From assembly GCF_937958655.1 (NCBI RefSeq), contig NZ_CALGNH010000032.1, forward strand, positions 62,001 through 126,000: 64,000 nucleotides of DNA, written 5' to 3'. Both the position numbers and the translations under genes were made by a program. Below are positions 1 through 64,000 of this stretch, piece after piece. The notes beneath the pieces are model-generated. The model saw only the letters and a program-made list of their open reading frames with translations. It was not told the origin of the DNA and searched no databases. Within the stretch, counting starts at the first letter, position 1. Every line of letters begins with the position of its first letter. The stretch comes from an uncultured Winogradskyella sp. (GTDB lineage Bacteria; Bacteroidota; Bacteroidia; Flavobacteriales; Flavobacteriaceae).

Positions 1-625
1 CTAAGCCATGGCCCAGCTCATGTAATACTATAGAAACGAAATCAAATTGTCCGTTAGGCGGATTTGCATCTGTACCAAAGTAAAAGTTAAAAGTACTACT
101 AAACGTACAAGAAATATCAACAGAGTCAGAATTACCAAATGGTGGCGGATCTTCACTATCTCGATCTTCTAATTTTTCCCATAACGCTATCGGATAAAAT
201 ACATCAGGAAGTGCTCCAGGTGCATTAGATGTAAAGAAATTAGTTGGACCTGCTTGCCCTAATACGCCAGCATTTAATGGAGCGAAATTTGCATTAATTC
301 TAATGGGTTGAGACGACTCAATAGAATTAGCCCAAATATCAACAGCAAATTGAAATGCTGCTTCAGCCTCTGGCGTAAATCCATTATAAGTAACAATAAA
401 TGATGAGCACGCAGAACCTCTGGACATATTGTTTGCAACTGCTTGAGACCTGAAGGTGGAATGAGCACCTCTATAATTATCCGCATAATATACACAAGCA
501 GGCTCTGCTGGCGTATATTGTTGTCTTACAAATTCTTGGTCTTGTGCTTTAGTTATTTGATAAATAAGTAAGCATAGAACTAAAGGAATAAATTTTGTGT
601 TTTGTTTAAAGGTAAAGTTCTTCAT
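1..625 (-). CDS. Secreted metzincin-like metalloprotease, N-terminal part (cut by window edge)
   Basis: About 208 codons are visible; the C-terminus lies off the left edge. The start is the ATG at 625, followed by a short charged N-region, a hydrophobic stretch and an Ala-Gln cleavage site (ITKAQ), so the product is exported by Sec. The body has a Cys-containing region, then TPEAEAAFQFAVDIWA, a pattern that precedes the catalytic helix in matrixin-like secreted proteases. The last visible residues are HELGHGL, the start of an HExxHxxG zinc site. Related flavobacterial proteins usually end in a T9SS sorting domain, but that part is not visible here. The zinc protease call is good; substrate and family are unknown. 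Confidence 0.75.
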   Translation of the reverse strand, partial: MKNFTFKQNTKFIPLVLCLLIYQITKAQDQEFVRQQYTPAEPACVYYADNYRGAHSTFRSQAVANNMSRGSACSSFIVTYNGFTPEAEAAFQFAVDIWANSIESSQPIRINANFAPLNAGVLGQAGPTNFFTSNAPGALPDVFYPIALWEKLEDRDSEDPPPFGNSDSVDISCTFSSTFNFYFGTDANPPNGQFDFVSIVLHELGHGL

Positions 626-884
626 AATATTTCTTTTGAGATTTTAAAAATAACTTAATTTTAGATAATAACTCATACTTGAGATCTAATTCAACCTAAT
701 AAAATGTTAATTTATTGCTAAAATTCTATTTTATTTTTAAACGCCTAATATACTACTTTACAAGTTTAATTTTAATTTAGAACCTAGTAATTCTTTGAAT
801 GTTTTAACTGGCTTGTAATTATCACAAAAGCGCGACTCTATTATAAAAAGATGTCGCGCTCTGTATTTAACTATAAGGTTCTAA
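626..884. other. Intergenic region, AT-rich
   Basis: This gap lies between two leftward genes. It contains the terminator hairpin of the cupredoxin-like gene (830-859) and otherwise only AT-rich sequence. No open frame, clear promoter box or repeat was recognised in the rest. Confidence 0.5.
826..859 (-). terminator. Hairpin terminator after the cupredoxin-like gene
   Basis: GCGCGAC (830-836) and GTCGCGC (853-859) form a perfect 7-bp GC-rich stem with a 16-nt loop. On the minus strand it is followed by CTTTTG. It lies 25 bp after the stop codon of the gene at 885-1271, as expected for a rho-independent terminator with a short U tract. Confidence 0.6.
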
Positions 885-1271
885 CTATTCAACTGTTAAT
901 GTATATTGAGGTGTTGGGTTTAAAGGGCAGAAATACACGTACTCTCCTTTTGTTAATACAGTTGCTTGCGTTTTTTGAGTTTCCCCATCTTTAACAACCT
1001 CCGTAACATAAGCCGTTTGTATGTGATTTTCTGGGTTACTCGCATCAGCTCCCTTTTTTACTAAAACCAAACCTACTTCTTTAGCCGCATGATTATTTGC
1101 TACTTCAAAGATATAAGTACCTTCACTAACAGTTAATGCTTTTTGTACAAACTCTCCCTTGGTTTGTTCTAAGGAAATAGTTTTTACTTCTTTTGCCATC
1201 ATTTTATCTTGCGCATTACCGTTAATTACAAACCCTAATGCTATTACTAAAATTGCGATTGTTTTTTTCAT
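885..1271 (-). CDS. Secreted cupredoxin-like domain protein
   Basis: A 128-aa protein with a Sec signal peptide (MKKTIAILVIALGFVINGNAQ) and one small beta-rich domain. The C-terminus EYVYFCPLNPTPQYTLTVE matches the last strands of plastocyanin/azurin-like folds, where Cys and a following Met or His normally bind copper. The Cys is present, but the usual His-x4-Met after it is replaced by NPTPQY, so a type 1 copper site is doubtful. It follows the AhpD-like gene on the same strand, about 190 bp downstream, and may be co-expressed with it. A periplasmic redox or metal-binding role is inference. Confidence 0.6.
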   Translation of the reverse strand: MKKTIAILVIALGFVINGNAQDKMMAKEVKTISLEQTKGEFVQKALTVSEGTYIFEVANNHAAKEVGLVLVKKGADASNPENHIQTAYVTEVVKDGETQKTQATVLTKGEYVYFCPLNPTPQYTLTVE

Positions 1272-1463
1272 TTTTTTAAATTTTATTTAGATTATTAATT
1301 TATATTATTTTTAAGCTTCACTCTAAACACTTCGACGTTTTAATTGACATATACTTACTAATACTCTACTTTAATTATCCTTATTTGTCATTAGACATTA
1401 TAAGAAGTACTTTAAACAATATTCAATCTTGAATTACTTAACGCTTTGGTGCTTTATCTGGTG
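1272..1463. other. Intergenic leader region before the cupredoxin-like gene
   Basis: AT-rich region with no TAnnTTTG box on the minus strand. A single TTGTCATT (1385-1392) weakly recalls the activator element found upstream of the AhpD-like gene, but the flanks do not match. No other structure was seen. Confidence 0.4.
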
Positions 1464-2012
1464 TTATACTAATTCTGGTGTTAATGGTTGTGCTACCGGA
1501 AAATCTACAGCCACTTGTGTTGTACTGTGTACATAATTAGAGATCGTTTTGTCTCCTACTAAAGAAATAGTATCGATTAAATTTCCTTTTGTATAGCCTG
1601 CATTAAAAAAGTTCTCTAAAACAGTTTCATCTGTTCTACCTCTATTCTCAGTAACGTTTTTAGCTAATTTTGCTAAAGCATCTAGTTTAGGATTTACAGA
1701 AGAATAACCCGCTCTTAATTCTAAGATTTGATCGTCTGTAAAACCATTCATTTTGCCAATTGCAGTATGTGCAGATAAACAGTATACACAATTATTAACT
1801 TGGCTAACTGCTAAGTTTACAACTTCTTTTTCTTTAGCAGATAATGATGTTTTGGCGTTAGCAAAGTTTAAATAGTTTTCTAAGGCAGTATCACTATGCG
1901 CATACGTTGCATATAGATTTGGTACAAAGCCTAAACCTTTATTAAGGTTATCAAAAATAGCTTGATTGTTTGTGCTTACTTCTTCTCTCGTTGGTACATT
2001 AAATGTGCTCAT
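1464..2012 (-). CDS. AhpD-like carboxymuconolactone decarboxylase family protein
   Basis: A 182-aa cytoplasmic protein of the AhpD/CMD superfamily. The active-site motif NCVYCLSAHT carries Cys75-x2-Cys78 and His82, the redox dyad plus proton-relay His that let AhpD-like enzymes reduce peroxides or other electrophiles. It has no signal peptide. Its promoter carries a 30-bp activator-like element repeated upstream of the neighbouring small gene, and an AraC-type regulator lies just upstream. AraC regulator plus AhpD-like gene is a common pairing in Bacteroidota. The physiological substrate is unknown; peroxide or xenobiotic detoxification is a family-based guess. Confidence 0.85.
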   Translation of the reverse strand: MSTFNVPTREEVSTNNQAIFDNLNKGLGFVPNLYATYAHSDTALENYLNFANAKTSLSAKEKEVVNLAVSQVNNCVYCLSAHTAIGKMNGFTDDQILELRAGYSSVNPKLDALAKLAKNVTENRGRTDETVLENFFNAGYTKGNLIDTISLVGDKTISNYVHSTTQVAVDFPVAQPLTPELV

Positions 2013-2028
2013 AATTTTTAGTTTTTAT

Positions 2029-2059
2029 CCTGTCCCAATAACCATCGGGATTATTCAGG
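2029..2059. repeat. Palindromic repeat remnant in the AhpD leader (family E)
   Basis: CCTG...CAGG flanks TCCC...GGGA with a CAATAACCATC-like centre. This resembles the TCCCGATAGCTATCGGGA-type palindromes common in flavobacterial genomes. It lies between the -7 box and the start codon of the AhpD-like gene and lengthens that leader to about 80 nt, against about 25 nt for the sister promoter. Confidence 0.45.
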
Positions 2060-2093
2060 TTTTATTATTATTTAATTAAAATTTTTGTTGGTA

Positions 2094-2165
2094 CAAAGTT
2101 GCGACCGATTAGCATTTTATAAAATGATTATAATTCCCTAATACTTGTCATTTTTTCCTCACTAA
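2094..2165 (-). promoter_or_regulatory. Activator-type promoter of the AhpD-like gene (copy A of a duplicated promoter)
   Basis: On the minus strand a 30-bp element (2136-2165) is followed 8 nt later by TCATTTTATA (2127-2118) and then, 16 nt further, by CAACTTTG (2101-2094), a variant of TAnnTTTG. The element-to--7 spacing is exactly 34 nt. The same layout recurs at 2340-2411 with 26 of 30 identical positions in the element. The non-consensus -7 box and the upstream element fit a promoter that needs an activator, plausibly the AraC-type protein encoded next door. Confidence 0.6.
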
Positions 2166-2314
2166 ACAATATGTGGTTTTTCTGCATCACAATAATAATC
2201 GTGGATATGTTTTTGTTCACAATGTGTTTTTGGAACTATAGTATTCAGAATTTGTTTTGGATTACTCCTGAATATCTCAATTAAATTGAATATTGACTTG
2301 TTATTTAATTTCAT
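2162..2314 (-). CDS. Small Cys/His-rich protein (50 aa)
   Basis: This open frame runs from ATG at 2314 to TAG at 2162 and encodes 50 residues. The N-terminal half is amphipathic (MKLNNKSIFNLIEIF). The C-terminal half has the pattern HCEQKHIHDYYCDAEKPH, that is two Cys and four His within 18 residues, suggesting metal or heme binding or a redox role. It has an A-rich upstream region (AAAGAAAG) as ribosome site and its own promoter, whose upstream element matches that of the AhpD-like gene. It is too short for standard gene callers. The matched promoter supports it being real. No family was recognised. Confidence 0.55.
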   Translation of the reverse strand: MKLNNKSIFNLIEIFRSNPKQILNTIVPKTHCEQKHIHDYYCDAEKPHIV

Positions 2315-2339
2315 CTTTCTTTGTTTTAATATTACAGTG

Positions 2340-2411
2340 CAAAGATGGTAAGTAAAAGGATACTATAAAATGAAGAATTTGCCCTTAGACTTGTCAATTT
2401 TTCCTAACTAA
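2340..2411 (-). promoter_or_regulatory. Activator-type promoter of the 50-aa gene (copy B of a duplicated promoter)
   Basis: The 30-bp element lies at 2382-2411 and overlaps the end of the AraC-type gene. It is followed by TCATTTTATA (2373-2364) and CATCTTTG (2347-2340), with the same 8-, 16- and 34-nt distances as copy A. The likely start point is about 25 nt upstream of the ATG at 2314. Confidence 0.6.
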
Positions 2412-3246
2412 TAGCGTTTAAGCTTTTCTTAAATTCTGAAGGAGACTGAGATGTGTATTTTTTAAATAACCGACTGAGGTGAGAGGCATCGTCAAAACCA
2501 ACCTCATAAGCTATTTCTTTAGCAGTTTTATCTGTATATGTTAATAGACGTTTAGCCTCTAAAACAATACGCTGATGAATAATTTGTAGTGGACTCCTAT
2601 TGAGTTTAGCAAAATTATTAGATAAGGTCTTTGGGGATTTAAACAACTGATCCGCATAGAAACTAACACTATGTTCTGATTTAAAATGTTGCTCTACTAA
2701 AAAATTAAACGACCTTAATAGATCTACTTTACTACTTTTAGGTGTTTCAACAACACCTTGCTTGGCTTTTAAAAGTCGTGTACTTTTAATAATAAAGCGC
2801 GCCATTAGCATACGTAGCATTTCTGCTTGGATGTTATCTTCGGTTTCTAACTCATCTATAAAAACTTCGTGAAGGGTTTTAAATTTTTGCTGTTCTTTAG
2901 TATCTAAGTGTATAACAGGAATATTAGTATTACCAAAAAACAACATACCAACGCAACTTACCTCCTGATCGTGATCTTTTATACAGTAAAATTCTCTATT
3001 AAACTGATAAAGAACAATGTCCTCACCATTTATATATTGTAGGTATTGTATTGGCGTAAGTGCTAATATACTATTAGGCTGAAGCGTTAGTGGCACACTA
3101 TCTATTATGAGTTTAATAGGTTCTGAGTTTGCCCAGATAAAAGAATAAAATTCAACTTGTTGTGGATTAGAAAATGATTTTAAATCATTGATATCACCAA
3201 TTTTAAAAAGTGCATCGGAAGTAAATTCTTTAAAAGTATGCCTCAT
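2404..3246 (-). CDS. AraC-family transcriptional regulator
   Basis: A 280-aa protein. The first ~165 residues form a cupin-like sensor region (PNSILALTPIQYLQYING and neighbours). Residues ~170-277 form the AraC/XylS double helix-turn-helix, including YEVGFDDASHLSRLFKKYTSQSPSEFKK, the classical second HTH. It probably activates the duplicated promoters directly downstream (the 50-aa gene and the AhpD-like gene). A TAATGT-n9-ACATTA dyad (3260-3280) just after its own TATTTTTG -7 box (3281-3288) may serve autoregulation. The inducer is unknown. Confidence 0.9.
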   Translation of the reverse strand: MRHTFKEFTSDALFKIGDINDLKSFSNPQQVEFYSFIWANSEPIKLIIDSVPLTLQPNSILALTPIQYLQYINGEDIVLYQFNREFYCIKDHDQEVSCVGMLFFGNTNIPVIHLDTKEQQKFKTLHEVFIDELETEDNIQAEMLRMLMARFIIKSTRLLKAKQGVVETPKSSKVDLLRSFNFLVEQHFKSEHSVSFYADQLFKSPKTLSNNFAKLNRSPLQIIHQRIVLEAKRLLTYTDKTAKEIAYEVGFDDASHLSRLFKKYTSQSPSEFKKSLNAIS

Positions 3247-3259
3247 ACTTTACTAAGTC

Positions 3260-3288
3260 TAATGTTTAGTTAAGACATTACAAAAATA
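3260..3288 (-). promoter_or_regulatory. Promoter and possible operator of the AraC-type gene
   Basis: TATTTTTG on the minus strand (3288-3281) matches the Bacteroidota -7 consensus. Just downstream lies the inverted repeat TAATGT/ACATTA (3260-3265 and 3275-3280), placed over the expected start point, which fits an autoregulatory site. Confidence 0.4.
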
Positions 3289-3296
3289 AAGATAAT

Positions 3297-3473
3297 TTAA
3301 GCCACTTTTTTAAGAAGATCAAAACAAGGGCATTTTTTACAGCGTTTAGCTTCGGCCTTTTTATACTTTTTACAACATTTAGACTTTACTTTACCTAATG
3401 GCTCGCAACCGTAGTTTTCAAGAACTTTAAGACGCTCTTTTTTTAATTTTTTGTTTTTCTTCTTTTTACCCAT
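3297..3473 (-). CDS. Small Lys- and Cys-rich protein (58 aa)
   Basis: This open frame runs from ATG at 3473 to TAA at 3297 and encodes 58 residues. It starts MGKKKKNKKLKKERLKVL and has five Cys, in KSKCCKKYKKAEAKRCKKCPC plus one earlier at GC. The strong positive charge suggests nucleic-acid contact, and the CC...CxxC spacing could hold one zinc. It stands alone between the AraC-type regulator and ferritin. Lys-rich small proteins of this kind are often left unannotated. I recognise no named family, and function is unknown. Confidence 0.6.
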   Translation of the reverse strand: MGKKKKNKKLKKERLKVLENYGCEPLGKVKSKCCKKYKKAEAKRCKKCPCFDLLKKVA

Positions 3474-3560
3474 CTTAAGTATTTTTAATAAAAACCTTAA
3501 AATCAGTTACAAAAATACTTATTTTTATTTATTCTAAATAAATTTTAACACTTTGAGAAT

Positions 3561-3592
3561 AAAAAAAAGCTAGTATTTGTTAAATACTAGCT
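3561..3592 (-). terminator. Rho-independent terminator of the ferritin gene
   Basis: AGCTAGTATTT (3568-3578) and AAATACTAGCT (3582-3592) form a perfect 11-bp stem with a 3-nt loop. On the minus strand it is followed by eight U residues (3568-3561). It lies 34 bp after the ferritin stop codon. Confidence 0.9.
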
Positions 3593-3625
3593 CCATTAAA
3601 ATTTTATTTATAGGACTTTCTGCTA

Positions 3626-4144
3626 CTATTGTACTGGTGTATCTGCTGCAGAAACTACTGCTAATTGTTGTATATCCCTATCAAATAAATACAAGCCTCC
3701 CTTGTCGTCTCCGATCATATTTATTTTATCTAATATGGTTCTTGCTACGGCCTCTTCTTCAATTTGTTCCGCTACATACCATTGTAAGAAATTGTGAGAT
3801 GCATAATCTTTTTCTTGTAAGGAAATGTGTACAAGATCATTAATACTTTCAGACACAAAAATTTCGTGTGCTAATAATTTCTCAAACATTTCTTGAAATG
3901 AATTAAACGTAATATTTGGTGCATTTAATTCTGATATCAGGGCATGACCACCACGTTCGTTTACAAATTTTACAAGTTTAAGCATATGCTCGCGCTCTTC
4001 ATCGGACTGGTCGTACATAAAATTAGAAATTCCCTCTAAGCCTTTTACTTCTGCCCAAACGGCCATCGCTAAATACACCTGAGATGATTCTGCTTCTATT
4101 CTTATCTGCTTGTTTAAAGCTTCTTCTATTGTCTTTGATAACAT
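3626..4144 (-). CDS. ftnA: Non-heme ferritin
   Basis: A 172-aa cytoplasmic ferritin that oxidises Fe(II) and stores Fe(III) in a 24-mer cage. The ferroxidase ligands align with E. coli FtnA: Glu17, Glu50, His53, Glu94, Gln127 and Glu130. The length fits the family (about 165-175 aa). It is a single-gene unit with a TATTTTTG box at 4161-4168 and its own terminator. The iron uptake genes lie near 53-60 kb, far from this gene. Confidence 0.95.
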   Translation of the reverse strand: MLSKTIEEALNKQIRIEAESSQVYLAMAVWAEVKGLEGISNFMYDQSDEEREHMLKLVKFVNERGGHALISELNAPNITFNSFQEMFEKLLAHEIFVSESINDLVHISLQEKDYASHNFLQWYVAEQIEEEAVARTILDKINMIGDDKGGLYLFDRDIQQLAVVSAADTPVQ

Positions 4145-4160
4145 AAACTCTATTTTTTTA

Positions 4161-4168
4161 CAAAAATA
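4161..4168 (-). promoter_or_regulatory. Ferritin -7 box
   Basis: TATTTTTG on the minus strand matches TAnnTTTG, 16 nt upstream of the ferritin start codon. No clear -33 TTG element was found. Confidence 0.45.
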
Positions 4169-4290
4169 ACCACTATGTACTTAATTTTTAGTTAATTATT
4201 TCCTAGTTTTCTAATTCATATTTAATCTAATTTGAAGTTATAGTATAGCTTTTAAACAAAAAAAACTCATTTCACAAAAAAGATGAATCT

Positions 4291-5193
4291 TTAAAAGAAA
4301 ATTTCTAGCGCCAACCTAAACGTATTGGCATGTGCATCTACAATAGTTTTTATATCTGGCGAATAACCACCTCCCATACTACACATTACAGGGACCTTAA
4401 AATCCTTACAGCTTTGCAGTACAAACCGATCACGTTCTTTACAGCCTTTAATAGACATGCTTAGCTTACCCAACTTATCCGTTGCTATTACATCGACTCC
4501 GCAGAGGTAATAAATAAAGTCTGGTTGCTCCTTTTCAATGAGTTTAGGTAAGGTATCTTTCAAAATTTGAAGATAGGTTTTATCATCAGTATCATTATCT
4601 AAAGCAATGTCTAAATCGCTTTGTTCTTTTTTAAAAGGGTAGTTGCTTTTACCATGCATTGAGAATGTAAAGACAGAGTCATCATTCTGAAAAATCTCAG
4701 CGGTACCATTGCCCTGATGTACATCGAGATCAATAATAAGTGCCTTTTTAACCCATCCTTTATTTTGTAAATAACGTGCACCAATAGCTTGGTCATTTAA
4801 TAAACAAAATGCCTCACCACGATTGGTATATGCATGGTGTGTACCACCTGCAATATTCATTGCTATTCCATTTTTTAAAGCATATTCACTGGCTTTAATA
4901 GTGCCGTCAGCAATGATGACTTCGCGTTCTACCAATACTTCACTAAGCGGAAATCCAATTTTACGGGCAGCACGTTGGTCTAAGGTTATATTTACCAGAT
5001 CGTAATAATACTCAGGTTCGTGTACAGCTAAAATATGCTTGTCATTGGGCTTGGTAGGTTCAAAAAAATTATTGTCGCTACATGTGCCTTCATAAAGTAA
5101 TTGTTGTGGCAATAATTCATATTTCTCCATCGGAAAGCGATGACCTTCCGGAAGTGGATGTTTGTAAATTGGGTGAAATGCTATTTTAAGCAT
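4291..5193 (-). CDS. Histone deacetylase-like amidohydrolase
   Basis: A 300-aa zinc amidohydrolase of the arginase/deacetylase superfamily (AcuC/HDAC-like). Motifs seen are GGTHHA (His119-His120, general base pair), DLDVHQGNGT (Asp157 and His159, zinc ligands), CGVD (Asp234, third zinc ligand) and the glycine-rich MGGGYS near the C-terminus. Bacterial members deacetylate small acetylated amines or proteins such as acetyl-CoA synthetase. Its ATG overlaps the stop codon of the upstream gene by one base (TAATG), so translation is coupled to the MG2/plug-like protein. Why a cytoplasmic deacetylase is coupled to a secreted protein is not clear. Confidence 0.85.
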   Translation of the reverse strand: MLKIAFHPIYKHPLPEGHRFPMEKYELLPQQLLYEGTCSDNNFFEPTKPNDKHILAVHEPEYYYDLVNITLDQRAARKIGFPLSEVLVEREVIIADGTIKASEYALKNGIAMNIAGGTHHAYTNRGEAFCLLNDQAIGARYLQNKGWVKKALIIDLDVHQGNGTAEIFQNDDSVFTFSMHGKSNYPFKKEQSDLDIALDNDTDDKTYLQILKDTLPKLIEKEQPDFIYYLCGVDVIATDKLGKLSMSIKGCKERDRFVLQSCKDFKVPVMCSMGGGYSPDIKTIVDAHANTFRLALEIFF

Positions 5194-7562
5194 TAAAAAT
5201 TATCTACCAAGATTTCTTCTGATACAAATTTACCATTCACCATACCTTCTATAAATAGCTTAAAACTATTTTTTGTATTCAAAACCTTAAAATCAAAAGA
5301 TCCATCTTCTTGTAGTTTTACATTCGGTATCCAGTCAATAGTACCATATTCATTATAAAAGGTAGAATTATAAAATTTATACTTTGACACATAAAACTTT
5401 TTGTTGTTACTAAATCTTAATGGTACATCATAAGTCTGTACATTATCGTTTTTGGATACTATGTTATTATAATCATTTAACGTATAAATTTTTATAAAAC
5501 CCGCTTGTCCTCTTATACCTCCACCTATGCCATAAAGCTCATATTCTATATAATCAATATCTTGCATATTTAAAAACGTTAATACAGTAAAATCAGAACT
5601 TAAAAACCCATCATTTAAATACACTAAAGGTACTGGACTTCCCCATTGAACTCTTGGATTAGTAATACTTAAATTTCCTGAGAAATAATCAAATTGAGTA
5701 TTAAAACCTAAGCGCTGTAGATATAAATCTAACCTTTGGTTTCTTAATTTAATTCTATCGTCTATAATTTCTACTCTAGAATTAATTGCCTTATTTTTTA
5801 GTTGTTCTGCTCTGGTATATGTTTTTGAAGCTTCAACTACTACTTCATCTAAGAGTTCTGCATCTGCCCAAGATTTACTTAACTCTAATTCCTCTGTATT
5901 TTTAAACGGAGTTAAAAATAGTTCTTGGACAGTATTATGTGTTAAACTGAACTTAGGAAATTGTGATGGGTAAAATTGAAGATAAATTGATGGCTTAACT
6001 CTAAAGCCTTTGTTTTTAGCATCTATAAAACCAATTCTAAACAAATCATCTTCGTTAGGAAAAATTGTTTTTGCTGTAAACTCCTTATCCGAACTTTTTA
6101 CTTCAAAAAGCTTTGAAGACGATGTTTCTAGCGGATAAACCACATAATTTCCAGGATTTTTACCATTGATATTGGCAACCACATCAATACCCCTCTCAAA
6201 AGGATGAATAAAAACATTATTTTGGGTTAATATAGTATTCCAATCATAACTACTCCATCCTTGTGTGAGTAACAAAAGATCTAAATTATAATTACTTTCT
6301 CTTGTATTCTCAAAATATTGTGCGCCATTTTCAATATACCCTCTTACATAAGGCTGTATAAACAGTTGTGACAAAATATTATTATGATGATTATACGATT
6401 TTGTTCCGCTAGGTAATACAGAGATACTAACATTTGATATTTTAGACGCTTCTAGTTTTTGAAATTTGCCTTTTAGCTTTATACTATCCTTAGTTTTCTG
6501 AGAATCTAAATTAGTTAGACTACCTTGATCAAAACCAGTCATATTAAAATACAAACGTTCTAAAATTGGCTTGTTCTGCTCATTAAATACTGTGAAAATA
6601 TTTATTCCAGTAAACAATTCTTGTTTAGGATATTTTATAATTATTTCACCATTTTTACCAAGTTGAAATTCGGTTAGTTTTAATTCACTACCATCATGTA
6701 ATACTATTTTAAAAATTCCATCACCAAACTGTTTGTAAAATAATGTATTTGACTTTAATCTAACAATAAGATTGTCTCCTAAAGTATTTATTCCCATAGA
6801 CATGCCGCTAGCCTTAATATCTTTTAGCTGTTTTTTTATAATTCTGTCATTGGTTTTTATCTCAACAAAATAATTAGTATTAGGATCTGGGTTAATCATC
6901 GCTTTGGCTATACCAGAATTATTAAGCTGAAAATCTGTTATAATTGTACCTTTACCATCAACTATCTTTCCTTCAACGTTTTTAATGCCTAAACCAAATT
7001 GATTTTTTGCTATAATTCCTATAGTATTTGGTATTTTGTAAAATATATGGCCTCCTTCGCCTAAAACTTGCAAATCTATTTTTAAATCTTCTGATAATAC
7101 TGGTTTAATTTCTTTAATATTATCAGCATCAATTACTTTAAAGCTTTGCTCAAAATGATTAGCTTCGTTAAAATTACGCATCCAATTTGTGTACGCTTTA
7201 AAAGTAAAAACACCGGTATTGAGCGTACTATCAATATCAAAAACATTAGATACGGTTCCCTTATCTACTTTTAATAATTTCTTTTTAAGTACATTACCTT
7301 TAGAATCACTTATTGTACAATAAAGATTTTTAGTCATTAAAGAGGGTTTCTTAACAAACTTATCAAAGACATAAGCCGTAAAACCTAACATTTCGCCTTC
7401 TATATAGGTAGATTTATTAAGATGCACATATACCACCTCTCTAGGTGCATCAGTATAATTAGAGTAGTTCTCAGCAATGATATCTGAACTTTGAGAAAAA
7501 CCTAGGCTTATACAAAAAAGAAATAGTAATATAATCTTAGAGAAGCGTAGTTTTTTTATCAT
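5193..7562 (-). CDS. Secreted MG2-like / TonB-plug-like protein
   Basis: A 789-aa protein with signal peptide (cleavage after LGFSQ). Residues ~40-130 (REVVYVHLNKSTYIEGEMLGFTAYV) look like the MG2 domain of alpha-2-macroglobulin-type proteins. Further beta domains follow. Near residue ~560 the motif LDEVVVEAS begins a short TonB-plug-like segment, but there is no 22-strand barrel after it. Proteins of this build are widespread and uncharacterised in Flavobacteriia. It lies 53 bp after metG on the same strand and is translationally coupled to the deacetylase gene. A cell-envelope location is likely; the function is unknown. Confidence 0.65.
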   Translation of the reverse strand: MIKKLRFSKIILLFLFCISLGFSQSSDIIAENYSNYTDAPREVVYVHLNKSTYIEGEMLGFTAYVFDKFVKKPSLMTKNLYCTISDSKGNVLKKKLLKVDKGTVSNVFDIDSTLNTGVFTFKAYTNWMRNFNEANHFEQSFKVIDADNIKEIKPVLSEDLKIDLQVLGEGGHIFYKIPNTIGIIAKNQFGLGIKNVEGKIVDGKGTIITDFQLNNSGIAKAMINPDPNTNYFVEIKTNDRIIKKQLKDIKASGMSMGINTLGDNLIVRLKSNTLFYKQFGDGIFKIVLHDGSELKLTEFQLGKNGEIIIKYPKQELFTGINIFTVFNEQNKPILERLYFNMTGFDQGSLTNLDSQKTKDSIKLKGKFQKLEASKISNVSISVLPSGTKSYNHHNNILSQLFIQPYVRGYIENGAQYFENTRESNYNLDLLLLTQGWSSYDWNTILTQNNVFIHPFERGIDVVANINGKNPGNYVVYPLETSSSKLFEVKSSDKEFTAKTIFPNEDDLFRIGFIDAKNKGFRVKPSIYLQFYPSQFPKFSLTHNTVQELFLTPFKNTEELELSKSWADAELLDEVVVEASKTYTRAEQLKNKAINSRVEIIDDRIKLRNQRLDLYLQRLGFNTQFDYFSGNLSITNPRVQWGSPVPLVYLNDGFLSSDFTVLTFLNMQDIDYIEYELYGIGGGIRGQAGFIKIYTLNDYNNIVSKNDNVQTYDVPLRFSNNKKFYVSKYKFYNSTFYNEYGTIDWIPNVKLQEDGSFDFKVLNTKNSFKLFIEGMVNGKFVSEEILVDNF

Positions 7563-7615
7563 GATGGCTAAATTTCTGATAAAATTATCAAAAACTAGAC
7601 CAAAAGACTCTAGTT

Positions 7616-9682
7616 TTAACTAATTTTTAAACCATTAGAAATCTGATCGTTATCTGGGTTTACAAATATCAAATGACCTAATTCATCTTCCGTCATCAAG
7701 ATCATACCTTTACTCTCAACTCCTCTTAATTTCCTCGGTGCTAAGTTTACTAAAACCATTACGCGTTTACCCACAACCTCTTCTGGCGTAAAACTCCCAG
7801 CAATTCCAGAAACAATGGTACGCGTATCTATACCAGTATCTACTTTTAAGACTAAGAGTTTTTTTGTTTTTGGCATTTTTTCTGCCTCTATAATAGTACC
7901 TACTCTAAGATCTAATTTTGTGAAATCATCAAAAGTAATCTCGTCTTTTTGAGGTTCTACTTGTTTTTTAGCTGCTTCATTGGCTTTTTTATTGGCAGCA
8001 AGTTTATGGAGTTGTTTTTCAATTTCAGAATCTTCTATTTTTAAAAACAATAAATCTGGTTTGCCTTTTTGAATAGAATGACCTGCTGGAAGCAAGATAG
8101 ACTTCGTAGAGACGCCTTCCCAAGTAGATTCTGAATCAAGTTCAGAATGACAAAGGATTGTTTTTAGTTTACTTGAAGTAAAGGGTAAAAAAGGTTCACT
8201 TAATACCGCTAAAGCAGACGCAATTTGCAAAGCAATAAACATTACTGTTTTAGTGCGATCCTCGTCTGTTTTTACTGTTTTCCATGGCTCTTCATCTGCT
8301 AAATACTTATTTCCTAATCTAGCCAAATTCATTAACTCTTGGCTAGCCTCTCTAAAACGGTAGCGCTCTATTGAACTAGAGATAACTGACGGATAAGCTT
8401 TTAAAGTAGTTAAAGTTTCTTCATCAATTGTTTTATAAGCGGAAGGACTTGGCACTACACCATCATAATATTTATTGGTTAATACCGCAACACGATTAAT
8501 AAAATTACCGAAAATTGCAACCAATTCATTATTATTTCTTGCCTGAAAATCTTTCCAAGTAAAATCATTATCCTTAGTTTCTGGGGCATTTGCCGTAAGT
8601 GCATAACGCAAAACGTCTTGTTGATCTGGAAAATCTTTTAAATAGTCTGGCAACCAAACTGCCCAATTCTTAGAAGTAGATAGTTTATTACCTTCTAAAT
8701 TTAAAAACTCGTTAGCAGGTACATTTTCTGGCAAAATATAAGAGCCTTCTGCTTTTAACATTGATGGAAAAATAATACAGTGAAATACAATATTATCTTT
8801 ACCTATAAAATGTACTAAGGTTGTATTATCATCTTTCCAATAATCTTCCCAGTTTTTGCCCTCACGTGCTGCCCACTCTTTAGTTGCTGAGATATAACCT
8901 ATAGGTGCGTCAAACCAAACATAAAGTACTTTTCCTTCACCGCCATCAACTGGTACAGGTATGCCCCAATCTAAATCTCTGGTTACAGCTCGTGGTCTTA
9001 ATCCATCATCTATCCAAGACTTAACCTGGCCATACACATTAGGTTTCCAGTCTTTTTTATGACCTTTTAGTATCCATTCTTTTAAAAATGCTTCGTGTTT
9101 ATTTAAAGGTAAAAACCAATGTTTTGTTTCTTTTACAGTTGGTACGTTACCGGTAATTGCAGACTTTGGATTTATTAAATCTGTAGCATTTAAACTAGAT
9201 CCACAATTTTCGCACTGATCTCCATAAGCATCTTCATTTCCGCATTTAGGACAAGTACCAGTAACAAAACGATCTGCCAAAAACTGATTAGCTTCGGCAT
9301 CGTAAAGCTGCTCAGAAACTTCTTCAACAAATTCATTTTTAGCATATAAAGTCTTAAAAAAGTCTGAAGCAGTATCGTGGTGTATCTTGGCTGAAGTACG
9401 CGAGTAATTATCAAAAGTTATCCCAAAGTCTTCAAAAGATTTTTTAATAATAGTATGGTATTTATCAACTATATCTTGTGGACTAACTCCTTCTTTTTTT
9501 GCCTTAATAGTAATAGGCACACCATGCTCATCACTCCCGCAGATAAATGCAACATCGTTACCTCTTAATCTTAAGTATCTAGAGTAAATATCTGCTGGCA
9601 CGTAAACACCTGCTAAATGCCCTATATGTATTGGGCCATTAGTGTATGGAAGTGCTGCAGTAATTGTATATCGCTTAGACAT
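7616..9682 (-). CDS. metG: Methionyl-tRNA synthetase with an in-frame repeat insertion
   Basis: A 688-aa class I synthetase that charges tRNA-Met. Motifs are HIGH (residues 19-22), a Zn knuckle CPKCG...CENCG near residue 145, KLSTS (333-337, the KMSKS loop), the anticodon-binding helices, and a C-terminal tRNA-binding OB domain ([11 protein letters not shown]). Residues 511-519 read CHSELDSES, the translation of a dispersed palindromic repeat (8124-8153). It sits in the linker between the anticodon domain and the C-terminal appendix, so the core is intact. The enzyme is presumably functional, since no second metG is seen here. Confidence 0.97.
8124..8153. repeat. Family A palindromic repeat inside metG
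   Basis: ATTCTGAA (8128-8135) and TTCAGAAT (8141-8148) form an 8-bp perfect stem with a 5-nt loop, followed by GACA. On the minus strand it reads TGTCATTCTGAAC..., the same layout as the intergenic copies at 18288, 19601, 41103 and 44101. It encodes CHSELDSES in frame. Confidence 0.85.
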
Positions 9683-9705
9683 TAAATACTTTTTTAAATG
9701 AAATG

Positions 9706-9713
9706 CAAATTTA
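9706..9713 (-). promoter_or_regulatory. metG -7 box
   Basis: TAAATTTG on the minus strand fits TAnnTTTG and lies 23 nt before the metG start codon. No -33 element is clear. Confidence 0.4.
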
Positions 9714-9803
9714 CAATTTTACAATGACTAAAAACGTCATTCCATTTTAAGAAAAATTACATCTATAAATCTCATTATCATATTAAAAGTAGATTTAGTC
9801 ATC

Positions 9804-10571
9804 TTACATTTGTTTCACAGCTTCCAACTCTACTTTCAACTCTTGAAACATGGTCATTATACTACTTAACTTCAGTTCCTTCTCATCATACTCTTGCGTA
9901 TTAATACAACAGGTAAACTCCCAAAGTTCTAAGATATTTTCACGCTTAACTAAATATGGTTTATAAGACTTGTTATCAGAACTTAACAATAAACTTGCAA
10001 TATCACCCTCAGGTATATAAACTCGTTTATAAACCAAACCATCATCCTTTGTTAAAACAATGTAAGTTCTGCCGTTTTTAATATCATTAATAGCTTCAAC
10101 ATACTTTGCCACAACAAAAGCACCATCTTTAACAGGTAGCATAGAATCCCCTTTTATAGGAAATGCCCTGTGTGTACCAGTAGGTAAAAACGGTAATTTA
10201 ATTTTTTGAAGTTGCTCTATATATTCCGGATCATCGTAACCAGACAGATAACCTGCTGAGGCTTTTGCTGGTACAATCTCAATTAAATCTTCATTATTTT
10301 CGTTAACCGTTACAGGAAACAGTACACGCTTATTCCCTACTTCTATAAAAGAGGTATCCTTGGCTTTTCGTAAATCCTTACGCACCAAAATATCTATAGG
10401 AATATCAAAGTAATTAGATAAATCTATTAAACGCTCAATTGGTGGTTCACTTCTTCCTTCTTCATAAGACCCAACGACAGAGCGTGTCCAATTAAGGTCG
10501 TCTGCAAAACGTTCTTGAGACAATTTCTTTAACGTTCTAAGATGCTTTATGTTGGCTTGTATAGGCTTCAT
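9804..10571 (-). CDS. CI/LexA-like self-cleaving repressor (XRE HTH + S24 peptidase)
   Basis: A 255-aa protein. Residues ~5-62 are an XRE (Cro/CI) helix-turn-helix. Residues ~100-210 are an S24 LexA/UmuD-type autoprotease domain with Ala106-Gly107 as likely cleavage site, Ser143 in GDSM as nucleophile and Lys182 as general base. The spacing is close to lambda CI (A111-G112, S149, K192). It is transcribed away from the dnaE-dinB-SRAP operon. In family terms, RecA filaments should trigger its cleavage and release the operon. The 100-bp shared promoter holds two ACTACAwATA copies that may be its operators. Confidence 0.88.
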   Translation of the reverse strand: MKPIQANIKHLRTLKKLSQERFADDLNWTRSVVGSYEEGRSEPPIERLIDLSNYFDIPIDILVRKDLRKAKDTSFIEVGNKRVLFPVTVNENNEDLIEIVPAKASAGYLSGYDDPEYIEQLQKIKLPFLPTGTHRAFPIKGDSMLPVKDGAFVVAKYVEAINDIKNGRTYIVLTKDDGLVYKRVYIPEGDIASLLLSSDNKSYKPYLVKRENILELWEFTCCINTQEYDEKELKLSSIMTMFQELKVELEAVKQM

Positions 10572-10577
10572 ATTTAT

Positions 10578-10595
10578 TTCTCACGAAAGTGGGAA
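10578..10595. repeat. Family F palindrome in the repressor leader
   Basis: TTCTCAC and GTGGGAA arms around GAAA form a 7-bp hairpin (one G-T pair). It is 6 bp upstream of the repressor ATG and so overlaps its ribosome-binding region. A second copy (ATTCCCAC-TTTC-GTGGGAAT) lies at 44190-44209. Confidence 0.6.
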
Positions 10596-10618
10596 TCATT
10601 TTATATTTAACAGTATTT

Positions 10619-10663
10619 ACTACAAATATAAGCAACAAAAACTACATATAGTAGCTAATTTTG
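10619..10663. promoter_or_regulatory. Divergent promoters with two putative operators
   Basis: Leftward -7 box TATATTTG (10630-10623) serves the repressor; rightward -7 box TAATTTTG (10656-10663) serves the polymerase operon. ACTACAAATA (10619-10628) overlaps the leftward box. ACTACATATA (10641-10650) continues into GTAG, making CTAC-n5-GTAG (10642-10654), directly in front of the rightward box. The two copies are 22 bp apart, about two helical turns, in the same direction. This fits a single repressor controlling both promoters; binding itself is inferred. Confidence 0.5.
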
Positions 10664-10671
10664 TTAATCCT

Positions 10672-13600
10672 ATGTATTTAAACTGTCATACCTATTACAG
10701 CCTACGTTACGGCACTATAAAACCTGAGCAACTGCTTGCTATTGCTTCAGAAAATGGTGTGCAAACTTTGGCGCTTACGGATATTAATACCACCTCAGCA
10801 TGTTTGGATATTGTGCGCCTGTCTAAAAAATATAAAGTAAAACCTGTTCTTGGTGTAGATTTTAGAAACAAGGCACAACAAGAATTTATTCTCATTGCAA
10901 AAAATAATAATGGGTTTAAAACTATCAATGATTATCTGTCTAAATTTCTTCATAATCGTGAGTTAAAAATTCCCGAAAGACCTGAGGTTATTTTGGAAGA
11001 TTGCTTTGTGATTTATCCTTACCAAAAAGGCAAGAATTTCAACTTAAAATCTAATGAGTTTTTAGGCATTGCACCTAAAGACCTCAACCATTTAAAATTT
11101 TCGAAATGGAATCAATTTAGAGAGAAATTAGTGGTATTAAAAACCGTTTCTTTTCAAAATAAAAAGGGTTTTAATACACATCGCTTACTACGCGCTATTG
11201 ATAATAATACCTTATTGAGTAAACTGCCGAAAACTGAAGAGGGTAGCGAACATGATATGATGTTACCGTATGACGAACTGTGTCATACATACTCCGAATT
11301 TCCTAAACTAATACATAATACCGAACAACTTTTAGAGGATTGTAGCATTGATTTCAATTTTGAAAATAACGAGCCTAAAAATCAAAAGTGTCTGACCGCA
11401 AATGAAGCTTCAGATTATGCATTGTTAGAAAAACTGACCTACGATGGTATTCCTTATCGTTACGGAAATGAGGTTAGCCCTAAGATTTATGAGCGTATAG
11501 AAAAAGAGCTCGATATTATAAAGCAAAAAAGCTTTGTGTCTTATTTTCTAATCAACTGGAAAATCTTAGAATACGCACGCAACAAAGACTACTACTATGT
11601 TGGTCGCGGAAGTGGTGCCAATAGTATTATTGCGTATTTACTCAGAATTACAGATGTAGATCCTATAGAGTTAGATCTCTATTTTGAACGTTTTATTAAT
11701 CTCTTTCGACAAAATCCACCAGATTTTGATATTGACTTTTCATGGAAAGATAGAGATGATATTACACATTTTATTTTCAACAACTTTAAGAACACAGCTT
11801 TAATAACGGTTTATAACACCTTTAAATTCAAAGCTTCTGTGCGCGAATTGGGTAAAGTATTTGGCTTACCAAAGTCTGAAATGGATATGCTAACACGAGG
11901 TAAGTTTAATGTGAGCCAGTTAGATAAGCTCTCACAACTCGTTCTTAAATACAGTCAATATATTGAGGGTTTTCCTAACTACTTAGGTATTCATGCAGGT
12001 GGTATTTTGATTTCAGAAAAGCCAATACATTATTATGGTGCGACTTTTATGCCTCCAAAAGGCTTTGCCACGACACAGTTTGATATGGTCGTTGCTGAAG
12101 ATATTGGCCTCTACAAATTCGATATTTTAAGTCAGCGCGGTTTAGGAAAAATTAAAGATGCCGTAGAAATTATCAATACTAATTACACAGAACAACCACC
12201 TATTGATATTCATGACATTAAACGTTTTAAACAAGATGAACGCATAAAACACCTATTACGAAATGCCAAAGCCATTGGTTGCTTCTATGTAGAATCTCCT
12301 GCCATGCGTATGCTTCTAAAAAAATTACAAGTCGATAACTATTTAGGTTTAGTGGCTGCGAGTTCTGTCATTCGTCCTGGTGTGGCCAAAAGTGGTATGA
12401 TGCGTCAATACATTTTACGTTATCGTTATCCTGAAAAGCGAAAAGAAGCACATCCTGTGTTGGCAGAACTGATGCCAGAAACTTTTGGTGTTATGGTCTA
12501 TCAAGAAGATGTGATTAAAGTGGCGCATCATTTTGGTGGTTTAGATTTGGGTGAAGCTGATATGTTACGTCGTGGTATGTCTGGTAAATTCCGTTCGCGT
12601 GACGAATTTTTAAAAGTAAAACAACAATTTTTTGATAACTGTATAAACGATGGAAAACCCTACGAATTTGTGGCTGACGTATGGCGACAAATCGAAAGTT
12701 TTGCTGGCTATGCCTTTGCAAAAGGGCATTCGGCATCCTATGCCGTTGAGAGCTACCAAAGTCTGTTCTTAAAAGCCTATTATCCTTTGGAATATATGAC
12801 GGCTACCATTAACAATTTTGGTGGGTTTTATAGTACAGAACTCTATGTGCACGAAGCTAGAATGCATAATGGAAAAATTGAAGCACCTTGCATAAACACC
12901 AGTTTTACACAAGCCATTATCAATGGTGGCGTTATTTTTTTAGGCTTTATGTTTTTACAATCTTTAGAATCTAAAACCATAGAGCGTATTCTTGAGGAAC
13001 GCGAAAGTTATGGATTGTTTAAATCTCTCGATGATTTTATAGAACGTGTTCCTATTTCTGTAGAACAGATTACCATTCTTATAAAAATAAATGCGTTTCG
13101 CTTTACTAAAATTAATAAACGTGAGCTGTTATGGGAAGCGCATTTAAAAATCAGTAAAACCGTTATCCAAGAACATATTGTGACGCTATTTAAAACCCAG
13201 CGTATTAATTACAATACACCAGAGTTACCAAGCACAGCTTTAGAAAATGCTTTTGACGAAATTGAATTATTAGGATTTCCTTTATGCAATCCCTTTCATC
13301 TATTAGAAAAAGAATCTACTAGCCGATTACGTGCAAAGCATTTAATACAATTAGAAGGAAAATATATAAAGATTGAAGGCTATCTTATTACTACAAAAAA
13401 TACTAGTACTGCTAAAGGTAAGCGTATGTATTTTGGAACATTTTTAGATCGTGATGGTGATTTTATAGATACAGTTCACTTTCCGCCTGTTGCAGCAAAA
13501 TATCCATTTAGAGGAAAAGGGATTTATGAAATTATTGGAAAAGTTATGGTAGAGTTTGATTGTGTTACTATTGAAGTTTCAAGATTTGAACGTTTGGCTA

Positions 13601-13695
13601 TTATTGAAGATCCACGCTACTCCATAAAATCATTGAATCCAACATTTCAGAATAAGAAGAGTTTTGAAGACTTAAAGAGTATGAATCGAGTTTAA
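10672..13695 (+). CDS. Short DNA polymerase III alpha subunit (DnaE2/ImuC-like)
   Basis: A 1007-aa C-family polymerase. The start was set at ATG 10672 (MYLNCHTYYSLRYGTI), because the longer frame to 10549 runs through the promoter and the repressor gene. The N-terminal PHP domain has a degenerate metal site (NCHTYYSL in place of HSxYSLLDG), so it is probably not a nuclease. The catalytic motif PDFDIDF spans residues 350-356. Helix-hairpin-helix and OB regions follow. At ~1000 aa it is shorter than a replicative DnaE and sits with a Y-family polymerase, the layout of error-prone DnaE2/ImuC enzymes. It carries out mutagenic or damage-tolerant synthesis. Confidence 0.92.
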   Translation: MYLNCHTYYSLRYGTIKPEQLLAIASENGVQTLALTDINTTSACLDIVRLSKKYKVKPVLGVDFRNKAQQEFILIAKNNNGFKTINDYLSKFLHNRELKIPERPEVILEDCFVIYPYQKGKNFNLKSNEFLGIAPKDLNHLKFSKWNQFREKLVVLKTVSFQNKKGFNTHRLLRAIDNNTLLSKLPKTEEGSEHDMMLPYDELCHTYSEFPKLIHNTEQLLEDCSIDFNFENNEPKNQKCLTANEASDYALLEKLTYDGIPYRYGNEVSPKIYERIEKELDIIKQKSFVSYFLINWKILEYARNKDYYYVGRGSGANSIIAYLLRITDVDPIELDLYFERFINLFRQNPPDFDIDFSWKDRDDITHFIFNNFKNTALITVYNTFKFKASVRELGKVFGLPKSEMDMLTRGKFNVSQLDKLSQLVLKYSQYIEGFPNYLGIHAGGILISEKPIHYYGATFMPPKGFATTQFDMVVAEDIGLYKFDILSQRGLGKIKDAVEIINTNYTEQPPIDIHDIKRFKQDERIKHLLRNAKAIGCFYVESPAMRMLLKKLQVDNYLGLVAASSVIRPGVAKSGMMRQYILRYRYPEKRKEAHPVLAELMPETFGVMVYQEDVIKVAHHFGGLDLGEADMLRRGMSGKFRSRDEFLKVKQQFFDNCINDGKPYEFVADVWRQIESFAGYAFAKGHSASYAVESYQSLFLKAYYPLEYMTATINNFGGFYSTELYVHEARMHNGKIEAPCINTSFTQAIINGGVIFLGFMFLQSLESKTIERILEERESYGLFKSLDDFIERVPISVEQITILIKINAFRFTKINKRELLWEAHLKISKTVIQEHIVTLFKTQRINYNTPELPSTALENAFDEIELLGFPLCNPFHLLEKESTSRLRAKHLIQLEGKYIKIEGYLITTKNTSTAKGKRMYFGTFLDRDGDFIDTVHFPPVAAKYPFRGKGIYEIIGKVMVEFDCVTIEVSRFERLAIIEDPRYSIKSLNPTFQNKKSFEDLKSMNRV

Positions 13696-13697
13696 AG

Positions 13698-13824
13698 ATG
13701 TCACTTCGAGTGAATTTGTGAAGCATGAACAAATTTGTATCGAGAAGCTTTTATTAATCACTTGGTTCTCGATACAACGATTTTTTTTAGCCTACGCTAC
13801 AAAAATCGCCACTCGAACTGACAT
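13698..13824. repeat. Composite nested palindrome between dnaE-like and dinB
   Basis: Three inverted repeats lie in one 127-bp block. The outer arms are at 13698-13712 and 13810-13824 (14 of 15 pair, core TCGAGTG). The middle arms are TGTATCGAGAA and its complement around 13737-13778. A GATTTTT...AAAAATC hairpin lies near 13779-13807. The outer arms end in GTCA, as in other family B copies. It separates two genes that probably share a transcript, so the RNA would fold strongly here. Confidence 0.7.
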
Positions 13825-13842
13825 AAATTATAGACGTATAAA

Positions 13843-15060
13843 ATGAACAACAACCGAAGCATAGTACACATGGATTTAGACACTTTTTTTGTGTCTTGCG
13901 AGCGCTTACTAGATAGCCGGCTTAACGGAAAACCTGTACTTATTGGTGGCACTAGCGACAGAGGTGTTGTGGCCTCTTGCAGCTATGAGGCTCGAAAATT
14001 TGGAATCCATTCTGCAATGCCTATGCGTATGGCAAAACAGCTTTGTCCAGAAGCAATCATACTAAGAGGAAACTCTGGGATTTACAGTAAATTCTCTAAT
14101 GATGTTACAGACGTTATAAAGGAAAGCGTCCCTCTTTATGAAAAAACATCCATCGATGAGTTTTATCTAGACTTAACCGGAATGGATAAATTCTTTGGTT
14201 GTCATAAATTAGCTTCAGAATTACGGCAACGTATTATTAAAGAAACAGGTTTACCCATTTCTTTTGGTTTATCACTAAATAAAACGGTTTCAAAAATTGC
14301 CACTGGTGAAGCGAAACCCAATAATGAAATTAGAATTATATCTGGTACTGAAAAACCGTTTTTAGCACCACTTTCGGTAAAAAAGATTCCAATGGTTGGT
14401 AATGTAACTTACAAAGCCTTATGCGATTTAGGTGTGAAACGGATTAAAACCGTACAAGATATACCCATGGAATTAATGCATAAAGTTCTTGGTAAAAATG
14501 GATTATCCATCTGGAAAAAAGCCAACGGTATTGATAACAGTCCTGTAATTCAATATCACGAACGCAAATCCATTTCTACAGAACGTACCTTTGGGCAAGA
14601 CACTACAGATATACATAAGCTTAAAGGCCTGGTCATTGCTATGGCAGAAAATTTGGCTTTCCAACTGCGTCGTGGTCATAAGCTCACAGCTTGTATCACC
14701 TTTAAAATTCGATATTCTGATTTTCAAACCTACACACAACAACAGCGAATTCCATACAGTGCTATGGACCATACTATTATTCCTGTGGTACTAGATCTGT
14801 TTAAGAAATTATACAAGCGTAGATTATTGGTTCGATTAATTGGTGTAAAGTTTAGCCATTTGGTAGAAGGTGGTCACCAAGTCAACCTTTTTGAAGACAA
14901 CGAGATGCACCTCAACCTAGCACAAGCCATGGATAAAATGCGCGAACGCTATGGAGACAGAGTTGTTATGAGTGCCGCTGGCATGGAAGCGAGAACAATT
15001 AGTCGTTGGAATCCTTTTAATGGCGAACCGCCTCCTTTGTTGGCGAATCGGCATCAGTAA
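13843..15060 (+). CDS. dinB: Y-family DNA polymerase IV
   Basis: A 405-aa translesion polymerase. Metal ligands are Asp11 (MDLDTFF) and Asp105-Glu106 (SIDEFYLD). Palm, fingers, HhH thumb (~180-235) and little-finger domains are complete. QVNLF at residues 346-350 matches the beta-clamp-binding motif, here placed about 55 residues before the C-terminus rather than at the very end. The ~55-residue tail (after NLFED) is rich in basic and aromatic residues. It is the second gene of the damage-response operon, between the DnaE-like and SRAP genes. Confidence 0.95.
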   Translation: MNNNRSIVHMDLDTFFVSCERLLDSRLNGKPVLIGGTSDRGVVASCSYEARKFGIHSAMPMRMAKQLCPEAIILRGNSGIYSKFSNDVTDVIKESVPLYEKTSIDEFYLDLTGMDKFFGCHKLASELRQRIIKETGLPISFGLSLNKTVSKIATGEAKPNNEIRIISGTEKPFLAPLSVKKIPMVGNVTYKALCDLGVKRIKTVQDIPMELMHKVLGKNGLSIWKKANGIDNSPVIQYHERKSISTERTFGQDTTDIHKLKGLVIAMAENLAFQLRRGHKLTACITFKIRYSDFQTYTQQQRIPYSAMDHTIIPVVLDLFKKLYKRRLLVRLIGVKFSHLVEGGHQVNLFEDNEMHLNLAQAMDKMRERYGDRVVMSAAGMEARTISRWNPFNGEPPPLLANRHQ

Positions 15061-15084
15061 AAAGTAATTTACTATCTTAGATAC

Positions 15085-15816
15085 ATGTGTTACTCAACAG
15101 CATTACGAAAAGAACGCGAAAAAATTGAAAAAGAAATACGTAGTCAAATTAAAGTAAAATTTAATCCAGGCTCAACTTATAAACCTTATTACCATCTTAA
15201 TGGGTTTACACACGAAAATCTTCAAATCATAAAAATGGATGAACCCAATACCGTCCATGATGCAAGTTGGGGACTAATACCAGATTGGGCATTACATAAT
15301 CCTAAAGCATTCCGAAAGAAGAGCAATACTTTAAACGCACGGTCAGAATCTATATTTGATAAAGCATCGTTTAGAAATAGTGCCGAAAACAAACGCTGTT
15401 TAATTTTAGCCGATGGTTTTTACGAACCTCATCACGAAAATGGAAAGGCCATTCCGCACTTCTGTTATCAACCTTCAGCCACCAATCCGGAAGGCGAGCT
15501 ATTTCTATTCGCAGGTCTATATAATGAACTTAATGATAACACATTAAGTGCTACAATTCTAACTACAGAAGCTAACGACTTTTTTATGGAAGTCCATAAC
15601 AAAGGCAAACGTATGCCCTTAGTTTTAGACCCTCATTATTTTGAAGATTGGTTAGACGAAGGCATGAGTACCCAAGAAATAAATGAACTCATGGCTACTG
15701 GCATTAGCATAAAACCATTCACTGCACACCCAGTTAGTAGAGATTTTTATAAAAAGGGCATTGACACCAATAAACCTTATATCATCGAAGAAGTACAAAA
15801 GGACATACTTTTTTAG
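15085..15816 (+). CDS. SRAP-domain protein (HMCES/YedK family)
   Basis: A 243-aa protein that covalently caps abasic sites in single-stranded DNA through the alpha-amino and thiol groups of Cys2, exposed after Met removal. The start is fixed by the invariant MC. Family residues are present: Cys2, Asn84 and Arg86 (NARSES), Glu114 (GFYEP) and His171, matching Cys2, Asn75, Arg77, Glu105 and His160 of E. coli YedK. It lies 24 bp after dinB, so mutagenic synthesis and abasic-site protection are probably induced together. Confidence 0.95.
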   Translation: MCYSTALRKEREKIEKEIRSQIKVKFNPGSTYKPYYHLNGFTHENLQIIKMDEPNTVHDASWGLIPDWALHNPKAFRKKSNTLNARSESIFDKASFRNSAENKRCLILADGFYEPHHENGKAIPHFCYQPSATNPEGELFLFAGLYNELNDNTLSATILTTEANDFFMEVHNKGKRMPLVLDPHYFEDWLDEGMSTQEINELMATGISIKPFTAHPVSRDFYKKGIDTNKPYIIEEVQKDILF

Positions 15817-15834
15817 TTTCTGTACTCACCTAAA

Positions 15835-16041
15835 CTAATCCTCAACATATTCTAAAATATCACTGTGTTGACAATCTAAGGCTTTGCAAATCGCCTCTAG
15901 TGTAGAAAAACGTATAGCCTTTGCTTTTCCTGTTTTAAGGATTGATAAATTAGCTGTCGTAATACCAATGATTTCCGCCAATTCATAACTCTTCATGCCA
16001 CGTTCCGCTAACACTTTATCTAAGTTTATAATAATTGGCAT
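15835..16041 (-). CDS. Small XRE-family (YozG-type) regulator
   Basis: A 68-aa protein that is almost entirely one Cro/CI helix-turn-helix (LAERGMKSYELAEIIGITTANLSILKTGKAKAIRFSTLEAICKAL). It is the last gene of a three-gene unit behind two DUF2975 membrane proteins (2-bp gaps), a common pairing in Firmicutes and Bacteroidota. It most likely binds the paired dyads at 17074-17121 and represses its own operon. Confidence 0.88.
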   Translation of the reverse strand: MPIIINLDKVLAERGMKSYELAEIIGITTANLSILKTGKAKAIRFSTLEAICKALDCQHSDILEYVED

Positions 16042-16043
16042 AA

Positions 16044-16553
16044 TTATATGGTTAGGTCGTTTTCTTCTTTTATGGCCTTGGTTTCTCTTAGAATTGTACT
16101 CATTAACATTAAAAACAATCCAAGAGCAATTATTAATAAGTAGACCAATGATTTTTCACTTAAACCCATTATAAATTTAAATCTTAAAAATAGATTTCCT
16201 ATCCAGTCAATACACCACGAAGATATTGCTGCAATTACCATGAATTTACCTGAAAAAAATAATGATTGTATAAGTTCTTGATTATAAACATCATTTTTTA
16301 ACAAGAGTTTTGTCACTTTTCGCCATTTCATTAGAGCAACAATAAAAACCACATAAATACCTAGTTTTAAAATAGTGAAAAAGTAAAACTTCGCCTCCGT
16401 TTTAAAATTAGCTACATCTTCTTCAATAGATATGATCTCTTGTTCTACCCCAAAAAGAATGGAGGCAAAAAAGAAAATACCTAAGCCAATTGCAATTAGA
16501 AGAAGGAAAATAATACTATTCAAAATCCAATAAAGTGTTTTTGTAAAACTCAT
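16044..16553 (-). CDS. DUF2975 membrane protein
   Basis: A 169-aa inner-membrane protein with four predicted hydrophobic segments (around residues 10-32, 52-75, 98-120 and 135-158) and the typical C-terminal ILRETKAIKEENDLTI tail of the family. It is a paralogue of the next gene, which ends KQAKEENELTV. Its function is unknown; members are thought to act with the linked XRE regulator. Confidence 0.8.
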   Translation of the reverse strand: MSFTKTLYWILNSIIFLLLIAIGLGIFFFASILFGVEQEIISIEEDVANFKTEAKFYFFTILKLGIYVVFIVALMKWRKVTKLLLKNDVYNQELIQSLFFSGKFMVIAAISSWCIDWIGNLFLRFKFIMGLSEKSLVYLLIIALGLFLMLMSTILRETKAIKEENDLTI

Positions 16554-16555
16554 AT

Positions 16556-17062
16556 TTAAACAGTTAATTCATTTTCTTCTTTAGCCTGTTTTGCCACTTT
16601 AAACACTTCACTTAAGACCATAAAAAATAATCCTAAACAGATGAGCATTACATTAGGTGTGAATCCGAAATCCAAACGAAACTCATCAAATAATACAAGT
16701 CTGGCACTAAAGAAAATTATAGCGCTCAATACACCAGTGATAGTTAAGAGTAAACCTATTCTATTATAATTAATGATAACCTCATCATGGAATGGTTTCA
16801 CTTTTTGGAAGTAGCGTAATGTTATTCTAAACAAATAAAAACAATATATCGCTATGCCAATCATTGCGATTATGGTCAAGGTAAAAAACTGAGCTAATGG
16901 CATAGAAGAATCTGCATTTAAATCATTATCAAATACAAAGGATATAGTTTCTGGATTCACAAATATGTAAACCCCAAAAAATAGTAATAATGCAACCGCA
17001 GGAACGCAAGTAACAATCCAAACAAAATCTACTAGACTTTTTAGAATAATTAATTTTCTCAT
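16556..17062 (-). CDS. DUF2975 membrane protein (first gene of the unit)
   Basis: A 168-aa protein with four hydrophobic segments and the family tail SEVFKVAKQAKEENELTV. It is similar in length and layout to its downstream neighbour, indicating tandem duplication followed by divergence. Its leader carries one of two operator-like dyads (17074-17090). The biological role is unknown. Confidence 0.8.
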   Translation of the reverse strand: MRKLIILKSLVDFVWIVTCVPAVALLLFFGVYIFVNPETISFVFDNDLNADSSMPLAQFFTLTIIAMIGIAIYCFYLFRITLRYFQKVKPFHDEVIINYNRIGLLLTITGVLSAIIFFSARLVLFDEFRLDFGFTPNVMLICLGLFFMVLSEVFKVAKQAKEENELTV

Positions 17063-17073
17063 TTTAATAAATA

Positions 17074-17121
17074 TTATCGTTTTACGATAACAAATATAAT
17101 AAAATTATTGAAAAACAATAA
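17074..17121 (-). promoter_or_regulatory. Promoter with two matching operator dyads (XRE-DUF2975 unit)
   Basis: Two inverted repeats have the same architecture, TTATYG-n5-CRATAA. The first is TTATCG-TTTTA-CGATAA (17074-17090); the second is TTATTG-AAAAA-CAATAA (17105-17121). Between them lies the minus-strand -7 box TATATTTG (17098-17091). The CAA of the second dyad supplies a TTG -33 element at 17-nt spacing. One dyad covers -33 and the other the start point, which is the expected layout for an autorepressor. Confidence 0.6.
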
Positions 17122-17144
17122 TTTTTTAGTCATACCACACTTCG

Positions 17145-17152
17145 TATCTTTG
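17145..17152 (+). promoter_or_regulatory. bioF -7 box, leaderless start
   Basis: TATCTTTG matches TAnnTTTG and ends 4 nt before the bioF ATG at 17157. The transcript should begin at or within a base or two of the start codon. No -33 element is evident; the neighbouring dyad at 17105 is 24 nt upstream. Confidence 0.5.
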
Positions 17153-17156
17153 ACCA

Positions 17157-18287
17157 ATGCTACCAAAAAAACTTCATAAAAAACTAGAAGAACGCAAAGC
17201 AAACAATGCGTTTAGGCGATTAGGTTCAAATTCTAATCTGATAGATTTTTCGTCTAACGATTACCTTGGTTTTTCAAAATCAGAAACAATTTTTAATAAA
17301 GCACATGACTATATAATAGATAATAACCTTAAGCAGAATGGTGCAACCGGTTCTCGTTTACTTTCGGGAAATCACAAACTTTACGACATTGCTGAAGCTA
17401 AAATCGCTAGAACTCACAATACCGAAGCAGCTCTTGTTTTTAACTCGGGCTACGATGCCAATTTGGGATTTTTCTCTTCAGTACCACAGCGCGGAGACAT
17501 TATTTTATATGACGAATTCTGCCACGCCTCCATTAGAGATGGTATAAGAATGAGTGATGCGAAAAGTTATAAATTCAGGCATAACGATTTAGAAGATTTA
17601 GACGAGATGCTGAAACGAGTCCAGTATGACAATGAAGACATCTTCATTGTCACCGAATCTGTCTTTTCTATGGATGGTGACTCACCAGATTTGAAAACAC
17701 TTATTGAGACAAGCAAAACATATAATGCACGCCTTATCATTGATGAAGCCCATGCGCTAGGTATTTTCGACGAGGGTTTAGTGCAACAATTAGGATTAGA
17801 AAATGATGCTTTTGCCAGGATCATAACATTCGGAAAAGCACTAGGTTGCCATGGTGCAGCAATACTAAGCTCAAAAGATTTAAAAGATTACCTCATCAAT
17901 TTTTCGCGTTCCTTTATTTACACCACAGCACTTCCACAGCATTCATTAGCCACAATACTTATGGCTTACAAAGCATTAGAAAAAACAAATCAAGCACAGC
18001 TTCTTAGTGAGAATATTCAATTCTTTATATCCGAGGTTAAAAGACTCAACCTTCAAAAGATATTCATTAATAGTACATCGGCTATTCATTGTTGTATTAT
18101 AACAGGAAATGACAACTTAAAAGCCATCGCGAAACAACTTCAGGATAAAGGTTTTGATGTAAAACCTATTTTATCACCAACCGTTCCAAAAGGAAAAGAA
18201 CGTTTACGATTTTGTTTACATAGCTATAATTCTAAAAAAGAAATCTCGGAAGTCTTAAGCTTGTTAGCTACCTTTGCTACGCAGTAG
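17157..18287 (+). CDS. bioF: 8-amino-7-oxononanoate synthase
   Basis: A 376-aa PLP enzyme of the alpha-oxoamine synthase family. It condenses pimeloyl thioester with alanine to 8-amino-7-oxononanoate, the first step of biotin ring assembly. The PLP lysine is Lys227 in ITFGKALGCHG; DEAHALGIF holds the Asp that contacts the PLP ring nitrogen. It is the first gene of the biotin operon and apparently leaderless. A family A repeat begins on the base after its stop codon. Confidence 0.93.
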   Translation: MLPKKLHKKLEERKANNAFRRLGSNSNLIDFSSNDYLGFSKSETIFNKAHDYIIDNNLKQNGATGSRLLSGNHKLYDIAEAKIARTHNTEAALVFNSGYDANLGFFSSVPQRGDIILYDEFCHASIRDGIRMSDAKSYKFRHNDLEDLDEMLKRVQYDNEDIFIVTESVFSMDGDSPDLKTLIETSKTYNARLIIDEAHALGIFDEGLVQQLGLENDAFARIITFGKALGCHGAAILSSKDLKDYLINFSRSFIYTTALPQHSLATILMAYKALEKTNQAQLLSENIQFFISEVKRLNLQKIFINSTSAIHCCIITGNDNLKAIAKQLQDKGFDVKPILSPTVPKGKERLRFCLHSYNSKKEISEVLSLLATFATQ

Positions 18288-18311
18288 TGCTGAACTTGTT
18301 TCAGCATCTCA
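18288..18311. repeat. Family A palindromic repeat after bioF
   Basis: TGCTGAA (18288-18294) and TTCAGCA (18300-18306), then TCTCA. It begins directly after the bioF TAG and ends 12 bp before the next ATG. It is in opposite orientation to the copy before bioA. Confidence 0.8.
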
Positions 18312-18323
18312 TTATATAAATTT

Positions 18324-18743
18324 ATGAGCGAAACATTTGTAACCATAGCCAGATACCAGTACTCTTCTGAAGCTCAAATCGTAAAAGGACGATTAGAAGC
18401 AGATGGTATTGAAGTGTTTCTAAAAGACAACATCACAATTGATACTGATCCTTTGGTAAGTAATGCTATAGGAGGCATTAAGCTGAAAGTACGTTCTGAA
18501 GATGAAAAAGAAGCTAAAGCCATTTTAAAATCTATTAAAGCTTATGCTGTTGACGATAACGGCAACCCTATTTTATGTCCTAATTGTGGAAAAAACGAAG
18601 TTGAACTTTATTCCACAATTGATAGTCTAAAAGCCTTTCTGTCATTTCTAATAGGTATCATAACCTTTACACTTCCTTTTCACACACGTTATAAATACAT
18701 TTGTGAAAATTGTAAAACTGAATTCCCTGTAAAGAAAGATTAA
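18324..18743 (+). CDS. DUF2007 zinc-ribbon protein
   Basis: A 139-aa protein. Residues 1-75 are a DUF2007 domain (VTIARYQYSSEAQIVKGRLEADGIEV), a PII/GlnB-like alpha-beta fold of unknown function. Residues 85-130 carry CPNC (Cys85, Cys88) and CENC (Cys127, Cys130), a zinc ribbon split by a hydrophobic hairpin (SFLIGIITFTLPF). It is embedded in the biotin operon between bioF and bioD, 33 bp before bioD. A link to biotin synthesis is not established. Confidence 0.75.
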   Translation: MSETFVTIARYQYSSEAQIVKGRLEADGIEVFLKDNITIDTDPLVSNAIGGIKLKVRSEDEKEAKAILKSIKAYAVDDNGNPILCPNCGKNEVELYSTIDSLKAFLSFLIGIITFTLPFHTRYKYICENCKTEFPVKKD

Positions 18744-18776
18744 TTTAAAATATTACCGTTCTAACGGCAAATACAT

Positions 18777-19388
18777 ATGAATACTTATTTTGTAACAGGA
18801 ATCTCAACAGATGTAGGTAAAACCATCGCCTCAGCCATTTTAGTTGAAGCCTTAGAAGCCGATTACTTTAAGCCCATACAAGCGGGTGATTTGGATAATA
18901 GCGATACGCATAAAGTGCAGCGTTTAGTTTCAAACTCTAAATCCGTTTTTCACGCTAATAGTTATGCTTTAGAAACACCTATGAGTCCTCATGGTGCAGC
19001 AGAAATCGATGGATTAACTATTGATATTAAAAAAATAAAACGTCCAAATACTACTAATAATATAGTTATTGAGGGAGCTGGCGGATTAATGGTCCCTTTA
19101 AATGATTCTGAAACTATTTTAGATTTAATTCATCCAAAGGATAGAGTCATTGTTGTTTCTCGTCATTACTTAGGCAGTATTAACCACACACTGTTAACGA
19201 TTAATACATTAAAAGAAAAGGGTTTTGATGTTGCTTTAATTTATAGTGGAGATGAATATAAATCAACCGAATCTATAATTAAAAAAATGACTGGAGTTAA
19301 AGTCATTGGCAGAATAAATGATGAGCTCTATTTTGATAGGAATGTAGTTAAGGAATATGCCGAAAGATTTAAAAAGCAACTATCTTAG
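18777..19388 (+). CDS. bioD: Dethiobiotin synthetase
   Basis: A 203-aa enzyme that closes the ureido ring of dethiobiotin from 7,8-diaminopelargonate, CO2 and ATP. The P-loop is GISTDVGKT (residues 8-16). Lys37-Pro-Ile-Gln-Ala-Gly follows, and EGAGGLMVPL is the second nucleotide or substrate loop. It is slightly shorter than E. coli BioD (225 aa), but the motifs are complete. It is followed by a 242-bp repeat-bearing gap before bioA. Confidence 0.93.
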   Translation: MNTYFVTGISTDVGKTIASAILVEALEADYFKPIQAGDLDNSDTHKVQRLVSNSKSVFHANSYALETPMSPHGAAEIDGLTIDIKKIKRPNTTNNIVIEGAGGLMVPLNDSETILDLIHPKDRVIVVSRHYLGSINHTLLTINTLKEKGFDVALIYSGDEYKSTESIIKKMTGVKVIGRINDELYFDRNVVKEYAERFKKQLS

Positions 19389-19630
19389 TCAAACTCAAAT
19401 CCCAAATCAATGCCTAGCATTGAACATTGAAATGCAGAATATAAAAATCAAATCGTTAAAAATTTTTGAAGCCTTAGAAGAAATTTAGATTTTATTTTTG
19501 GTTTTGCTACGCATGATACTTTCAATCAAAATATATTTTGATTTCAGTAGTGTATCAAGATAAAATGAACTTAAAGAAAAATTAAACCATTAAGCAATTA
19601 GATGCTGAAACAAGTTCAGCATGACAAAAT
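19389..19630. repeat. bioD-bioA gap with three palindromes (families C and A)
   Basis: The gap holds CAATGC-CTA-GCATTG (19408-19422). It also holds a family C element, TTTCAATCAAAATATATTTT and its continuation (about 19529-19556), which resembles the element nested at 44009-44045. Last is a family A repeat, TGCTGAA...TTCAGCA (19603-19621). The last element ends 5 bp before the bioA ATG at 19631, so the bioA translation-initiation region is made of repeat sequence. Confidence 0.7.
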
Positions 19631-20896
19631 ATGACACTGAAAGAAAGAGACAAAAAACACCTTTGGCATCCTTTAAAGCAGCATCAAACGCATCCTAATA
19701 GTTTGGCAATTGTAAAGGCCAAAGGCTGTCATTTATTTGATGAGGAAGGGAAATCATATATAGATGCGATTTCCTCTTGGTATACTTGTATGTTTGGGCA
19801 TTGCAACGATTACATTACATCTAGGGTTGCTGAGCAAATGAAAACGCTAGATCAAATTATGTTCAGTGACTTTACACACCAACCAGCCATTGAACTTTCT
19901 GAGGCACTTATTAAAATCCTTCCTGTTAACCAAAACCGAATTTTCTTTAATGACAATGGATCTACGGCTGTTGAAGCGGCTATTAAAATGGCCTTACAAT
20001 ACTATTTTAACAAAGGAGAAAAGCGTTCGTCATTTATTGCTTTTGAAAATGGTTTTCATGGAGACACTTTTGGAGCCATGTCAATGTCTAGCCTTTCTGT
20101 TTACAATGGGCCATTTGAGGACTTCTTAATGACTATTCATCGTATTCCTGTGCCTGATGGCACCAATACAGAAGCTATTTTAAATCAAATTCAAACGATA
20201 ATTGAGAGCGATTTAATTGCTGGTTTTATCTATGAACCTTTAGTCCAAGGTGCGGCAGGAATGAAAATTCATGATAGTGACGGTTTAAATGAAATTTTAA
20301 ATTGCTTTAAGTCTAATGGCATATTAACAATCGCTGATGAAGTAATGACAGGCTTTGGTAAGACAGGCAAATATTTTGCCTCAGACCATGTAAGTACTAA
20401 ACCAGACATCATCTGTTTAAGCAAGGCACTAACGGCAGGTCTTGTTCCAATGGCTATTACCTCCTGCACAGAAACAATTTACAAAGCCTTCTTAGGGGAA
20501 TCTATTGCCACTGGTTTTATGCATTGCCACACCTACTCTGCTAATCCAATTGCATGTGCTGCTGCAATCGCTGCAATTGAGTTACTTCAATCTGATGCCA
20601 TCCAAAATAACATTACGAGAATAGCAAATGCGCATAAAGCATTTGAATCAAAAATACAGAACCATCCAAAAGTTAAATCTACACGAAGCATTGGAGTGAT
20701 ATTAGCTATCGATCTAAATACCACTGCAGAACGTTATGGGGATTTGCGCGATAAACTGTTGGTATTCTTTATGAAAAACGGTGTGTTTCTACGTCCATTA
20801 GGTAACACCATTTACATACAACCACCTTATGTAGTTACTGAAGAAGAATTACAAAAAGTGTATTCAACTATTCAAAAAGCATTAGATATAGTTTAA
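19631..20896 (+). CDS. bioA: Adenosylmethionine-8-amino-7-oxononanoate aminotransferase
   Basis: A 421-aa class III PLP aminotransferase that uses SAM as amino donor to make 7,8-diaminopelargonate. The PLP lysine is Lys265 in ICLSKALTAG. DEVMTGFGKTG supplies the Asp that binds the PLP ring, and SSWYTCMFGH near the N-terminus is the BioA-type substrate region. The start at 19631 (MTLKERDKKHLWHPL) fits the family. The region before it is a repeat with no clear ribosome site. Confidence 0.94.
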   Translation: MTLKERDKKHLWHPLKQHQTHPNSLAIVKAKGCHLFDEEGKSYIDAISSWYTCMFGHCNDYITSRVAEQMKTLDQIMFSDFTHQPAIELSEALIKILPVNQNRIFFNDNGSTAVEAAIKMALQYYFNKGEKRSSFIAFENGFHGDTFGAMSMSSLSVYNGPFEDFLMTIHRIPVPDGTNTEAILNQIQTIIESDLIAGFIYEPLVQGAAGMKIHDSDGLNEILNCFKSNGILTIADEVMTGFGKTGKYFASDHVSTKPDIICLSKALTAGLVPMAITSCTETIYKAFLGESIATGFMHCHTYSANPIACAAAIAAIELLQSDAIQNNITRIANAHKAFESKIQNHPKVKSTRSIGVILAIDLNTTAERYGDLRDKLLVFFMKNGVFLRPLGNTIYIQPPYVVTEEELQKVYSTIQKALDIV

Positions 20897-20925
20897 GTAT
20901 TAAGCTTATTTTTGTTTAAATTAAA

Positions 20926-20998
20926 TGTCAGGTTAAGCACAGTCGACACCTATTTTAATTTCATCATAAAAATCCTTTCGACTGCACTCAAGGTGACA
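20926..20998. repeat. Family B inverted repeat between bioA and the condensing-enzyme gene
   Basis: Arms TGTCAGGTTAAGCACAGTCGA-like (about 20926-20946) and its complement (about 20978-20998) pair at 16 of 21 positions around a ~30-nt loop. It ends 18 bp before the ATG at 21017. An upstream reading frame runs through it, but the palindrome argues against its being coding. Confidence 0.65.
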
Positions 20999-21016
20999 CA
21001 AGTTTTATATAAAAAT

Positions 21017-22225
21017 ATGATTCAACCCATTTCTATAACTGCTATTTCATCGATTTCGGCCTTAGGATTTACACGAAGTGATATTTGGAACAACTACCTC
21101 TCAAAATCCCATTTTTTTTCAGAGCTAGACGACAATTTAGTCGCTCAACTAACAGCAGGTGCCAGACAAGAAATAGACAAACTTAGACATTCAAATAACA
21201 AGTATAAACAACTTGATGATTCCGTGCTATTTGGGATGTTCTGCGCAAGAACAGCTGTAAAAGAAGCTAATTGGACTTCGGAAGACAACTTTGGAATCAA
21301 TATAGGTTCTTCTAGAGGCGCAACGGGCTTATTTGAAAAATATTTTGAAAGCTTTTTAGACAAAAACAAGGCTGAAACCTTGAGTTCGCCTACAACAACT
21401 CTTGGAAATATTTCATCTTGGATTGCACACGATTTGCAAAGCAATGGTCCTGAAATTTCTCATTCTATAACCTGTTCTACAGCACTACACGCAATGCTTA
21501 ATGGCATTGCTTGGCTTAATTCTAACATGTGCGATAAATTCTTAGTTGGTGGTAGCGAAGCTCCGTTAACCCCTTTTACTATTGCGCAAATGAAAGCCCT
21601 TAAAATTTATTCTAGATTATCAAATAACGGTCACCTCGAGCATAGTCGAGAGGTCTCAGAAAGTCTCGACTACGCTCGACCTGACAGCCTCAAGTTTAGT
21701 CCATGCCAAGCGCTAAACCTTAATAAAACTGAGAACACTATGATTCTAGGTGAAGCTGCAGTCGTAGCTTGTTTAGAACAAGGCAAAAAAGATAATGCAA
21801 TTGCGGTTATTGAAGGTTATGGCTATGGTACAGAACTCCTAGAGCATAATGCTTCACTCTCGACGGATGCGGAATGTTTTCAAAAATCTATGCGAATGGC
21901 TTTAGGAGCTATTAAGCCTGAAGAAATTGATATTATAGTAACACATACACCAGGAACAATTAAGGGTGATTTGGCTGAATTTAATGCGATACAAACAATT
22001 TTTTGTAACGAAATCCCAGCTTTGACCACAAATAAACTAAAAGTTGGTCACAGTCTTGGAGCTTCTGGTCTGCTCAGTATAGAAATGGCCATACTTATGC
22101 TTAACCATCAAAAATTTATTGACATTCCGTACTTGGAGCAACCGCTTCCAACGAAGATTTCAAAAATTATGGTCAATGCCGTTGGATTTGGTGGTAATGC
22201 AGTTTCTATTGTACTTTCAAAATAG
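21017..22225 (+). CDS. FabF-like beta-ketoacyl synthase of the biotin operon, with an in-frame repeat insertion
   Basis: A 402-aa thiolase-fold condensing enzyme. The start at ATG 21017 (MIQPISITAISSISALGF) is preferred; the longer frame to 20912 is repeat sequence. The Cys-His-His set is complete: Cys153 (TCSTA), His310 (THTPGT) and His345 (GHSLGASG), with Lys near 340-342. Residues ~205-224 (GHLEHSREVSESLDYARPDS) are the translation of a family B inverted repeat, placed in a surface loop between KIYS and the FSPC segment. With no bioC or bioH here, the enzyme may elongate or build the pimeloyl precursor. Its substrate is unproven. Confidence 0.85.
   Translation: MIQPISITAISSISALGFTRSDIWNNYLSKSHFFSELDDNLVAQLTAGARQEIDKLRHSNNKYKQLDDSVLFGMFCARTAVKEANWTSEDNFGINIGSSRGATGLFEKYFESFLDKNKAETLSSPTTTLGNISSWIAHDLQSNGPEISHSITCSTALHAMLNGIAWLNSNMCDKFLVGGSEAPLTPFTIAQMKALKIYSRLSNNGHLEHSREVSESLDYARPDSLKFSPCQALNLNKTENTMILGEAAVVACLEQGKKDNAIAVIEGYGYGTELLEHNASLSTDAECFQKSMRMALGAIKPEEIDIIVTHTPGTIKGDLAEFNAIQTIFCNEIPALTTNKLKVGHSLGASGLLSIEMAILMLNHQKFIDIPYLEQPLPTKISKIMVNAVGFGGNAVSIVLSK
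21630..21685. repeat. Family B inverted repeat inside the condensing-enzyme gene
   Basis: Arms at 21630-21651 and 21664-21685 pair at 19 of 22 positions around a 12-nt loop. The cores are CTCGAGCATAGTCGAG and CTCGACTACGCTCGA. The ends are GTCA and TGAC, as in intergenic family B copies at 20926, 43946 and 62355. The element adds about 20 codons without shifting the frame. Confidence 0.85.
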
Positions 22226-22239
22226 AAAAATATTAGATT

Positions 22240-22722
22240 ATGATTTGTACTAATAAAAACTCATTTATGAAGATAGCAATCGTTGCTACTCTCATTATTT
22301 GTGGAGTTTTATTAGTTTTCAATCGTATCAATTATGGAATTTTGTTGGTTGCTTTAGGAAGCATAATCTTCTACTTTAGAAAAGGCATTGAACTAGATTT
22401 GCAAAAGAGAATTTATCGCAATTTTATGTCCTTATTTAATCATAGAATTGGAAAATGGAAAGACTTATCTGATATTGAGTACGTTTCTGTTTTTAGCACT
22501 AAAGAGTTTTCTTTAGATCCAAATTTAAGAGTAGACCATGAGCCTGGTGTTTCTGAAACGTTTGATGTTATTCATGTTAATCTGTTTTATGACACAAACA
22601 AAAAAATCACATCATTTAGGACTCAAGATAAAAAAGAAGCATTCAATGTAGCAGAAGAAATTGCGCAATTATTAAATGTTGATATTTTAGATGCTACAGA
22701 ACGAGAATCTAAATGGTTATAA
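22240..22722 (+). CDS. Membrane-anchored protein of unknown function (biotin operon)
   Basis: A 160-aa protein with two N-terminal hydrophobic segments (about residues 10-28 and 30-46), then a ~110-residue cytoplasmic domain (RIYRNFMSLFNHRIGKWKDLSDIEYVSVF...). The domain is reminiscent of membrane-anchored PH-like domains. Two starts are possible, ATG 22240 or ATG 22267. It lies 14 bp after the condensing enzyme and 30 bp before bioB, so it is co-transcribed with them. No named family was recognised and no role in biotin synthesis is known. Confidence 0.65.
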   Translation: MICTNKNSFMKIAIVATLIICGVLLVFNRINYGILLVALGSIIFYFRKGIELDLQKRIYRNFMSLFNHRIGKWKDLSDIEYVSVFSTKEFSLDPNLRVDHEPGVSETFDVIHVNLFYDTNKKITSFRTQDKKEAFNVAEEIAQLLNVDILDATERESKWL

Positions 22723-22752
22723 CTATTTTTGTTCAACAAGACATCAATCCAA

Positions 22753-23850
22753 ATGAGCGAAGTAAGACACAACTGGACCAAAGAAGAAATACTCGATATA
22801 TACCATAAACCTTTAATGGAGTTGCTTTACGAAGCAGCTACCATTCATAGAAAACATCATGATCCAAATACCGTTCAGGTATCAACATTGTTATCGATAA
22901 AGACTGGTGGCTGCCCAGAAGACTGTGGCTATTGCCCACAGGCAGCGCGTTATCATACAGATATTGAAGGTAACGATTTAATGAGTGTTCAGCAGGTTAA
23001 AGCGCAAGCCTTGCGTGCAAAATCTTCTGGTAGTTCTAGAGTTTGCATGGGTGCCGCTTGGAGAAATGTAAAAGATGGTCCTGAATTTAATCAGGTTTTA
23101 GAAATGGTGCGTACTATAAACAAACTCGATATGGAGGTTTGTTGTACCTTAGGAATGGTTACTGAAAATCAGGCCAAACGATTAGCAGAAGCCGGATTAT
23201 ATGCCTACAACCATAATTTAGATTCTTCGGAAGAATACTATAAAGAAGTTATTTCTACTCGAGGATTTGAAGACCGGCTTAAAACTATAGATAATGTTCG
23301 TAAAACAAATGTTACCGTATGTTCTGGTGGAATAATCGGTATGGGTGAAAAGGAAGAAGACAGAGCAGGAATGCTAGTTGCACTTACCACTTTAAATCCG
23401 CAACCAGAGTCTGTACCAATTAATGCATTAGTTGCTGTTGAAGGAACACCTTTAGAAGATCAAAAACCTGTTTCTATTTGGGATATGGTACGCATGGTAG
23501 CAACTACACGTATTGTATTACCAGAAACTCAAGTACGATTATCTGCTGGAAGAACCCAAATGACTAGAGAAGGCCAAGCCATGTGCTTTTTTGCTGGAGC
23601 AAATTCTATTTTTGCTGGTGACAAACTGTTAACAACTCCAAACCCAGATGTTAATGAGGACATGGAAATGTTTAAACTTCTAGGTTTAAATCCTCAAAAA
23701 CCATTCATCAAAAAGATGCAACCAGAAACTATTGAAGCTGAAGATTCGCAATACCAAACCTTGGGTGAAAAACCAAAATGGTCCCGACCTGAGCATAAAA
23801 TTGAGCGAAATGAAGAAGCTAAACAAAAGGCTAAGGAACTAACTAAATAA
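22753..23850 (+). CDS. bioB: Biotin synthase
   Basis: A 365-aa radical-SAM enzyme that inserts sulfur into dethiobiotin. The start is ATG 22753 (MSEVRHNWTKEE); an in-frame TTG at 22729 adds only eight unusual residues. The radical-SAM cluster is Cys54-x3-Cys58-x2-Cys61 (GGCPEDCGYCPQA), matching Cys53/57/60 of E. coli BioB. The second-cluster residues (YNHNLDSS, CSGGIIGMGE, RLSAGR) are present. The C-terminal ~35 residues form a charged extension (EARKEE-type). It is the last gene of the operon. Confidence 0.95.
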   Translation: MSEVRHNWTKEEILDIYHKPLMELLYEAATIHRKHHDPNTVQVSTLLSIKTGGCPEDCGYCPQAARYHTDIEGNDLMSVQQVKAQALRAKSSGSSRVCMGAAWRNVKDGPEFNQVLEMVRTINKLDMEVCCTLGMVTENQAKRLAEAGLYAYNHNLDSSEEYYKEVISTRGFEDRLKTIDNVRKTNVTVCSGGIIGMGEKEEDRAGMLVALTTLNPQPESVPINALVAVEGTPLEDQKPVSIWDMVRMVATTRIVLPETQVRLSAGRTQMTREGQAMCFFAGANSIFAGDKLLTTPNPDVNEDMEMFKLLGLNPQKPFIKKMQPETIEAEDSQYQTLGEKPKWSRPEHKIERNEEAKQKAKELTK

Positions 23851-24014
23851 TACTGAAAGACCAAGTATTTGGTGTAATAATTCAATTTTATTACTTCTTA
23901 AAATACTATCACTACGGAAAATATAGCATTGATTTCAAAGTTTTATTGACCTGTACACTACCTAATAGTGGCAACATTTAGCCTTTTTATAATAAGCTAT
24001 TCTCACAACGTTTT

Positions 24015-24040
24015 ATTAACTTTGAGTACCTAAAGTTAAT
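24015..24040 (+). promoter_or_regulatory. Promoter and dyad before the JmjC-like gene
   Basis: TAACTTTG (24017-24024) matches the -7 consensus. ATTAACTTT (24015-24023) and AAAGTTAAT (24032-24040) form a perfect 9-bp inverted repeat that contains the -7 box and the start point. It could be a repressor site or an RNA hairpin at the 5' end of the transcript. Confidence 0.45.
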
Positions 24041-24044
24041 AAAA

Positions 24045-24905
24045 TTGAAACTTAATCTTAAAGACATACCTCGTGTTGAGACCATTACTAAAGCCGACTT
24101 TATAAAACATTATTTTAAACCACAAAAACCTGTGGTTATTGAGCGTTTTATAGACCATTGGCCAGCTTACTCTAAATGGAATTTGGATTACATGAAAGCG
24201 ATTGCAGGTAACAAAACTGTACCGCTTTATGATGATAGACCTGTAGATTATAAAGATGGTTTTAATGAAGCACATGCTACCATGAAAATGAGTGATTACG
24301 TGGATTTATTGAAACGCAAACCAACAAAATTTAGAATTTTTCTTTGGAATATTTTAAAAGAAGTGCCGCAACTTCAAAAAGACTACAGCTATCCTGACTT
24401 TGGTTTAAGACTTATGAAAGGGTTGCCGATGTTATTTTTTGGCGGAACAGATTCTTACACCTTTATGCATTATGATATTGATTTGGCTAATATATTTCAC
24501 TTTCATTTTGAGGGTAAAAAACAATGCATCCTATTTGATCAAAAACAGAATAAATACTTATATAAAGTCCCACATTCTTTAATTACGAGAGAGGATATTG
24601 ATTTTGCCAATCCCGATTTTAAAAAATGGCCTGCTCTAAAACATGCTCAAGGCTGGGTCTGCGATTTAAACCATGGTGAAGTTTTATACATGCCAGAAGG
24701 TTACTGGCACTATATGCGCTACATAACACCTGGTTTTTCAATGAGTTTACGAGCTATTGCCAGAAACCCTAAAAACCTAGGCAAAGCGCTTTATAATATA
24801 TTTATAATGCGTAACTATGATAATATAATGCGACGTTTAAAAGGGCAAAAATGGATTGATTGGAAAAACGAAAAAGCAATTACCAACACAAATCGTTTCG
24901 TTTAA
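24045..24905 (+). CDS. JmjC/cupin_8-like Fe(II)/2-oxoglutarate dioxygenase
   Basis: A 286-aa protein starting at TTG 24045 (LKLNLKDIPRVETITKADF); no nearby ATG gives the conserved N-terminus. The N-terminal PVVIERFIDHWPAYSKW is the usual opening of cupin_8 hydroxylases. Iron ligands are His142-x-Asp144 (MHYDID) and distal His222 (GYWHYMRY). Family members hydroxylate proteins such as ribosomal or surface proteins. The target here is unknown. It stands alone after the biotin operon, with its own promoter dyad. Confidence 0.78.
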   Translation: MKLNLKDIPRVETITKADFIKHYFKPQKPVVIERFIDHWPAYSKWNLDYMKAIAGNKTVPLYDDRPVDYKDGFNEAHATMKMSDYVDLLKRKPTKFRIFLWNILKEVPQLQKDYSYPDFGLRLMKGLPMLFFGGTDSYTFMHYDIDLANIFHFHFEGKKQCILFDQKQNKYLYKVPHSLITREDIDFANPDFKKWPALKHAQGWVCDLNHGEVLYMPEGYWHYMRYITPGFSMSLRAIARNPKNLGKALYNIFIMRNYDNIMRRLKGQKWIDWKNEKAITNTNRFV

Positions 24906-24938
24906 TATTCTTTTACCATAACAATGAAGACAGGTATC

Positions 24939-24954
24939 TAAATTTGTATATTTG
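24939..24954 (+). promoter_or_regulatory. Tandem -7 boxes before the outer-membrane protein gene
   Basis: TAAATTTG (24939-24946) and TATATTTG (24947-24954) lie back to back, both matching TAnnTTTG. This leaves a leader of about 55-65 nt before the ATG at 25016. Confidence 0.45.
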
Positions 24955-25015
24955 CCCACATTTTTAAACTCAACTCAGCAAACGAGTAAGACCTTTTAAT
25001 CAAAAAACTAAACAC

Positions 25016-25501
25016 ATGAAAAACATTGTATTAATAGTAGCATTATTTGCATTTACTCTTGGAAATTCTCAAGCGTTTAAGGGTAAAGGAGATCAAAAAT
25101 TTCAGGTTGGAGCTAATTTTCAAAACGAAGCCACTGGTATTAACCTCACTTATGATTATGGACTAGGAGAAAATATTTCTATTGGTATATCAACCTCTTA
25201 CGCCTTAGGTATTGATGATGCATTAACAAAAATTGTAGATTTTGGAGATCGTTTTGATTTAAAAGCAAGATTTAATGCCAACTTAGGGAGCGTACTTAAT
25301 GTAGATGAAAATTTTGATTTCTATCCTGGTTTAAGCTTAAGCACTAAAAATTTTGGCGGCCATTTAGGAGCACGTTATTTCTTTTCTGAAGGCTTTGGTG
25401 TCTATACAGAAGCAGCATTTCCTTTTGCAAAGTATGATGATCAAATAGATTTATTTTATAATCAATTTACTATAAATATAGGTGCAAGCTTTAATTTATA
25501 G
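25016..25501 (+). CDS. Small outer-membrane beta-barrel protein
   Basis: A 161-aa protein with a signal peptide (cleavage near GNSQA) followed by alternating hydrophobic/polar strands (GINLTYDYGLGENISIGISTSYAL) and ending in aromatic-rich FTINIGASFNL, typical of an 8-stranded barrel. AFKGKGDQKFQVGANF after the signal is a hallmark of a flavobacterial outer-membrane family, possibly DUF6646, though I cannot confirm the number. It is a single-gene unit with tandem -7 boxes and a structured 3' end. Its function is unknown. Confidence 0.7.
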   Translation: MKNIVLIVALFAFTLGNSQAFKGKGDQKFQVGANFQNEATGINLTYDYGLGENISIGISTSYALGIDDALTKIVDFGDRFDLKARFNANLGSVLNVDENFDFYPGLSLSTKNFGGHLGARYFFSEGFGVYTEAAFPFAKYDDQIDLFYNQFTINIGASFNL

Positions 25502-25526
25502 TTAGTGTATTACTAAACTCTCCAAA

Positions 25527-25586
25527 GCGCAAGTTATTTCAGTATTTCAGAATACTAAAACAGATAAAATAAAGAAATAACTGCGC
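25527..25586 (+). ncRNA. Nested hairpin in the 3' UTR of the outer-membrane protein gene
   Basis: Outer arms GCGCAAGTTATTTC (25527-25540) and GAAATAACTGCGC (25574-25586) pair over 13 bp with one bulged A. An inner AGTATT-TCAG-AATACT hairpin (25541-25556) sits directly on the left arm. This two-level structure precedes the true terminator by 30 bp. It may protect the mRNA 3' end or be a small repeat element; it is not a standard terminator. Confidence 0.4.
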
Positions 25587-25616
25587 TAGTTTTTAGGATA
25601 ATCTAAAAAAATATAG

Positions 25617-25650
25617 AAAGCCTTTTCATTTATTTGAAACGGCTTTTTTA
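25617..25650. terminator. Bidirectional terminator between the OMP gene and recX
   Basis: AAAGCCTTTTCA and TTGAAACGGCTTT pair with one mismatch around a short TTTAT loop and are followed by TTTTTT on the plus strand. On the minus strand the sequence reaches AAAGCC...CTTTC followed by TATATTTTTTT. It overlaps the recX stop codon, so it serves both convergent genes. Confidence 0.75.
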
Positions 25651-26118
25651 TAAATATTCGTTTAATTTATCATAAATAAGATGAGACTCCCAGCCTCTAT
25701 AGAGTAAATAATCAGCGACCTTCTTCTTCTTTTTGTAGCTATTTTTTTCTTTAACTTGGCTAATTCGCTTTTTAACCAATGCATCTAAAGTTGCGTAATA
25801 ATCATCTAAGTCTATTTCTTTAAGTGCTACATCAATACTATATTTAGAAATATCTCTAAATTTTAACTCTCTTAGTATTCTGTTTTTTCCCCACTTTTTT
25901 ATTCTAAATTTTCCACGCACAAAAGCTTCTGCAAACCTTTGTTCATTAAGGTAATTATGGGTTATTAAATGTGCTAAAATATGATCAATCGCTTGAGGTA
26001 TCATTCGCATTTGCACTAATTTAGTCTTCACTTCCTTATGGCAACGCTCTTGATAGGCACAATAATTTTCTAAAATTTTTTGTGCTTCATCGACAGTATA
26101 TGTTTTTTGTGGATTCAA
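25648..26118 (-). CDS. recX: RecX regulatory protein
   Basis: A 156-aa three-helix-repeat protein that inhibits RecA filaments. Family signs include CAYQERCHKEVKTKL (first repeat), HNYLNEQRFAEAFVRGKFR and WGKNRILRELKFRDIS (second repeat), and the YLLYRGWESHLIYDKL tail. It is not next to recA, as is common in Bacteroidota. It converges on the outer-membrane protein gene with a shared terminator. Confidence 0.9.
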   Translation of the reverse strand: MNPQKTYTVDEAQKILENYCAYQERCHKEVKTKLVQMRMIPQAIDHILAHLITHNYLNEQRFAEAFVRGKFRIKKWGKNRILRELKFRDISKYSIDVALKEIDLDDYYATLDALVKKRISQVKEKNSYKKKKKVADYLLYRGWESHLIYDKLNEYL

Positions 26119-26135
26119 ATATCTTAATAAGGACC

Positions 26136-26147
26136 AATTAGCTAATT
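26136..26147. promoter_or_regulatory. Perfect 12-bp palindrome between recX and the T9SS protein gene
   Basis: AATTAGCTAATT is a perfect palindrome in the 94-bp divergent region. TATCTTTA (near 26154) is close to the -7 consensus for the rightward gene. It may be an operator, but a 12-bp AT-rich palindrome also occurs by chance. Confidence 0.25.
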
Positions 26148-26212
26148 AATATGTATCTTTATTAGTAGAATTGATGCCTTATATCGGTATCAAAATTAAA
26201 GAATCCATTTTA

Positions 26213-28600
26213 ATGAAAAAATATTACTTACTTCTAATTCTTTTTTTAAGTGGTTTTATAGCTGTATTTAGCCAAACGACATTAACAAGTGGAGATATCG
26301 TTATTACGGGTTTTAATTCTGATAACCCAGATGAAGTCACCTTTGTTTTATTAACTGATATACTTGCTAATACCGAATTAAAATTTACCGATAGTGGTTG
26401 GGTTTCTACTGGTGAATTTAGAGGTAATGAAGGTATTGCAACATGGACCGCTACTTCCGATTTACCATGCGGTACTGAAATAAATTTTATAGCAACACCA
26501 CCTGTATCAGCATCTTTTGGTGTTATTACAAGGTCTGGGAGTTTTGCTTTAGCCGCCACGGGAGACCAAATTTTAGCTTACCAAGGTTTAGAAGACTCAC
26601 CAACCTTTATTTATGCAGTAAATTTTTCTGCAGCTGGCTGGTCAGAGGCTACAGCAGCTAATTCTAGCGCATTACCTGTAGGTCTTACAGATGGCATAAA
26701 TGCCTTAGATTTAGGAAATATTGACAATGCAGTTTATGATTGTTCTACCACAACAGAAACATCTGCTATCTTAAATGCAGTATCCTCTGCTACAAATTGG
26801 AACCTTAGTAATGCAAGACTAAATATAATAGACGGTTGTACTTATAGTTGCGTTGCCTGTGCTACAGAAGTAACTTGGGATGGTACAAATTGGAATTGGA
26901 GTGATGGCACACCTCAAAACACATTACCAACTCTAAATGAAGCCGTTGTATTAAACGCAAATTTTAATACAGGTACTAATGGCAATATTAATGCATGTAA
27001 TTTATCCGTGAGTGATGGTACTACACTCATTGTAACTGATAACAGTTTTATTAACGTAACTAATGAAATTATTACCGAAGGAACAATCATTGTTGACCCT
27101 CAGGGCTCTGTTGTTCAAATAAGTGACACGAGCGTAAATAGCACCACTGGTACTATTATTTTACAGAAACAAACCTCTGTTTTAAACACCGCTTTAGAAT
27201 ACACCTATTGGAGTTCTCCAGTAACTGGTGAAACCATTGAAGACACATTTGCAACAGTACCAACGAGCAGGCGTTTTTCTTTTAATGCCGCAAACTTTGT
27301 AGATCTACAAGATGAGATTGATAACACAGGTACGTTTATACCAGGCCAAGATGGCATTGACGATGACGGTAACGCATGGCAAGCTGCATCTGGCACCATG
27401 GAACCTGGTGTAGGTTATGCAACTACTGCAAGTCCTTCTGGCTTATTTCCTGGGCAACAAGTATTTACTTTTGAAGGAGATTTTAATAACGGCATCATAC
27501 AATCAACACTATCTAATGCCAGCGGTGGAGTTTACCAGGACTGGAACTTTATAGGCAACCCTTATCCTAGTGCTATTGATACGCAAGTCTTCTTTTCGGC
27601 CAATACTGGTGTTGTTGATAACATATATCTATGGAGCCAAGCCACTGCTTTAGATGCAAATGCTTCAGGGAATGATAGTGAAAATTTCTCTAGTGCTGAC
27701 TATGCTATTATATCTGCTAGCGGTGTCAATACAGCTGGTGCATCTGGTATTATACCAACAAACTATGTTGCCTCTGGGCAAGGCTTCTTTGTAGAAGCGC
27801 TTAGCGGTACTAATGTAGTTTTTAATAATGCTATGCGTGTTACTGGAGACAACAATCAATTTTTTAGAAACACAGACACTACCCAAAGAAATTACAGAGA
27901 AATCCTTTGGGTTAACTTAACATCAGATAATGGTGTTTTTAATCAAATTGCGGTGGCTTATATGGATGGCGCTACAGAAAACAATGACGGTACTTATTAC
28001 GATGTAAAGCGTAACGCATCTTCCAGAACTCTTGCAAAACTATATTCTAAAGTTACTAATGATGAGAATGAATTTGTTATTCAATGTAAAAGCCCTTTAG
28101 ACATTAATGCTGACGAAATTATCAATCTAGGATTTAAAAATGATATTAATTCACCAACAATCTTTTCTATCTCACTGGCGCAATTAGAAGGAGCTTTTTT
28201 GAATAGTAATAATATTTATCTAAAAGATAATCTTTTAAATACTATCCACGATCTAAAAGTGTCTGATTATAATTTTACGTCAGATTCTGGAGAATTTTCT
28301 AATCGTTTTAACATCGTATTTAATACCGAAGCGTTATCAATTAAAGATGCTAGTTTAAATTCTAACGATCTCGTAATTACAGAACTGAATAATGGTGAGG
28401 TTCAGTTTAAAATTAACGCTAATTTAAACATTACTAATGTTCAGTTATTAGACGTTTTAGGAAGATCTATTTATAATTTAAAAGGCAACAGTCCTAAAGA
28501 AACATATAATTTATCTAAGCTTAGTAATACTGCATACATTGCCAAAGTAACCTTGTCTAACGGCCTAGTTATTAGCAAAAAAGCGATAAAGCAGCGTTAA
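26213..28600 (+). CDS. Large secreted protein with T9SS type A sorting domain
   Basis: A 795-aa protein starting at ATG 26213 (MKKYYLLLILFLSGFIAVFSQ), a clean signal peptide; the frame extends upstream without a plausible start. An N-terminal lamin-tail-like beta domain (SGDIVITGFNSDNPDEVTFVLL) is followed by beta-rich surface domains with TYWSSPVTG and WNFIGNPYPSAID motifs common in flavobacterial adhesin-like proteins. The C-terminal ~75 residues (VQLLDVLGRSIYNL...ISKKAIKQR) form a type A sorting domain, which directs T9SS export and removal. It is a cell-surface or released protein; its ligand is unknown. Confidence 0.8.
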   Translation: MKKYYLLLILFLSGFIAVFSQTTLTSGDIVITGFNSDNPDEVTFVLLTDILANTELKFTDSGWVSTGEFRGNEGIATWTATSDLPCGTEINFIATPPVSASFGVITRSGSFALAATGDQILAYQGLEDSPTFIYAVNFSAAGWSEATAANSSALPVGLTDGINALDLGNIDNAVYDCSTTTETSAILNAVSSATNWNLSNARLNIIDGCTYSCVACATEVTWDGTNWNWSDGTPQNTLPTLNEAVVLNANFNTGTNGNINACNLSVSDGTTLIVTDNSFINVTNEIITEGTIIVDPQGSVVQISDTSVNSTTGTIILQKQTSVLNTALEYTYWSSPVTGETIEDTFATVPTSRRFSFNAANFVDLQDEIDNTGTFIPGQDGIDDDGNAWQAASGTMEPGVGYATTASPSGLFPGQQVFTFEGDFNNGIIQSTLSNASGGVYQDWNFIGNPYPSAIDTQVFFSANTGVVDNIYLWSQATALDANASGNDSENFSSADYAIISASGVNTAGASGIIPTNYVASGQGFFVEALSGTNVVFNNAMRVTGDNNQFFRNTDTTQRNYREILWVNLTSDNGVFNQIAVAYMDGATENNDGTYYDVKRNASSRTLAKLYSKVTNDENEFVIQCKSPLDINADEIINLGFKNDINSPTIFSISLAQLEGAFLNSNNIYLKDNLLNTIHDLKVSDYNFTSDSGEFSNRFNIVFNTEALSIKDASLNSNDLVITELNNGEVQFKINANLNITNVQLLDVLGRSIYNLKGNSPKETYNLSKLSNTAYIAKVTLSNGLVISKKAIKQR

Positions 28601-28638
28601 GTTTTAGTCTGTAATTATTTAAAAACAGCGTTGCTTTT

Positions 28639-31074
28639 TTAAAAAGCATATTTAAGCGCTAGTATAGCATTAATCCCAGCACCAGATATACCAGACGAAT
28701 ATGGTCTATACCTTTGGTCCGTTATATTCTCTAAACTGACAGTAAGCGCTAATTTATTATGCCACTGATATTGCGTTCTAAAATTTAACGTATACCATGA
28801 TGGGGAATACGGATTACCATCAGCATCTAAGGCATATAAGTAATCTTTAGACAATTCAGAAGGTGCTAAATCCAAAAATGACAATTCGTTATTATACACT
28901 AAAAACGCATCAAACAGTATTTTTTTTGATTTCCACGTAAGGTGTGTTCTTCCAAAATTTGGTGCCACATGTCTCACAGGCACCTCTATGCCATTATTAT
29001 CTTCTGTACCTCCAATAATATTATATTGAGATCGTAATTGCCATTTTTTAGAAAAATTGACTTCTACACCAGCCTCAAACCCATAAATCGAAGCCTTAGA
29101 TGCATTTTGAATAGCCTGTATGGTACTTAGTTCACCATCGTAAATAATTTCGGATTCGCCATTTAATTCAAACTCTCGTCGTATTAATGCATTATCTAAA
29201 AACGTATAGTACGTTGCCAAATCTATAACAACTTTATCATCAAAATTTAAAACTAACCCAAATTCTCCACCAATAGCATACTCAGCCTTAAGCTTATTGT
29301 TAGGGACAACTACAGCACCAGGTTCTGAATCAAAAACTTTACCTATATCATCTATGTTTGGAGCCCTAAAGGCAGTTGAAGCATTTAATTTCCACTGCAT
29401 CATTTTGCTTGGTAACCAGGTTATACCAGCAGTACCAGTTAATGCTCCTGTGCTTAATTTTGTGTCGCTAAACGGTAAATTTAAAAAGGTGTTATTTTCT
29501 GTGAAATCTGCTTTTGAAATTACATAATTATATCTTAATCCTGATTGAAAAACAAACTCCTTATTTGGCTTGTATTTTAAACTTGTGTACGCTGCCATAG
29601 ACTGCCAAGTTGTACCGTTAGGATAACGGGTTACGTTAGGCGTACTGGTGTTGGTATCTATATTTTCTTCTTTTGCCGTAGAACCTACTTTATTATATAA
29701 ATATTCTAAACCGTAAAAAAGTGCTGTTTTAGAGCTCAACTTTTTTTCTAAATCTAAATTAAAAGAAATGGCATCAACATTTTCGTCCCTCAACTCTCGC
29801 AGTGGAGATTGAAAATCGCGATCTCTTCTCCCTTCCTTAAAATTTTGAAACGCTGCTGTTGCTTGTATTTTATTGTATAAATTAGAACTACTACTTGTTT
29901 TGGTAACCTGTATGTTTCCCATAAACCACTGCTGAGGCGCGTATTGCCATTCTGCAGAACGTAAGGTCTCCCCTCTTGGACGTAATAGCCTATCATATCT
30001 TGGGTAATCAGACGTTGAGGTATAATATAAGCCTAAGTCGTAGTTTAAATTATCCGAAGGCTCATAATGTACTTTTTGCATTAGATTAATTTGGCTATAA
30101 CCTGTAAACTTTTGGATTTTAGGATTAGTATTAGAAACAATAACGTCTTCATTATTTTGTCTCATCACAAATTCTGATCTTAAATAATCATCTGGTCCAT
30201 GGCTACCCATCCTTAAATCGTCGAAATCCGTATAACTTACATTGGTTAAAAAAGCCCATTTTTTATAGCCTATATTAAAATCAAAATGCCCTGTTTTTTC
30301 ATGGTTAGCACTAGCATATCTCAACAAGGCATTCCCTTTTAGTAAGACTTCATCTTTATACGATAACTCTGGTTTTTTTGTATAAAAACTCATAACACCT
30401 CCAATAGCATCACTGCCATAAACCACAGAACCTGCGCCAAGTGTAACTTCAATATTTTGTATAGAAAGTGGGTCTATAGAAATTACATTTTGAAGATTTC
30501 CTCCTCTAAAAATAGCGTTATTCATTCTTACGCCATCTACAGTAATTAGTAGCCTATTTGTAGAAAACCCTCTAATCATAGGACTACCTCCTCCTAACTG
30601 ACTTTTCTGTATAAATATATTTCCTGTAGTATTTAAAACATCTGCACTGGTTTGAGGATTTGCCAATGCAATATCTTTGGCATTAACGCTGACTATGGTT
30701 TGAGGAATATCGCGTTTGCTTTGCTCAAATTTTGAAACAGAGATTACGATTTGATCTAGCCCTTCTACGCGTGGTGTTAAATAAACAGTATTACTGCGTT
30801 CTGTAATTTCAAATTTTCGTAATTGTAATTTATCATATAGGAGGTTCTGAAAATATAAAATTTCACGAGGATTAAATTTATCTATATTAGCTTCACCATT
30901 AATGTCCGTAACTTTATATTTCGTTTTTTTTAGGTTGTATACTGCAACACCAGGTATAGGCTCATTTGTATTTACCTCCAGTACCCTTATCGTTTGTGAC
31001 CATCCAATTTGAAAAAACAAGAATAGAATAATACTTATGGCTAAACCGTATTTCACATTTTTATACATCTTCAT
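28639..31074 (-). CDS. TonB-dependent receptor, heme/hemoglobin-type
   Basis: An ~811-aa receptor. The start at ATG 31074 (MKMYKNVKYG) has AAGGA 6 nt upstream; the longer frame begins at a TTG inside recO's stop region. The signal peptide is followed by a carboxypeptidase-like regulatory domain (EPIPGVAVYNLKKTKYKVTDINGEA), a plug (GGGSPMIRGFSTNRLLITVDGVRMNNAIFRGG, typical of the hemoglobin/transferrin receptor family) and a 22-strand barrel ending in ILALKYAF. It is translated from the same unit as porZ and recO. The likely ligand is heme or a heme protein, by family only. Confidence 0.82.
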   Translation of the reverse strand: MKMYKNVKYGLAISIILFLFFQIGWSQTIRVLEVNTNEPIPGVAVYNLKKTKYKVTDINGEANIDKFNPREILYFQNLLYDKLQLRKFEITERSNTVYLTPRVEGLDQIVISVSKFEQSKRDIPQTIVSVNAKDIALANPQTSADVLNTTGNIFIQKSQLGGGSPMIRGFSTNRLLITVDGVRMNNAIFRGGNLQNVISIDPLSIQNIEVTLGAGSVVYGSDAIGGVMSFYTKKPELSYKDEVLLKGNALLRYASANHEKTGHFDFNIGYKKWAFLTNVSYTDFDDLRMGSHGPDDYLRSEFVMRQNNEDVIVSNTNPKIQKFTGYSQINLMQKVHYEPSDNLNYDLGLYYTSTSDYPRYDRLLRPRGETLRSAEWQYAPQQWFMGNIQVTKTSSSSNLYNKIQATAAFQNFKEGRRDRDFQSPLRELRDENVDAISFNLDLEKKLSSKTALFYGLEYLYNKVGSTAKEENIDTNTSTPNVTRYPNGTTWQSMAAYTSLKYKPNKEFVFQSGLRYNYVISKADFTENNTFLNLPFSDTKLSTGALTGTAGITWLPSKMMQWKLNASTAFRAPNIDDIGKVFDSEPGAVVVPNNKLKAEYAIGGEFGLVLNFDDKVVIDLATYYTFLDNALIRREFELNGESEIIYDGELSTIQAIQNASKASIYGFEAGVEVNFSKKWQLRSQYNIIGGTEDNNGIEVPVRHVAPNFGRTHLTWKSKKILFDAFLVYNNELSFLDLAPSELSKDYLYALDADGNPYSPSWYTLNFRTQYQWHNKLALTVSLENITDQRYRPYSSGISGAGINAILALKYAF

Positions 31075-31094
31075 TAAATCCTTGGTAAAATCTA

Positions 31095-31814
31095 TCAATG
31101 AAAAACATCATTGAGTACTTGCAGTGATTTTGGCTTTTTATAGCCATCCAAATGTAACTCAAAATAAAACAATAACATATTTAAAAAATCCTGTCTTTGT
31201 TTGGCATTAATTTTAATAGTATGAAGGGCATCAAAATTTGTGCCCAATAGCGCTTTTAACAGTGTTAAAGTTTGACCAGAAATAGAATATACATCCGTAT
31301 CTCGCATTTCAAAAACACCAGATTTTAGATTAAAAAATGGATACTCTAAGTTGTTTTGGTCTGGTTGAAAACCCAAATAGCGCGTTAACTTTAATAAAAA
31401 TAAAAGATGAAAATTTGAAAACTGATCTTCACTATCGAGATATTGAAACGCAGTTTCTAAATAATGATATAAACTTTCATTTTTCTCTTCTTCCTTTAGA
31501 ACATTTGCTAAAATTTCACTCAAAAATAAAACAATAGCACTCTTATAAATATTATTATGAAGACTCTTATAAATACAATTTAGTTTCACTTCTTTAATGG
31601 AGTGAAGTGAAGTATTAGGTTTATAATTTTCTATTAATTGAAGCTGAGATAAAACCTGAAAATACACGGTTTTAGAATGGCTCTTTTTAGATTTAAGTAT
31701 GCCACGGAGTATATAACTAACTACTCCTCGCTGTTCTGTATAACATTTTACAATAAGATCGTAATCCTTGTATTTTAGCTTAGAAAGGACAATAGCATTA
31801 TTCTGTGCAACCAT
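31095..31814 (-). CDS. recO: DNA repair protein RecO
   Basis: A 239-aa protein with an N-terminal OB fold (AIVLSKLKYKDYDLIVKCYTEQRGVVSYILRGI) and a helical C-terminal region. It loads RecA with RecR in gap repair. The C-terminal zinc-finger cysteines are absent, as in other Bacteroidota RecO. It starts 2 bp after the porZ stop and is followed by the TonB receptor 20 bp downstream. Confidence 0.92.
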   Translation of the reverse strand: MVAQNNAIVLSKLKYKDYDLIVKCYTEQRGVVSYILRGILKSKKSHSKTVYFQVLSQLQLIENYKPNTSLHSIKEVKLNCIYKSLHNNIYKSAIVLFLSEILANVLKEEEKNESLYHYLETAFQYLDSEDQFSNFHLLFLLKLTRYLGFQPDQNNLEYPFFNLKSGVFEMRDTDVYSISGQTLTLLKALLGTNFDALHTIKINAKQRQDFLNMLLFYFELHLDGYKKPKSLQVLNDVFH

Positions 31815-31816
31815 GC

Positions 31817-34201
31817 TTATCTTACTACAAGAATTTTTATAACCTTAGTTTCAAAAGAATCTAAATCTGATATCATTGCTAAGTACACACCTGTTCTTAC
31901 GACCGAGTTGGCTAGATTTTTTCCGTTCCAAATAGCTGTACCACCATCTATTGCAAAATTATAATTTGCACTAGAAGATCTTAAATTAATATTAGATTGT
32001 GCTTCTGCAACCAAATTACCTTCAATATCTGTAATCTTTATATTAACATTCTCTGTGAGACCGCTAATTTTTATGCCTTTATTAATATCGTTTAGATCGT
32101 TAAAACCCAGTATATCATATTCTGGCCGTACAGGATTAGGGTATGCATAGGCATTTTCTAAAGTATCCTCTGGCCTAGATCCACCAGCATTAAATGACAA
32201 CATACCCTTGGTCGTGGCAATATAAACTTCGCCATTATTTGGATCTATAGAAATATCACTAATCCTATTAGATGGCAAAGGAGAGTTGTCTGTTGTAAAA
32301 TGATAAATAGTATTTTGTCCATCTGGCGAAAAATAAAAAACTCCAGAATCTACAGTACCTACCCATTTATTGTTTGATCCGTCTGCTTCGATATCTGAAA
32401 TGGTTTGCCCTTCTAATAATTCTTTAGGAATGCCATCTTCTAAAATAATTATTGAACGCAATGTTGGGTTAGGATCATCAAAAAAACCTGCAGTGTTAAA
32501 CAACACTCTTAAGCCTTGAAATGTACCAACCCATAGCTGATTTCTGCTATCAATCTCTAAAGCCGTTACTCTTGGAAAGGGTAAATTTTGTTCTTCACTA
32601 CTTAAAGTTTTTATAGGATTATCTAGTTGGCTTTCGTTATAAGCATAGAGTCCTTTAAAATAACCACCTATCCATTTAGTACCGTTATTATCTATTGCGA
32701 TATCATAAAACCCAAACTCATCAGTTAAATCATCTTCTATAATTTCAGAAAAATCATAGCCTTGCCAATTTCCTGTATTTGGATTATATGATTTGAGAGG
32801 ATTGGGAGATCTAGCTGTTAGGGACCATAACAAACCATTTCGGTCAAAGGCAGAGGCCGTAACTCTTATACTGGTAAAATCTGGTGACCCTGGTAATATT
32901 AGAGACTCTAAACCGCTATTGTCTTCATTGTATAGTATAATGGGTTCAAAATCACCTAGCTCTAAAATACCATCTTGGCAAGAGCTTACAAATAATTGCC
33001 TAGGATTAAAAGGGTTTGTAGATATTTCTGATAAATTTCTTGCGCCAAAAACACTGTCAAAAGGTATACTAAACCACTCATCTTCTCTTAAATAACTTAA
33101 ACCTCTAGATCTAAATGGTGCTGGATTAAAAGATTCTGTATAATCACCAAAACTTGTCCAAACTACGTCAGTCTCTGCGTCAATTCTAAAAACTTCATTA
33201 AATAAAGGTCCGTTTGGTTTTATTTCTGTATAAAATGTATTGTCTGTTACAGCACTTTGTAAAACACCAAAGTCTCTCGAGCCTATGTAAATAGTGTTGT
33301 TGAGTAGAGTTGCAGATGTAAATACAGTATTAAAATCTGTATTAGGTTGAAAACTATTAATTAATTGAATCGTCTCATCGTAAAGATAAACATTATTGGT
33401 TGTTGAAACAATGTAGTTGTTTTCTACCACTTCAGAGTCTGATGGTAACACCGGGAATGTAAATAATGTGTTTAACGTTGCTCCATCAATCTCATATAAA
33501 ACTCTATTTGATCTTACAGAATAAAGTTTATCTCCTACAGCATCTATGGTAAAAAAATCGCCTGTAATTAAGGTTTGCCATTGTGCAAAATCTATAAGAT
33601 TTGGATTATTTATACTACCACTTTTAATTCCGTTATTATTAAGACATGCTGCGTATATAGTTCCGTTTAAAACAGAGACTTGCTTTACACTTATTTGTTC
33701 TCCACCATTACCCAAAAAATAAGTATCACCAAACTCTAATCCTTGCAAGTCATAAACAGATATTCCAAAATCTGATGAAATATATACCAAACCTTCATTT
33801 TCAAAAAAATGATTAATGCGTTTATTAATGGGTGTTATGTTTTGTTTTTCTAAAATATCTACAATAGAGAGCACCGAGCCATCAGTTTCTGAGTACACTT
33901 CTATAAGACCTGTTTGGTAACCTATTATTAAATATTGAAATGCTTTACTGTAAGCTATAGTTGTTATTTGTTCGCCAGATAAACCTTCTACAGTTGTAAT
34001 AGTTTCTATGTTTCCGGTAGCTACATCGTATTTAAAAACAGCATTTTGAGCCGCAGCATAAATTTTATCCTCGCCTTCAACAACATCAACAATATCTCTA
34101 TATGAAAAATGTGCTTGCCACAAGGTTGAAAAGTCTTGGGATGACATTCTTAAAGGCAAAGCAATAACTAAAACAATTATTATTAATAGTTTATTATACA
34201 T
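31817..34201 (-). CDS. porZ: Type IX secretion-associated protein PorZ
   Basis: A 794-aa protein with signal peptide (RMSSQ), then two seven-bladed beta-propellers (residues ~25-680; repeats such as EGLSGEQITTIAYS and WVGTFQGLRVL). It ends in a type A sorting domain (AYAYPNPVRPEYD...FETKVIKILVVR). In Porphyromonas PorZ sits at the cell surface and delivers A-LPS to the PorU sortase complex. Size, domain order and the neighbouring recO agree with that family. It has a TATATTTG box at 34218-34225. Confidence 0.88.
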   Translation of the reverse strand: MYNKLLIIIVLVIALPLRMSSQDFSTLWQAHFSYRDIVDVVEGEDKIYAAAQNAVFKYDVATGNIETITTVEGLSGEQITTIAYSKAFQYLIIGYQTGLIEVYSETDGSVLSIVDILEKQNITPINKRINHFFENEGLVYISSDFGISVYDLQGLEFGDTYFLGNGGEQISVKQVSVLNGTIYAACLNNNGIKSGSINNPNLIDFAQWQTLITGDFFTIDAVGDKLYSVRSNRVLYEIDGATLNTLFTFPVLPSDSEVVENNYIVSTTNNVYLYDETIQLINSFQPNTDFNTVFTSATLLNNTIYIGSRDFGVLQSAVTDNTFYTEIKPNGPLFNEVFRIDAETDVVWTSFGDYTESFNPAPFRSRGLSYLREDEWFSIPFDSVFGARNLSEISTNPFNPRQLFVSSCQDGILELGDFEPIILYNEDNSGLESLILPGSPDFTSIRVTASAFDRNGLLWSLTARSPNPLKSYNPNTGNWQGYDFSEIIEDDLTDEFGFYDIAIDNNGTKWIGGYFKGLYAYNESQLDNPIKTLSSEEQNLPFPRVTALEIDSRNQLWVGTFQGLRVLFNTAGFFDDPNPTLRSIIILEDGIPKELLEGQTISDIEADGSNNKWVGTVDSGVFYFSPDGQNTIYHFTTDNSPLPSNRISDISIDPNNGEVYIATTKGMLSFNAGGSRPEDTLENAYAYPNPVRPEYDILGFNDLNDINKGIKISGLTENVNIKITDIEGNLVAEAQSNINLRSSSANYNFAIDGGTAIWNGKNLANSVVRTGVYLAMISDLDSFETKVIKILVVR

Positions 34202-34217
34202 TACATTTTAGTTTGTT

Positions 34218-34225
34218 CAAATATA
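34218..34225 (-). promoter_or_regulatory. porZ -7 box
   Basis: TATATTTG on the minus strand, 16 nt before the porZ start codon. It probably drives porZ-recO-TonB receptor. Confidence 0.45.
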
Positions 34226-34268
34226 TTATATAGTAACGATAATATCAGCTTCATCATATATTAGTGCT

Positions 34269-34300
34269 AAAAAAAAGCTCCTTCAGAAACCGAAGAAGCT
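34269..34300 (-). terminator. Rho-independent terminator of gdhA
   Basis: On the minus strand AGCTTCTTC (34300-34292) pairs with GAAGGAGCT (34284-34276), one G-T pair, around a 7-nt loop, followed by eight U residues. It is 24 bp after the gdhA stop. Confidence 0.85.
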
Positions 34301-34323
34301 TATAATTTATAGGACTAATTAAT

Positions 34324-35685
<1,362 letters not shown>

Positions 35686-35702
35686 TTATGATTTATACGT
35701 TG

Positions 35703-35710
35703 CAAAGATA
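35703..35710 (-). promoter_or_regulatory. gdhA -7 box
   Basis: TATCTTTG on the minus strand, 35 nt upstream of the gdhA start codon; an excellent match to TAnnTTTG. Confidence 0.5.
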
Positions 35711-35848
35711 AATTATCTGCAAAAATAATTACTTATTTTTTTTATATTCTCAATTATTTTTCAAAATTCTATCAATTAAAAAACATGAGTTCTATTTTTA
35801 ATATTTGTGCATTTTATCCGTTTTATTTTGTAGTTAGTCGAGTTTTTA

Positions 35849-35856
35849 TATATTTG
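35849..35856 (+). promoter_or_regulatory. -7 box for the THC0290_0291-like gene
   Basis: TATATTTG, 28 nt before the ATG at 35885. The rest of the 217-bp divergent gap (35668-35884) is AT-rich with no other structure seen. Confidence 0.45.
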
Positions 35857-35884
35857 TTGGCTAAGCGCTTCAATACCTAATACT

Positions 35885-36688
35885 ATGACAAAATACATTG
35901 GCACTATTCTTATGATGTTTGTTCTACTTATTACAGTAGAACATAGCCATGCACAATTGGGCTTTTCTCATGAAATTGGTGCTTTTGTGGGTCCCATTGC
36001 ATTTAAATCTGATTTTGGTGTAAGAAATGATTTTGAAACCAATGCAGCTAATACAGGTATTGCCGTAGGGATTGTGCACTATATCAATTTTGCTTACCGG
36101 GCTGATTGTAACTGTTACACCACTAACAACTACTTTAACGATCATTTTAAATTAAGAACAGAAATTTCTTGGAACCAAACGAAGTTAGAACATGTTGGTA
36201 AATGGGTAGATGAGGACAGACAAACCGAAGAAGCACAACAACTAAGAAGCCATACTGGCGAATCTCAAAATTGGGATATTGGTATGCAGCTAGAATATTT
36301 TCCGCTAAGTATTAGAGCATTTTCTGCAGGTGCATATGCTTTTGCTCCGTTTTTTGCAGCAGGTGCACATTTTGTATCTTATAACCCTACTGTAGCAACA
36401 ACTTTTGGTGATGGTAACCCAAACAATAACGACAATTTCTATAATTTATGGGATGCTGCTTCGGGCGGAGATCCCTTTGTTAGTGATGAAAACGGAACGA
36501 CGTGGTCTGTAGTAGCAAGCATAGGTACTCGGTATAAACTTTCTATACTTTCTGATTTGTTTGTAGAATTAAGAGGTCAATATTATTTTAATGATTTTAT
36601 TGATGGCTTAGATCACAAACTGGCCTCTAACAAAAATAATGATTGGAACGTGTGGTTAAACTTTGGCTATATCTATTATTTAGATTAA
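35885..36688 (+). CDS. Outer-membrane protein of the THC0290_0291-like family
   Basis: A 267-aa protein with signal peptide (cleaved near HSHAQ) and a barrel-like body: LGFSHEIGAFVGPIAFKSDFG at the start, ELRGQYYFNDFIDGLD and WLNFGYIYYLD at the end. The opening motif is typical of a flavobacterial family named after Tenacibaculum (THC0290_0291). Its function is unknown; an outer-membrane location is inferred from the strand pattern and aromatic C-terminus. Its 3' end overlaps the convergent PLP-enzyme gene by 4 bp. Confidence 0.65.
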   Translation: MTKYIGTILMMFVLLITVEHSHAQLGFSHEIGAFVGPIAFKSDFGVRNDFETNAANTGIAVGIVHYINFAYRADCNCYTTNNYFNDHFKLRTEISWNQTKLEHVGKWVDEDRQTEEAQQLRSHTGESQNWDIGMQLEYFPLSIRAFSAGAYAFAPFFAAGAHFVSYNPTVATTFGDGNPNNNDNFYNLWDAASGGDPFVSDENGTTWSVVASIGTRYKLSILSDLFVELRGQYYFNDFIDGLDHKLASNKNNDWNVWLNFGYIYYLD

Positions 36689-37824
36689 CCTATCGCATTT
36701 TTTAAATCTGTAATAATATCTGTTTTATCTTCAATACCAACACTTAAGCGTATTAAAGAGTCTAAAACTCCAATTTTTTCGCGTTCAACTTTTGGCACAC
36801 TCACATGCGACATACTTGCAGAATGATTAGCTAAAGACTCTACTCCACCAAGTGATTCTGCCAATGTAAAAATTTTAAGATTTTCAACAATTTTAACAGC
36901 AGCATTATAATCATTACCCTTAGTACTAAAAGAGACGACACCACCAAAATCATGCATTTGAGATTCTGCAATATGATGATTATGGTGACTTTTTAAACCT
37001 GGCCAATAGACATTTTCAATCTTAGGGTGGGTATTTAAATATTCTGCTACTGTCTTAGCATTTTCGCAATGGCGCTGCATCCTAACATGCAATGTTTTTA
37101 GACCTCTTAATACTAAAAACGCATCTTGTGGACCGCAAATAGCGCCACTTGCATTTTGAATAAAATAAAGTCTATCCGCTAAATCCTTATCCTTAACCAC
37201 CAAACCTCCTAATACAACATCACTATGACCACTTAAGTACTTTGTTGCAGAATGCATAACAATGTCTGCTCCTAAATCTAAAGGTTGTTGTAAATATGGT
37301 GTTGCAAACGTATTATCTACCGCAAGTAGAATATGATGTGCTTTTGCAATTTTTGAAACTTCCATAACGTCTATAATACTGAGTATAGGATTTGTTGGTG
37401 TTTCTACCCAAATTAACTTAGTGTTAGGCGTAATAAAATCTTTTATAGTATTCGGGTTTTTCATCCCTACCAAATGAAATTTTATTCCGAAATCTTCATA
37501 TATATTGGTAAACAGCCGGTAGGTACCACCGTACAAATCTACGGTAGAGATAACCTCATCACCTGGCTTTAACAATTTTAGTACAGCATCAATTGCAGCT
37601 AAACCAGAACTAAACGCTAAACCATACTTACCATTTTCTAAACTTGCAAAGGCTTTTTCTAAAGCATAACGTGTAGGGTTCGCTGACCTAGAATATTGAT
37701 ATCCTTTGTGCCCACCTGGTGTAGACTGTGAATAAGTAGACGTTTGGTAAATCGGTGACACTACGGCATTATATGCTAAATCGTGCTCTTGCCCTCCATG
37801 TATGATTTTGGTGTTAAATTTCAT
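36685..37824 (-). CDS. Cystathionine gamma-synthase/lyase-type PLP enzyme
   Basis: A 379-aa Cys/Met-metabolism PLP enzyme. The PLP lysine is Lys195 in HSATKYLSGHSDV; YQYSRSANPTR carries the Tyr/Arg phosphate-binding residues from the neighbouring subunit. Length and motifs (SLGGVESLANHSASMSHV) fit both cystathionine gamma-synthase (metB) and gamma-lyase; sequence alone does not decide. It has a TAAATTTG box at 37847-37854. It is the only trans-sulfuration gene in the window. Confidence 0.9.
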   Translation of the reverse strand: MKFNTKIIHGGQEHDLAYNAVVSPIYQTSTYSQSTPGGHKGYQYSRSANPTRYALEKAFASLENGKYGLAFSSGLAAIDAVLKLLKPGDEVISTVDLYGGTYRLFTNIYEDFGIKFHLVGMKNPNTIKDFITPNTKLIWVETPTNPILSIIDVMEVSKIAKAHHILLAVDNTFATPYLQQPLDLGADIVMHSATKYLSGHSDVVLGGLVVKDKDLADRLYFIQNASGAICGPQDAFLVLRGLKTLHVRMQRHCENAKTVAEYLNTHPKIENVYWPGLKSHHNHHIAESQMHDFGGVVSFSTKGNDYNAAVKIVENLKIFTLAESLGGVESLANHSASMSHVSVPKVEREKIGVLDSLIRLSVGIEDKTDIITDLKNAIG

Positions 37825-37846
37825 TGATAACGGTTTAAATGCATAA

Positions 37847-37854
37847 CAAATTTA
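37847..37854 (-). promoter_or_regulatory. -7 box for the PLP enzyme gene
   Basis: TAAATTTG on the minus strand, 22 nt before the start codon at 37824. Confidence 0.4.
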
Positions 37855-37921
37855 ATCTATAATTCGTTCTATAAAGATCTATACAATACCTTTATTGCGT
37901 AATTACTAAAACTTATTTCTT

Positions 37922-38641
37922 TTGAAACCTATTGTGCTACTGCTGATCTCTGTGCTCGTTTTAAATTCTTGTCATTCAGAATTTAAGCCTGTTGTTTTTG
38001 AAACTACTGAAATGGATATGTCCTTTGACGCAGATATTTCTTTAACCTACGATAAAGCATTAGGCAATGAGGAACTGAGTAAAATCATAAACTTTAAAAT
38101 AGAAGAAGCCATCATAGCCACACTTAGCGATGCTACTAAAAAAACAAAGCTAGATGCCATTCTTAAAGATTTTAATACGGAATATGTCAACTTTAAAAAG
38201 GATTTCCCAGAAGCATCAGAACCCGTTTGGGAACTTTTTATTGAAACAGAAAAAATATACCAATCCGAAGCTGTAATTACCATTGCAATAAGTACTTATG
38301 AATTTAAAGGTGGTGCTCATGGTAATGATAAAATTATACTTTTAAATCTTAATGCAAAAACAGGTGCTATTCTTAATAAAGGTGATATTATTGAAAATTT
38401 AAAAGCATTTACCTTACTTGCAGAATCTCATTTTAAAACCTCACTAAAGCTTAAAGAAAATACGACTAAGCCAGAAGACTACTTCTTTGGTAAACCTTTT
38501 CAACTACCAGAAAATATAGGCTTTAGCGATGATGGTTTAATTTTGCTTTATAACACTTATGAGGTAGCTACTTACAACAAAGGGTATACCGAGTTTGTTA
38601 TTCCTTTTAAAGCACTTACAAATCACCTAAAGATTAAATAG
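37922..38641 (+). CDS. DUF3298/DUF4163 lipoprotein
   Basis: A 239-aa predicted lipoprotein starting at TTG 37922 (LKPIVLLLISVLVLNSC), with lipobox Cys17. Residues ~80-235 contain the DUF3298 region seen in RsiV and PdaC-type proteins (YEFKGGAHGNDKIILLNLNAKTGAILNKGDII). DUF3298 domains bind lysozyme or glycans in some Firmicutes proteins; here the role is unknown. Lipid anchoring in the periplasm or outer membrane is likely. Confidence 0.78.
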   Translation: MKPIVLLLISVLVLNSCHSEFKPVVFETTEMDMSFDADISLTYDKALGNEELSKIINFKIEEAIIATLSDATKKTKLDAILKDFNTEYVNFKKDFPEASEPVWELFIETEKIYQSEAVITIAISTYEFKGGAHGNDKIILLNLNAKTGAILNKGDIIENLKAFTLLAESHFKTSLKLKENTTKPEDYFFGKPFQLPENIGFSDDGLILLYNTYEVATYNKGYTEFVIPFKALTNHLKIK

Positions 38642-38682
38642 CCTTAATTTAAAAATAAGATGCCATTATAAAGAATTGAGCT

Positions 38683-38690
38683 TACCTTTG
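38683..38690 (+). promoter_or_regulatory. -7 box for the ArsC-like gene
   Basis: TACCTTTG, 25 nt before the ATG at 38716; it probably serves the three-gene unit arsC-like/EamA/acyltransferase-like. Confidence 0.4.
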
Positions 38691-38715
38691 CACTTTATAA
38701 CGTTACTTAGACCCA

Positions 38716-39075
38716 ATGGCACTTAAAAAAATATATCATTTAAGCACTTGCAATACCTGCAAAAGAATCATCAACGAACTTAATTTACCTGATGACTTTA
38801 TACTACAAGACATAAAAACAGAAGCTATTAGCAAAGCTCAAATAGAAGAGATGAGAGGCTTAACGGATAGTTACGAAAGTTTATTTAGTAAACGTGCTAG
38901 GCTTTATAAAGAACGTGATTTAAAAAACAAATCCCTTTCTGAAGACGATTACAAAAACTATATATTAGAACAGTACACATTTCTTAAACGTCCTGTAGTT
39001 CTATTTAATAATCAGATTTTTATTGGTAATTCTAAAAAAACAGTAGAAGCTGCTAAACAAGCTATAAATGGATAG
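38716..39075 (+). CDS. ArsC/Spx-like thioredoxin-fold protein
   Basis: A 119-aa protein of the ArsC family. It has Cys12-x2-Cys15 (STCNTCKR) rather than the single Cys of classical arsenate reductase, and the later family motif LKRPVVLFNNQIFIG (cis-Pro region). CxxC members include Spx-like and YffB-like proteins of uncertain role, so arsenate reduction should not be assumed. It overlaps the EamA gene by 8 bp. Confidence 0.8.
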   Translation: MALKKIYHLSTCNTCKRIINELNLPDDFILQDIKTEAISKAQIEEMRGLTDSYESLFSKRARLYKERDLKNKSLSEDDYKNYILEQYTFLKRPVVLFNNQIFIGNSKKTVEAAKQAING

Positions 39076-39961
39076 TAGACGATTTGCGCTTTTAGCTGTA
39101 TTTATGGTACAATTGTTATATGGTCTTAACTATACCATTGCCAAAGTTGTAATGAATGACAATTATGTAAAACCTTTTGGGTTTGTATTGTTAAGAGTTG
39201 CAGGAGCTACATTCCTATTTTGGCTTATTAGTTGTATTACACCTCAACAAAAAATAGAGAAAAAAGATTTTTTTAAGCTTTTTATTGCAGCCATATTTGG
39301 TGTTGCTATTAATATGCTGTTTTTTTTTAAAGGATTAGAATTTACCTCACCCATACACGCTTCTGCAATAATGACCATTACGCCAGTTATTATTTTAGCA
39401 CTCTCTGCATACGTCTTAAAAGAAAAGATTACAGCATTAAAACTCGTTGGTGTAGTACTAGCACTTTGTGGCGCATTAGTACTGACCATTTATGGTAAAT
39501 CTGCAAGATCTGGTGATAACGTTCAATTAGGGAATTTACTTATTTTCTTAAATGCTGTTTCGTATAGCATATACATTATTTTAATAAAAAAGCTAACTGC
39601 TAAGTATCATCCGTTATCATTTATAAAATGGTTATTTCTATTTGGCTTAATTCTTCTTATTCCTTTCGGTTACCAAGAATTAAACGAAATTCAGTGGAAA
39701 TCTTTTACACCATATACAACGTTTTCAGTTCTATTTGTAATTTTAGGAGCCACATTTGGCACCTATTTATTAAACCCTTTAGCGCTTAATAAGCTAAAAG
39801 CATCTACTGTTGGGACATTTATTTATCTTCAACCTGTCATTGCTGGGTTGTTTGCTATAATTATGGGTGCTGACACTATAGATATGGTTAAGGTTATTGC
39901 AATGCTCATTATATTTTCTGGAGTTTATCTGGTGTCTTTAAATCCTAAAAAGACTGGCTAA
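39068..39961 (+). CDS. EamA-family (DMT) transporter
   Basis: A 297-aa inner-membrane protein with ten hydrophobic segments in two EamA repeats (residues ~5-140 and ~155-290), including LKEKITALKLVGVVLALCGALVL at the end of repeat one. It is a drug/metabolite exporter-like protein; the substrate cannot be read from sequence. It is translationally coupled to the ArsC-like gene. Confidence 0.85.
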   Translation: MDSRRFALLAVFMVQLLYGLNYTIAKVVMNDNYVKPFGFVLLRVAGATFLFWLISCITPQQKIEKKDFFKLFIAAIFGVAINMLFFFKGLEFTSPIHASAIMTITPVIILALSAYVLKEKITALKLVGVVLALCGALVLTIYGKSARSGDNVQLGNLLIFLNAVSYSIYIILIKKLTAKYHPLSFIKWLFLFGLILLIPFGYQELNEIQWKSFTPYTTFSVLFVILGATFGTYLLNPLALNKLKASTVGTFIYLQPVIAGLFAIIMGADTIDMVKVIAMLIIFSGVYLVSLNPKKTG

Positions 39962-39962
39962 T

Positions 39963-41093
39963 TTGGGCTTAACCTCTAAAATATTTAAAACCGTAGATGA
40001 TATTCCTAAGAGCTATTGGAATAACCTTAATTGTGCTTTAAACCCTTACTATTCGTTAGAATTTTTAAAGGCTTTTGAAGTAGCCAACACTACTATTGAA
40101 TGTAACTATATTTTTATTTTAAAAAACAAAGAAGCCATTGCTTTTGCTAATACACAAATTGTAACTATTGGTATTGAGAGTATTACCAAAAACATTAGAA
40201 TGTCTCATAACATTAGACGTCTTGTAAATAATCTGTTTTGCAAAAATCAAATCCGAGTGCTATTCTGTGGCAATGTGTTTTTAAGCGGCGAGTATGGCAC
40301 ATTTATAAAAGCGAACCAACCTAAAGTTAAGACGTTTAAAACTATAGCAAAAGCAGTAAAGTCTCTTTACAAATGCAAACGATTACACGCTATTTTTATT
40401 AAAGATTTTGAAGATGAGTCACTTAACACCACAGACCACTTAAAGTCTTTTAACTATACCGCAATGCATGTTGAACCTAACATGATTATTCACCTTAAAC
40501 CTCAGTGGACTTCTTTTAAAGACTATACCAATGCCTTAAAGTCTAAATATCGTATAAAGGCAAACCGAGCAGATACTAAAAGTAAAATATTAGAGGCTAA
40601 ATTATTTAATGCAGAAGCTATTGAGCAATACAAAGATGAGTTACAATCGCTCTATCAAAACACCATTAATAATGCAGATTTTAACGCGCAAATTTTAAAC
40701 CTAGATACTTACGCGTATCTTAAAAGCACATTTAAAGATCAGTTTATAGTAAAAGGATACTTTTTAAACAATAAACTTGTTGGCTTTCTTTCTGCAATGC
40801 AAAACGGCTCTAATTTAGATGCTCATTTTATTGGTATTGACTATACTTATAATAAAACATATGCCATCTATCCAAGGATTTTAAATGACTATGTACGTCT
40901 TGGTATTAAAACAAAATCTCAGCAAATAAATTTGGGCCGAACGGCCTCAGAAATTAAAAGTACATTAGGCGCACAACCAAAGCTATTGACCTGTTATTGC
41001 AGACATAAGCACTACTTACCCAATCAATTCCTTAAACCTTTTATAAAAAACATAAGATTAAAATCTTTTAAACAACATCATCCTTTTAAATGA
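39963..41093 (+). CDS. GNAT/FemAB-like acyltransferase-fold protein
   Basis: A 376-aa protein starting at TTG 39963, 1 bp after the EamA stop codon. The C-terminal half (residues ~170-350) has GNAT/FemAB-like features: FKDYTNALKSKYRIKANRAD, then FIVKGYFLNNKLVGFLSAM and YDYVRLGIKTKSQQINLGRTASEIKSTLGA-like segments. No catalytic motif fixes the substrate. Relatives are annotated as peptidoglycan-bridge or BioF2-like acyltransferases. It is translationally linked to the upstream transporter. Confidence 0.6.
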   Translation: MGLTSKIFKTVDDIPKSYWNNLNCALNPYYSLEFLKAFEVANTTIECNYIFILKNKEAIAFANTQIVTIGIESITKNIRMSHNIRRLVNNLFCKNQIRVLFCGNVFLSGEYGTFIKANQPKVKTFKTIAKAVKSLYKCKRLHAIFIKDFEDESLNTTDHLKSFNYTAMHVEPNMIIHLKPQWTSFKDYTNALKSKYRIKANRADTKSKILEAKLFNAEAIEQYKDELQSLYQNTINNADFNAQILNLDTYAYLKSTFKDQFIVKGYFLNNKLVGFLSAMQNGSNLDAHFIGIDYTYNKTYAIYPRILNDYVRLGIKTKSQQINLGRTASEIKSTLGAQPKLLTCYCRHKHYLPNQFLKPFIKNIRLKSFKQHHPFK

Positions 41094-41102
41094 CAGTCTC
41101 GA

Positions 41103-41130
41103 CGTCATGCTGAATTTGTTTCAGAATCTT
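41103..41130. repeat. Family A palindromic repeat
   Basis: CGTCATGCTGAA (ending 41114) and TTCAGAATCT (from 41120): a GTCATGCTGAA...TTCAG-ATCT element, 10 bp after the stop of the acyltransferase-like gene and 35 bp before the convergent thioesterase gene. Confidence 0.75.
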
Positions 41131-41165
41131 ATATACCTAGTTCAAAAATACTCAGCTCTATATTA

Positions 41166-41642
41166 TTAGATCATAGGTTTAGGCTTAACACCATGCTTCC
41201 TTGTGTCTTCTTTGGTAAGAATTTTAAAATTATCTGATTTTGGAAATTTGTTCGCCAATGCCAACAACTGTTCTGGCAAACCCGTAAGTTTTCTAGCCTT
41301 TAAATCTATCCAACCTCCTTGCATTTCGCAGTAAGCCAAATTTTCACCTTTATGGTTATAAAAATTATGTTCAAACATAAATAACATACCGTCATTACTT
41401 AGACCAGACACTTCTATACTAACGGTAATTGGCGCACCTATAAAAGATTCTTTAAAGTAATACATATGTTCATAAAAAACTACAGGACCAACATTGTGCT
41501 TCTTTATCTCTGCCATAGAGAACCCTTGTTCACCAAAAAAGGACATCCTAGCGTGGCTCATAAAATTAGTGTAAGCAGAATTAGCTAAATGGCCATTAGC
41601 ATCAACATCGCTCCAACGAATCTCAAACTGTTTCTTGTACAT
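41166..41642 (-). CDS. 4HBT-family acyl-CoA thioesterase
   Basis: A 158-aa hot-dog-fold protein. The motif RWSDVDANGHLANSAYTNF contains the catalytic Asp and the DxDxxGHxN signature of 4-hydroxybenzoyl-CoA thioesterase-like enzymes. It would hydrolyse an acyl-CoA; chain length is unknown. Single gene with a TATATTTG box at 41664-41671. Confidence 0.88.
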   Translation of the reverse strand: MYKKQFEIRWSDVDANGHLANSAYTNFMSHARMSFFGEQGFSMAEIKKHNVGPVVFYEHMYYFKESFIGAPITVSIEVSGLSNDGMLFMFEHNFYNHKGENLAYCEMQGGWIDLKARKLTGLPEQLLALANKFPKSDNFKILTKEDTRKHGVKPKPMI

Positions 41643-41663
41643 TGTTTTTTGAAATAATTTTTA

Positions 41664-41671
41664 CAAATATA
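41664..41671 (-). promoter_or_regulatory. -7 box for the thioesterase gene
   Basis: TATATTTG on the minus strand, 21 nt before the start codon at 41642. Confidence 0.45.
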
Positions 41672-41728
41672 ACCACTTGTTTATAGTCTTTGACTTATAA
41701 AAAAAACAATGAACTTATAATTTATAAA

Positions 41729-41812
41729 CCCGTAAAGTCTCCTCAAGGGAACAATTCTAAAAAGCAGCATTAGACAAGTCTCCCCTTGAGGGGACTTTAG
41801 GGGTGTTTTTAG
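41729..41812. repeat. Family D inverted pair of CCTCAAGGG elements
   Basis: The left copy CCCGTAAAGTCTCCTCAAGGG (start 41729) faces a right copy (41781-41812) containing the perfect palindrome TCCCCTTGAGGGGA (41781-41794) and GACTTTAGGGG. Together they make an ~84-bp inverted pair between divergent genes. A single copy occurs at 58178-58206. Confidence 0.75.
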
Positions 41813-41851
41813 AATACAAAATCATATCAATCATAGAAACAATCTATTTTG

Positions 41852-41859
41852 TACTTTTG
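41852..41859 (+). promoter_or_regulatory. -7 box for yicC-gmk-nadD
   Basis: TACTTTTG, 24 nt before the yicC ATG. It lies inside the over-long upstream frame, which supports the start at 41884. Confidence 0.4.
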
Positions 41860-41883
41860 TGCAACTTTAATCACATCCTGTTA

Positions 41884-42741
41884 ATGATACAATCTATGAC
41901 TGGTTATGGGAAATCGGTACTGCAGCTCCCAACCAAAAAAATATCTATAGAATTAAAATCACTAAATAGTAAGAATTTAGATGTTAATGCACGTATGCCA
42001 TCTATGTATCGTGCTAAAGAGTTAGATATTAGAAAACTTATTGCTAAAAATTTAACAAGAGGAAAAGTAGATTTTTCACTTTTTGTTGAAGTTACAGGAG
42101 AAGACACAAGCTCAAAAATTAACAAAACCGTTGTTAACGAATACATAAAGCAACTTAAAGACGTTGTTGATGGAGATACTACAGAATTGCTAAAAATGGC
42201 AATAAGATTGCCAGATGCTGTCACTACTGAACGTGATGACATAGATGAAGAACAATGGAACTTAATAGCTAATGAGATTAATGAAGCCATCTCTAAAATT
42301 ATCACTTACCGAAAAGACGAGGGCGCTATACTAAAGCAAGATTTTACAGATAGAATTTCTAAGCTAAGCCTATTACTTAATGAGGTCATTACTATGGACC
42401 CAGAACGTATTGAAGGAGTGAGAGCACGATTAGAAAAAGGCATAGCAGACCTAAAAGAAAAGATAGACGAAAATCGTTTTGAGCAAGAATTGGTTTACTA
42501 TATTGAAAAATTTGATATTACTGAAGAAAAAGTGAGATTAGACAACCATTTAGACTACTTTACCAAAGCTTTAAATTCTAACGATTCTAATGGAAAAAAA
42601 CTCGGTTTTATAGCTCAAGAAATTGGTAGAGAAATCAACACTATTGGATCCAAATCTAACTACGCACCTATGCAAAAGTTAGTTGTGCAGATGAAAGATG
42701 AACTCGAAAAAATTAAGGAACAGTTATTGAATGTCCTTTAA
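41884..42741 (+). CDS. yicC: YicC/YloC-family endoribonuclease
   Basis: A 285-aa protein starting at MIQSMTGYGKS, the invariant N-terminus of the family. An in-frame TTG at 41803 lies in repeat sequence and is rejected. The C-terminal DUF1732 domain (LDNHLDYFTKALNSNDSNGKKLGFIAQEIGREINTIGSKSN) is complete. E. coli YicC is an RNase that acts on RyhB-type RNAs. It is followed 16 bp later by gmk, a conserved gene order. Confidence 0.92.
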   Translation: MIQSMTGYGKSVLQLPTKKISIELKSLNSKNLDVNARMPSMYRAKELDIRKLIAKNLTRGKVDFSLFVEVTGEDTSSKINKTVVNEYIKQLKDVVDGDTTELLKMAIRLPDAVTTERDDIDEEQWNLIANEINEAISKIITYRKDEGAILKQDFTDRISKLSLLLNEVITMDPERIEGVRARLEKGIADLKEKIDENRFEQELVYYIEKFDITEEKVRLDNHLDYFTKALNSNDSNGKKLGFIAQEIGREINTIGSKSNYAPMQKLVVQMKDELEKIKEQLLNVL

Positions 42742-42757
42742 TTAAAATTTATAATCT

Positions 42758-43348
42758 GTGTCAGAACTTAAGACTAAAAAAAAGGGGAAGCTCATTGTAT
42801 TTTCAGCACCTTCTGGCTCTGGAAAAACAACAATTGTACGCCATCTTCTAAAACAAAAAGAACTTAACTTAGAATTTTCTATTTCTGCTACTTCTAGAGA
42901 AGCTCGTAGTAATGAGGTTGATGGTAAAGATTATTACTATTTATCCCTAAAAGAATTTAAAACCAAAATTAAAACGGACGCCTTTTTAGAATGGGAAGAA
43001 GTTTACAGAGATAATTTCTACGGCACATTAAAAACTGAAGTAGAACGTATTTGGGCTAAAGGCAAACATGTTATTTTTGATATTGATGTTTCTGGAGGTC
43101 TCCGTATAAAACGAAAATTTCCTGAAGAAACCTTAGCTGTTTTTGTAAAGCCACCAGATTTAAATGAATTAGTAAGACGTTTAAAAGAACGTGGCGAGGA
43201 AAGTGAAGATAAAATTAACATGCGCGTAGCCAAGGCGCCTGCCGAACTTGCAACCGCACCTCAATTTGATAAAATTGTGGTGAATTCTAATTTAGAAGAC
43301 GCCCTAGAAAAAGCATATAATTTAGTTTCCGATTTTTTAAACACATAA
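42758..43348 (+). CDS. gmk: Guanylate kinase
   Basis: A 196-aa kinase that converts GMP to GDP. It starts at GTG 42758. The P-loop is APSGSGKTT (residues 17-25); SATSREARSNEVDGKDYYY is the GMP-binding segment. It lies between yicC and nadD, with 1 bp before nadD. Confidence 0.95.
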   Translation: MSELKTKKKGKLIVFSAPSGSGKTTIVRHLLKQKELNLEFSISATSREARSNEVDGKDYYYLSLKEFKTKIKTDAFLEWEEVYRDNFYGTLKTEVERIWAKGKHVIFDIDVSGGLRIKRKFPEETLAVFVKPPDLNELVRRLKERGEESEDKINMRVAKAPAELATAPQFDKIVVNSNLEDALEKAYNLVSDFLNT

Positions 43349-43349
43349 A

Positions 43350-43928
43350 ATGAAAATAGGACTCTACTTCGGAACATTTAACCCTATCCACATTGGTCAT
43401 TTAACCATTGCTAACCACTTAGTTGAGCATAGTAATTTGGATCAGGTTTGGTTTGTGGTTACTCCGCAAAGTCCATTTAAAAAGAAAAGCACATTATTAG
43501 ATAATCACCAGCGTTTGGAGATGGTTTACCGTGCCACAAAAGACTATAGCAAATTAAGACCTAGCGATATAGAATTTGGGCTAAAACAACCTAACTACAC
43601 TATTGATACCCTCACATATCTTTATGAAAAATTCCCTGACCATATGTTTGCATTAATTATGGGAGAAGACAACTTAAAAAGTTTTCATAAGTGGAAAAAC
43701 TATGAGTTAATTTTAGAAAATCATAGTATTTACGTTTACCCAAGATTGTCTAAAGGCTCTATGGATACGCAATTTAAAGACCATCCAAAAATACACAAGG
43801 TAGATGCGCCAATAATGGAGTTATCCTCTACGTTTATAAGAAAATCTATAAAAGAAGGTAAAAATATTCGCCCTATGTTACCAGAAAACGTATGGCAGTA
43901 TGTGGATGAAATGAACTTTTATAAGTAG
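43350..43928 (+). CDS. nadD: Nicotinate-nucleotide adenylyltransferase
   Basis: A 192-aa enzyme that makes deamido-NAD from nicotinate mononucleotide and ATP. GTFNPIHIGH near residue 8 is the nucleotidyltransferase HxGH motif and ELSSTFIRKSIKEG the ISSTxIR motif. Last gene of the yicC-gmk-nadD unit; a 280-bp repeat-filled gap follows. Confidence 0.95.
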   Translation: MKIGLYFGTFNPIHIGHLTIANHLVEHSNLDQVWFVVTPQSPFKKKSTLLDNHQRLEMVYRATKDYSKLRPSDIEFGLKQPNYTIDTLTYLYEKFPDHMFALIMGEDNLKSFHKWKNYELILENHSIYVYPRLSKGSMDTQFKDHPKIHKVDAPIMELSSTFIRKSIKEGKNIRPMLPENVWQYVDEMNFYK

Positions 43929-44208
43929 TCTGAAAAGTAAATCTTTTTTTCATCGAGCGTAGTCGATAAAATTAAAACTCTGATTAACAAAGCATTTCGA
44001 CTGCTTCGCAGTGTGCCTTCAATCAAAGCATACTTTGCTTTCAACCAATGCTCAATGTGCCAGTCTATAGTTTTAATTGACTTTTTAGGCCTCTTGTCTT
44101 GTCACCCTGAACTCGTTTCAGGGTCTCAATCAAACTTGATGGAGGATACTGGGACTAGCTGAGCATAACACGAAGTTAAGATTAATGGGATTCCCACTTT
44201 CGTGGGAA
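43929..44208. repeat. Repeat cluster: families B, C, A and F in 280 bp
   Basis: No gene. A family B element (about 43950-44066) has left arm ATCGAGCGTAGTCGA and right arm TTTCGACTGC...GCTCAATGTG. Its right arm is split by a ~45-bp family C insert (about 43997-44045; TTCAATCAAAGCATACTTTG). Then follow a family A copy CCCTGAA...TTCAGGG (44105-44123) and a family F palindrome ATTCCCAC-TTTC-GTGGGAAT (44190-44209) touching the yraN stop codon. No promoter is evident. Confidence 0.75.
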
Positions 44209-44568
44209 TTAAAAATGATAGAACGCATTTTCTAAATGCTCTACTTTAAATCCTTTTGGCTCCTTAACAATAGCAATAATATCAAAACGCACCTCCACAT
44301 CTAAGTCGTTTACAGTCACATATTCGTTAACCGCTTTTACCAAATTTTTTATTTGTTTAGGTTTTACAAAATCTTGCGGATTTCCAAAATCGGCAGTTGA
44401 TCTTGTTTTTACTTCAACGATAGCTAAAACATTAGCTTTCTGTGCTATAATATCTACTTCGGCTTTCTCAAATCTATAATTACGCTCTATAATTTTAAAA
44501 TAGTTTTTTAGCAAATAATCAACAGCTAATTGCTCCCCTTTTTTACCAAGCTCATTATGCTGTGCCAT
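44209..44568 (-). CDS. yraN: YraN family (UPF0102) nuclease-like protein
   Basis: A 119-aa protein with the restriction-endonuclease-like core: GEQLAVDYL...IERNYRFEKAEVDIIAQKANVLAIVEVKTR, giving the E-x-D...ExK-type active-site signature. Family role is in DNA metabolism but not settled. Its start overlaps the stop of the LD-carboxypeptidase gene by one base (TAATG). The last base of the stop region is part of a family F palindrome. Confidence 0.9.
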   Translation of the reverse strand: MAQHNELGKKGEQLAVDYLLKNYFKIIERNYRFEKAEVDIIAQKANVLAIVEVKTRSTADFGNPQDFVKPKQIKNLVKAVNEYVTVNDLDVEVRFDIIAIVKEPKGFKVEHLENAFYHF

Positions 44569-45584
44569 TACTTTGTATTAAAACGTATTGAAGATTCTAG
44601 TTTAGAAGATTTTAAAACTACCGTTTTACCCAAAATTAAAGCTCTATTATCTTTTTCGTGTCCTGCAGGCATGCCAAAAACAATTGGGAAATCGTAATCT
44701 TCTAAAGCATCTAAAATTAATTGCTCAAACGAAGTTCCCCAAAGGGTTGTATTCTTTCTAAGTTTAGACATATCGCCAACGATGAGTCCGTTTAAATTAT
44801 CAAAATAACCTGCACGCTTCATACTCTGTAACATTCTATCAATGTGGTATTTATATTCTCCTATTTCCTCAATAAAAAGTATTTTTCCGGTAGTATCAAC
44901 GCTCTCATTAGAGCCTAACATGGTATGCAAAATTGTTAGGTTTCCGCCAACTAATTGCCCTGAGGTTTCACCTTCTCTATTATAGGTAGAACCTTTTAGT
45001 ACATAATCCGTAGCATTTCCAAAGAGTGCAGACTTAAATGTATCTATAGAAGGTTTAACTTCATTTAAATCTTTAGTTAAACTTACACACATTAAGGCAT
45101 GTAAAGATTGAAATCCATTATTATGTAATTGGTTGTGAAGTGCCGTAATATCAGAATAACCAATAACCCATTTAGGATGTTTCTTAAACTTAGTGTAATT
45201 CAATTTATCTAAAATTCTTACAGTTCCGTAGCCACCTCTAGCACACCAAATAGCACTAACAGTAGGATTATCCATGGCTTTTTGTAAGTCTTCGCAACGC
45301 TCATCGTCAGTGCCAGCAAAATGATTAGCTTTACTAAAAACATGTTTACCAACAACAGCATGTAAACCCCAACTATTTAATAAACTAACGGCTTGTTGCA
45401 CCTCTCGCTCTCGGTTTTTTAAAATTCCGGATGGAGCAACTATAGCAACAGTATCTCCTCTTTTTAAGTATGGTGGTTGTATTAATTTGGATGTCATTTT
45501 AATAGCGTTTTCATTTTGAGTATAATTCTTAGGATTAAAAACTAGAATTAAAAATAATAGAACAATACCGTATTTATAAATCAT
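44568..45584 (-). CDS. LD-carboxypeptidase (peptidase S66)
   Basis: A 338-aa peptidase that removes the terminal D-Ala from murein tetrapeptides. The catalytic triad is Ser144 (GYSDITALH), Glu240 (FIEEIGEY) and His309 (GMPAGHE). Residues 1-22 are hydrophobic (IVLLFLILVF), suggesting membrane anchoring or export, unusual for cytoplasmic LdcA. An internal Met30 (MTSKLIQPPYLKRGD) would give a soluble protein of family length, so the true start is uncertain. Confidence 0.88.
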   Translation of the reverse strand: MIYKYGIVLLFLILVFNPKNYTQNENAIKMTSKLIQPPYLKRGDTVAIVAPSGILKNREREVQQAVSLLNSWGLHAVVGKHVFSKANHFAGTDDERCEDLQKAMDNPTVSAIWCARGGYGTVRILDKLNYTKFKKHPKWVIGYSDITALHNQLHNNGFQSLHALMCVSLTKDLNEVKPSIDTFKSALFGNATDYVLKGSTYNREGETSGQLVGGNLTILHTMLGSNESVDTTGKILFIEEIGEYKYHIDRMLQSMKRAGYFDNLNGLIVGDMSKLRKNTTLWGTSFEQLILDALEDYDFPIVFGMPAGHEKDNRALILGKTVVLKSSKLESSIRFNTK

Positions 45585-45744
45585 ACTTAAAGCGTTTTTT
45601 GTAAATATAAAAACTAATAATTGAAGTTTAAATTTTGATTTTTTAATATTTTTTTAACAAAAAACATCTGAAATAAACATCTATATCGTATATTGAGTAA
45701 TTCCCTTGTATTTTTTTAGTCAGTTTAATTGTAAAATCCTACTT

Positions 45745-47202
45745 ATGAATGAATTTACAACATGTATAAGCAGTACGCTAGACCCTTATGTGCCGTCTAC
45801 AGAAAACCCATGGAACGTAGAAAGGGTTAGACACGCCTTTAGGCGTATTGGTTACGATGCTAATAAATTTACCGTTACCAACGCTTTAAGTTTAACTCCT
45901 GGGCAACTTATAGACCAACTTATAGACGAATCGTTATATACACCACATTGGCCAGAACCTGCTTGGGCTAACTTTACAATTGACGACTATGCCAACCTAG
46001 GTTTAAATTTTGATGATCAAACCCAAGCCAATCACAGGGAAGTAATGCTTGAGGTAATGCGTCAAATGCAAACCACTGGCCTAAAAGGTAGAATGATTCT
46101 GTTTTGGAGCAATCACTTTGTTACACGCTTAGAAGATTATTACACCAGTAATCATTTATACGAATACTACAAAACTTTAGAAGATAACGTTTTAGGTAAT
46201 TTTCAAGAATTTGTTAGAGAAATAGGCATTACTAGTGCCATGCTAATTTTCTTAAACGGATATGAAAACACCAATAATAGTCCTAATGAAAACTACGCTA
46301 GGGAACTTTATGAGTTATTTACCCTAGGTGTAGATAATGGTTATACTGAAACTGATATTGTAGAAACCTCTAGAGCCTTAACAGGTTACAATCATAGGCA
46401 AAATTGGACCTATCCTATTTACTATAACGACAGTACATTTGATGCTAATGACAAAACTATATTTAATCAAACAGGAAACTGGAACTATGATGATGTTATA
46501 AATATTCTCTTTCAGGAGAAAGCTCCTTTAATTGCAGAGTTTATTTGTAAAAAGCTATATGCCTATTTTGTAAGTGCTACTGTAAATGAAGCTGTTGTTT
46601 CAGAAATGGCCACTCTATTTGTGCAAGATTTTAATATTGCTAATCTATTACGCACCCTTTTTAAAAGCGAACATTTTTTCGATGCTAAAACTATTGGAAC
46701 TCAAATAAAGAGTCCGTATGACATGACGATGTCTTACTTAAAAATAACCAACTTTAGCCTTTTACAAGATCACTACGAGGGTATGATTTGGTTTAATAAC
46801 TTATTAGGTCAACAAATGTTTGAACCCATCGATGTTGCAGGTTGGCAAATGGATAGGGACTGGATTAACTCTAGTACTCTAACAGGGAGGTGGCAAATTT
46901 TACAATGGACCATCTGGCATACCTGGAACAACTTTAATGAAGAATTAAGAACCTTTGCTATAGAGAGTTCGGACCATAGTAATGATCCTTACTTTGTTAC
47001 CAAAAGCATCATCGATAGATTTATGCCACTAGAACTTTTTTCTGAAGAAGACTATCAAGCTGCAACAGATGTCTTTAAACATAACTTACCAGAAAATTAC
47101 TATACCGATGGTATTTGGAACCTACAATACCAATCTGTTCCTTATCAAGTTGTTTTACTCTTACTTCACCTTATTAAAATTCCTGAATTTCAACTCAAAT
47201 AA
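45745..47202 (+). CDS. DUF1800 domain protein
   Basis: A 485-aa protein starting at ATG 45745 (MNEFTTCISST); the earlier TTG at 45706 is not needed. DUF1800 motifs are RHAFRRIGY, NHFVTRLEDYYTSNHLYEYYKTL, NYARELYELFTLGVDNGYTETDIVETSRALTG and NPVDVAGWQMDRDWINSS-like. No signal peptide is apparent. It is always paired with a DUF1501 protein, here 9 bp downstream, and is thought to act at the cell envelope. The biochemical role is unknown. Confidence 0.85.
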   Translation: MNEFTTCISSTLDPYVPSTENPWNVERVRHAFRRIGYDANKFTVTNALSLTPGQLIDQLIDESLYTPHWPEPAWANFTIDDYANLGLNFDDQTQANHREVMLEVMRQMQTTGLKGRMILFWSNHFVTRLEDYYTSNHLYEYYKTLEDNVLGNFQEFVREIGITSAMLIFLNGYENTNNSPNENYARELYELFTLGVDNGYTETDIVETSRALTGYNHRQNWTYPIYYNDSTFDANDKTIFNQTGNWNYDDVINILFQEKAPLIAEFICKKLYAYFVSATVNEAVVSEMATLFVQDFNIANLLRTLFKSEHFFDAKTIGTQIKSPYDMTMSYLKITNFSLLQDHYEGMIWFNNLLGQQMFEPIDVAGWQMDRDWINSSTLTGRWQILQWTIWHTWNNFNEELRTFAIESSDHSNDPYFVTKSIIDRFMPLELFSEEDYQAATDVFKHNLPENYYTDGIWNLQYQSVPYQVVLLLLHLIKIPEFQLK

Positions 47203-47211
47203 CCTACTATT

Positions 47212-48810
47212 ATGTGTAACCATAACCCACAACATTCAAAATTCGGAACCAAAGCTCATGATGAAGAGCATAAAAAATGGAATCGAAGATCATTTCTACA
47301 AGCTTTAGGCTTAACAGGTGCTGGCACGATGATGCTAGGAGGTATGCCTTTATCAGCGTCTGGAAATTCAAAATTAGCAGCTGCTATTAGCAATACAGAA
47401 ACAGATCGTATCCTTGTAATCATACGACTAAAAGGTGGTAACGATGGTCTTAATACCATTGTGCCACTATACGATTACGATACCTATGCGGTAAATAGAC
47501 CGAGTATTAGACATTATCAAAACCAAGTTACAGCGCTGACACCAGATTTTGGTATACCAAGTTTTATGGATGACCTTTTAAACCTTTGGGATACTGGAGG
47601 TATGAAAGTGGTCCATGGTGTAGGCTACGAAAACCAAAGTCAATCCCATTTTGCAGGTTCAGATATTTGGGACTCTACAGACCAAAACAATGGCACTCAA
47701 ACAGGATGGTTAGGGAGACACTTTGAAGAATTATATCCGGAGTATTTAGTTAATCCTCCGAGCATACCTGCCGCTGTACAAATAGGTAGTATAGGTAATT
47801 TAATATTTGATGGAGATTCTAATAATTATGCCTTTTCTGTGGCTAATCCAAACCAGCTGGAGGCGATTGCACAAAGTGGTACTGTACACGATATGTCTAG
47901 CTTCCCAGAATGTATTTATGGTGAGCAATTAGAATTTATGAGAGGTACCACAAATACAACCTATCAATATGCTGGCACAATACACGAGGCTTATACTGAA
48001 GGGTCTAATAGTTTTGAGTACATGGATTCTCAATTAGGGCAACAGCTTTCTATTGTTGCAAGACTTATAAAAGGAAATTTAGGATCAAAAGTCTATATGG
48101 TTACCCTTGGTAGTTTTGATACGCATGCCAACCAACTTAACGCACACAGAGATCTACTCCTAGATCTTTCTAATTCTATTAAAACCTTTTACGATGATTT
48201 AGCCCAATCTGGTATGGATAATAATGTACTTTCTATGACTATAAGCGAATTTGGGAGACGTACTTACGAAAATGGCTCTAACGGCACAGACCATGGAAAA
48301 GCCGCACCATTAATGCTATTTGGACCTGCACTACAAGGTAATGGCTTTGTTAGCGAACATCCCAACTTAAGCCAAGGTAATGGCAACTTAGATTACACAC
48401 AAGATTTTAGAGAAATTTATGCCACAGTTCTACAAGAATGGCTTTGTGTCGACGGTAATTTAGTTAATGAAGCACTACTCAATACAACTTATGCTAGAGT
48501 AGATCTCGGTTTTAATTGTGATGCGCTAAGTGTAAATGATTTTAATTTAAATAGATTTAAGCATCAAGTCATTTATACAGATATTGATACAATAATCTAC
48601 ATTAAGAATCCGTACACACAACACACAGTTATTACGTTGTATGATATAATGGGGAGACGTGTTGGCACCCTTAAAAATGAAATGCTTTTTGCAGGAGAGC
48701 ACAAAATCAGTGTTAAAAATACTATAGGGCAAAAGCTACATGTAGGTCAGTACATTTATAGAATTTCTGTTGGAGATCAAAAATTTAGTAAATCATTAAT
48801 TATTAGATAA
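47212..48810 (+). CDS. DUF1501 protein with Tat signal and T9SS sorting domain
   Basis: A 532-aa protein. It has a twin-arginine signal, NRRSFLQALGLTGAGTMMLGG (Arg25-Arg26 with hydrophobic core to ~45). DUF1501, an alkaline-phosphatase-like sulfatase relative, fills residues ~60-430 (RLKGGNDGLNTIVPLYDYD; HSQSHFAGSDIWDS; EFGRRTYENGSNGTDHG). The C-terminus (residues ~450-532) has the VITLYDIMGRRVGTLKNE...KSLIIR pattern of a type A sorting domain. Thus it appears to leave the cytoplasm folded and then be exported by T9SS. The DUF1800 partner precedes it. Confidence 0.85.
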   Translation: MCNHNPQHSKFGTKAHDEEHKKWNRRSFLQALGLTGAGTMMLGGMPLSASGNSKLAAAISNTETDRILVIIRLKGGNDGLNTIVPLYDYDTYAVNRPSIRHYQNQVTALTPDFGIPSFMDDLLNLWDTGGMKVVHGVGYENQSQSHFAGSDIWDSTDQNNGTQTGWLGRHFEELYPEYLVNPPSIPAAVQIGSIGNLIFDGDSNNYAFSVANPNQLEAIAQSGTVHDMSSFPECIYGEQLEFMRGTTNTTYQYAGTIHEAYTEGSNSFEYMDSQLGQQLSIVARLIKGNLGSKVYMVTLGSFDTHANQLNAHRDLLLDLSNSIKTFYDDLAQSGMDNNVLSMTISEFGRRTYENGSNGTDHGKAAPLMLFGPALQGNGFVSEHPNLSQGNGNLDYTQDFREIYATVLQEWLCVDGNLVNEALLNTTYARVDLGFNCDALSVNDFNLNRFKHQVIYTDIDTIIYIKNPYTQHTVITLYDIMGRRVGTLKNEMLFAGEHKISVKNTIGQKLHVGQYIYRISVGDQKFSKSLIIR

Positions 48811-48817
48811 CTAGGTA

Positions 48818-49342
48818 TTAATAATCTGATTTTATCTGATCGTAAATATCCCTTGCAATTTTTTTATTGACCTGAAAATTGAGATTAGAAAATGACATCA
48901 GTACCTCTTTAATACTTTCTAGTTTTAAATCATTACTGATATTGTCTAGCGTTAGGTTTTCGTTTAAACGCAATATAGTCGTTTCAATAACCGCCATGCG
49001 AGATAATATGGGATTGGTCTTTAAATCTTCTGGGAGACCTGCCTTAAAAGCGCTAATAAATTCTTTTAAAGGCCCTTTATCACCATTAAAAAAGGTTAAA
49101 TCCGCTTTTTTTAGGTAGTTGATTTGTATGGCTAATTCTTGATATTTTTCCCAATCTGCCAACTTTTCCTCTGCTTTTGCACTTAAGACATAATCTGTGT
49201 AGTTAAGACGCTCTATACGTTTGGCGTTAATAGGATCAATTTTACTATTATTAGCTTTACCTAAAGCTTGTGTTTCTGAGCTATCACCACAACTTTTTAA
49301 AGCAAAACAAATAATGCATAAGAGTATAAGTCGCATATTCAT
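48818..49342 (-). CDS. Predicted lipoprotein, unknown function
   Basis: A 174-aa protein with lipobox FALKSC (Cys18) after a short signal peptide, then an acidic and helical region (AEEKLADWEKYQELAIQINYLKK; DLKTNPILSRMAVIETTILRLNENLTLDNISND). No domain was recognised. Start at ATG 49342 or, two residues in, MRLILL at 49336. It converges with the DUF1501 gene (7-bp gap). Confidence 0.6.
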   Translation of the reverse strand: MNMRLILLCIICFALKSCGDSSETQALGKANNSKIDPINAKRIERLNYTDYVLSAKAEEKLADWEKYQELAIQINYLKKADLTFFNGDKGPLKEFISAFKAGLPEDLKTNPILSRMAVIETTILRLNENLTLDNISNDLKLESIKEVLMSFSNLNFQVNKKIARDIYDQIKSDY

Positions 49343-49483
49343 AAACTAAAACAGATTAGTTTGTAAATATAGTTAAACTAATAATTTACCTCTTTAGTAT
49401 AAAAACGAAATAAAGATTATCAAAGCCCTAATTATATAATCATTTTTTTAAATATTTTAATACAATAACGATTAAATTCTCGT

Positions 49484-49491
49484 TATTTTTG
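49484..49491 (+). promoter_or_regulatory. -7 box for the threonine dehydrogenase gene
   Basis: TATTTTTG, 21 nt before the ATG at 49513. The rest of the 170-bp divergent gap (49343-49512) is AT-rich; nothing else is seen. Confidence 0.45.
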
Positions 49492-49512
49492 CGAATATCA
49501 TAATTTAAATCT

Positions 49513-50463
49513 ATGTCTTCTAAAATACTCATCATTGGAGCTGGTGGACAAATTGGTTCTGAACTCACTACTAAGCTTCGCGAAGCTCATGGTACAGAAA
49601 ATATAATTGCCAGCGATATAAATACACGAAACCTTGACTTGGTTAACTCTGGCCCTTTTGAAATTATTGATGCTAAAAACTTTAATGCCATAAAAGATTG
49701 CTGCAAACATTACAATATTGATACTGTATATTTAATGGCTGCGCTTTTAAGCGCCACTGGCGAAAAATACCCAATGGAGGCTTGGGATCTTAATATGAAT
49801 TCATTATTTCATGTCCTTAATATTGCTAAAGGAGGCACTATACAGAAAGTATACTGGCCAAGTAGTATTGCCGTTTTTGGCCCCACGACACCAAGAGACC
49901 ATACGCCTCAACACACCACTTGCGAACCTACAACCGTTTATGGTATAACCAAACAAGTTGGTGAACGCTGGTGTGAGTATTACCATAAAAAATATGGCGT
50001 TGACGTAAGAAGTTTGCGTTATCCTGGGATTATTAGCCACAAAACTATGCCTGGAGGAGGAACTACAGATTATGCTGTGGAAATTTATCATGAAGCCATT
50101 AAGAATGGAAAATACGAATGTTTTCTATCGGAAAACACGAGCTTACCAATGATGTTTATGGATGATGCTATTAAGGCTACCATAGACTTAATGCAGGCTC
50201 CAGCTGAAGGTTTAACCATTAGATCATCCTACAATTTATCGGCGATTTCCTTTACACCAAAAGACATCTATGAAAGTATAAAAAGTCGTATTCCAGAATT
50301 TAAAATTACCTACCAACCCGATTTTAGACAAACTATTGCAGACAGCTGGCCATCATCAATAGATGATTCTGTAGCACGGCAAGATTGGAAATGGCAGCAT
50401 AGCTTTGATTTGGATACTATGACAGACACCATGCTAAGCGAACTGAAAAAGAAATATCTTTAA
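49513..50463 (+). CDS. L-threonine 3-dehydrogenase, short-chain (GalE-like) type
   Basis: A 316-aa extended SDR that oxidises L-threonine to 2-amino-3-ketobutyrate with NAD. The Rossmann motif is GAGGQIG (residues 9-15); the catalytic set is Ser117/118, Tyr143 and Lys147 (TVYGITKQVG). KMPGGGTTDYAVEIYHEA matches the threonine-binding region of the Flavobacterium frigidimaris enzyme. It would feed 2-amino-3-ketobutyrate CoA ligase, which is not in the window. Confidence 0.88.
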   Translation: MSSKILIIGAGGQIGSELTTKLREAHGTENIIASDINTRNLDLVNSGPFEIIDAKNFNAIKDCCKHYNIDTVYLMAALLSATGEKYPMEAWDLNMNSLFHVLNIAKGGTIQKVYWPSSIAVFGPTTPRDHTPQHTTCEPTTVYGITKQVGERWCEYYHKKYGVDVRSLRYPGIISHKTMPGGGTTDYAVEIYHEAIKNGKYECFLSENTSLPMMFMDDAIKATIDLMQAPAEGLTIRSSYNLSAISFTPKDIYESIKSRIPEFKITYQPDFRQTIADSWPSSIDDSVARQDWKWQHSFDLDTMTDTMLSELKKKYL

Positions 50464-50485
50464 AGCGAAACCCAATAAAAACAAT

Positions 50486-50515
50486 AAAACCGATACAAGT
50501 GTATCGGTTTTTGTT
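50486..50515 (+). terminator. Rho-independent terminator after threonine dehydrogenase
   Basis: AAAACCGATAC (50486-50496) and GTATCGGTTTT (50501-50511) form an 11-bp stem with loop AAGT, followed by TGTTTG. It is 22 bp after the stop codon. Confidence 0.85.
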
Positions 50516-50517
50516 TG

Positions 50518-50591
50518 CTCCTCTTCTTGGGCTCGAACCAAGGACCCTCTGATTAACAGTCAGATGCTCTAACCAACTGAGCTAAAGAGGA
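50518..50591 (-). tRNA. tRNA-Asn (anticodon GTT)
   Basis: A 74-nt cloverleaf on the minus strand. The acceptor stem TCCTCTT/AAGAGGA is followed by discriminator G. The D arm has AGTTGGTTA, the anticodon stem-loop is TCTGA-CTGTTAA-TCAGA with anticodon GTT, and the T arm is CTTGG-TTCGAGC-CCAAG. The 3' CCA is not encoded, as usual in this phylum. No other tRNA is next to it. Confidence 0.97.
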
Positions 50592-50662
50592 AGATTTTTT
50601 TCGCTTTAGCGAGCGCAAATATAAATTAATTTTTAATCTCTACAATACGAAAATTAATTTTT

Positions 50663-52003
50663 TTATCGTGTTATGGCTTTAAAAACATCATTACCATTAG
50701 CAAACAGCACCAAGGCAATTAAAATAAAAAATCCAACGATTTGTGCACGTTCTAAAAACTTTTCGCTTGGCTTTCGACCAGATATCATTTCATATAGTAA
50801 AAACATTACATGGCCGCCGTCTAAGGCTGGTATAGGTAATAGATTAAGAATAGCCAACATTATAGATAAAAACGCTGTTAATTTCCAAAATGCTTCCCAG
50901 CTCCAGTAGTCTGGAAAAATATCATATATAGCTTTAAATCCGCCAAGCCCTTTATAAGCACCAGTTTTTGGATTAAATATGGCTTTAAGTTGAGAAAAAT
51001 AATTAACTATTGTAGACGTAAATTTTTTACCACCTGCTGCAAAACTTTCACCAAATGAATAATCTCTTCGTATAACGTCATAATACCCTAAATCTGTAAA
51101 ACGCTTTGCATCTATTAATCTAAATATATTGAGTTTTGCATCGTTTGTAACTTTTAAATCTCTGGTTAATACCTCATCTCCCCTTAACACTTCAGCAGCT
51201 ACAGTTTGGCTTTTTAAGTTTTTTAATTCGTCTTCAAACAAATCAAAATACTCAATTTTTTTGCCGTTAAGTCCTAAGATAACATCTCCTTCTTTTATAT
51301 CTACAGATTTGTTGGCAGATGAGTCTGGCACAGATTCTACGATAAACGGGTAACGGTATTTAAACAAGTTTTTACTGCCTTCATCAGACAATTGTCCTAA
51401 AAAGTTTTCTGGTAAATCAATACGCATTTTCTGTCCATTTCGCTCTACAGTCATTTGCTCTGCACCAATAATATACTGCCCTATTTCAGAATCCTTTTCA
51501 ATAGTTTGATCATTAATAGCTACAACTTTATCACCTGTTTTAAATCCTGCATCTAAAAGCACCTGATTTTCTATATGGTAACCACCTTTAAGACTATCTA
51601 TTTTAATATCTGTATCGCCATAGCCAAAAGACACAAAGACATAAATAACATAGGCTAAAATAAAGTTAACGGTAACACCGCCAAGCATTATGATTAAACG
51701 TTGCCAAGCTGGTTTAGACCTAAACTCCCATGGTTGTGGAGGTTGTGCCATCTGTTCTTTGTCCATACTCTCATCAATCATCCCAGCAATCTTTACATAA
51801 CCGCCTAATGGTAACCAACCAATTCCATATACGGTTTCCCCAATTTTCTTTTTAAATAAGGAATACTTCACATCAAAGAAAAGATAGAATTTTTCAACCT
51901 TAGTTTTAAAGGCTTTTGCTGGTATAAAGTGACCCAACTCGTGTAGTACGATTAGTAGGGATAAACTGAGTAAGAATTGGGATATCTTAATTACAAATTC
52001 CAT
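50663..52003 (-). CDS. rseP: Site-2 metalloprotease RseP
   Basis: A 446-aa intramembrane protease. The zinc motif HELGH is at residues 21-25 in the first membrane helix; the third ligand is in LLPIPALDGGHVMF near the C-terminus. A PDZ domain is visible near residue 130-200 (GYHIENQVLLDAGFKTGDKVVAI), with a second PDZ-like segment following. In other bacteria it cuts anti-sigma factors and signal peptides. It has a TACTTTTG box at 52029-52036. It lies next to an SCO gene transcribed away. Confidence 0.92.
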   Translation of the reverse strand: MEFVIKISQFLLSLSLLIVLHELGHFIPAKAFKTKVEKFYLFFDVKYSLFKKKIGETVYGIGWLPLGGYVKIAGMIDESMDKEQMAQPPQPWEFRSKPAWQRLIIMLGGVTVNFILAYVIYVFVSFGYGDTDIKIDSLKGGYHIENQVLLDAGFKTGDKVVAINDQTIEKDSEIGQYIIGAEQMTVERNGQKMRIDLPENFLGQLSDEGSKNLFKYRYPFIVESVPDSSANKSVDIKEGDVILGLNGKKIEYFDLFEDELKNLKSQTVAAEVLRGDEVLTRDLKVTNDAKLNIFRLIDAKRFTDLGYYDVIRRDYSFGESFAAGGKKFTSTIVNYFSQLKAIFNPKTGAYKGLGGFKAIYDIFPDYWSWEAFWKLTAFLSIMLAILNLLPIPALDGGHVMFLLYEMISGRKPSEKFLERAQIVGFFILIALVLFANGNDVFKAITR

Positions 52004-52028
52004 GTAGTTATTTTCAAATTTTGAACGA

Positions 52029-52036
52029 CAAAAGTA
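52029..52036 (-). promoter_or_regulatory. rseP -7 box
   Basis: TACTTTTG on the minus strand, 25 nt before the rseP start codon. Confidence 0.4.
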
Positions 52037-52162
52037 AGGTTTTCAGCCAACTTAGGAAATAATTGTATTTCTTATCGATTTATTTTTAACAGCAATTTAT
52101 TAATCAAGCAGTTAAAAGCGTATTATTCTGTTAAATAAGTTTATGAAAATCTCCTTGTATCG

Positions 52163-52170
52163 TAACTTTG
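52163..52170 (+). promoter_or_regulatory. -7 box for the SCO gene
   Basis: TAACTTTG lies inside the first codons of the longest frame, so transcription would begin after the ATG at 52143. This supports the start at 52197 (MSFLSFFRSYKKFG). Confidence 0.4.
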
Positions 52171-52196
52171 TATTCAGATTTTTGAATGTTATTTTT

Positions 52197-52877
52197 ATGT
52201 CATTTCTTTCTTTTTTTAGGTCGTACAAAAAATTCGGAATCTTTTTTTCTGTCCTATGTGTTGTTATTATTGTATTGATTTATAATATCCTAAATAAAAA
52301 ACAGCCTTTACCTGTTTGGCAACCAGAAATGGTGAATGCAGAACTGGTAGATAGCAGTCTTCAACATAAAGCAAAGTATCATAAGATAGCGGATTTTAGT
52401 CTTACTAATCAGAATGGTGAAACGATAACCCAAGCGCATTATAAAGATAAAATTTATGTGGCTGATTTCTTTTTTACAACCTGCGCTACTATTTGTCCAA
52501 TAATGACAGATCATATGTATAAAATACAGAAGGAAATTATTAATGATGATGACGTAATGTTACTATCGCACTCAGTAACTCCAGAAATAGATAGTGTGTC
52601 ACAACTAAAAAAATACGCTAAAGAAAAAGGTGTTATAGATAGAAAATGGAATCTTGTTACTGGTGATAAAAAACAAATTTATGAATTGGCAAGAAAAAGC
52701 TACTTAGCTGTAAAAACGCAGGGCAACGGTGATAAATATGATATGATACATACTGAAAATTTTTTACTCATTGATAAAAAAGGACAACTTAGAGGCTATT
52801 ATGATGGCACAAATCCTGAAGATATAGAACAGCTGCTTACAGACATTGAAACTTTAAAATACTTTGGTGGTTCATAA
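52197..52877 (+). CDS. SCO-family copper chaperone / thiol protein
   Basis: A 226-aa protein when started at ATG 52197; an upstream in-frame ATG (52143) would add 18 residues but precedes the likely promoter. An N-terminal membrane anchor (FGIFFSVLCVVIIVLIYNIL) is followed by a periplasmic thioredoxin fold. The metal site is TTCATICP (Cys96-x3-Cys100) plus the distal His in MIHTENF. SCO proteins deliver copper to the CuA site of cytochrome oxidase. No oxidase gene is in the window. Confidence 0.88.
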   Translation: MSFLSFFRSYKKFGIFFSVLCVVIIVLIYNILNKKQPLPVWQPEMVNAELVDSSLQHKAKYHKIADFSLTNQNGETITQAHYKDKIYVADFFFTTCATICPIMTDHMYKIQKEIINDDDVMLLSHSVTPEIDSVSQLKKYAKEKGVIDRKWNLVTGDKKQIYELARKSYLAVKTQGNGDKYDMIHTENFLLIDKKGQLRGYYDGTNPEDIEQLLTDIETLKYFGGS

Positions 52878-52915
52878 AGGTATGTTATAAAGTTTCCTTC
52901 ATAAATTTTTTCAGT

Positions 52916-52944
52916 TATTTTTGCTTCTTTAAAATTATTCTAAA
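52916..52944 (+). promoter_or_regulatory. feoAB promoter with imperfect dyad
   Basis: TATTTTTG (52916-52923) is a good -7 box. TTTAAAATTATTCTAAA (52928-52944) is a 17-bp palindrome with one mismatch per arm, located at the expected start point. The TCTAAA half resembles the perfect operator at 60616-60649, so a DtxR-family or Fur-type repressor may act here. Confidence 0.35.
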
Positions 52945-52994
52945 TAAACGAAACTGTATTTTAAAAAGTGAAACGCATTTAAAATACTAAGTTG

Positions 52995-53025
52995 AGTTTA
53001 TCCCGAACATGTTTCGGGATCTCGC
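52995..53025. repeat. Family A variant palindrome before feoA
   Basis: ATCCCGAA (53000-53007) and TTCGGGAT (53013-53020) around a 5-nt loop, followed by CTCGC. It matches the layout of the family A copies but with the GGG/CCC variant. It ends 15 bp before the feoA start. Confidence 0.75.
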
Positions 53026-53040
53026 AAAGTTTAAACAGAT

Positions 53041-53268
53041 TTGACATTAGCAGACTTAAAACGTGGACAGCAGGCAGTAATTACAGATGTATCTGCTACA
53101 GAAATTCCATTAAAACTCTTAGAAATGGGATGTTTACCAGGCAATACTGCAGAACTTGTACAAGTTGCTTCTTTTACGGACCCAATGTACCTTAATATCA
53201 ATGGCTCGCATTTAGCCATAAGAAAGGAAACTGCAAATCATATTTTAATAGAACCTATAGATGAGTAA
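53041..53268 (+). CDS. feoA: Ferrous iron transport protein A
   Basis: A 75-aa SH3-like protein starting at TTG 53041 (LTLADLKRGQQAVI). Typical FeoA motifs are LLEMGCLPGNTAEL and NINGSHLAIRKETANHILIEP. It probably assists or regulates FeoB. It overlaps feoB by 8 bp. Confidence 0.93.
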   Translation: MTLADLKRGQQAVITDVSATEIPLKLLEMGCLPGNTAELVQVASFTDPMYLNINGSHLAIRKETANHILIEPIDE

Positions 53269-55375
53269 GCAGATCAATGTTGCGTTAATCGGAAATCCCA
53301 ATACCGGAAAAACGTCTGTTTTTAACGCCCTAACGGGTTTAAATCAAAAAGTAGGTAATTACCCAGGCATTACTGTAGACAAAAAAGAAGGCATTTGTAA
53401 GATGCCACATGGAGTTAACGCGCATATTATTGATTTACCAGGAACTTATAGCCTTAATGCCTCTTCCCTAGATGAAAATGTAGTTATTGAATTATTGCTT
53501 AACAAGAATGATAAAGATTTCCCAGACGTAGCGGTTGTTGTTACTGATGTTGAAAATTTAAAACGTAATCTTTTACTCTACACACAAATAAAGGATTTAG
53601 AAATACCAACACTACTTGTTATTAATATGTCTGATCGAATGGCATACAAAGGCATTTCATTAAATATTCCTTATTTAGAAACCCAACTTGAAACCAAAAT
53701 TGCCTTAATAAGTACAAGAAAAAACAAAGGTATTTCTGAACTTAAAGAACTCATAGCAAACTACGAATCACTATCTACAAAAGCTTGTGTAAATGCATTG
53801 ACTATAGATACTGATTACTTTACTAAGCTTCAAAACGCATTTCCAGAGCAGTTACTGTATAAGTTATGGTTAGTTATTACCCAAGATGTAAATTTTGGTA
53901 AGACCGAAAGAAACACCATTGATGCCGTTTCAAACTTTAAAACGAAATCTAATGCTGATCTTAAACGATTACAGCAAAAAGAAACTATAAAGCGGTATCA
54001 ATTTATAAATAATGTACTCAAAAAAGGCCAAACTATAGATCTGGCTAATGCTAAAGATTTAAGAATAAAATTAGATCGCATTCTAACGCATAGAGTTTGG
54101 GGCTATGTCATTTTCTTTGTCATACTGCTATTAATGTTTCAAGCCGTTTACGATTGGGCAACCTATCCTGCAGATTTAATAGACGTTGGGTTTTCAAATT
54201 TGGCAGAATGGGTAAAAACCACCCTTCCTGCAGGTGCATTTACCAATCTATTAGCAGAAGGTGTAATAGCTGGTATTGGTGGTATTATGGTGTTTATTCC
54301 GCCTATTGCGTTTTTATTTCTATTTATAGCTATACTAGAAGAAACCGGTTACATGAGTCGTGTGGTGTTTTTAATGGATCGGATAATGCGACGTTTTGGA
54401 CTGAGCGGTAAAAGCGTTGTGCCACTAATTTCTGGCAATGCTTGTGCAATACCCGCAGTTATGGCTGCTCGTAATATTGAAAGTTGGAAAGAACGACTTA
54501 TAACTATCCTTGTTACCCCTTTTACAACCTGTTCTGCACGATTACCTGTATATGTAATTATCATTGCACTTGTAATTCCTGAAGGGACATTTTTAGGATT
54601 AAGCTACCAAGCCCTTACCTTAATGGCACTTTATGCTCTAGGCTTTCTTACTGCGGTTTTTGCAGCCTATATCTTAAATAAAATTTTAAAGATTAAAAGC
54701 AAATCTTACTTTGTTGTTGAAATGCCTGGTTATAAAATGCCATTACTTAAAAATGTAGCTTTAACCGTTTTAGAAAAAACAAAAACCTTTGTATTTGAGG
54801 CAGGTAAAATCATATTAGCGATTTCAATTATTTTATGGTTTTTAGCATCTTACGGCCTTGGCGAAGAATTTAATAATGCTGAAGCCATCGTTACAGAAGC
54901 ACATCCTAATTTATCTGAAGATGACCTTAATGATCTGATTGCGGAACACAAATTAGAACACTCTTACATAGGTATTATTGGCAAAACTATTGAGCCTGTT
55001 ATTAAACCATTGGGATACGATTGGAAAATAGGAATAGGACTCGTAACCTCCTTTGCCGCAAGAGAAGTATTTGTGGGTACACTAGCCACCATTTATAGTA
55101 TTGGAAGCGCTAACGATATTGAGGATGAAGATGAAGCCATGTCCACCATAAAAAACAGAATGGCAGTAGAAACGCACAGCGATGGTACTAAAGTTTTTAC
55201 ATTAGCCTCTGGTATTTCGCTATTGCTTTTTTATGCGTTTGCCATGCAATGTATGAGTACCTTAGCGATTGTAAAACGTGAAACAAATTCATGGAAATGG
55301 CCAACCTTGCAATTGGTGTTTATGAGTGGATTTGCTTATATAGTTGCTTTAATAGCATTTCAAGTATTAAAATAA
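53261..55375 (+). CDS. feoB: Ferrous iron transporter B
   Basis: A 704-aa inner-membrane Fe(II) transporter with an N-terminal GTPase. G motifs are GNPNTGKT (G1), GNYPGITVDKKEG (G2), DLPGTYSL (G3) and INMSDRM (G4). The Gate regions SGNACAIPAVMAARNI and FTTCSARLPVYVIII with ~9-10 helices follow. Full length and intact. It is translationally coupled on both sides: an 8-bp overlap with feoA and a TAATG overlap with the next gene. Confidence 0.97.
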   Translation: MSKQINVALIGNPNTGKTSVFNALTGLNQKVGNYPGITVDKKEGICKMPHGVNAHIIDLPGTYSLNASSLDENVVIELLLNKNDKDFPDVAVVVTDVENLKRNLLLYTQIKDLEIPTLLVINMSDRMAYKGISLNIPYLETQLETKIALISTRKNKGISELKELIANYESLSTKACVNALTIDTDYFTKLQNAFPEQLLYKLWLVITQDVNFGKTERNTIDAVSNFKTKSNADLKRLQQKETIKRYQFINNVLKKGQTIDLANAKDLRIKLDRILTHRVWGYVIFFVILLLMFQAVYDWATYPADLIDVGFSNLAEWVKTTLPAGAFTNLLAEGVIAGIGGIMVFIPPIAFLFLFIAILEETGYMSRVVFLMDRIMRRFGLSGKSVVPLISGNACAIPAVMAARNIESWKERLITILVTPFTTCSARLPVYVIIIALVIPEGTFLGLSYQALTLMALYALGFLTAVFAAYILNKILKIKSKSYFVVEMPGYKMPLLKNVALTVLEKTKTFVFEAGKIILAISIILWFLASYGLGEEFNNAEAIVTEAHPNLSEDDLNDLIAEHKLEHSYIGIIGKTIEPVIKPLGYDWKIGIGLVTSFAAREVFVGTLATIYSIGSANDIEDEDEAMSTIKNRMAVETHSDGTKVFTLASGISLLLFYAFAMQCMSTLAIVKRETNSWKWPTLQLVFMSGFAYIVALIAFQVLK

Positions 55376-55530
55376 TGAATACGATTATTCAAAACATACT
55401 CGTCTTTTCTACTTTGGCATTGGCCGTTATCTTCCTAGTAAGAAAGTTTATTTGGAAATCGAAAAAGGCGTCTTCAAATCCCGATAGCAATCGAGGCTGT
55501 GGTGCAGATGATAACTGTGGATGTCACTAA
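55375..55530 (+). CDS. FeoB-associated Cys-rich membrane protein
   Basis: A 51-aa protein starting at ATG 55375, overlapping the feoB stop by one base (TAATG). One membrane helix (IIQNILVFSTLALAVIFLV) is followed by a basic linker and a Cys-rich tail, GCGADDNCGCH, the mark of the FeoB-associated Cys-rich family. SSNPDSNRG before the Cys cluster is encoded by a CCCGATAGCAATCG palindrome-like stretch (55480-55496), possibly a captured repeat. Confidence 0.88.
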   Translation: MNTIIQNILVFSTLALAVIFLVRKFIWKSKKASSNPDSNRGCGADDNCGCH

Positions 55531-55531
55531 C

Positions 55532-55555
55532 AAATTCTTTTGCAAAAAAGAATTT
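55532..55555. terminator. Hairpin between convergent FeoB-associated and secreted-protein genes
   Basis: AAATTCTTTT (55532-55541) and AAAAGAATTT (55546-55555) form a perfect 10-bp stem with loop GCAA in the 29-bp gap between convergent genes. There is no long U tract, so it is a weak bidirectional terminator candidate. Confidence 0.5.
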
Positions 55556-55559
55556 AAAT

Positions 55560-55997
55560 TTAATTGGAATGTTTAGGTTGAAATATAATTTCCAATCGAT
55601 AATCCTTCTTTTTAATGGTATCAATAACATCAGGATAAGGAGTTAGGCTGTAAGCATATATTCTAAAGTCGTTTGTTTTAAATTCTAAATTATTGGATTC
55701 CATAACGTAGCCACTAGCATCTATCCTGATTTTCTTATCCTCAAGTAACATTCCATCTTTATAAATTGAAACCAACACATCGGCTTCACCTGCCCTAACG
55801 CACATCACCTTTTTTGGACAACGTGAGTCAGTAATCACTTTTTTAAATTTTACTTCGTAATCCCCAAAACCAACTTTTTCGTCAAGACTTATGGTGTTAC
55901 TTATGCTTAATGAATCTTTTACTATTTGATTTTGAGATCTTACGGTTTGAAAAAATCCTGTAAAAATAAAAGCTATTACGAATAGTATTTGTTTCAT
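55560..55997 (-). CDS. Secreted protein with DSRCP motif, unknown function
   Basis: A 145-aa protein with a signal peptide (cleavage near TVRSQ). The conserved segment ITDSRCPKKVMCVRAGEADVLV contains two Cys, probably a disulfide, and is shared with small secreted proteins across many phyla that lack a known function. It lies between the Feo operon and the ZIP gene but is not obviously part of either unit. Confidence 0.6.
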   Translation of the reverse strand: MKQILFVIAFIFTGFFQTVRSQNQIVKDSLSISNTISLDEKVGFGDYEVKFKKVITDSRCPKKVMCVRAGEADVLVSIYKDGMLLEDKKIRIDASGYVMESNNLEFKTNDFRIYAYSLTPYPDVIDTIKKKDYRLEIIFQPKHSN

Positions 55998-56057
55998 AAT
56001 AATGATGATTATGCTTTAAAGACGACAAAAATGCATCGTGTGACACTATCCCTTTTC

Positions 56058-56879
56058 TTATCCCAATGCCACATCTAAGGTCATCATTACAATAAAACCG
56101 CCAATAAAACCAAGTGTTGCGATGTCTGTATATTTATCGCGTTGGGTTTCAGGGATTACTTCTTCAACCACAACAAAAATCATGGCGCCTGCCGCAAATG
56201 CTAAAGCATATGGTAAAATCGGCGTAAAAAATGTGACGGCAACTGCGCCAATAACAGCAGCTATGGGTTCTACAATAGCAGACAATTGCCCATACCAAAA
56301 GCTTCTAAATTTACTGGCACCTTGTCTTCGCATCGGCATAGAAACGGCCAAACCTTCTGGGAAATTCTGTATGGCAATACCCATGGCCAAAGCTACTGCA
56401 CCACCAATTGTAGCCTCAGGAATTCCTGCTGCTACTCCACCAAATAATACACCTACTGCTAATCCTTCTGGGATGTTATGTAAGGTAATGGCCAACACTA
56501 ACAATGTCGTTCGGTGCCAAGGTGTTTTTATGCCTTCTTTCTCACTCTCTTTAAAATTAATATGCAGATGCGGCAATATTTTGTCCAAACCGAATAAAAA
56601 CAAGGCACCCAAACCAAAACCAACTGCGGCCGGAATGACCTTTACAAAACCTTCTCCTGGGCTCATTTCTATACCTGGTGCTAGTAAACTCCAAAAACTA
56701 GCGGCCACCATTACACCTCCCGTAAATCCTAACATACCGTCTAAAACCGCACGATTCATTCCTGTAAAGAAAAAGACTAGCGACGCACCCGCAGCCGTTA
56801 AAATCCAAGTAAATAAAGACGCGTATAGTGCCCCTAGAATGGGATCGATTGATTCAAAATAGTGTATAATGCTTTCCAT
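56058..56879 (-). CDS. ZIP-family metal transporter
   Basis: A 273-aa inner-membrane protein with about eight helices. The metal-site motifs are HNIPEGLAVGVLFGG (helix 4) and QNFPEGLAVSMPMRR (helix 5), as in ZupT/GufA-type importers of zinc, iron and manganese. It is 52 bp after the DtxR-type regulator gene on the same strand, so it is probably co-transcribed and metal-controlled. Which metal is imported is not decided by sequence. Confidence 0.9.
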   Translation of the reverse strand: MESIIHYFESIDPILGALYASLFTWILTAAGASLVFFFTGMNRAVLDGMLGFTGGVMVAASFWSLLAPGIEMSPGEGFVKVIPAAVGFGLGALFLFGLDKILPHLHINFKESEKEGIKTPWHRTTLLVLAITLHNIPEGLAVGVLFGGVAAGIPEATIGGAVALAMGIAIQNFPEGLAVSMPMRRQGASKFRSFWYGQLSAIVEPIAAVIGAVAVTFFTPILPYALAFAAGAMIFVVVEEVIPETQRDKYTDIATLGFIGGFIVMMTLDVALG

Positions 56880-56931
56880 TTGTTATTGTTTGATTTATTA
56901 GTCGTTTTTATTGACAATCATTAGTATTTAT

Positions 56932-57600
56932 TTAGTTGCCACGATGGGCTTTTACATAAATATTGTTGGTAATATCTTTAGACATCACTATATGGATATC
57001 ATTTATTTTAATAGTCATAGACTGATCAAAATCTTCTTTTTCTTCCAATTGTAGCGCTGAACCAATCTCAATATTATGCTTATCTAAATACTTTAAAAAG
57101 TCAGAAGAAGAATCCATAACACCAACGCATGTATATGATTTTCCTACCTCAGCCTGGGATAAAAGTATTTTATTAGTTCGGTGAATTTGACCATCCTTAT
57201 CTGGAATAGGATCTCCATGAGGATCATGGCTTGGAAAGTCCAACAAAGCATCTAATTCGTTAATGAGTTTCTGAGATTTAATATGCTCTAATTGCTCGGC
57301 CACGTCATGAACTTCGTCCCAAGAAAAATTTAACTTATCTACTAAAAACACTTCCCAAAGGCGATGCTTCCTAATGATATCTACTGCTGCCAACCTTCCT
57401 TTCTCTGTTAGATTAACACCTTTGTATTTAATGTAAGTGATAAGATGTTTATCTGCCAATTTCTTTAGCATATCGGTTACAGAAGAAGCCTTTGCATCTA
57501 TTTTTTCTGCAATAGCATTGGTACTGACTTCCGCATTAGAGAATTGACTAATGTGATATATTGCTTTTAAGTAATTTTCTTCTGTTAATGTCGTTTGCAT
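56932..57600 (-). CDS. DtxR/MntR-family metal-dependent regulator
   Basis: A 222-aa regulator. It has an N-terminal winged helix (residues ~1-70; AIYHISQFSNAEVSTNAIAEKIDAKASSVTDMLKKL), a metal-binding and dimerisation domain (~75-140; HDVAEQLEHIKSQKLINELD with HDPHGDPIP), and a C-terminal FeoA/SH3-like domain (~150-222). Mn(II) or Fe(II) would activate DNA binding. The 34-bp palindrome at 60616-60649 in front of the linked TonB receptor is its likely operator. It is 7 bp after the thioredoxin-like gene. Confidence 0.9.
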   Translation of the reverse strand: MQTTLTEENYLKAIYHISQFSNAEVSTNAIAEKIDAKASSVTDMLKKLADKHLITYIKYKGVNLTEKGRLAAVDIIRKHRLWEVFLVDKLNFSWDEVHDVAEQLEHIKSQKLINELDALLDFPSHDPHGDPIPDKDGQIHRTNKILLSQAEVGKSYTCVGVMDSSSDFLKYLDKHNIEIGSALQLEEKEDFDQSMTIKINDIHIVMSKDITNNIYVKAHRGN

Positions 57601-57607
57601 TATTAAT

Positions 57608-58147
57608 TTACTTTAAAACCGCTTTCATTTCATTTGGTGAAATATAACGATAATAGCGTTTTATAATATTAAACTCTTCATCTAAAATAACCGTAGCTGG
57701 CAATTCCAATTCTTGATTTTCTCTACCAGCAAGTAGCTCTGGAATTTGATGAAAAGCCATTCGCTTTTTACCAGAATTGAGATTCATAAATTCTTTTCCA
57801 CCAAAACGAATTGTATCGGTAGATTCCACATTAAACTTAACCGTGTAGTAATCTGCATTGAGTCGCTCAATAATTTCTGGTTTGGTATATACCGCTTTTT
57901 CCATTTTTTTGCAATACAAGCACCAATCTGCATAAAAGTGAATCACTACTTTCTTGGGTTGTTCAGTTAAAGCGGTTTCAAGTTCTTCAAATGATAGCCA
58001 ATTGACATTTGCACGTTGACAAAAAATCAATGCTGGCATTAATAAGAAAATTAAAATAAGCCAATTTTTGCTATAACTTTGAAGGCACTTAAAACAATAG
58101 TCCCAGTAAGGATTATTATAACTACGAATATGTTTGCTGTTTATCAT
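57608..58147 (-). CDS. Thioredoxin-like protein with membrane anchor
   Basis: Started at ATG 58147 the protein is 179 aa; an upstream in-frame ATG (58180) overlaps the family D repeat. Near residues 25-43 lies a hydrophobic anchor or signal (NWLILIFLLMPALIFC), then a thioredoxin-like domain with WCLYC (Cys76-x2-Cys79) and the cis-Pro LELPATVIL. Two Cys before the anchor (DYCFKC) are unusual. It sits between a TonB receptor and a DtxR-type regulator, which suggests redox support for metal import; this is inference. Confidence 0.75.
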   Translation of the reverse strand: MINSKHIRSYNNPYWDYCFKCLQSYSKNWLILIFLLMPALIFCQRANVNWLSFEELETALTEQPKKVVIHFYADWCLYCKKMEKAVYTKPEIIERLNADYYTVKFNVESTDTIRFGGKEFMNLNSGKKRMAFHQIPELLAGRENQELELPATVILDEEFNIIKRYYRYISPNEMKAVLK

Positions 58148-58177
58148 TTGCACTTTATAAAAGGTTCTAGATGAAAA

Positions 58178-58206
58178 CACCCCAAAAGTCCCCTCAAGGG
58201 GACAAT
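58178..58206. repeat. Family D element CACCCC...CCCCTCAAGGGGAC
   Basis: Contains the palindrome TCCCCTCAAGGGGA (58189-58202) after CACCCCAAAAG; it matches the right half of the pair at 41729-41812. It overlaps the alternative upstream start of the thioredoxin-like gene. Confidence 0.7.
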
Positions 58207-58294
58207 TGATAGGAATACAATTTGTATACCATGCGTCATCTTCGATTTCATTTAATATAAGACTGCTTCGTGCCTAGCAGTGACCTTAACGGTA

Positions 58295-58340
58295 TTCTGT
58301 TTCAATTTCGTCTTCATCTTCGTTTTTATCTTCATCTTCC
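58295..58340 (-). repeat. Purine-rich degenerate hexamer tract after the TonB receptor
   Basis: On the minus strand GAAGATGAAGATAAAAACG and similar 6-mers (GAANAT, GACGAA, ATTGAA, ACAGAA) follow the TonB receptor stop. A related tract follows the TerB/J-domain gene at 60878-60914. It is not part of a long frame. Confidence 0.45.
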
Positions 58341-58341
58341 T

Positions 58342-60600
58342 TTAGTTCATTTTTCCAATTTTTATACCTACAAAAAAGGTTCTTGGAAGTGCTGGTCCAT
58401 AAACATAATCGGAATCTCGTGTTGGGCCAATATCAAAATCGTCCTGAAAACTGTTGAACATATTTTTGATTCCTACATTTAAAGTTAGCTTAAATTCCTC
58501 AGACACATCGAAGTGTGTTTCCGCATTAAGATTTAAATCAAAAAAAGAATTACTTTCAACCAAATCTAAAAATCCTGAATCGCTAATGACGCGTGGCACA
58601 ATCATAGCGCCTGTAAAAGTTCCTGTTGCTGACAAACTAAAGGTGTCCTTTGGTGTCCAATTAGAATTTAAGTAGCCATAAACATTCGGATTTCTAGTAA
58701 ACTCAGTGATCAGAATATCTCCTTCGTTGGGATTACTGCCATCCGCTTCGAACAAGAGTTGCGGTTCATTAAACTCTGATTGTTGTAAGGTGCCACCGAA
58801 CTGAAATAACCATTTTTTGGATGGTGACACACCGAATTCAAAATTTGCTCCATACACTTTAGCACCTTCGCCATTTCTTACCTCTTCTACTATTGAACCG
58901 TTTGGTAACTGCGCACCTGTACTCACTAAAGTAAAGGGATCTTCTAAACTGGTATAAAATCCTTCTAACAGAAAATTAGTTTGTGTGGTGTTGAACTCTT
59001 TGGTCCAATTTAAAGATCCTGTAAAGGCGTTAGAAAACTCAGCTTCTAGATTGTTTGAAAGAATTACAAATTGTGGTTCTCCACCTACTGATGAAATATG
59101 CAAATCTTCGTTAAAGGCCTGTGGTGCTCTAAAGCCTCTTGCGTAGCCACCTCTAAATTTTAAATCTGTTGTTAACTGATATGCTAATGTTAATCTTGGA
59201 TTTATTGTGGTTTGGGAAATATCTACTTTTCGGGAAATATCACCAACAGTGTAGATACCATCAACATTAATATGATCTATTCTCGACCCTATTAAAGCTG
59301 AAAACTTTGTATTGGGTTTCCATTCGTATTGTGCATATAGACCTAATGCATTCACCCTTTGATCAATATTACGATTATAACCAACAATTTCATCTTCGGT
59401 GTTACCGATGTTATATTCAATACCAGAAGTTAACACATCACGCTTAAAATTATTAGTCATTTGAAAACCACTAGCAACAGCCAAGTCTTTAGTAATCCCA
59501 TACGCATTTAAAGCTGTTAGACTGTCTTGAGCAGTTCTACCACCACCTAAACCACCATAGTAGCTATCTCTATCCGTAAATTGAACTGAACTATATACCG
59601 AATAGTAATTGGTATTGGCCGCATTATTAAAATCGTAGCTCACACCACCCATTATAGTATTATGCGTTAGCTCCTCAGTAATATCTGTAAGATGTGGTGG
59701 TAAATCTAAACGGTCACCACCACGACGATATTCATTAAGTACAGTCGCATCTAAAGTAATTCGGCTTCTATCGGTAGGTTTATGATAGAGTTTAGTACCG
59801 AAGGTAGTATTTTTGAGTTCTACCATTTCTGTGAAGCCGTCGCCATTAGCATCCCATTCTTCACGATTTCTATGAATACCATAAAACGTAGCACCACTGC
59901 TTAAATCATCGGAAACCAATGAGGAATTAAAATTGAGAATACGATCTGGTGTATCGCCATCGACTAATCCAAAATAACTACCAACTTGCCAAGTATTTAA
60001 AACAGGGTCTTTTGTAATGATATTCACGGTACCTGCAATAGCATTTGAGCCATAAAGCGCAGAACCACCACTTCTTACAATCTCTACCTTATCGATAATT
60101 TGGGTTGGTATTTGCTCTAAACCATAAACACTATTTAAAGCACTAAAAACAGCGCGGCTATTCACCAAAATCTGAGAGTAACTCCCATCCAAACCGTTGA
60201 GTCGCACTTGGGTAAATCCACAATTTTGGCAGTTATTTTCAACGCGTACACCTGGTGAATAATTTAAACTTTCTGAAACCGCTATGGCTTGCGTAGCTTT
60301 AATGAGTTTTTCTCCAAGGGTGTTTACAATTATTGGTGCTTCTTTTTTATTCACACGATTACGCGTAGCACTTACCACGACTTCATCTAATTGATACTCA
60401 CCTAATGGCATGGATAAGACGAATGCACCTACTTTATCAGAGTAGGTTGTATAGGTTTGTGATGAGTTTTTAAACTTTAATAAGGCATAGGTAATTGGTT
60501 CTTCTGCTAAACGGACGACACCTTTAATTTGCTGATCTTGGGCAAATATTATATTTGAGCCGAATAATAAAAGCAGTAGGCTAATTCGCATTTTAAACAA
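58342..60600 (-). CDS. TonB-dependent receptor, probable metal receptor
   Basis: A 752-aa outer-membrane receptor. The signal peptide ends at IIFAQ; a short carboxypeptidase-like domain (QIKGVVRLAEEPITYALL) follows, then a plug (LDEVVVSATRNRVNKKEAP; ENNCQNCGFTQVRLNGLDGSYSQILVNSR) and a barrel ending in PRTFFVGIKIGKMN. The CxxC in the plug is typical of a receptor subgroup linked to metal genes. Gene order with a thioredoxin-like protein, DtxR regulator and ZIP transporter indicates metal import, and a near-perfect 34-bp operator lies at its promoter. Confidence 0.85.
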   Translation of the reverse strand: MFKMRISLLLLLFGSNIIFAQDQQIKGVVRLAEEPITYALLKFKNSSQTYTTYSDKVGAFVLSMPLGEYQLDEVVVSATRNRVNKKEAPIIVNTLGEKLIKATQAIAVSESLNYSPGVRVENNCQNCGFTQVRLNGLDGSYSQILVNSRAVFSALNSVYGLEQIPTQIIDKVEIVRSGGSALYGSNAIAGTVNIITKDPVLNTWQVGSYFGLVDGDTPDRILNFNSSLVSDDLSSGATFYGIHRNREEWDANGDGFTEMVELKNTTFGTKLYHKPTDRSRITLDATVLNEYRRGGDRLDLPPHLTDITEELTHNTIMGGVSYDFNNAANTNYYSVYSSVQFTDRDSYYGGLGGGRTAQDSLTALNAYGITKDLAVASGFQMTNNFKRDVLTSGIEYNIGNTEDEIVGYNRNIDQRVNALGLYAQYEWKPNTKFSALIGSRIDHINVDGIYTVGDISRKVDISQTTINPRLTLAYQLTTDLKFRGGYARGFRAPQAFNEDLHISSVGGEPQFVILSNNLEAEFSNAFTGSLNWTKEFNTTQTNFLLEGFYTSLEDPFTLVSTGAQLPNGSIVEEVRNGEGAKVYGANFEFGVSPSKKWLFQFGGTLQQSEFNEPQLLFEADGSNPNEGDILITEFTRNPNVYGYLNSNWTPKDTFSLSATGTFTGAMIVPRVISDSGFLDLVESNSFFDLNLNAETHFDVSEEFKLTLNVGIKNMFNSFQDDFDIGPTRDSDYVYGPALPRTFFVGIKIGKMN

Positions 60601-60608
60601 TTTTTATG

Positions 60609-60649
60609 CAAATATAAATATATTTTTAGATTAGTCTAAAAATATATTT
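60609..60649 (-). promoter_or_regulatory. DtxR-type palindromic operator and TonB receptor promoter
   Basis: AAATATATTTTTAGA (60616-60630) and its perfect complement (60635-60649) flank TTAG, giving 15-bp arms. The core TTTAGATTAGTCTAAA has the build of DtxR/IdeR/MntR boxes (TTAGG-TTAG-CCTAA-like). The minus-strand -7 box TATATTTG (60616-60609) abuts it, and the start codon is 8 nt further. A metal-loaded repressor here would block transcription. Confidence 0.75.
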
Positions 60650-60915
60650 ATAATTCAAATTAAAAGATATAAAACTCATCTAATTATATTTTGAAAATCG
60701 TTCTAATTTTGACTTAAAACTATTAGCTACAAACCCAATATCCTGATTTTACTTCATTAGGAGCACAGCGTGGCAATCTGACTATTGTATTTTTAAATTT
60801 AAAATATTCTTCGCACGTACCTCACTCTGAATGACAAATACTCAGTGCTATCTTGAAAGGTAAACTAATAAACATATTTCTGTTTCGTCTTTAATTTCAT
60901 TTTCAACTTCAAGTT
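60650..60915. other. Intergenic region upstream of the TonB receptor, with repeat remnants
   Basis: Between the operator and the TerB/J-domain gene lies a CTGAATGACA family A remnant (about 60826-60838) and the purine/pyrimidine hexamer tract (60878-60914). No gene or second promoter was seen. Confidence 0.45.
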
Positions 60916-61710
60916 CTACTTAAACCCACGTTCTTTCTGTATATGCTCATAAGCCTCTTGTACTTGCCTAAACTTCTCTTCAGCACCTTCTTGGTGTTCC
61001 TTACCTAAATGCCCAACACGGTCTGGATGGTATTTTTTGGCCATTTTTCTATAGGCTTTTTTAACCGCATCATCAGAGGCATTTTTATCAACTTCTAATA
61101 TTTTATAAGCATTATTAGTCATATCATAAAACATGGCTTTTATACTTTCAAAATCCTTTCTGCTAATACCTAAATAGCCAGACATGGTATAAATTTGTTT
61201 AATCTCAATCTCCGCTACATGGCCGTCAGCTTTGGCAATACCAAACAAAAAGTGAAGTAATTGCAAACGCGATGCATGATCCATCATTTGTTTAATCTGC
61301 ATACAAACTTGGCGCATAGATATGTTTTGTTTGGTAATGCGCTTAAATAATTCAAAGGCGTGGTTGGCGCGTTCAGCCCCATACATATTTCTAAATTGTT
61401 GACGTACAAAGTCTAATTCGCGCTGGTCTTGTTTACCGTCTGCCTTTATAATAATTGAGGCCAAAATCAATAGGCTCACCTCAAAATCTCCAGATTGTGT
61501 TTTAGGTCTTTGGTCTCTTCGGGTTTGTTTTGGGCGTTGACGATACGGATCTCGTCTTTGAGATTGTCTTGTTTGGCGCTCACCTAACAATGGTGTGCCA
61601 TTACCCGTTAAATTATCGACAAAACTGCCTAATGCCACACCTATAATAGCTCCTATTGGCCCACCAAAGGACCAACCAATAGCTCCTCCTACCCACTTTG
61701 CAAAACTCAT
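60916..61710 (-). CDS. DjlA-like TerB/J-domain co-chaperone
   Basis: A 264-aa protein. Residues 1-35 form a glycine-zipper segment ([23 protein letters not shown]), then a basic linker rich in Arg and Gln, a TerB-like helical domain (~78-195, [28 protein letters not shown]) and a C-terminal J domain with His228-Pro-Asp230. This is the DjlA domain order, a membrane-associated DnaK partner. It has a TATATTTG box at 61737-61744. A purine-rich tract follows the stop codon. Confidence 0.88.
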
Positions 61711-61736
61711 GTATTCTTATATTTTATAGTAAAACT

Positions 61737-61744
61737 CAAATATA
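61737..61744 (-). promoter_or_regulatory. -7 box for the J-domain gene
   Basis: TATATTTG on the minus strand, 26 nt before the start codon at 61710. Confidence 0.4.
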
Positions 61745-61848
61745 CTATTTGTTAGTTGATTATTTTTTGTTTTTGTTACGATTGAGAATTCAAATAATTA
61801 CACACAAACAGGTTCCTATTTTACTAAGCACTAGCTACTAATTTTCAT

Positions 61849-61856
61849 TATCTTTG
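61849..61856 (+). promoter_or_regulatory. -7 box for the bacilliredoxin gene
   Basis: TATCTTTG, 33 nt before the ATG at 61890, in the divergent gap of 179 bp; the rest of that gap is featureless. Confidence 0.45.
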
Positions 61857-61889
61857 CAATTCAAAAATGATTAATTAAAAAGAAAATAT

Positions 61890-62300
61890 ATGTACCCAGC
61901 AGAATTAGTAAAACCAATGCGCGAAGATTTAACCAATGTTGGTTTTGAAGAATTGCACACAGCAGAGGCTGTAGATGCTGCAATAGAAAAAGAAGGCACT
62001 ACATTAGTAGTTGTAAATTCGGTTTGCGGTTGTGCCGCTGCTAATGCAAGACCAGGAGCTCGTATGAGTTTACAAAACGCAAAACATCCTAATAATTTAG
62101 TAACGGTTTTTGCAGGTGTCGATAAAGAAGCAACAGATAAGGCAAGAGAATATATGATTCCATTTCCTCCAAGCTCTCCGTGTATGGCTTTATTTAAGGA
62201 TGGTGAATTAGTACACATGTTAGAACGCCATCATATAGAAGGTCGTCCTGCGGAACTCATTGCAGAAAATCTTATGGATGCTTATAATGAGCATTGTTAA
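61890..62300 (+). CDS. BrxA/BrxB-family bacilliredoxin
   Basis: A 136-aa thioredoxin-fold protein with active site Cys46-Gly-Cys48 (NSVCGCAAANARPG) and the conserved tail MLERHHIEGRPAELIAENLMDAYNEHC. In Bacilli these proteins remove bacillithiol from mixed disulfides; many Bacteroidota also carry them. Single gene, followed by a family B repeat. Confidence 0.93.
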   Translation: MYPAELVKPMREDLTNVGFEELHTAEAVDAAIEKEGTTLVVVNSVCGCAAANARPGARMSLQNAKHPNNLVTVFAGVDKEATDKAREYMIPFPPSSPCMALFKDGELVHMLERHHIEGRPAELIAENLMDAYNEHC

Positions 62301-62354
62301 GAAGGCCTGAAGCACGAGGCTTAAAGTTGTAAGACTAAGGCTTCAAACTCTTTT

Positions 62355-62426
62355 ACTGTCATCTCGAGCGTAGTCGAGAAACTTTTTGGTTTCAAAAGAC
62401 ATTTCGACTGCGCTCAATGTGACAGT
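62355..62426. repeat. Family B inverted repeat between bacilliredoxin and plsC-like genes
   Basis: Left arm ACTGTCATCTCGAGCGTAG (from 62355) pairs with the complement of GCGCTCAATGTGACAGT (to 62426) around a ~25-nt loop with TTTCAAAAG. It is followed by seven T residues, so on the plus strand it could end transcription of the bacilliredoxin gene. Ends 17 bp before the next ATG. Confidence 0.8.
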
Positions 62427-62443
62427 TTTTTTATTTTTACAAA

Positions 62444-63178
62444 ATGAAACTACTCGCATACCCTTTAACCATTTTATACTTTATCTGTTTTGGGCTGACT
62501 TTGGTCATTTTCCATCCCATACAATGGTTTTGTAAGAATGTATTTGGCTACAAAGCGCATAAAATTAGCGTGGACTGTCTGCAATTTTTTTTAATGCGTT
62601 GTCTTAATGTTTTAGGCACTAGCTTTTCATTTACCAACCCATATACTATAGAAAAAGGAAAGCCACTAATCATTGTGTCTAATCATCAAAGTATGTACGA
62701 TATATCGCCTATTATGTGGTACATGCGCAAACATCATGTTAAGTTTGTAGCAAAGAAAGAGTTAGGAAAAGGATTGCCGAGTATTTCTTATAATTTACGA
62801 CATGGAGGTTCCGTTTTAATAGACCGAAAAAATCCACGTCAGGCTATTCCTGCTATGGTAAAATTTGGCGAATATATTGAGTCTACAAATCGTGCCGCTG
62901 TAATTTTCCCAGAAGGTACAAGGAGTAAGGATGGTACACCAAAACCGTTTAAGACTAAAGGTTTAGAAATTTTAATGAAAAAAACTCCGTCGGCTTTAAT
63001 TGTTCCTATAACCGTAAATAACTCTTGGAAAATGCTGCGTTACGGTAAGTTTCCTATGGGCATAGGTAATCATATAAACTTTACTGCACATAAGCCTTTA
63101 GAATTAGCTAACTTTACAGATAGGAACGAACTCATTAAAACGGTTGAAAAAACTGTAGTAGAAGCGATTGTGCTTTAA
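62444..63178 (+). CDS. 1-acyl-glycerol-3-phosphate acyltransferase (PlsC-like)
   Basis: A 244-aa membrane acyltransferase of the LPLAT family. The catalytic motif is NHQSMYD (His81-x4-Asp86); FPEGTRSKDGTPKPFKTKG (from residue ~155) binds the glycerol phosphate. The N-terminal hydrophobic segment (AYPLTILYFICFGLTLVIF) anchors it. It probably makes phosphatidic acid. It precedes the acyl-ACP desaturase by 18 bp, so phospholipid assembly and fatty-acid desaturation may be co-expressed. Confidence 0.9.
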   Translation: MKLLAYPLTILYFICFGLTLVIFHPIQWFCKNVFGYKAHKISVDCLQFFLMRCLNVLGTSFSFTNPYTIEKGKPLIIVSNHQSMYDISPIMWYMRKHHVKFVAKKELGKGLPSISYNLRHGGSVLIDRKNPRQAIPAMVKFGEYIESTNRAAVIFPEGTRSKDGTPKPFKTKGLEILMKKTPSALIVPITVNNSWKMLRYGKFPMGIGNHINFTAHKPLELANFTDRNELIKTVEKTVVEAIVL

Positions 63179-63196
63179 CCATAAAAAAACATTACT

Positions 63197-64000
63197 ATGT
63201 CTCTAAAAAATGTGAGATTAGAAGTCATGAAACATCTAGAAAAAGATGTAGAAGGTCTTATTCAAAAATATTTAATTCCGGTTGAAGATATCTGGCAGCC
63301 CACCGATTTTTTACCAGATTCTACAAAAGATTCATTTTATGAAGAGGTAAGAGAAATAAGAGAACTCTCTAAAGAATTACCTTATGATTTTTGGGTGGTT
63401 TTAGTTGGCGATATGATTACTGAAGAGGCATTACCAACCTATGAGTCTTGGCTTATGGATGTTGAAGGTGTGGATCAAGTCTCCCGAAACGGTTGGTCTA
63501 AATGGGTGAGCCAATGGACAGGTGAAGAAAATAGACATGGAGACGTACTTAATAAATACCTATACCTCTCTGGCCGTGTAAATATGAGAGAAGTCGAAAA
63601 AACCACACAACACTTAATTAATGATGGTTTTGATATTGGAACGGATAGAGACCCTTATAAAAACTTTGTGTATACGAGTTTTCAAGAATTAGCTACATAC
63701 ATTTCTCATAATCGTGTAGCAAAGATTGCTAAGAAAAAAGGAAATAAACAACTCGCTAAAATGTGCCGTATTATATCTGGTGACGAGATGCGTCACCACC
63801 ATGCGTATTCTGATTTTGTGGAACGAATTTTTGCCGTAGACCCTAGTCAAATGATGATGGCTTTTAATGATATGATGAAACGAAAAATTACCATGCCAGC
63901 ACATTTTTTAAGAGAATCTGGAGACAAAATTGGAACTGCTTTTGAAGAGTTTTCTAATACTGCACAACGTATAGGTGTATATACCTCTAATGATTATGTA
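63197..64000 (+). CDS. Acyl-ACP desaturase (cut by window edge)
   Basis: The first 268 codons from ATG 63197 are visible; the protein continues past the right edge. It is a soluble di-iron desaturase of the stearoyl-ACP type that puts a double bond into acyl-ACP. Di-iron ligands are visible: Glu76/77 (ITEEALPTY), Glu111 with ENRH114, Glu164 (QELAT) and Glu197 with MRH200. The length so far agrees with ~330 aa in total. Confidence 0.9.
   Translation, partial: MSLKNVRLEVMKHLEKDVEGLIQKYLIPVEDIWQPTDFLPDSTKDSFYEEVREIRELSKELPYDFWVVLVGDMITEEALPTYESWLMDVEGVDQVSRNGWSKWVSQWTGEENRHGDVLNKYLYLSGRVNMREVEKTTQHLINDGFDIGTDRDPYKNFVYTSFQELATYISHNRVAKIAKKKGNKQLAKMCRIISGDEMRHHHAYSDFVERIFAVDPSQMMMAFNDMMKRKITMPAHFLRESGDKIGTAFEEFSNTAQRIGVYTSNDYV

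What the first reader, a model, noticed from the sequence alone, without database searches (positions are those of the whole stretch)
21630..21685. A 56-bp inverted repeat inserted in frame in the biotin-operon condensing enzyme
The arms (22 nt, 19 paired) match intergenic family B elements, including the GTCA/TGAC ends. The insert adds about 20 residues (205-224) at a surface loop between KIYS and FSPC, where FabF-like enzymes are normally continuous. The length keeps the frame, and the mRNA would fold strongly in mid-gene. Two in-frame captures of different repeat families within 64 kb suggests an active or recently active spread.
Basis: partly seen in the sequence, partly recalled or inferred. 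Interest (0 to 1): 0.7.

Follow-up and report, generated by a model that had tools for sequence, protein, structure and literature searches.

The report
Repeat DNA repeatedly captured in enzyme loop
A short mobile palindrome sits in frame inside an enzyme gene of the biotin cluster of a marine bacterium, and related bacteria have apparently taken up similar repeats many separate times in the same loop of the same enzyme, a natural experiment in how selfish DNA adds pieces to proteins.

Summary
The palindrome at 21630-21685 is real: an inverted pair of short REP-like units (GTCA...GAGC..GTCGA) whose arm pattern occurs at 70 places in this Winogradskyella-type genome (0 in the control). It lies in an intact FabF-like gene between bioA and bioB. 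Ten of the 15 genus genomes with the gene have a plain loop, 23 residues shorter. The new result is recurrence. The same loop carries REP units in 18 of 134 distinct homologues by a strict pattern (15 numbered genera), 23 with five read by eye, from several subfamilies and in three frames. The 18 labels need 18 changes on the gene tree, 7 forced by well-supported branches. Hits: 22 in the loop, 2 elsewhere in coding parts. Genomes with inserts hold more REPs (median 27 against 3). LeuRS, BioF and MetRS carry such units too. Best reading: heavy REP influx filtered by selection to tolerant loops, as with rickettsial palindromic elements. Unexplained: strong sense-strand bias (18 of 18 strict loops, though not all by-eye cases). 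The mobilising enzyme is not identified.

The parts
21017..22225 (+). FabF-like beta-ketoacyl synthase gene, 402 aa, between bioA and bioB
   Evidence: ketoacyl-synt N and C domains; best NCBIfam model fabF 116 bits, below its cut-off 493.75; homologues align from the same ATG
21630..21685 (+). 56-nt inverted pair of two REP-like units, in frame, encoding about residues 205-223
21630..21649 (+). leading REP-like unit core, sense orientation (GTCACCTCGAGCATAGTCGA)
   Evidence: 0 mismatches to the unit pattern
21666..21685 (-). second REP-like unit core, antisense (GTCAGGTCGAGCGTAGTCGA)
   Evidence: 0 mismatches to the unit pattern
20927..20997 (+). a second, slightly decayed REP pair just upstream of the ATG of the same gene (inside the longer TTG-started frame)
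   Evidence: 1 mismatch each; upstream of the homology start
62358..62423 (+). intergenic pair of the same kind of repeat
   Evidence: 0 mismatches each
17610..17630 (-). REP-like unit of the GTTTCAG subfamily in frame in bioF (17157-18287)
   Evidence: 1 mismatch; the BioF loop is variable and reads REP-like in other species (protein level)
8131..8151 (-). REP-like unit of the GTTTCAG subfamily in frame in methionyl-tRNA synthetase (7616-9682, minus strand), translated CHSELDSES
   Evidence: 1 mismatch; no relatives compared
19605..19625 (-). intergenic GTTTCAG-subfamily unit between bioD and bioA
   Evidence: 0 mismatches

Best explanation
A pair of short, palindromic repeats (REP-like, GTCA-tagged, common in Flavobacteriaceae) inserted into the biotin-cluster ketoacyl synthase gene at a loop that tolerates extra residues; it is translated as part of the enzyme and is probably near-neutral. 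REP units move or are copied often in this family. In most of a conserved gene selection removes them, but in a few permissive loops copies that leave the frame open survive. So the same loop of the same enzyme has been filled independently, by different repeat subfamilies and in different frames, in many genera. Shown: repeat identity, absence in close relatives, recurrence at one loop, scatter on the tree, link with REP load (kinship not corrected). Inferred: translation of the insert, surface position, neutrality, transposition as the source. Not known: which enzyme moves the units and why the units are nearly always in sense orientation.
For: Ten genus genomes with a plain loop. Unit pattern at <=2 mismatches: 22 hits in the loop of 18 of 134 distinct homologues; 5 outside, of which 3 lie before the homology start and 2 (L222, L080) in coding parts; 1 hit in reversed sequences. 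The 18 labels need 18 changes on a tree built without the loop, 7 forced by well-supported branches; shuffled mean 17.1, so not clustered. With five by-eye cases: 23 labels, 20 changes, 8 forced. Three reading frames: 13, 3 and 2. The REP pattern occurs in 231 of 397 family genomes with at most 1 per strand in the control. REP count median 27 in 19 insert genomes (17 strict, 2 by eye; the insert itself counts in) against 3 in 59 genomes read without insert, Mann-Whitney p 4.6e-6. 16 genes of this genome hold 19 of the 70 units with at least 50 open codons on both sides, among them LeuRS, a Glu/Gln-tRNA synthetase, an RNase R-like, an Mfd-like and a HisA/HisF-like gene. The LeuRS hairpin has strict hits in 4 of 30 loci, own included; the BioF loop reads REP-like in 10 of 29 loci (protein level). 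Cys153, His310 and His345 are invariant in 32 sequences (catalytic roles recalled).
Against: The sense orientation in 18 of 18 strict loops is not expected from stop codons alone (p about 1.4e-5), and neutral tolerance does not predict it. No transposase could be tied to the units: the only Pfam Y1 match in this genome is fused to HemF and has no unit in its locus, and six of the 15 genomes searched, including REP-rich ones such as G275 and G208, carry REPs in number but gave no match. No target duplication or exact boundaries could be defined, because flanking loop sequence also changed. The G000 and G327 pairs are both 56 nt and 44 of 56 identical, so shared ancestry or transfer of that one is not excluded. 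About half of the long loops (22 of 43 with motif length 45 or more) are not recognisably REP-derived. No expression or structural data.
Confidence: 0.82

Rival explanations
1. One ancient insertion in an ancestor of these Flavobacteriaceae, later lost in most lineages and diverged or overwritten in the rest.
For: Same loop, and same strand in the 18 strict cases; L160, L178 and L182 share similar residues before the insert; G000 and G327 carry pairs of equal length. Parsimony counts gains and losses alike.
Against: Different subfamilies, three frames and near-consensus copies in distant genera; 18 labels need 18 changes, not clustered; the nearest relative G043 of the own genome lacks it.
Confidence: 0.07
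2. Directed insertion: a DNA or RNA feature attracts the element, or a strand-specific single-stranded DNA transposase inserts it in one orientation relative to transcription or replication.
For: Sense unit in 18 of 18 strict loops, and in 16 of 17 leading or lone units in genes of this genome (this gene included), beyond the stop filter.
Against: The insertion point within the loop varies by codons and frame, and by eye the flanks share no motif. The by-eye loop L175 begins with an antisense-like unit and L195 has an antisense-like piece before its strict unit. BioF and LeuRS loops carry antisense units too; other genes are hit.
Confidence: 0.12
3. Functional recruitment: longer loops here are selected because they change acyl-carrier-protein docking or partner choice.
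For: By alignment to a solved FabF (4jga) and recalled E. coli FabF numbering, the loop begins a few residues after the counterpart of FabF Arg206, which contacts AcpP (one passage of PMC7138838).
Against: Insert sequences differ in length, frame and composition; most homologues read have no REP insert; similar inserts in unrelated enzymes.
Confidence: 0.08
4. Assembly error or decaying pseudogene.
For: Draft genome of 93 contigs.
Against: The gene lies 83-84 kb into a 149.8-kb contig, frame open, conserved residues kept, recurrence in other genomes including single-contig ones such as G404 and G461.
Confidence: 0.02

Closest known systems
Rickettsial palindromic elements (RPE) in protein-coding genes
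   Same: Short palindromic repeats in frame in housekeeping genes; one such enzyme, guanylate kinase, was still active (passages of PMC2229807).
   Different: RPEs are given as 105-146 bp and rickettsial; here units are about 27 nt, alone or paired, in Flavobacteriaceae, with the same loop hit in many genera.
GTAG- and CGTC-tagged REPs, intragenic cases (PMC3733652: section 15 read; passages)
   Same: 20-40 bp tagged palindromes, single or inverted pairs, some inside ORFs; the paper already lists CGTC repeats from Bacteroidetes and reports two Xanthomonas recB genes hit at about the same site.
   Different: The tag here is (T)GTCA, neither GTAG nor CGTC; recurrence spans 15 numbered genera rather than two species; no RAYT link found.
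REPINs / RAYT-mobilised REP doublets (PMC3116915 and PMC2817692, seen only in a search listing)
   Same: Two units in inverted orientation forming a hairpin.
   Different: No Y1 transposase gene flanked by these units among the loci scanned.
TnpA-REP-like HUH subclass 2.6 of Bacteroidetes (PMC6006769: section 25 read; passages)
   Same: Bacteroidetes HUH genes with atypical flanking structures, copies of which lie elsewhere in the genome; a possible kind of mobiliser.
   Different: Not compared in sequence with the elements here.
MITEs fused in frame to genes, e.g. Correia and ERIC (passages of PMC2229807)
   Same: Small non-autonomous repeats found in frame in genes.
   Different: No terminal inverted repeat with target duplication shown here.

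Membership tests
GTAG/CGTC REP superfamilies | GTAG or CGTC tetranucleotide tag at one end | tested here: not met
   Units end in GTCA, in the copies I looked at mostly preceded by T on that strand; hence 'REP-like', not filed as a member
REP-like elements in general | 20-40 bp imperfect palindrome in many dispersed copies | tested here: met
   70 places in this genome, control 0; 231 of 397 family genomes
REPIN | two units in inverted orientation at short spacing | tested here: met
   21630-21649 + and 21666-21685 -; other pairs
REPIN / RAYT system | associated Y1 (HUH) transposase gene flanked by the units | tested here: inconclusive
   7 of 15 genomes have a PF01797 match; of 9 such loci scanned only L230 has a unit, about 1.2 kb from the matched domain; one further locus, L232, was not scanned
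Rickettsial palindromic elements | in-frame presence in otherwise conserved protein genes | tested here: met
   16 genes in this genome; works like an RPE, no claim of common descent
Rickettsial palindromic elements | sequence relation to RPE families | not tested
   no RPE sequence was compared
MITE | terminal inverted repeats with target-site duplication | tested here: inconclusive
   inverted arms present; comparison with the plain loop of G043 gives no clean junction
FabF (beta-ketoacyl-ACP synthase II) | NCBIfam fabF equivalog cut-off | tested here: not met
   116 bits against 493.75; the insert-free orthologue 129.8: FabF-like, not FabF
ketoacyl synthase (Cys-His-His) | invariant catalytic Cys and two His | tested here: met
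   C153, H310, H345 invariant in 32 sequences; their roles are recalled

The most novel reading that the evidence does not exclude
In Flavobacteriaceae, REP-like units are a steady, strand-biased source of new protein segments: a mobiliser acting on single-stranded DNA inserts them in one orientation relative to the transcribed gene, and a small set of permissive loops (ketoacyl synthase, LeuRS editing hairpin, BioF and others) is refilled independently in genus after genus. The Y1-transposase-HemF fusion protein found here is a candidate mobiliser.
Probability: 0.18. Interest if true: 0.8.

Novelty: new variant of a known kind. Interest (0 to 1): 0.6.

Why it matters
In-frame palindromes in genes have been known since the Rickettsia work (Ogata 2000; recalled, and cited in passages). 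One loop with up to 18 apparently independent fills, sister species with an empty loop, and the same pattern in other enzymes gives natural replicates. It makes testable whether selfish repeats contribute to protein evolution, how fast inserts decay, and whether insertion is strand-specific. It also suggests to annotators that loops with CHSE......AQHD or ...SAVE... strings may be repeat-derived. My literature searches (titles and abstract starts of the listed papers) showed no paper on in-frame REP capture in Flavobacteriaceae, though PMC3733652 reports CGTC repeats in Bacteroidetes (passage) and its supplementary gene lists were not seen; subscription journals are mostly not held.

Tried and rejected
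Uniqueness of this loop: rejected; LeuRS and BioF (protein level only) show recurrence as well. Y1 transposase as driver of REP load: of 63 genomes with a Y1 match 23 have 10 or more REPs, against 111 of 397 overall, p 0.125, not supported; the fused subset 11 of 17, p 0.0014, but this was not corrected for kinship and was chosen after seeing the data. Pseudogene: rejected (open frame, conserved residues kept). Known RNA family: no Rfam match at the gathering threshold in 17000-24000. Plasmid-borne copy: no match to the 86-base query. Structure of the insert: not possible, the tool took no jobs. Counting caveats: the 40 loci were chosen because their matches were about 7 or more residues longer than the query; shorter listed rows and the unprinted tail were not read, so family counts are lower bounds (16 numbered genomes besides the own one, of 210 with a match, including the by-eye G273). 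Five of the 23 inserts (L175, L084, L051, L043, L093) were called by eye. Two homologues (L194, L086) are not among the 134 because the loop motif was not found; L194's loop was printed and shows no REP. The non-loop length in the enrichment test was rounded to 150 kb. REP counts and genome lists were typed by hand. In one search the genome of L084 was not held, so not searched. The orientation counts were made by hand; 18 of 18 is the best-matching unit per loop, not always the first piece (L195).

Full report
What is there. The window lies in a 3.03-Mb draft genome of 93 contigs; the nearest named relatives by this gene are Winogradskyella. A gene of 402 codons from ATG 21017 encodes a FabF-like ketoacyl synthase, with bioF and bioD upstream, bioA just before it and bioB after it. 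At 21630-21685 sits an inverted repeat with 22-nt arms, 19 positions paired; RNA of 21620-21695 folds at -28.9 kcal/mol with no shuffle as stable. It consists of two 20-nt units, GTCA-N3-YGAGC-NNN-GTCGA, in opposite orientation.

The repeat is dispersed. The arm pattern occurs at 70 places in this genome at up to 3 mismatches, with 0 in the reversed control. I fetched them with flanks (loci) and found 70 distinct units. Nineteen units, in 16 genes, lie in open frames with at least 50 codons on each side. Pfam names 15 of the 16: an Mfd-like helicase, 2-oxoacid dehydrogenase E2, a chorismate-binding enzyme, A2M, LeuRS, an E1 dehydrogenase, GSCFA, methylmalonyl-CoA mutase, mevalonate-diphosphate decarboxylase, a HemN-like protein, a HisA/HisF-like protein, a Glu/Gln-tRNA synthetase, an M23 peptidase, an RNase R-like protein and the ketoacyl synthase; L137 has no match. 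The other 51 units lie outside such frames. Many are paired, mostly 66-72 nt end to end, with exceptions at 54 and 82 (coordinates); the pair in this gene is 56.

The insert is absent from close relatives. Of 68 genomes of the genus, 15 have the gene at E <= 1e-20. Ten of them have the plain loop, a 38-residue motif against 61 here; G063 carries another REP, G017 a REP-like insert by eye, and G054 and G060 longer loops of unclear origin. The closest, G043, has 83.7% DNA identity and lacks the insert. The total difference is 69 nt, of which 56 are the repeat, so the element's own length does not by itself keep the frame.

The same loop was filled elsewhere. A search of 397 Flavobacteriaceae genomes found the gene in 210 at E <= 1e-60. 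I read the loop in 30 loci given by that search, 40 fetched because their match was unusually long, 5 genomes with split matches, the genus and the 52 loci. The loops contain DNA such as TGTCATGCTGAGCCTGTCGAAGCATCT in W. ursingii (L090), TGTCATTCTGAGCTTGTCGAAGAATCT in G292, GTCAGGTCGAGCGCAGTCGAGACCTT in G443 and GGTCACACTGAGCGCAGTCGAAGTG in L041. By a strict pattern (two mismatches at most), 22 hits fall in the loop of 18 of 134 distinct genes. Outside there are 5: three upstream of the homology start and two in coding parts (L222, L080); reversed sequences give 1. Five more loops look like decayed REPs by eye, 23 in all. Of the 43 loops with motif length 45 or more, I count 21 as REP-derived; 22 are not recognisably so.

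Independent gains. On a tree built without the loop, the 18 strict labels need 18 changes, as many as scattered labels would (shuffled mean 17.1), and 7 are forced by well-supported branches. With 23 labels it is 20 and 8. The tree is a quick one with many weak forks. Subfamilies differ, and frames are split 13, 3 and 2. One case, G000 and G327, could share ancestry: both are 56 nt, 44 identical. Parsimony counts gains and losses alike, so the frame and subfamily differences carry the argument for separate gains.

Supply of repeats. The REP pattern GTCANNNYGARCN{2,3}GTCGA occurs in 231 of 397 family genomes, up to 88 copies, with 0-1 per strand in the control. In 19 insert-bearing genomes the median count is 27; in 59 genomes whose loop I read without a REP it is 3 (p 4.6e-6; without the own genus, 16 genomes, p 3.2e-5). 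The insert itself is among the counted copies, some insert genomes have few (G306 3, G180 6), and kinship was not corrected for. G043, the empty sister, has 1 copy.

Not only this gene. The LeuRS editing-domain hairpin was searched in 80 genomes (78 with a match) and read in the 30 loci given: unit-pattern hits in 4 of 30, the own genome included, and several more loops read like REP translations. The BioF loop carries the window's own unit and reads REP-like, at protein level only, in 10 of 29 loci (three partial matches not read). MetRS in this window also has a unit (no relatives compared). So the ketoacyl synthase loop is one of a set of permissive sites. That favours 'influx plus selection filter' over a gene-specific mechanism.

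Unexplained orientation. In all 18 strict loops the best-matching unit reads GTCA-first on the coding strand. In the 16 genes of this genome, this one included, 16 of 17 leading or lone units do; L116 is the exception (counted by hand). Stop codons allow nearly equal shares (0.52 sense for the 70 units of this genome), giving p 2.6e-4 for the genome and, with ten consensus strings, 1.4e-5 for the loop. Protein-level preference for hydrophilic sense frames, or strand-specific insertion, could each explain the bias.

Mobiliser. The only Pfam Y1-transposase match in this genome (23.2 bits by genome search; 20.8 bits against the cut-off 23) is the N-terminal part of a 506-aa protein whose C-terminal part is coproporphyrinogen oxidase HemF (441.8 bits). 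The same fusion is read in G326 (L228), G443 (L233) and G017 (L230). Open frames of 490-553 aa over the match in 17 of 397 family genomes suggest it in the others, which were not read. No REP unit lies in L144. It is a lead only. Of the 15 genomes searched, 8 gave no Y1 match, among them REP-rich G275, G208, G462, G267 and G327.

Loop position. By alignment with solved FabF 4jga and recalled numbering of E. coli FabF, the loop starts a few residues after the counterpart of Arg206, which contacts AcpP (one passage of PMC7138838).

Known background. RPEs in Rickettsia genes and intragenic REPs are established (passages of PMC2229807, PMC2996958, and PMC2635572; section 15 of PMC3733652). PMC3733652 also reports two Xanthomonas recB genes hit at about the same site and CGTC repeats in Bacteroidetes. 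The present case works like those, has a different tag, and shows recurrence over more genera than that report describes for recB.

Noticed in passing
L144 56-1576 (own genome, contig C8 start); L228, L230, L233: A protein fusing a Y1 (HUH) transposase-like domain to coproporphyrinogen oxidase HemF; by open-frame length it may occur in 17 of 397 family genomes. That set is richer in REP-rich genomes (11 of 17; post hoc, kinship not corrected).
   Followed up: partly
L144, HemF part, residues YPSTSLRPGEPRP: HemF of this genome has an extra REP-like stretch (CCTTCGACTTCGCTCAGG) absent from L228, L230 and L233.
   Followed up: no
L234-L237 and G069, G090, G103, G117: The LeuRS editing-domain hairpin carries REP units in four genera read; four other genomes have about 345-612 nt between the two halves of the match there, not read.
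   Followed up: partly
window 17590-17650 (bioF) and L037, L039, L044, L045, L047, L072, L078: The BioF loop before IYIVTESVFSMDG is variable and reads REP-like in several species.
   Followed up: partly
L027, L033, L132: Intergenic REP pairs appear enclosed in a longer element with matching ends near ...TTTTTAGACAGCCTCTT, possibly a MITE (seen by eye).
   Followed up: no
L218 (G147) and L219 (G355): The same ketoacyl synthase loop holds still longer inserts (motif length 94 and 76 against 38) of unknown origin.
   Followed up: no
L041: A MAG labelled Algicola (shown as Pseudomonadota) groups with Psychroserpens in the ketoacyl synthase tree; the label may be wrong.
   Followed up: no
L083, L087: Undibacterium (Oxalobacteraceae) carries a relative of this ketoacyl synthase, 48-49% identical, falling among flavobacterial rows in the tree: possible gene transfer.
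   Followed up: no
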